Source: Saccoglossus kowalevskii (taxonomy: Eukaryota; Hemichordata; Enteropneusta; Harrimaniidae). Taken from it: a DNA stretch of 21,112 nt. The DNA is taken from the NCBI RefSeq assembly GCF_000003605.2, contig NW_003143815.1:168997-190108 (forward strand), in the 5' to 3' direction. A program made the translations under genes and the position numbers. Shown piece after piece: positions 1-21,112 of this stretch (position 1 is its first letter; every line of letters begins with the position of its first letter). Under the pieces are notes generated by a model. It searched no databases and had not been told where the DNA came from. It was given only the letters and a program-made list of their open reading frames with translations.

Positions 1-2174
1 GTTGTTGTTTTCATGCAGGTAAATGTAGTAGTTTTGTGCTTTGTAATACATGGATTTTTAACAATAAAGAAGAATCGCCATAAAGGGATGGTGGATATGA
101 ATAAGTTGAAGTAAGTCATATTTTTTCATTCAATATTTGTTATTTTTGATGGCAAGCAGCGTAATATTTCAAACTAAGTACCATTAATACAATAAACTGT
201 GGCGTGGTTAAATACGTAAAACGCCGGGAAGCTGTTAATATTAATATATATATTAAGTAAATTGTAAATTGTTTTTACAGGCCAGCAATCCGAGCCACTA
301 TTATTACTCTGCCTTGTTTAATGATTACATGGTTCTTAAAGTCTTTTGCAATTGAAAAGAATACTGAACCTACATACACAGTCTATGCTATTTGTAATAT
401 ACTGCAGGTAAGTATATTCTGTAGCATTGTGATTATTACAACGCATGGCTTGTTTATTCCGCCGCTGTTGATGTTAACCCATGCTTTGTCTAACGTGGCG
501 ATTGCTGTTATTCAGCGGTTGGTTTTCCAGACAAATCTGGAGATTGTGAGTTCATGAGACCTGGAAAAACAAAGTGTACACACAGTTTAATATTCAGAAA
601 ATAATTGTTTGAAAGTGGCATATCATGCTTGTAAATTAGTTCCGGGATTCACATGTACCTAATGTGTAACGCCGTTACTGATGCCTCTGTCCTGTAATGT
701 TTACTTGGCATGCAAAGAATCGTCGTATGAGATTCCGGATGATATGGAACCGTTAAGTTACGGAAATTATCTGTTGTATATGCTACCTACATTCTCAGTT
801 CCTGGGCGATAGATAATATATTTACAAACGTCGATGTTTCTCGCATAACAATGAATATTGAACTATATTTATATTATTTCTACAGGGAATACTTATATTT
901 ATTTTATATGGGGTGCTTGATGTGCAGGTGAGTTCTTTTCCTCCTGAATACTATTTAAGTACAATTCCTATGATCTTATTCCTCCCTGAAATAACGCTAC
1001 GTATATCGAATAAATAATTTCGTTTTTTTTTAGTTGACCATTTTAACCTAACATGAGCAGCAATATACTAACTCCCCCTCTCTTGTACTTATTATAATAA
1101 TTGTTCTGATAATGAAGTAGCATATCCAATTTTTGACGTGAATGTCACTTGAAATTTATGCGAATTACTAGTACATATGCGAAATGTACATGTTCCATTT
1201 GTTCACAAGAACCATGGTTCATATGAAGTGTTATATGTCATTTAGCAGGGAATTAATGGCAATAGTCTGTCGTCATGCGAGCCTGACTAAATACACTCAC
1301 TTGCCGAGCTTCAGACAGTTTCGTAGGTTCAGCCCAGTCGAACTCAATAGTGAATTAATGTCGACTAGTGTTTGTGGCCACATACCCCATTGGGTATACG
1401 ACCACCAATGGATGAAGTCGTTCTGTATTTGATATCCTACCTTGTCTATCCCTTGGAACTACTGACTGTGAATCGGCTTAGGCGCAATTACACTTCAGGT
1501 TTTCCAATTGATTCCTGGTCTCTTTTCAGGTGCAAATATTTTACAGAAACAAATTTGGACACAACCACAAGGCTGTGCAAGACTCGTCACCGAAAGCCTG
1601 GTCAGATAAGACAAGTGAAAATAATAAAACGAGTCCAAATAATTTCAGGGCGAGTTCGTTAACCAGCTTCAGTAGCCGGGCGAGTGAGAGTGTCGCCACT
1701 ATTAGAAATGATTCTACGGCATCGATATCTTCAGCTGCAACCAGGCGATTTGTAAGCGATTCTGTATTATTAGTTGTCGCCACATTCAATAATATGAGGA
1801 GTTTTCTGATTTCTGTGATAGCTGGCATTGATGTATTGTCGCTAACCGATTGGAGTAATGTCGCTAATATATAAATAACATTGATAGATGTAGCAGTTGC
1901 TAAAAAGGCGAACGAGTTACACAGACGAGTAATGACACTTTATGTGTTAGAGTGGTCAAAAATGATAACTAATACATAGACTACTCAACAACGCACAGTT
2001 TTTTGTCGTTCCTGAAAAATATTCTCCCATCTATATAAATGTATTGAGAATGTTTTTTTGTAATTTAGCTTGTTTTTTTTCCAGAAGAAGACACTGGTGT
2101 TACCGATGAGAAAGACGACCTCTTCGCCTGGACCTTCAAATTCCTTGGGACAAACATCTAAATCTCTCTCGTGA
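1..2174 (+). CDS. Class B (adhesion/secretin-type) seven-transmembrane receptor, 3' exons, partial
   Basis: Five exons join in one frame: 1-110 (left edge outside the window or at an acceptor ending at 18), 281-407, 886-927, 1530-1751 and 2085-2174. All junctions are GT...AG with GTAAGT, GTAAGT, GTGAGT and GTAAGC donors. The visible product is about 196 residues. Residues 1-23 look like the end of TM5 (VNVVVLCFVIHGF) followed by a basic loop (KKNRHKG). TM6 follows at about 41-60 (TLPCLMITW), then a short outer loop, then TM7 at about 70-92 (YAICNILQ joined to GILIFILYG), and a tail rich in Ser, Thr and Asn. The ITW motif in TM6 and the NILQG...YG pattern in TM7 are typical of the adhesion branch of class B receptors, which sense ligands or tension at the plasma membrane and couple to G proteins. 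The N-terminal ectodomain lies left of the window, so the subfamily cannot be named. An AATAAA at 2622-2627 fits the 3' end. Confidence 0.8.
886..927 (+). CDS. 42-nt exon encoding the middle of TM7 of the class B receptor
   Basis: The exon is exactly 14 codons (GILIFILYGVLDVQ), phase 0 at both ends. It is bounded by a TTTCTACAG acceptor and a GTGAGT donor. Vertebrate class B1 receptors (PTH, calcitonin, CRF type 1) also have a 42-nt TM7 exon at this position, and skipping it yields receptors lacking TM7. The correspondence of length, phase and position is seen here; the functional analogy is inferred. Confidence 0.8.
1530..1874 (+). CDS. Receptor tail exon with two possible ends (spliced at 1751 or read through to TAA at 1872)
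   Basis: The exon opens after TCTTTTCAG with VQIFYRNKFG, then a polar tail with many Ser/Thr (for example SSLTSFSSRASES). A donor GTAAGC at 1752 gives 74 codons and splices in phase 0 to 2085-2174. Without splicing the frame stays open for 40 more codons to a TAA at 1872-1874. The extra segment is more hydrophobic and looks less like a tail, so the spliced form is preferred. Either form is cytoplasmic. Confidence 0.65.
   Translation: MQIFYRNKFGHNHKAVQDSSPKAWSDKTSENNKTSPNNFRASSLTSFSSRASESVATIRNDSTASISSAATRRFVSDSVLLVVATFNNMRSFLISVIAGIDVLSLTDWSNVANI
2085..2174 (+). CDS. Terminal coding exon of the class B receptor
   Basis: It follows a strong acceptor (TGTTTTTTTTCCAG). In the frame carried from 1751 it encodes 29 residues (KKTLVLPMRK, then a Ser/Pro/Gly-rich end) and stops with TGA at 2172-2174. 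The basic start and Ser-rich end suit a phosphorylatable receptor tail. Chance openness over 90 nt cannot be excluded; the acceptor and phase are the support. Confidence 0.6.
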   Translation, partial: KKTLVLPMRKTTSSPGPSNSLGQTSKSLS

Positions 2175-2650
2175 TGAGTTTGTTTAAAGACTTCAAGGGG
2201 AAAAATCTCGTGGTCGCAACCATACTATTTACTGAGTTGGAAAATCAGTTCGTGGAGTATATGAGCACGTGGAATGAAGATTGAAAGTCTGATATTAACA
2301 ATTTATCCAGTTGTTGTAATGGATTGGCAGGGATTGTCATTGGATAAACCACATATAAACATTTGATGAACACTACATCACAGTTGCTGGGTAATTAAGT
2401 GTGTACACAACACCTGCAAAACGAATTACTCCTTCAAGTTCAAGTTCAGGAATATTGCGTCATCCTACTAACTATGTACATAATATGTGCAACTATGAGT
2501 TCATCCAAATTTGACCTTAATTGATTGGATAACATTCCTGACAGCTGTCAAGTCTACTTTATGTGTCCAGATTATGATACGATTGTTTCAGGAAATAGAG
2601 TTATTGAACAGTTCAGCAACAAATAAACACATACATAAACCAATTATATA
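2175..2650 (+). other. Probable 3' UTR of the receptor gene, with AATAAA at 2622-2627
   Basis: There is no open frame of note after the TGA. The first canonical AATAAA downstream lies at 2622-2627, giving a UTR of about 450-480 nt. The cleavage site is not resolved. Confidence 0.45.
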
Positions 2651-4128
2651 AACAACTGAATGAAAGATGAAATGAAAGTAATAGTAAAATTCAATAACAT
2701 TGTTTAAATGGAAGAGCTGCGACACAGACAGTGAATACAAGTTGCAATGACCTTGAACATATGATGCAATGAATGGCTGGCAAACTAGACACTCGGTTCA
2801 AAAGTCGTAATCCTGTAGCGATACAATGGAAAACATTATTCTAATAACTGGGCGTGTTTTTGCGATATATTGGTTGTGGGTTAAGGAGCCTTCACATGTT
2901 GCAACCGTGGCTAAGGACTGTGAAACACTGCTGAAAACTGTACGTTTTAAGTATGCTAAATACCCATTCATTTACGATTGTACTTCATTAAATTAAATTT
3001 GTTCAAACTATCCTTCACTTCAACAATCATTATTACGCTTTGTTTGTATATACGCATCGCTTCAGACATCTATTTTTTATCCCATATTTACACATTTGTG
3101 TCTGGGCCGTGAAATTCATAAAATTATTTTCTTACTGTTCAATTTATGATAAATAACCTGCACTAAGTCATTTGACATTTGCTGCATGATAAACTTCAAA
3201 TCCCACTCTGTAAAACATGCGCTGACATTCTCATTGTGGTAGTTGTTGATTTAGAAATAAACAATGTTGTGAGTACGAAGACGGAAATGAGCAACGATAA
3301 TAGCACGTTTGTACGGGTATGTTTAGTATAAAATTTTGCAAAATTATTCATATATATTGAATTCAAACCGCTATAACATATATCTAGAAAAAAATATACA
3401 CATTGCACTTACTATGCGGCACATACCCTTCATAAAAAGACTGGTCGTCCTTCACCGACAGTAAAAATTAAGTGTAACATTGTAAAAAAACAAACTGTAA
3501 ACACCAAGTATTTCATTGGATGTTGTACTACCTCAGGTTAATTTAACTACAGCGTCATGATTTCTTATTCAGTAGACACCGGAATATCAAGCAATTGCCA
3601 CAAGCTGTTTATTTGAATGGTACCGTAGATGGCGCGCTTTTACCAAATCATAAAGCGTAATATCTTACAAAAACTGTTGTATTATTACATGTTTAAAAAT
3701 ATTACTGAAATTCTTTTTTATTTTTATAAATATTATTCATTCACGTTCAGCTAAAAGATACAATCTGGTTTGAATAATTGCTTTCATTGACCCAATGTCG
3801 TTTTGTTTTATGTTTTGTTCACGTCTACGTAATAGGAAAGTATGTATGCAAAAAATTTAGCCGACATGAATGCGATCATTGGTAAGAGGGTTGTAAGTAA
3901 ATTAGGGTCATTGGTTCATGGTTACATGTGGATTCCCAATGTGTCGATTTTTTCAGACACTTTTGGTTGATATATAATGTGGCAGACTCGAAATGTGCTG
4001 ATTGGTTAAAACAAGTGTACATGGGTGTATAATTACACAAGAACTGCCTATCAGCACCATTGCACATATTCTTATGTGGCTGTCATATTTACGGTGTGTA
4101 CAAAAACGCTGTTGTGAAATCACTATTA
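2651..4128. other. Intergenic stretch between convergent genes
   Basis: AT-rich sequence without a supported gene. It contains a CTCF-like motif at 3621-3635 and a GTAAGT donor on the - strand at 3412-3407 with no convincing exon behind it. An AATAAA on the - strand near 3610 could serve the candidate terminal exon at 4183-4129. Confidence 0.5.
3621..3635 (+). promoter_or_regulatory. CTCF-like site TACCGTAGATGGCGC (copy 1)
   Basis: The 15-mer TACCGTAGATGGCGC fits the bilaterian CTCF core CCASYAGRKGGCRS at 12 of 14 positions. The identical 15-mer occurs at 6370-6384 in the same orientation, and the similarity weakens soon after it. Binding is inferred only. Confidence 0.35.
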
Positions 4129-4183
4129 CTATGAAATCACCATCCTCTCGGTTACCGGGTCAATTACGCAGGCGTATTTTTTC
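4129..4183 (-). CDS. Candidate terminal exon of a - strand gene
   Basis: After the acceptor TGTTCTTATTAG the frame set by the upstream candidate exon reads KKYACVIDPVTERMVIS and ends at TAG (4131-4129). Support is a good acceptor, matching phase (one base completes the AG left by the exon at 5273-5197) and protein-like composition. It is short, so chance is a real alternative. Confidence 0.35.
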
Positions 4184-4723
4184 CTAATAAGAACACGTTT
4201 ATTAAATCATGTATATTTTCTCATTAGCCTGCCATGATAATTTATAATTAAGTTAGTAGTATTCCGAATATTCACCCGGCATATTATCCGATCCGAAACA
4301 TAGTATTCGCAGAACTACGTCAAGTTTGGGACCGATAATTGTTTGTTGATTTATGTTATTAATTTCCCATGCGGACATGTATTTGGTAATATTTTGTGTA
4401 GAGCGGATTATACAATTGAGTAATGCGTAAACGAGCTCTAGAAAACAAATACAGACAACAACATACCGTCAACTAGTTCACGTAACAAAACAATTGGTAA
4501 ATAACGCCTTTCACAATAATAATTTCACACGATAATTTCGAATACATAATACACAAAGAAACAAAGTTTCACTAATATATATATAAGTTTTCCCCGATTC
4601 CAAACTATATGTATTGCAATCGATTACACGAACATAGTGAAATACTAAATTCGAATTCGCAAATGCGCCTCGTTACTGTAAGCAGATGCGCTTCCGAAAC
4701 TCTGCAATACACTGCCCCAAATA

Positions 4724-5095
4724 TGGCCAGACTTTTATTATCCATTGTTTCGCGAAAATGAAATAAAAATATAATTCAGCGTAATTTCTCGCGCCCGCCG
4801 ACTTGTAAGCGCAAAAAACTGCTAAAAAAATATTATTTTTATCTTCATTTTTTTACCGCCCGCCGCATAACAAATCTAAGTTGCATTTTCGTGGGAGTAT
4901 CATGATCAAAGTACCGAAGTATACATGGAATAACATTTTATTTCATTTCTTCTCTCCGATCAATGATCTCACTTACATTTTTTTAAGAATCACACAAATC
5001 TAATGGAAAAAAAGAATTGAATTTATTTTTTTCCGCGCTTCTCAAAAAAAATGCCTTATAAGAACTCGCGAAACATGGAATAAAAAAGTCTGGCA
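4724..5095. mobile_element. Non-autonomous TA-flanked DNA transposon (MITE), 372 bp
   Basis: The left end (4724-4755, TGGCCAGACTTTTATTATCC...) and the reverse complement of the right end (5095-5064, TGCCAGACTTTTTTATTCC...) match over about 32 bases, both reaching the shared TGTTTCGCGA. Both ends are flanked by TA (4722-4723 and 5096-5097), the target duplication of Tc1/mariner-type elements. The interior is AT-rich with two GCCCGCCG islands and carries no transposase, so it would need an enzyme supplied from elsewhere. It lies between candidate - strand exons, so it is intronic if those are real. Confidence 0.7.
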
Positions 5096-5196
5096 TAAGA
5101 TAGTTTAAAATAGAATGTGGGAAATGAACTAACAAGTTGGTAATATACGAAGGCGGATTTAAACAAATCAAATAATATTTAATTATCAAACTGTAC

Positions 5197-5273
5197 CTGG
5201 TAGCTAACTTAAAACCACAATAGCTTTGAAAATATGCCTTCCGGTGACTAATGGTTAGTTTTTGTTCGAATTT
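5197..5273 (-). CDS. Candidate internal exon of a - strand gene
   Basis: It lies between an acceptor CCAATGACAG and a weak donor CCAG/GTACAG. It is open from phase 0 and leaves two bases, reading KFEQKLTISHRKAYFQSYCG and five more residues. It continues the frame of the exon at 5690-5585. The frame stays open beyond the donor down to about 4983, so the true end may differ. The product is not recognised. Confidence 0.3.
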
Positions 5274-5584
5274 CTGTCATTGGAATTGTATGCTTTTTAT
5301 GTGAAAAACTGTGGGTTCACCTGTGTTTTGGTATTCTGCCTATACTCTAAAATTTACCAGTGTTAAGGGGCATGACTATTTTGAAATAATAAACATTCGT
5401 TTCACCGACCACAGTCACACCTTGTAATTTAAAATACACGTATTACGTAGTTATATACGTCAATATGAGATATCTCGATTGTTATAAAAACACATCAAAT
5501 TATTGTAATTCATTCAGTTGTATAATTGCAATTATTCACATACAGACCCAATAAAATGTGTCCAATTCGTACAAAATTACTTAC

Positions 5585-5690
5585 TCGTTGTGTTTTCATA
5601 ATAAATTCTTTCTGATTGACAATTATGTGTCCAAATGAACGGCGAATGGCTTCATTTCCTTCCTTCAACGTAATATGGTGTATATTTTGA
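5585..5690 (-). CDS. Candidate internal exon of a - strand gene
   Basis: The acceptor is TCTTTTGGTGTAG and the donor is a strong CGA/GTAAGTAA. It encodes 35 residues beginning QNIHHITLKEGNEAIRRSFG and ending KTQR. It needs two bases from the previous exon, exactly what the exon at 7692-7616 leaves. It is the best supported of the four distal candidates, but no family is recognised. Confidence 0.45.
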
Positions 5691-7615
5691 CTACACCAAA
5701 AGACCGCCACTAAACTACATGATTTCTTATGCCCGACATATCTTGTCCATTCGTGGCGAGGCGTAGCGTTCGTAGCTCCTTGATTACGAAATGGCACTTT
5801 TTAGTTTAGATGGCGTCAGATAAAATTCGAAATTCAGCATGGTTCAGCACATTTTGAGTCGTTAATGTAATTAATTGTGTTTTTAATTATGTGACGCCGA
5901 TAACGTTCTAATTGTTCTGATTCTTTTATTCAATGAGGTAGATACGTTCAGACAATACATAAGAACGTTTTGTTACACAGTCGGGGAAACCATGTTGAAA
6001 AGCCTAATTGCATCCGAGCTAAGCTAAACGGTTGATATTGTAATAATGAGATGCGTCGGAATGTGTACCTTCAGGCGGTGTTCACGAGATTAACAGGCTA
6101 CCAGACGAGCAACAAATATCAATAGGTTTCCGAAAATAATTAGGTAACCAGCATAGCATAAGCATTCTCGTGATGATCATACTCGTCCGTGCCCTGGTAA
6201 TGACAAATAAAGGACAGTGTTGACAGTTGTATGATTGTCACTTTCAACAATTGTAGCCATCTGTTCATGTATTACTCACACGCACTGATTGGCGTCAGTG
6301 TGATATACAACGTGGTATAGGTTGACCAATAAGAACGAGTCTCAATAATGGAATCGCGTTATTTACTTATACCGTAGATGGCGCACTCTTGGCAAACCAG
6401 GTCAACATGTTGCAATCATGTCTATGTAAACATGATTATGTCTAGGTATACATAGCACATACAAATATGTAAATATAAAAAGTAAAAAACACAGATTGTA
6501 TTTGTTATAAAGTCTGTTAGATTTCCATTTGTTTAGATCACGATTTCGTATTTGAAATTTCACTTGTATTGAGATTCACATTTTGCTTGAATTGAAATAG
6601 GATGATTACGGTAATGTTTTCAACAAGGAATCACGTCTTTGTTTTTCATTGTTTGTGTATTTTAATCAAAATCCTAACATGTTGATCCACGCTTCGATCA
6701 TTCTGCGACATAATTTTCAGTTCACGCCACGTTTTTGTTGAATTTTCATATTGAAATTACAATCATCAAAATACACAAAAAAACTTGACCTTCCCAGCTA
6801 CATATATTAAGGTAGCGGGACTATTATTTGCATACTTGTTTTCATCATCTAATTGTGAGCAAATGATTACAAATAGACCCAGGAAAGTATATATTTTTAG
6901 AATCGTCAGACTTCAAGCTTTTCAAAGGTGTGTTTTCCATGTTCCATCTGCATTCTACCGTGCGTTACTTAATCAAAAGTGAAAAATTACTTTTTTTGTA
7001 AAAAAAAAATAATTACGCATTTATGCTGGTGATAAGAAGTTTGTTTTTCACTTTTCCTAGTTGTTCAATAGTCTGGTAAATTGAATGTGTCTGGTCAGTT
7101 TTATTCAAGCAACGCATTTTGAAAAGTACCTTGTATTTTGAAAAAAAAACATAAACTCCTAGAAAACGTCCATGAAGTAACAGCAAAGATTTTCAAACTT
7201 GTTTATCTGCACAAGCGATTTGTTTTCCCATCAAGATCTGTTTTAACATGTGTAGGGGCATCCATATGGAAACCAAAAAATAAAGGAATGGGATAGCTAT
7301 AATTCGATAAAATCGGCAGACGAAAACACCAAAATCAATGATTTTTTTCAGTGGCTGTGTAACCTTGTGTCTGACACATTTATATGCAAATAACTAATCT
7401 GTGAAATAAAAAGGGGTGGAGACAAACCACTCAAATGTTTGGAAACACTCATTGTGTTTCAGACAGCTACTGATAACACATCCTAACATTGCTTTGTCTT
7501 GAGTTAATCTTTGAAACTTATAGGCACACAGATTAAACCTGTGTTGTTGATTCTGGAAAACACTACTGAGGCTGCCTTGCTTCCCTACAGAAAATCTACA
7601 TTTTAACCAACTTAC
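5691..7615. other. Non-coding stretch (intronic if the distal exons are real)
   Basis: AT-rich sequence. It holds the second CTCF-like motif (6370-6384), a related AGATGGCG at 5809-5816, and a short imperfect hairpin at 6276-6303 (ACTGA...TCAGT). A good - strand donor (GTGAGTAA, 6274) has no open exon that fits the neighbouring phases. No gene is supported. Confidence 0.5.
6370..6384 (+). promoter_or_regulatory. CTCF-like site TACCGTAGATGGCGC (copy 2)
   Basis: Second exact copy of the 15-mer at 3621-3635, same strand, 2.75 kb apart. The following bases (ACTCTTGGCAAACC against GCTTTTACCAAATC) are partly alike, so a shared short repeat is the alternative explanation. Confidence 0.35.
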
Positions 7616-7692
7616 ATGATATTCTCGGTTACGTTGACTTTATCAGATAGAAGTTTATAGTGCATTTCATCAATTAATAAATAAATGTGTCG
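7616..7692 (-). CDS. Candidate internal exon of a - strand gene
   Basis: A pyrimidine-rich run (ATTACTTTTATTACTATTACC) precedes the acceptor AAAGTAG, and the donor is ATCAT/GTAAGT. The frame starts in phase 0 and reads RHIYLLIDEMHYKLLSDKVN followed by VTENI, then leaves two bases. It could follow the phase-0 end of the exon at 10570-10470, as an alternative to the exon at 10021-9470. It includes a potential N-glycosylation sequon (NVT). Confidence 0.4.
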
Positions 7693-8021
7693 CTACTTTA
7701 AGTCAAGGTAATAGTAATAAAAGTAATAGTAGCAGATAGAAAGCGTACTGCGTTTAATATAAGCTACAAAACATATGACACAATATCTGCTTACTCTGTT
7801 ACAACTTCGCATCAAAACTCACAAATATAATATACGCACTGGAGAACACCGAATTTATTGTATTTTTTGCAATGTATAATTGCAAATATTCACGTACAAG
7901 CACAATACATTTTGTCAAATTTATAGAAAAATATCTTGTTATGTGGATCAAGGCCATGAATATTAATTTTATTTTGGCATACACTTATTGCGCAAAATTG
8001 TGCTGAAATTTCGTGATCATA

Positions 8022-8256
8022 AAGGGCGGTGGTCTCGCTCTATGCATACGCGAGATATGGGTCTCATATAAAGAAGGATAACAAGGATAACGAGGATGAG
8101 ACGTTACCAAGATTTAACTTACGGTTATTAGTGCATGTGGCGCCCAGGGCAGAACTGGGACTCTTGATTCCATTAGAAAAGCGCATTGGATTGTGGGAAA
8201 AATCAACGTTTATCAACACAAATTTCGCACATGCGCAAAGCGACGACCACGCCCTT
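8022..8256. mobile_element. Non-autonomous TA-flanked DNA transposon (MITE), 235 bp
   Basis: The left end AAGGGCGGTGGTCTCGCT and the reverse complement of the right end AAGGGCGTGGTCGTCGCT are alike. Similarity extends to about 35 bases (8022-8056 against 8256-8222) with two single-base gaps. TA dinucleotides flank both ends (8020-8021, 8257-8258). The 76-codon frame across its interior (from 8029) has no recognised domain and is taken as chance. It is more GC-rich than its surroundings. It lies downstream of 9470 on the - strand, or in an intron if the distal exons belong to that gene. Confidence 0.75.
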
Positions 8257-9179
8257 TAAACATTTTATGATAAAGATTGTGTGTTAAATGTGTTACCCGT
8301 AATTGCAGACAATTAAACGGGTAAATCCACAATAACTGAATAAATAAATATTGTTGAATTTAAGTCAAAATATGTTAACAGTGTAATTAAGAGTTTATCA
8401 GAACATACGTAAATTTACCACTGTTTAATAAACAAAATAGCGCCAACGAATGGTATATTACCATATGTTATATACATAGATAATAATTTAAGACATGAAA
8501 CAGGGTGATGAAAACGACACAAGACAAAATATACAACAGAAACAAACAAAAAAAGCAGTCTTTTTAAATTAGGAACGGCAACCGGAAATGATAATTTAGT
8601 TAATATTTACCTATATTTTTTACTCATTTGCTCCACCACAAGATGTTTAGATTTCTACGCATTTGATTCAAATACAATCCCACAATATTTATGGTGGATA
8701 TTTGAAACAAGGCACGCTAAGTGTCGTCATTATTGAAAAAAAAAACACTACCTATAATTTTCGTATGAAATCATGTGAAGCGGGGAATATTCAACCTAAA
8801 ATCAGGGAAATAAATTGATTCTGCTTATTGAATTGGTTTGCTGGGCTCTGATACATTGAATAATTGAACCCAGAATTGTTTGCTAACGCTGTGTAGTGTA
8901 TACTGAGAGCAGGGGAAAAACGGTGACAACATTTCTGGTCCAAAAATGAAAGTGTACTTTTTGAATATGCATTATAATATGCCAACACACTACCAACACA
9001 CTACCAACACTTATAGTTTCGTATTTTATGCATATTTTACATTTGCATATTCATAACGTTTTAGAATACACTGGCGATACATATTGTGCATGAGTGTATT
9101 ACCCCGACCCATATTGCATTGATGAGTTATAAAACGACACTGGAGGGGAATATTGACAACCTGGCTATCGGTAGTTCGA

Positions 9180-9469
9180 TTGTTTATTGCTTAACCAGGC
9201 ATTTTGAATTATTTATTTGACGAACATTGTGTTTGTACCGATGTACACAAATGTCAACTGGACCATGATTATTAAATATGTTCTGTGTGTCTTTCAATTT
9301 CCGAAATATAGTACGCCAACGTCGACTTAACGTCCATTATCGGATATTAATGACACCGTCACTTTCTAAACACAAAGTATCCCCCAAAATAGAGTGAAAA
9401 TGCATACATATTTTTTCAATCGAAAGATGGTAGCATTAACACACAAGTCTAGTGTTCGGAAGGGATGAA
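9180..9469 (-). other. Probable 3' UTR of the RRM-like exon with two AATAAA signals
   Basis: Downstream of the TGA on the - strand there is no continuing ORF. AATAAA occurs at 9217-9212 and again at 9188-9183, giving a UTR of about 260-290 nt. This supports the end of a transcript rather than the middle of a LINE, where ORF2 would follow. Confidence 0.4.
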
Positions 9470-10021
9470 TCACGTGCTCGTAACCAGCATACCATTCCTG
9501 AAGACAATTTCGCCATCTTTGCCTATAGCCCGGATCAATGTTCTCATGTTCTCCATAGTGATACGAGCATCGTGTGAAGTATATGGTTCAATCTTTACAT
9601 CATGGAATGACGCCGATTTCCCGAGATTTTGTCGAGCATTTAAAACCGCAGCTTGGTCCTCTACTGTTTCTAGTACAACGATAAGTGAAGGGTCTTCACT
9701 TGGAGACATTCGTCGATGAGCTTTGTCCACTTTGGCACTGACACCGAGTCCCTCTCTGAATAATTCATATACTTTTTGAAAGGTGTGTTCATGTGGAACT
9801 GCTGGGAGATTTCGAATCACAATACCGCGTTCAATGGCTTCTGCTTCTAACTTTGTTTTCGCTTCGAAATGGTCCAATTTCTCCTCTAAAGCCTTAAGCT
9901 TGTCCTTAATGATAGCGATTTCTGACGTCAGATTTAGGTTCAACTCTGTCAACTTCTCATGTACTCCATCCATTATATGCTGATGCAATGTTCGAAATTC
10001 GTAAGGCGACCATGCGGCTTC
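9470..10021 (-). CDS. Coiled-coil plus LINE-1 ORF1p-like RRM domain, apparently a terminal exon
   Basis: An open frame of 183 codons runs from a splice acceptor (TTTATTCCTAATAG, ending at 10022) to TGA at 9472-9470. Residues about 25-70 form a heptad-like helix (IIKDKLKALEEKLDHFEAK). An RRM-like segment follows from RGIVIRNLP through LIVVLETVEDQAAVLN, then a conserved helix-rich end (DARITMENMRTLIRAIG). This order is that of LINE-1 ORF1 proteins, which trimerise and bind RNA. No reverse transcriptase follows downstream, so this is not part of a complete element here. The stop just upstream of GAAGCC is itself the acceptor, and the frame is phase 0, matching the exon at 10570-10470. It is visibly more GC-rich than its flanks. 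The first ATG inside the exon is at 9973-9971, so a solo ORF1 remnant is the alternative. Confidence 0.7.
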   Translation of the reverse strand, partial: EAAWSPYEFRTLHQHIMDGVHEKLTELNLNLTSEIAIIKDKLKALEEKLDHFEAKTKLEAEAIERGIVIRNLPAVPHEHTFQKVYELFREGLGVSAKVDKAHRRMSPSEDPSLIVVLETVEDQAAVLNARQNLGKSASFHDVKIEPYTSHDARITMENMRTLIRAIGKDGEIVFRNGMLVTST

Positions 10022-10080
10022 CTATTAGGAATAAATACAAAAACGCTCAAAACAACATGGCCACACCAACATTCAGCGCC

Positions 10081-10197
10081 ACTACCCTACACTACACTAT
10101 ACTACACTACACAACACAACACTACACTACACTACGCTACACTACACTACACTACACTACACTACACTACACTACACTACACTACACTACACTATAC
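10081..10197 (+). repeat. CTACA pentanucleotide microsatellite
   Basis: There are about 20 units of CTACA (TGTAG on the - strand), pure from about 10134 to 10193 and interrupted at the left by CTATA, CAACA and CTACG variants. It falls in the short intron (10469-10022) upstream of the RRM-like exon. The two + strand ORFs crossing it are repeat artefacts. Confidence 0.95.
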
Positions 10198-10469
10198 ACC
10201 CACTCACACACTAATAACAATGCAATCAAAATCTAGACCGTCCGTATTATGCGGACAACGTAACAACATTAAATTTCATAGGTCTCTCCAGAACTGCGCA
10301 CACAACAATGTAGTATTTGCCGACTGTTATGAATACTTCTATGACTGTATTATAGTTCACATAAATATGCCTTTTGCCACGAATAATCACTATATCGCTC
10401 ATTATCTATGGAAACTAACTAGGTTAAACGCATTCACCAATACTACAAAAATAACAATGCTTTACTTAC

Positions 10470-10570
10470 ATTAACGTTGTGTTTCAGAGTTGAGAATTTG
10501 TTACTTTGATGAAATAAACCCAGTGCCTCTACGTATGGTTCATGTTTAGTCGCAGCTAAAATAGTCATTC
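10470..10570 (-). CDS. Internal exon of the - strand single-pass membrane protein gene
   Basis: The acceptor is CTTTTGGTTTACAG and the donor is AAT/GTAAGTAA. Of three frames only one is open. It takes two bases to finish a Gly codon and then gives 33 residues (MTILAATKHEPYVEALGLFH then QSNKFSTLKHNVN), ending in phase 0. It directly follows the membrane segment of the preceding exon. No known domain is recognised. Confidence 0.6.
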
Positions 10571-10792
10571 CTGTAAACCAAAAGTTGACATAAGACTTGT
10601 TTATATGGCGTTATCTTCCTTTATTTATGTTTTCATTTTTGTGCGTTTATTAAACTGTTTGTCTCTGCAATAATGAATACGCTGGCAATAGCACCGAGTC
10701 TCAAAGCAACGCGTCGTATAATGGCGTGTTGTTGCTGTCATTGCTACATAATAGTGGTGGACATAGGTGACATACATTAATCAAAGACTTAC

Positions 10793-10910
10793 CTTTGTAA
10801 TTGTAAACTTTAATCATAATCAGTGTAAGTAATATACAGGATACAAAAAATCCAACAAATAAGTTTCTTTTCATATGCATGTCTGATCTAGTGACGCTGT
10901 TTATAAATAA
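10793..10910 (-). CDS. Exon encoding the membrane anchor
   Basis: The acceptor is GTGTTTAATTACAG and the donor is AAAG/GTAAGTC. The frame is open from the first base (phase 0) and contains ATG codons at 10880 and 10874. After a basic stretch (RSDMHMKRN) comes a hydrophobic run of about 20 residues (LFVGFFVSCILLTLIMI), then KVYNYK. It is either a signal anchor, if translation starts at one of these ATGs, or an internal transmembrane helix, if the exon at 11863-11739 is joined in. Charges on the two sides are nearly balanced, so topology is undecided. Confidence 0.65.
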
Positions 10911-11251
10911 CTGTAATTAAACACGTGAAATATGTGGTAATAGTGAAACACGATGATTATAACACTGCAAAACAATCATAGTACTTTGGGTATGGTGAAG
11001 TAACCATGGTCGTATTAATTCTGTTGTTATTATTATATTTTTATTATACTTCTAAAGATTAACAACTGTAATAAACATATAAACATTTTTACGTCGAATT
11101 GGGTCAAGTGAAGACAATTCAATTTCGAGACTGCTCTTAATGTTAATTAACTGTGATTCAGGTATTCTATCTTTACTAAGCATGAATCACTTGACGGCAA
11201 ATTTTGCTATTGTGCCACTATTCTGCAAAAGACTGTAAACCCGCGACTTAC

Positions 11252-11278
11252 CTGGAATTGTACAAAACGTTTGTAGAA
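11252..11278 (-). promoter_or_regulatory. Possible alternative first exon with TATA box at 11304-11298
   Basis: On the - strand a perfect donor (TTCCAG/GTAAGT) ends at 11252, and a GTATAAAGG box lies at 11305-11297, placing initiation near 11275. A leader of about 25 nt would join the acceptor before 10910 and leave the ATG at 10880 as the first start. No open frame of suitable phase lets the segment act as a coding exon between 11739 and 10910, which is why a leader is preferred. Confidence 0.35.
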
Positions 11279-11738
11279 CTCTAGGTTATACAGTTTCCTT
11301 TATACGCATTTATGTTTTAAATACAACCAAGTACCTACATACATTCTACTGATAGTTCACTGACTTCAGTTTTGTGTCTATAAAAAGTCGAAATAGTTCT
11401 GGATAGATTCGAAAAAATGTATAAATAATTTTCCTTGTGTTGTGAAAAATAATGAAGATATATATTGGTTAACTACAGCGATTCAATGAAACAGTGAGGC
11501 ATCAAACATGTTCAATTTAAGCGTACGAGCAAACTTATGACAGAAAATAATATTAATTTGAGGGAATATTGATGTGTTCTACACAATAATGGTTGTTATA
11601 AGTTTATGTAAGCGGTGCAAGTCAATCATGCAAATGAACGTGTAAGCCTTGATGCAAATTGGTAGTGTGTATGATGAATGATGTTTACAAATTTAATGTT
11701 TTGATGATGTGATGACATACGAGCCGTGCAATACATAC

Positions 11739-11863
11739 ATTTTCCGTTAATGATATAGATGGGCCCTTTTCGGTAGGCGACTTTTGCATGTTAGCTTCCT
11801 CGTCAAAATCTGTATCCGCCGAGCAAGACGACTGACTGTGCGTGCGGCTTACGACTGTCAGAG
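11739..11863 (-). CDS. Upstream exon of the membrane protein gene, acidic/Ser-rich segment
   Basis: A strong acceptor (TTTTTTATCCCATTTTAG) and donor (GAAAAT/GTATGT) bound 125 nt. The open frame takes two leading bases and then gives 41 residues including SSCSADTDFDEEANMQKSPT, ending in phase 0. The next exon (10910) opens in phase 0, so the two are compatible. The same frame is open upstream to an ATG at 11921, whose first residues (MLKFIVTIKVTINLFYPILA) resemble a signal peptide. A start there would make a type I protein instead of a spliced internal exon. Confidence 0.55.
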
Positions 11864-11921
11864 CTAAAATGGGATAAAAAAGGTTTATTGTGACCTTGAT
11901 TGTCACTATAAATTTCAGCAT

Positions 11922-13130
11922 CTGGTATATATACAGGCATGATGTAAATATATTGTTACACGAAAGCCGTGAACTTGACTTAAAAGTTCATATTAGGCAA
12001 TAAATAACCTTGGGTGTCTGCATTATATACTATTGTGTATAGGCTCGATGCATATCACTGTTCGTATTTTAAAACCCAAACTTAACCATGGGATTATGCG
12101 ATTATGCATGTATTATTTATTGACTCCCTGCATTCGAGCAAACACAACCAGCAACCTGTTGAGCGTACTAGAATGCGAAGCACAAGCATTCTCACTATAT
12201 AATCTCTTCATTTTGTGAACACACATGTACTAACATATGTAAATAAATATATCTAGGAATGTTAAATCATGGTGGTGATGGTGGGAGTGGGGGGGGGGGG
12301 GGTTACCCGGCCTGTGACCATCATTGCCCACGCATATAAAGAAAAGCCCGTAAATGAGACCCATACATCTATACATTGCCTTTGGGGGAATTTAAATAAT
12401 TCCTACTATATATAGTAAGTGTAGGTGAAATAGTAACAGCAAACAGTAATAACAATATGGGAAATTGAATTAAAAATGTAAAAAAAAAAAGCAATACCAC
12501 AGATTTAGAAATGTGGACGATTTAGAGATTTTTGGTTATCTTCAAACCCTTTTCAGAACGAATATGATACCAAGTCAACAGACGAGTGACATCGCCTAGA
12601 GGGCAATACGATGTGTTAGAGTGCAATTGGAAACATGATTTGTAACAATCATATTTAGAAGCCGAACACGACTAGACGTCCATCGCAGGAGGCAATTCAT
12701 TGACAATAACGGTTACGATAATCAACTACCAATCAACTGCGGCGACGAGGGACTAGTGACCTGGAAATTGTCAAGACGGTTTTGGGCGACGTTGCTTGAC
12801 CCATTTTTGCCAAGTGTTAATAGCATGAACAGAAGTTCATAGGCAATACCTCGTGTAAATCAACCTACAGTGCAACATAGCATATTAGGCATATACAACA
12901 ATATATACTGCATATGAGAGACGAGTAGTGAAGGTCGATGCCTGGGTACACTAGTTGTGGTATTCCCGTAATAACACTATTATCTTTCCTGCTTGTACTA
13001 ATAATATAATGAGAGAATATAGGTTGAAAAGACGGCGAACGTTTGCGTTCAGTGACAAAATTCCGTTTCCGTGGCGCGCTGTAGTGCTTCTGCGACCGAT
13101 GTAAACAAAGGAAAGTGTTCCTACGTGACC
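11922..13130. other. Non-coding stretch upstream of the membrane protein gene
   Basis: There is no supported exon, although the start of the - strand gene should lie here or further right. Visible features are a G-rich run at 12271-12302 ending in 14 G, and a CTCF-like CGCCTAGAGGGCAA at 12593-12606. A weak - strand exon candidate follows TTGACAATTTCCAG near 12761. Confidence 0.4.
12271..12302 (+). repeat. G-rich tract ending in G14
   Basis: Clusters of GG/GGG lead into an uninterrupted run of 14 G at 12289-12302. Such a run can form a G-quadruplex and is prone to length change and sequencing error. No gene context is evident. Confidence 0.85.
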
Positions 13131-13143
13131 TCAATAACCTGGG

Positions 13144-13198
13144 ACGCGTCAGTGTTTGTGACGTAATTTACCCCATATAAGGGAAAATTCGAACGTTC
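13144..13198. promoter_or_regulatory. Promoter-like cluster: CRE-like site, CArG box and paired GAAnnTTC
   Basis: The order is ACGCGT (13144-13149), TGACGTAA (13159-13166, CRE/ATF-like), CCATATAAGG (13173-13182, perfect SRF CArG box that also contains a TATA-like core), then two GAAnnTTC blocks (13183-13190 and 13191-13198). CRE next to CArG is the arrangement of immediate-early promoters such as fos. Direction is uncertain: a CpG-richer + strand segment with a splice donor lies to the right, and the - strand gene lies to the left. Confidence 0.45.
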
Positions 13199-13491
13199 AA
13201 ATAAGTGTTGATACGTTTGGGAAGAAGTTCTCATGCGAATTTTTAGAGAACGGCAAATTCTATTCTTCCGTTGCTAGATGTATATTAATTAACAGTGGAT
13301 ACTATAAGGTTATTACGAGGATACTTCAAAGTATGTGAAGCAGTATTCAATTTTACTACTTTTTATTATTATTTTAGTTTATCAATATGTATTTTTTGCT
13401 CGATATTTGTTTACTTGGTCTTGTTTCCGAGTTGCATTACGATTGAAATGTATTTTGATAGTTTTAGAAGATTTTGCATTAGCATAGTTGC

Positions 13492-13728
13492 GTGACAAAA
13501 CAATCGGAAGTTGAAATGCATGATGGGACCATGAGGTCTGAGAGAGCGCCTTTTTCAAGATGTCGGACTGACAGCAACTATTTTCCGACGCGCCGCAGAT
13601 TGAACTGCCCTGAACTTCGCCGAAGTCTACGTGACGTTTGGTCAGTGAACACTGATTACTTTGTGGCGAAGCTGCGAATTATTGTTTTAACGGCAAATCG
13701 TCCACGTCTGCGCTGTTCTTCACGGTCT
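13492..13728 (+). CDS. Possible first exon of a short + strand transcript (weak)
   Basis: A CpG-richer stretch carries an ATG-initiated frame at 13492 that stays open through a clean donor (GGTCT/GTGAGT) after 13728. The product is basic and unrecognised (for example RRRLNCPELRRSLRDVW). Joining in phase 0 to an acceptor at 14438 (CTTTTCCATCTAAG) would add 11 residues and stop at 14472-14474, with AATAAA at 14871-14876. Total length would be 90 residues. A non-coding leader or lncRNA exon is at least as likely. Confidence 0.25.
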
Positions 13729-14569
13729 GTGAGTATTTATTGCCATCCTGAATTTGTGCAAATCCGGACACTATCCCGTCGAACTCAACCTGCACAACGC
13801 ATCAGATGTTTAACAGCGATCGAGCCCAGCGTCTACCGTGAAATCTACGCAGTGAGCTGACTTGTGGTGACAGACTTCACAGCGATCAACTGAGAACAAC
13901 GAATACGTTCTACGGACTACCGGTTGCTTATACAAGACGATAATATTCTGATTCACTGATAAGTATTTTTATGTAACGTTGAACCATTGACATTGAACTA
14001 TTCTCATGTGCGATCACGCAATTTATGCAACGTAATAGGCATTTGTAACTGTTATTGTTATTACCGTTATACTCATGTTGTCGGTGTTGAGTTGAATTTA
14101 CAGTGAATCGATCGATCGATAGTCAGGGTTTATTCGAATTTTATTTTATTTTTTATTAAATATCGATTTCATTTACTTGCATGATTGTCATTACTTTAAG
14201 GCCATTAGCCCAGCCCCTCATAAATATTACTCTGTCACGTTGTCAACCGAACTCAGTTTCGTGGTTAATGGGTTGTATCAAGGGTTCTGAATTCTAAAAC
14301 TGTTCTGGTAAAATTTCCAGAATTTATTTGGTAACTAAAATCCGCGCGATTTCATTACGTTGACGTAATCACGTGTTACATATGCACTTTAAGGTATTCT
14401 CGTAATAACCTTATTATTATACATCTTTTCCATCTAAGGACATCATGGGAATGCCGAAATCCCAAAAAGTTTAGAACAGACTTCTTTGTGTGCCAGTTGA
14501 GTCCGGTGAAACCTTGGTGCCAGCCATGTTAGTTTTTATTATTAGAAGGCGCTTATGCGCGTAATCATT

Positions 14570-14600
14570 CCATATTTGGAATTTGCATTTCCTAATATGG
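14570..14600 (+). promoter_or_regulatory. Paired CArG boxes (SRF-type)
   Basis: CCATATTTGG (14570-14579) and CCTAATATGG (14591-14600) both match CC(A/T)6GG exactly and are 21 bp apart, two helical turns. Such pairs drive muscle and actin genes in animals. A TATA box lies about 190 bp to the right. Confidence 0.45.
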
Positions 14601-14788
14601 TAGGACGAAAATACCCCGTAAAATACCGCAAAATTACGGCATGCTGTAACTTATGACGTTACGGTGACAGATGTATAATGATGTATATTCCCAAACTATA
14701 GACATCGAAAAAACAAAACAAAAATATTACCCTGATTCCAAGACCAGAATTTGCGTCGTTCGTAGATGCGCATGGTAAATTAATCTCC

Positions 14789-14907
14789 TATATAACACCA
14801 CTACCCTCGTAGCAGAGATGTTGAATACTGGAACTCGTGTTCTCAGTTTTCTGACTGTTGTGATTTTTTAAATAAACAACGCAATTTCTATTTTTGTGAA
14901 CAATGAA
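14789..14907 (+). promoter_or_regulatory. TATA box and possible first exon ending in GTGAGT
   Basis: CTATATAAC at 14788-14796 predicts initiation near 14820. The following segment holds an ATG (14903) in ACAATGAA immediately before a donor GTGAGT at 14908. With the CArG pair and a TGACGTTA at 14654-14661 this could be a + strand promoter whose gene continues beyond the window. An AATAAA at 14871 suggests the opposite, a transcript end, so the assignment is open. Confidence 0.3.
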
Positions 14908-15031
14908 GTGAGTCAATTGTGATTCAGCGCGTTTCACACACCCCATGTGATCATGGATGTTTGTTTGGTCATGTAATTTACATATTCAATAAAGCGAAAC
15001 AGCTGGTTGGTATGGTAATCTCAGTATTATG

Positions 15032-15123
15032 TTATATTATATTATATTATATTATATTATATTATATTATATTATATTATATTATATTATATTATATTAT
15101 ATTATATTATATTATATTATATT
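15032..15123 (+). repeat. TTATA pentanucleotide microsatellite
   Basis: About 18 perfect copies of TTATA, without interruption. The two overlapping ORFs are artefacts of the repeat, which encodes YYIIL in all frames. Confidence 0.95.
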
Positions 15124-15770
15124 TCTTGAGCGTAATTATCCCTACTACCTATGTTTTACAAATCAAGGAAATCAAATAAATCCAAATTACCCCATATTGC
15201 ATGCATTCAGCAAATTTAGTACTAATTTGAAAAGTTGGATTTTTTAATTTTCGAGTCACATCTTGAATATAAAGATATTTCAGAAATTTATATTAAAATT
15301 AATTCATAACAAAATGTATATTATATGCACCCATACAAAATTTTCATAATTACTGATTACACAAGAATATTACAGAAAAGGAGATAATTTGCTAAATTGT
15401 TGTCTTTTATTTGTCTTGAATTATGACTATAGAAGCTGAATGAAATTACAAACTATGTAGTGTGTTCAACAACTCATGTATGAACAATAACTTTCATAAA
15501 TATGATTTTACTTGGTAAAAATACTGTATCTTTCTGATTTAAAACAAAAGAATTTAACAATGTCGAAAACGGAAAGTCCCTATCGCAGCTTGAGTGTTAA
15601 ACTGTAAAGTTTGTATGATTTCAAAATGGGGATGATAAAATTATTTAAAATTATGGATATGTAAATAGTATTTTATGCATGGGTATAAACTCACAATCTC
15701 TCTTTGTCTATGAGGCACAACTAAAACAGACAGAACACAGACATGTTTGACGTTGTATTGTTCTTTTATT
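15124..15770. other. AT-rich intergenic DNA
   Basis: No open frame with sensible composition, no paired splice sites and no recognisable repeat ends. Confidence 0.5.
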
Positions 15771-16045
15771 TATCCAGATGGAATCCAATGCACAATTAAA
15801 ACCACAGAGACATTCAGAGAGAGATAGAGCAGAGGCTGCGGCACGACATTTTGCATGGGGTAGGCGAGATCTGCTCACCAACCTTGCGCGCAACCTTACT
15901 AGATGGTCAGCCGCATTTCTGGATTTTGAGGGACTAATTTCGCTGGCGCAAAGGGTTTTAGCTTGATTTTGGATGGGCGACGCCCCCCTCAATTTTTTTC
16001 GAGGCTGCCGCCCCCCTGTGCCGCTGCCAATGTAGAGAGTACGTG
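15771..16045. other. GC-rich islet, probably a repeat fragment
   Basis: It is sharply more GC-rich than its flanks, with two near-identical pyrimidine runs (GCCCCCCTC at 15983-15991 and GCCCCCCTG at 16010-16018). Both strands are open over most of it: 62 codons on + from an ATG just after a good acceptor (TTTATTTATCCAG), and 113 codons on -. Neither product is recognised. Two open strands suggest high GC rather than a gene. An inserted mobile-element piece is the likeliest reading. Confidence 0.35.
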
Positions 16046-18190
16046 ACACATATGCCTATGACCTGATCCCTGGTTTGAGAGACACCAAGGCCAATAATTC
16101 ATCATATGATCACAACATCTGACTCACCGTAGTTTATTACGTCGCATGGCTACATGTTTATCGGAGGAGCAATGTACACCCACCCAACTCTAACTGTGAC
16201 TTAATCCTACTCATCTGGTCTTGTCATGTGGGGTGCAACTACTGCATTTATTTTTGTGTCATAGTTATAAATTACGCTTGATGACTGCATGTGTGTTCGC
16301 AGTAGAATTTAATTCATATGATTTGTGTTACCAGACATACCCGATAGAATGATTGGCCTCAACACCCACTCAACACAGTACCGGATACTGCACGCATATT
16401 TATCGCTGTTGTATTATATGGACAATAATAAAATCAATGTATGTTATCTGTAAAATGATAATTTAGTAATAATTGTATTTTATTTTGTTTTAAAGGTTTT
16501 AATACATTGTATGGCCTGCCCATTGTTCAGAGTTTGTTTATTGTTTATTTAAATTTATTTATTTATTTTATACATATTCTAAATGTAAATAATAACAGTA
16601 TTGCTAAATTAACCTGTGACAGTATTGGATCAGTTTATATAATACATGTATTGTGTTTATCATTTTAAATCTGAAATTAATGATCGTAATATATACTTTG
16701 TAAGTAAATACGAGTTAATTAATATTTTTACGTCATAGAGCTGACGTTATATTATATTTTCAACAATGACATGGTCATATTTACGCAAATAAATCCTAAA
16801 ATAAATAACGAATGAATCAGGTGTTACTCTGAAATCAAACAAGCTACAGTTGACACTCATAATTATAATGCATCTAAATATATATTCTGTTCAGCACACG
16901 TCATCGCACACAAAATGGTTTATAGGCTGGTAGACATAAGATTTTACAGTATTACTTGTACGATTTGGCATTCTACATATGTAGACGTATAAATGGCAAC
17001 TCCAATCGAATGGTGATCGAATTATTAGTTACATACTGGGATATAGAGCACCAGTTACCGTCCCATACGAAAATACAGAGACTAACATGTTGTCAGCGGG
17101 ATTCGACAGTTTAAAAAACAATAATTTGTTAGCTCACCTTCACCATTACTTGTAGTCGTCAAAGTTAATATCCCGTTCGTCTCTGTCATTTTGAATTTAA
17201 GATACCGTAATGGTTTGATTATTCACCTGGCAAAACTCCTCGCGTGGCGCAGTCCATCGTATTTCATATTTTTTATCGCATAGCCAATGCATGTGTCGTA
17301 TTTTACAAAAAAAAAAAAAAAAACGGTAAATTCACAAATGCGCGGCTGTTCCAAAATCTAAACACTCCCCTCAAAAAACTAAACTGCGTCTGTTACATAG
17401 AACATTTCGACTCCGTGAACAATAAAATGTTGACGCATTCGTGGCGTTATAGAGTGAACTCTATTTTGAAATTGAAACGCAATCGACCAATTATGTTTCC
17501 AGGTTATTCAGCCTTAGAAGTGTTATCACATGCAGTCCATGTTTCGATAATTACGGAATATATAAATTTTATTTATTTTCCCGGAGGGAGGATCGATATT
17601 CAATATGTCCCCTAATCGCAATCAGCTGTTCCCGGCATACTCGCTTTGCATACAGAGAGTATCATGGCTTATCTACTCGTATCACGGCACCAGCTGACTG
17701 AATAATTAGGAAACCTATGCAAACACATACGCCCTATGTTAGTCTACGCGGTGTTCGCTGTATTTAAAGCCGCTGGGATATTTTGTTCGAAACGCCTCTA
17801 ATTACCCCATATGTCATTCCCTTTTCCGCAAATTGCGAGATCTCGAGGAACGTGGCTTTTAGCAAGGGACCCTGTTGCAACCGCCTACTGGGCCATAATA
17901 TGCAGTCAGACACGTTTTTCATTTGTTTTGATAATTTCTAAATGTCGTCATGGAAAATGCCAGTAAATGCATACCACGTTCTATATCAAGTTCTAAACTC
18001 TAAACCGAATGAGTTGAATGTATCAAACAATTCTAACATATAACATTTAAGCCTGTCAATTTTTGCAAAATAATTAAAATCTTCGGATTTGTAGTTTTGT
18101 TTGTTCACGATGGAACAATTGGACAAAGACTACGAACATGTGTCAACAAAGTGTACATTTCACTAAATCTGGCTTTCGTTAACACCAGTT
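16046..18190. other. AT-rich intergenic DNA without a supported gene
   Basis: It includes an A17 run at 17307-17323. A 123-codon + strand frame at 17244-17615 passes through the A-run as a poly-Lys block and has no domain. A more GC-balanced patch lies at about 17620-17900. No paired splice signals were found. Confidence 0.4.
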
Positions 18191-18202
18191 TTTTTTTTCC
18201 AG

Positions 18203-18609
18203 CGATTTACGACCTCGCTACGGTCTACCCCTGAAAGAAATGTCCTATTCGAGATGGCAAAAACCAAAATCCAAAACTTTAGAAATTTGCCACCAAAGAC
18301 ACAATTCATAGCCTTGCTAAACATAGCGGCCTAACACTCCCTGTAGCAAGGTATCTAAAGAAGTGTTTTGAAATAAGACAGCAACCCCAGTGACAATCTT
18401 CTTTCACAATTTAAGTTTTGCATTTTGTTTTCTATCTATTGTAGTATCATAATTGTATACTTGTTATTCTCTGTAATGTATTAGCTTAGTTTGTTTTATT
18501 TTATTTTATCCATTTTCTGTTTTGTAACCTTTTTATTCCTTCTTAAACTTTTGTAACCATTGCCAATCCCTCCAGGGAATGTGTAAGTGTTAATAAAATT
18601 ATTATTAAA
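18203..18609 (+). mobile_element. 3' end of a degenerate LINE (jockey/CR1-like), frameshifted
   Basis: From 18203 to 18331 the frame reads RFTTSLRSTPERNVLFEMAK and then TKIQNFRNLPPKTQFIALLN. This resembles the extreme C-terminus of LINE reverse transcriptase ORFs (pattern R..LF....I.NF..L....QF..LL). A TAA closes it at 18332-18334, but the next frame carries on with SGLTLPVARYLKKCFEIRQQ to TGA at 18391, so a one-base shift near 18320 has broken the gene. A T-rich 3' UTR follows and ends in TTAATAAAATTATTATTAAAG (18590-18610). The body is missing: 5' truncation is usual for LINE copies. The clade is an inference. Confidence 0.55.
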
Positions 18610-18678
18610 GCAATGTAACATTACTGTCAAAATAACAATCTAATGAAAAAGCCACAAGAGAAGCATGGTCAACAATGG

Positions 18679-18751
18679 TCAACGTGAGTGCAGTGATTGT
18701 GTACACAGCTAGCTTGTTCGGTTGACTCGAGTTCAAATCTTGTCTGGGGTT
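18679..18751 (+). mobile_element. tRNA-like SINE head with A and B boxes
   Basis: The B box AGTTCAAATCT (18730-18740) matches GGTTCRANNCC at 9 of 11 positions. A box-A-like GAGTGCAGTGA (18686-18696) also matches 9 of 11. Their spacing of 44 is that of a real tRNA. The T stem pairs at four of five positions, but the acceptor ends do not pair, as expected of a tRNA-derived SINE rather than a functional tRNA. It lies about 70 bp downstream of the LINE tail. Confidence 0.5.
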
Positions 18752-20330
18752 TCACATCAAACGAGGGTGACCCATACCTTAAGTTAGCATGCTAAGGCCA
18801 CTCTCCGAAATATACTCACGGACGGGTTTGACACAGGAACAATTTGTTTAATAGGTGTTTGAACGTGCATCAGGTTTTCAAAATGATAACACAGTGATTA
18901 CGTAGACGTTGTGAGTGTTCCAATAGTTAAATATACATTTGTGGGAAAATATATTGATGTGACGTCAACACTTGTCGGGAAAGTCAACAGTAATATGCAA
19001 TATCAGGAGTTGATGCCTGACACATCACTATTTAACCACACTAGATCATGCAGCACATGTTATATCATATTAATTCCCACCACAAATATTTCAAACTGTA
19101 GCCTAGTTACAATATATCAAAATAAATCCACTACGTGTTGTCGTTGTCGGTAAAATCCTCATAATATAGTTGACAACGTGTACGATCATTCAACCAAGCA
19201 TTACTACGCTTGACATCGGGCCATAATTACATATTAGCGTCGTAACTAGGCGTTAGTTGCGTTCAGCGATAGAACGCTGCATATATTTACGCCCAGTGTT
19301 TTAACCAACGAATAATGTATTTTTAAATTAACAGTCGTAGCAATATCAACGAAAATATAATAATGATTATCTATAGCTTAAACGGCAAGTAAATCAGTTG
19401 CTTTTGTCATTGTATTTTTTTCAATGGCATGAATGTAACTAAAATCACTGACATTTGATATATTACACCCCAGATGCCACAATAAATACTGACTTCATTA
19501 AAAAGCCACAAAAAAGAAATAAAATTTTATCTAAGTGCAAAATCATCCGCGAATATGTATTTTGCAAATGATTTGAGTTGGAGCAGCGGGTAGCGCTTCA
19601 ATGAAATGGTTCATGTCCATGTGTGTGTTTGAGTAATTATGCGGCTGATATGGTTAGACAAACTATTTGTTCTGGTATTACATTTGAACTGGAAAAAGGA
19701 AATTTATGTTTCAAACTGACACACGTTTTGAAATGAATAACACTTGCACCTAGAGGTTGGCATAGCAACTCCTAGACAGTGGAGAGCAACAAACAAAGAA
19801 AGGATTAGGTATTTAAATGAGGAAGTAACAACATAATCAAACAAATCGGAAGAAAACATATTTGTTTGAACTTTTCACCTGTTCAAGGTCCCATATGTGC
19901 ACTAAACCAGTAAACAAATAAATCGACTGTTTATATAATCCATTCATTATATTCAGTTAGATTCGTCATACAATCAACTTGTCCTTCACAACGTACACTC
20001 ACCATCGTAGTAACGGCATGTGCGTTAATCTATTCAAGTAGACGGAAAAGCAGCATTCATTGAACGAATAAATAACCATGAAACGTAAATCACCTGTTTT
20101 ATATCGCCACTATTATGTGATTTAACTCACTAGTATTTAACAAAATATCTAATTCACACACCAGCAGGTAAGAAAATATTTAGTGGTAATCTCTTTTTTT
20201 TATTTTTTTCATATGTGTTCTATTCCACGGTTCTACGAACGTTGTTAATTTATTTTTTCGAAAGCTGGTGCTACGAACTAACGTAAATTTTTTTAATTGT
20301 AATCAAAATCTATTTATTCAAGCGTATATA
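18752..20330. other. AT-rich intergenic DNA
   Basis: No gene is supported. An 80-codon + frame at 18911-19153 has no domain or splice support. A strong isolated donor (CAGCAG/GTAAGA, 20168) has no open exon before it. Confidence 0.4.
19572..19620 (+). other. Shortened tRNA-like sequence (box A and box B only 29 nt apart)
   Basis: TGGAGCAGCGG (19579-19589) fits box A at 10 of 11 positions, and GGTTCATGTCC (19608-19618) fits box B at 10 of 11. The spacing is 29 instead of about 44, so the anticodon arm is missing. It could be a deleted tRNA pseudogene or SINE head, or an internal pol III promoter of another small RNA. Confidence 0.35.
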
Positions 20331-20339
20331 CAAGGTGCA

Positions 20340-20709
20340 ATCTGGGTTTTTATTATTACAAAAATAAAAACAAATAATTCAATTCAATCATTCAATTTTC
20401 TTGCTATCGACAGTATTAAAGAAAAATAACGGTTGAATCTATGTATTGGTTGTTTTGGCACCAAATCCTTGCGCAATGCAGTACGTTACTTGCTGCGAGT
20501 CCTTTGCGTTGGTGTTTTGAGTTTATAGACTGAAGCAGGCAATTAGCAGACTGCCAATCGACGCAATGTATGGCATACTACGACTGTAATACAGAAAAAA
20601 ACAAACATAGCAGATAACAAAATCCCCTCTGGGAAAAAAAAGTACATGACAAACGCTGTCTGGTATACGGTGGTGAGACAAAAACAAAAACAAAATTAAT
20701 TTACTTGTA
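20340..20709 (-). other. Probable 3' UTR of the right-hand LINE
   Basis: This is the non-coding sequence immediately downstream of the ORF2 stop. The left limit is uncertain: no clear poly(A) or target duplication was found, though the T/A-rich stretch near 20330-20400 could be the tail. Confidence 0.3.
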
Positions 20710-21112
20710 TTAAGCCAACCAATTATTTAAGAGCTCCCATTTACGATAGTGATATTGTTCCTTTCCTTTATATAGGGCTATTTCCAACTCTATTTTTCTA
20801 TTTTCACGGACTAGTGATTTAAACGCAATTGCAGAAGGGATTGTAGCATTTCTTCTACAGCTATAAATATACTTTTTGAACAGTAAAATAAAATGGTTCA
20901 AAATTAGATTGTCATCATTTAAAATGCCTAAAATTATATTTACTTTATTACACTCTATTTGTTGAATTTCCCTTGGAATAGCATCTATTATGCCCTGAAT
21001 TTGGAAAAATTCTACTTGAGAAATACCTTTAGTATTCCAAAAACCCCAATTGTAAAAGTTTCCATTGGTGTCAATTAAATCCCCAATCCGATTACTATTT
21101 TTGTTTGCCAAT
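20710..21112 (-). mobile_element. C-terminal part of an L1/Tx1-like LINE ORF2, running off the right edge
   Basis: A frame with no stop runs from the window edge to TAA at 20712-20710. The reported initial Met is really a TTG Leu codon, so the start is outside. The segment NRIGDLIDTNGNF...FFQIQGIIDAIPREI is characteristic of the region after the reverse transcriptase core in L1/Tx1-type LINEs. It is followed by LLFKKYIYSCRRNATIPSA and a charged helical end. ORF2 supplies endonuclease and reverse transcriptase for retrotransposition. The 133 visible codons are intact, suggesting a young copy. The element's 3' UTR should extend left, perhaps to about 20340. Confidence 0.8.

Follow-up and report, generated by a model that had tools for sequence, protein, structure and literature searches.

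A putative single-pass membrane protein gene of Saccoglossus kowalevskii with a last exon likely derived from LINE ORF1

The window, i.e., the whole stretch of 21,112 nucleotides analyzed here, appears to carry on its minus strand a single-copy predicted gene of the host type, to which we give an even chance. Its product would combine a transmembrane helix and a linker with an ORF1-derived coiled coil and RRM-CTD, the last two forming a membrane-held, oligomeric head for protein interactions. The features to which the text refers are as follows (window coordinates).

11739..11863, minus strand: putative exon 1, a hydrophilic N-terminal segment with an AG acceptor, a GT donor and an open frame; ATG at 11789
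10793..10910, minus strand: putative exon 2, a single predicted transmembrane segment (LFVGFFVSCILLTLIMIKV); its donor ranks 3rd of 1340 GTs
10470..10570, minus strand: putative exon 3, a linker, with splice sites and frame as its basis
10080..10194, no strand: CACTA microsatellite of 23 copies in the last intron, outside the coding gene, with many relatives across the genome
9470..10021, minus strand: last exon, ending with the stop codon TGA; coiled coil (helix 6-63), RRM-like part (about 65-147) and C-terminal domain (about 150-183)
9183..9217, minus strand: two AATAAA polyadenylation-type signals, with first bases at 9217 and 9188

Gene model and coding signal

Inspection of the minus strand bears out the arrangement proposed by the original prediction, with four putative exons flanked by AG and GT, a single open frame shared across three introns with GT-AG borders, and a TGA end at 9470. 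The two AATAAA signals expected downstream are present at 9217 and 9188, and a membrane anchor does lie in frame with the last exon: the segment in exon 2 reaches a 19-residue hydropathy of 2.54 and constitutes a strong single transmembrane candidate. In a simple matrix scan the donors of exons 1, 2 and 3 rank 76, 3 and 25 among 1340 GTs, while the acceptors of exons 1-4 rank 18, 113, 43 and 161 among 960 AGs; the splice matrices, used for these ranks and for both exon-chain tests below, are approximate. Because of its rank (161 of 960), the acceptor of the last exon, described earlier as strong, is graded only as fair. The frame of this exon begins directly after the TAG of the acceptor, in the phase of exon 3, as had been claimed, but an in-frame ATG is located at its residue 17. 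At the other end of the gene the start is uncertain: the frame of exon 1 is open as far as 11987 and contains ATGs at 11921 and 11789, corresponding to predicted proteins of 317 and 273 residues, respectively. A start at 11921 would add a hydrophobic stretch to the protein.

An open run of at least 183 codons is present in 4 of 200 simulated windows, so that length alone provides a modest argument, not a decisive one. A chance open frame was rejected for the last exon on codon-position measures, as neither its codon-position chi nor its G1-G2 difference was reached by any of 1000 stop-free simulations; its RNY share is unremarkable (reached by 138 of 1000). The exon looks truly coding. For exons 1-3 taken together, the same three measures were reached by 293, 36 and 248 of 1000 simulations, respectively. 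Owing to this weak codon signal, the coding status of these exons rests on their splice sites and frame, and they are the weakest part of the gene model.

The chain of exons was also compared with chance. At the model's own thresholds the upstream DNA allows six exon chains, the best of which is that of the gene model. Its summed score was reached in none of 100 Markov simulations, run at thresholds that equal the model's own weakest sites and are hence biased toward the model. With looser thresholds, 49 of the 754 real control acceptors in the window and its flanks have a chain that is just as good; 12 of these 49 use exons of this very gene, and without them the count is 37 of 742 acceptors located elsewhere.

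Other parts of the window contain open runs as well. A 98-codon run on the plus strand (261-554) has a strong codon-position signal (chi 27.3) and no Pfam match at 0.1; it resembles the final pair of membrane helices in a seven-transmembrane receptor. Two open runs overlapping on opposite strands (1512-1871 on the plus strand and 1544-1939 on the minus strand) display raised codon-position signals (chi 20.4 and 26.0, respectively), and the former gives a weak DUF4718 match below the cut-off (E 0.02). A TATTA pentanucleotide microsatellite of about 20 copies occupies positions 15025-15123.

Relationship of the last exon to LINE ORF1

Searched alone, the last exon retrieves no PF02994 with hmmscan up to E 1 (the best match, DUF7367 at E 0.099, is below the cut-off). 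Nor does a PDB search extended to E 10 bring up a LINE-1 ORF1p. PF02994 is a weak test in this genome. Among seven local ORF1s scanned (seven of the set of nine defined below), only L020 lists the family, below the cut-off, and the other six list none; the ORF1-like frame L013 passes the cut-off. Loci L019-L038 represent a diverse L1-type ORF1 family in the genome. A genome search with PF02994 yields only two places, one of them above the cut-off, and none of the seven scanned family members passes. Pfam-based counts of L1-type ORF1s are thus too low here, given that a single query (L013) detects 78 places at E 1.

The exon was also compared with the genome's own ORF1s. The larger profile was built from 12 of the 20 loci, leaving out the query itself (L019) and seven loci with open stretches under 160 aa. 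It assigns 10.3 bits to the whole exon, 7.1 bits to the RRM-CTD and -1.5 to the reversed RRM-CTD. The value for the RRM-CTD was reached by 1 of 5000 shuffles, of which 4277 were reported by the program and the remainder counted as below. The coiled coil alone receives 6.9 bits, nearly equal to the RRM-CTD score, as is usual for coiled coils owing to their composition. A set of nine ORF1s was obtained by removing L022, L024 and L030 (truncated, or entering an N stretch) from the 12. Against these nine, hhalign aligns residues 75-180 of the whole exon with a probability of 61.6, P 7.8e-5 and 24% identity, running in register through AHR and on to the VFRNG motif at the C-terminal end. For the RRM-CTD alone P is 5.4e-4, and the score of 29.6 compares with a maximum of 24.9 among 200 shuffles. 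The exon is 17-23% identical to the nine sequences, and its pairwise comparison with L013 is not significant (z 0.8 to 2.0).

The nine-ORF1 profile itself matches LINE-1 ORF1p structures at 1.6e-11, and it matches influenza haemagglutinin chains in the coiled-coil part only (both among the 60 of 75 matches listed). The ORF1p matches of a two-sequence profile (A1, the exon plus L013; 1.2e-7) were discounted, as L013 alone gives 7e-7.

In a single-sequence AF2 model of the whole exon (mean pLDDT 61.4), a helix spans residues 6-63 and is confident until about residue 50. Beyond that point, the model predicts with low confidence a b-a-b-b-a-b arrangement followed by a helix and a hairpin; the RRM-CTD part modeled alone has a mean pLDDT of 66.2. 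Judged by secondary-structure order only, with which the profile alignment agrees, the predicted elements would follow, at low confidence, the order of a type II ORF1, namely coiled coil, RRM and CTD. The longer local ORF1s contain a stretch ahead of their coiled coil that the last exon lacks. Descent of the exon from an L1-type ORF1 is likely, not proven, and the profile tests agree with its original designation as LINE-1 ORF1p-like.

The RRM-CTD differs from its presumed relatives in charge. Its net charge is -1 in the last exon versus +8 to +14 in all nine local LINE ORF1s, one of which (L036) ends in a broken tail. With the net positive charge gone, the description of this part as a nucleic-acid-binding domain is not supported.

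Copy number, surroundings and alternative explanations

The genome searched comprises 572,110,611 bases, and the search scores only candidates from a loose first pass, for which reason a lack of matches is no proof of absence. At the DNA level, neither the last exon with its 3' flank nor the exon 1-3 region has a match in the genome besides itself. At the protein level, the last exon finds only itself, as does a 122-residue piece of it at E 10, and the spliced exon 2-3 peptide finds its own exons only. In a positive control, L013 detects 78 places in the genome at E 1, itself included, and 41 at E 0.001 or better, with identities down to 22%. The 114 DNA matches obtained in the first genome search were misleading, as all except the window itself sit at the CACTA microsatellite. 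Searched by tblastn against the window and its flanks, the predicted protein returns its own exons and two chance-level matches (E 4.0 and 1.7), and a scan of viral contigs with the last exon returns no relative.

According to the original prediction, an ordinary LINE remnant would be recognized by numerous almost identical copies of 9470-10021, each followed by ORF2; the genome search yields the exon itself only, so that this check did not refute the prediction. The 4.5 kb downstream contains, on the gene strand, two open runs of at least 70 aa (96 and 81 aa), neither of which matches Pfam at E 0.01, in line with the earlier statement that no ORF2 follows the last exon. An ordinary LINE copy was rejected, with neither further copies nor ORF2 found, and with the exon and its partner exons matched nowhere else in the 572 Mb by this search. 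For comparison, the DNA downstream of all nine local ORF1s was examined, and for eight of them the longest open run there was scanned against Pfam (L028 was omitted due to Ns). Three of the eight match endonuclease or reverse transcriptase, one of these below its curated cut-off; among the five with no match, some have downstream runs that look like ORF2 by eye. The last exon is followed by no A-run of 7 and is flanked by no exact direct repeat of 10-20 bases. A neutral relic too diverged to be recognized by its DNA would be expected to have an interrupted frame. Under a neutral model with 0.2 substitutions per site, the frame of the exon would remain free of stops with a probability of 0.006, a value that drops much further once indels are included at an assumed rate of 0.1 per substitution. 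At K of 0.2 or more, it is thus improbable that the frame survived neutrally.

Pieces of a LINE-like element occur upstream of the gene on the minus strand (window 20710-21111 and L017 1-3550). They run from an ORF1-like, coiled-coil-looking start in L017 through an N stretch to an open frame that resembles the C-terminal portion of a LINE ORF2 and has no Pfam match.

The last exon could be real, selected and ORF1-derived, and the upstream partners nevertheless wrong, in which case the membrane anchor would be a chance one or a soluble ORF1-like protein would start at residue 17. This appears rather unlikely. The ATG at that residue is compatible with it, but the predicted coiled-coil helix starts ahead of that ATG, at residue 6, and the frame starts exactly at the acceptor in the phase of exon 3. 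The weak codon signal of exons 1-3, for which no relatives were found, and the finding that 37 of 742 control acceptors elsewhere have chains of equal quality also speak for wrong partners, whereas none of the 100 Markov simulations yields such a chain. It is unlikely that the exon is an ordinary relic of some extinct or low-copy LINE lineage, in which a piece of ORF1 has been kept open by chance or by a recent insertion. The genome does contain many places that resemble LINE ORF1 (one query retrieves 78 at E 1), and the LINE-like pieces upstream lie on the same strand; however, the exon has neither a DNA relative nor a protein relative (E 10), and its frame is unlikely to have survived neutrally. 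Moreover, no ORF2 was found behind it, compared with Pfam-recognized ORF2 parts behind three of eight local ORF1s, the exact 10-20 base flanking repeat and the A-run of 7 are absent, and the exon lacks the part that the longer local ORF1s carry in front of their coiled coil.

An origin outside LINEs, from another coiled coil and RRM-like fold of a host or virus that merely resembles ORF1p, is very unlikely. It would agree with the failure of the exon alone to reach a Pfam cut-off or an ORF1p in the PDB, with the weak pairwise score and the low-confidence models, and with the absent net positive charge. Against it stands the in-register profile match across the RRM and CTD, including the shared AHR and VFRNG motifs, which was equaled by only 1 of 5000 shuffles in one comparison and by none of 200 in the other.

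Predicted architecture and known ORF1-derived genes

In the preferred explanation, that of a single-copy host-type gene, the gene would have acquired its 3' terminal exon in the distant past by capture of the ORF1 module of an L1-type LINE, and selection would have retained it since. The predicted protein would begin with a short N-terminal segment, followed by one transmembrane helix, the linker, and finally the coiled coil with the RRM-CTD. By analogy with L1 ORF1p, the coiled coil may trimerize. The head would then act as a membrane-held oligomeric module for protein contacts and no longer as an RNA packager. Hydropathy, and the flanking charges as judged by eye, give no decisive preference for either membrane side of the head, and a start at 11921 would change the topology. 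A bolder reading is possible but doubtful: a LINE ORF1p may have come to serve a single-pass membrane protein as its oligomeric head, keeping the scaffold, shedding the basic RNA-binding charge and handling no nucleic acid, perhaps with the head facing the cell exterior.

The closest precedent is L1TD1 of placental mammals, which is described as almost entirely LINE-1-derived, with two ORF1-homologous regions (PMC4161310). L1TD1 is a host gene with spliced coding exons from LINE-1 ORF1 (coiled coil, RRM and CTD), a feature that the predicted gene would share. In contrast to L1TD1, the gene described here would have one highly diverged copy behind a predicted membrane anchor, and its RRM-CTD has no net positive charge; the word 'transmembrane' occurs 0 times in the text of the L1TD1 paper (PMC4161310).

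Among mobile elements, the nearest counterpart is the type II ORF1 of L1-like LINEs, so classified in PMC4120745 and represented by the family PF02994 and the structure PDB 2yko. The last exon is similar to type II ORF1 in the order of coiled coil, single RRM and CTD and in its profile match to the genome's own members. It differs in that neither ORF2 nor a second copy was found, and by its shorter pre-RRM part, its start at a splice acceptor and its RRM-CTD charge of -1. The EKA effector family of powdery mildew, derived from a truncated LINE ORF1, likewise reuses LINE ORF1 as a gene product (PMC4641428). EKA originates from an I-superfamily ORF1, has thousands of genomic copies and has lost the C-terminal half with the NB domain (PMC4641428), whereas here the RRM-CTD is retained and a second copy was not found.

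In a non-exhaustive search of the literature, no invertebrate or membrane-bound ORF1 gene of such a kind was found, and its absence from print is not claimed. Similar ORF1-like proteins may be frequent in the predicted proteomes of molluscs. Retroviruses are behind many known retroelement exaptations. The gene of S. kowalevskii, if the proposed reading is true, would represent a second route, in which a gene takes up the ORF1 fold as a 3' exon, ties it to the membrane and strips it of its charge; the ORF1 scaffold would thereby prove reusable beyond RNA packaging.
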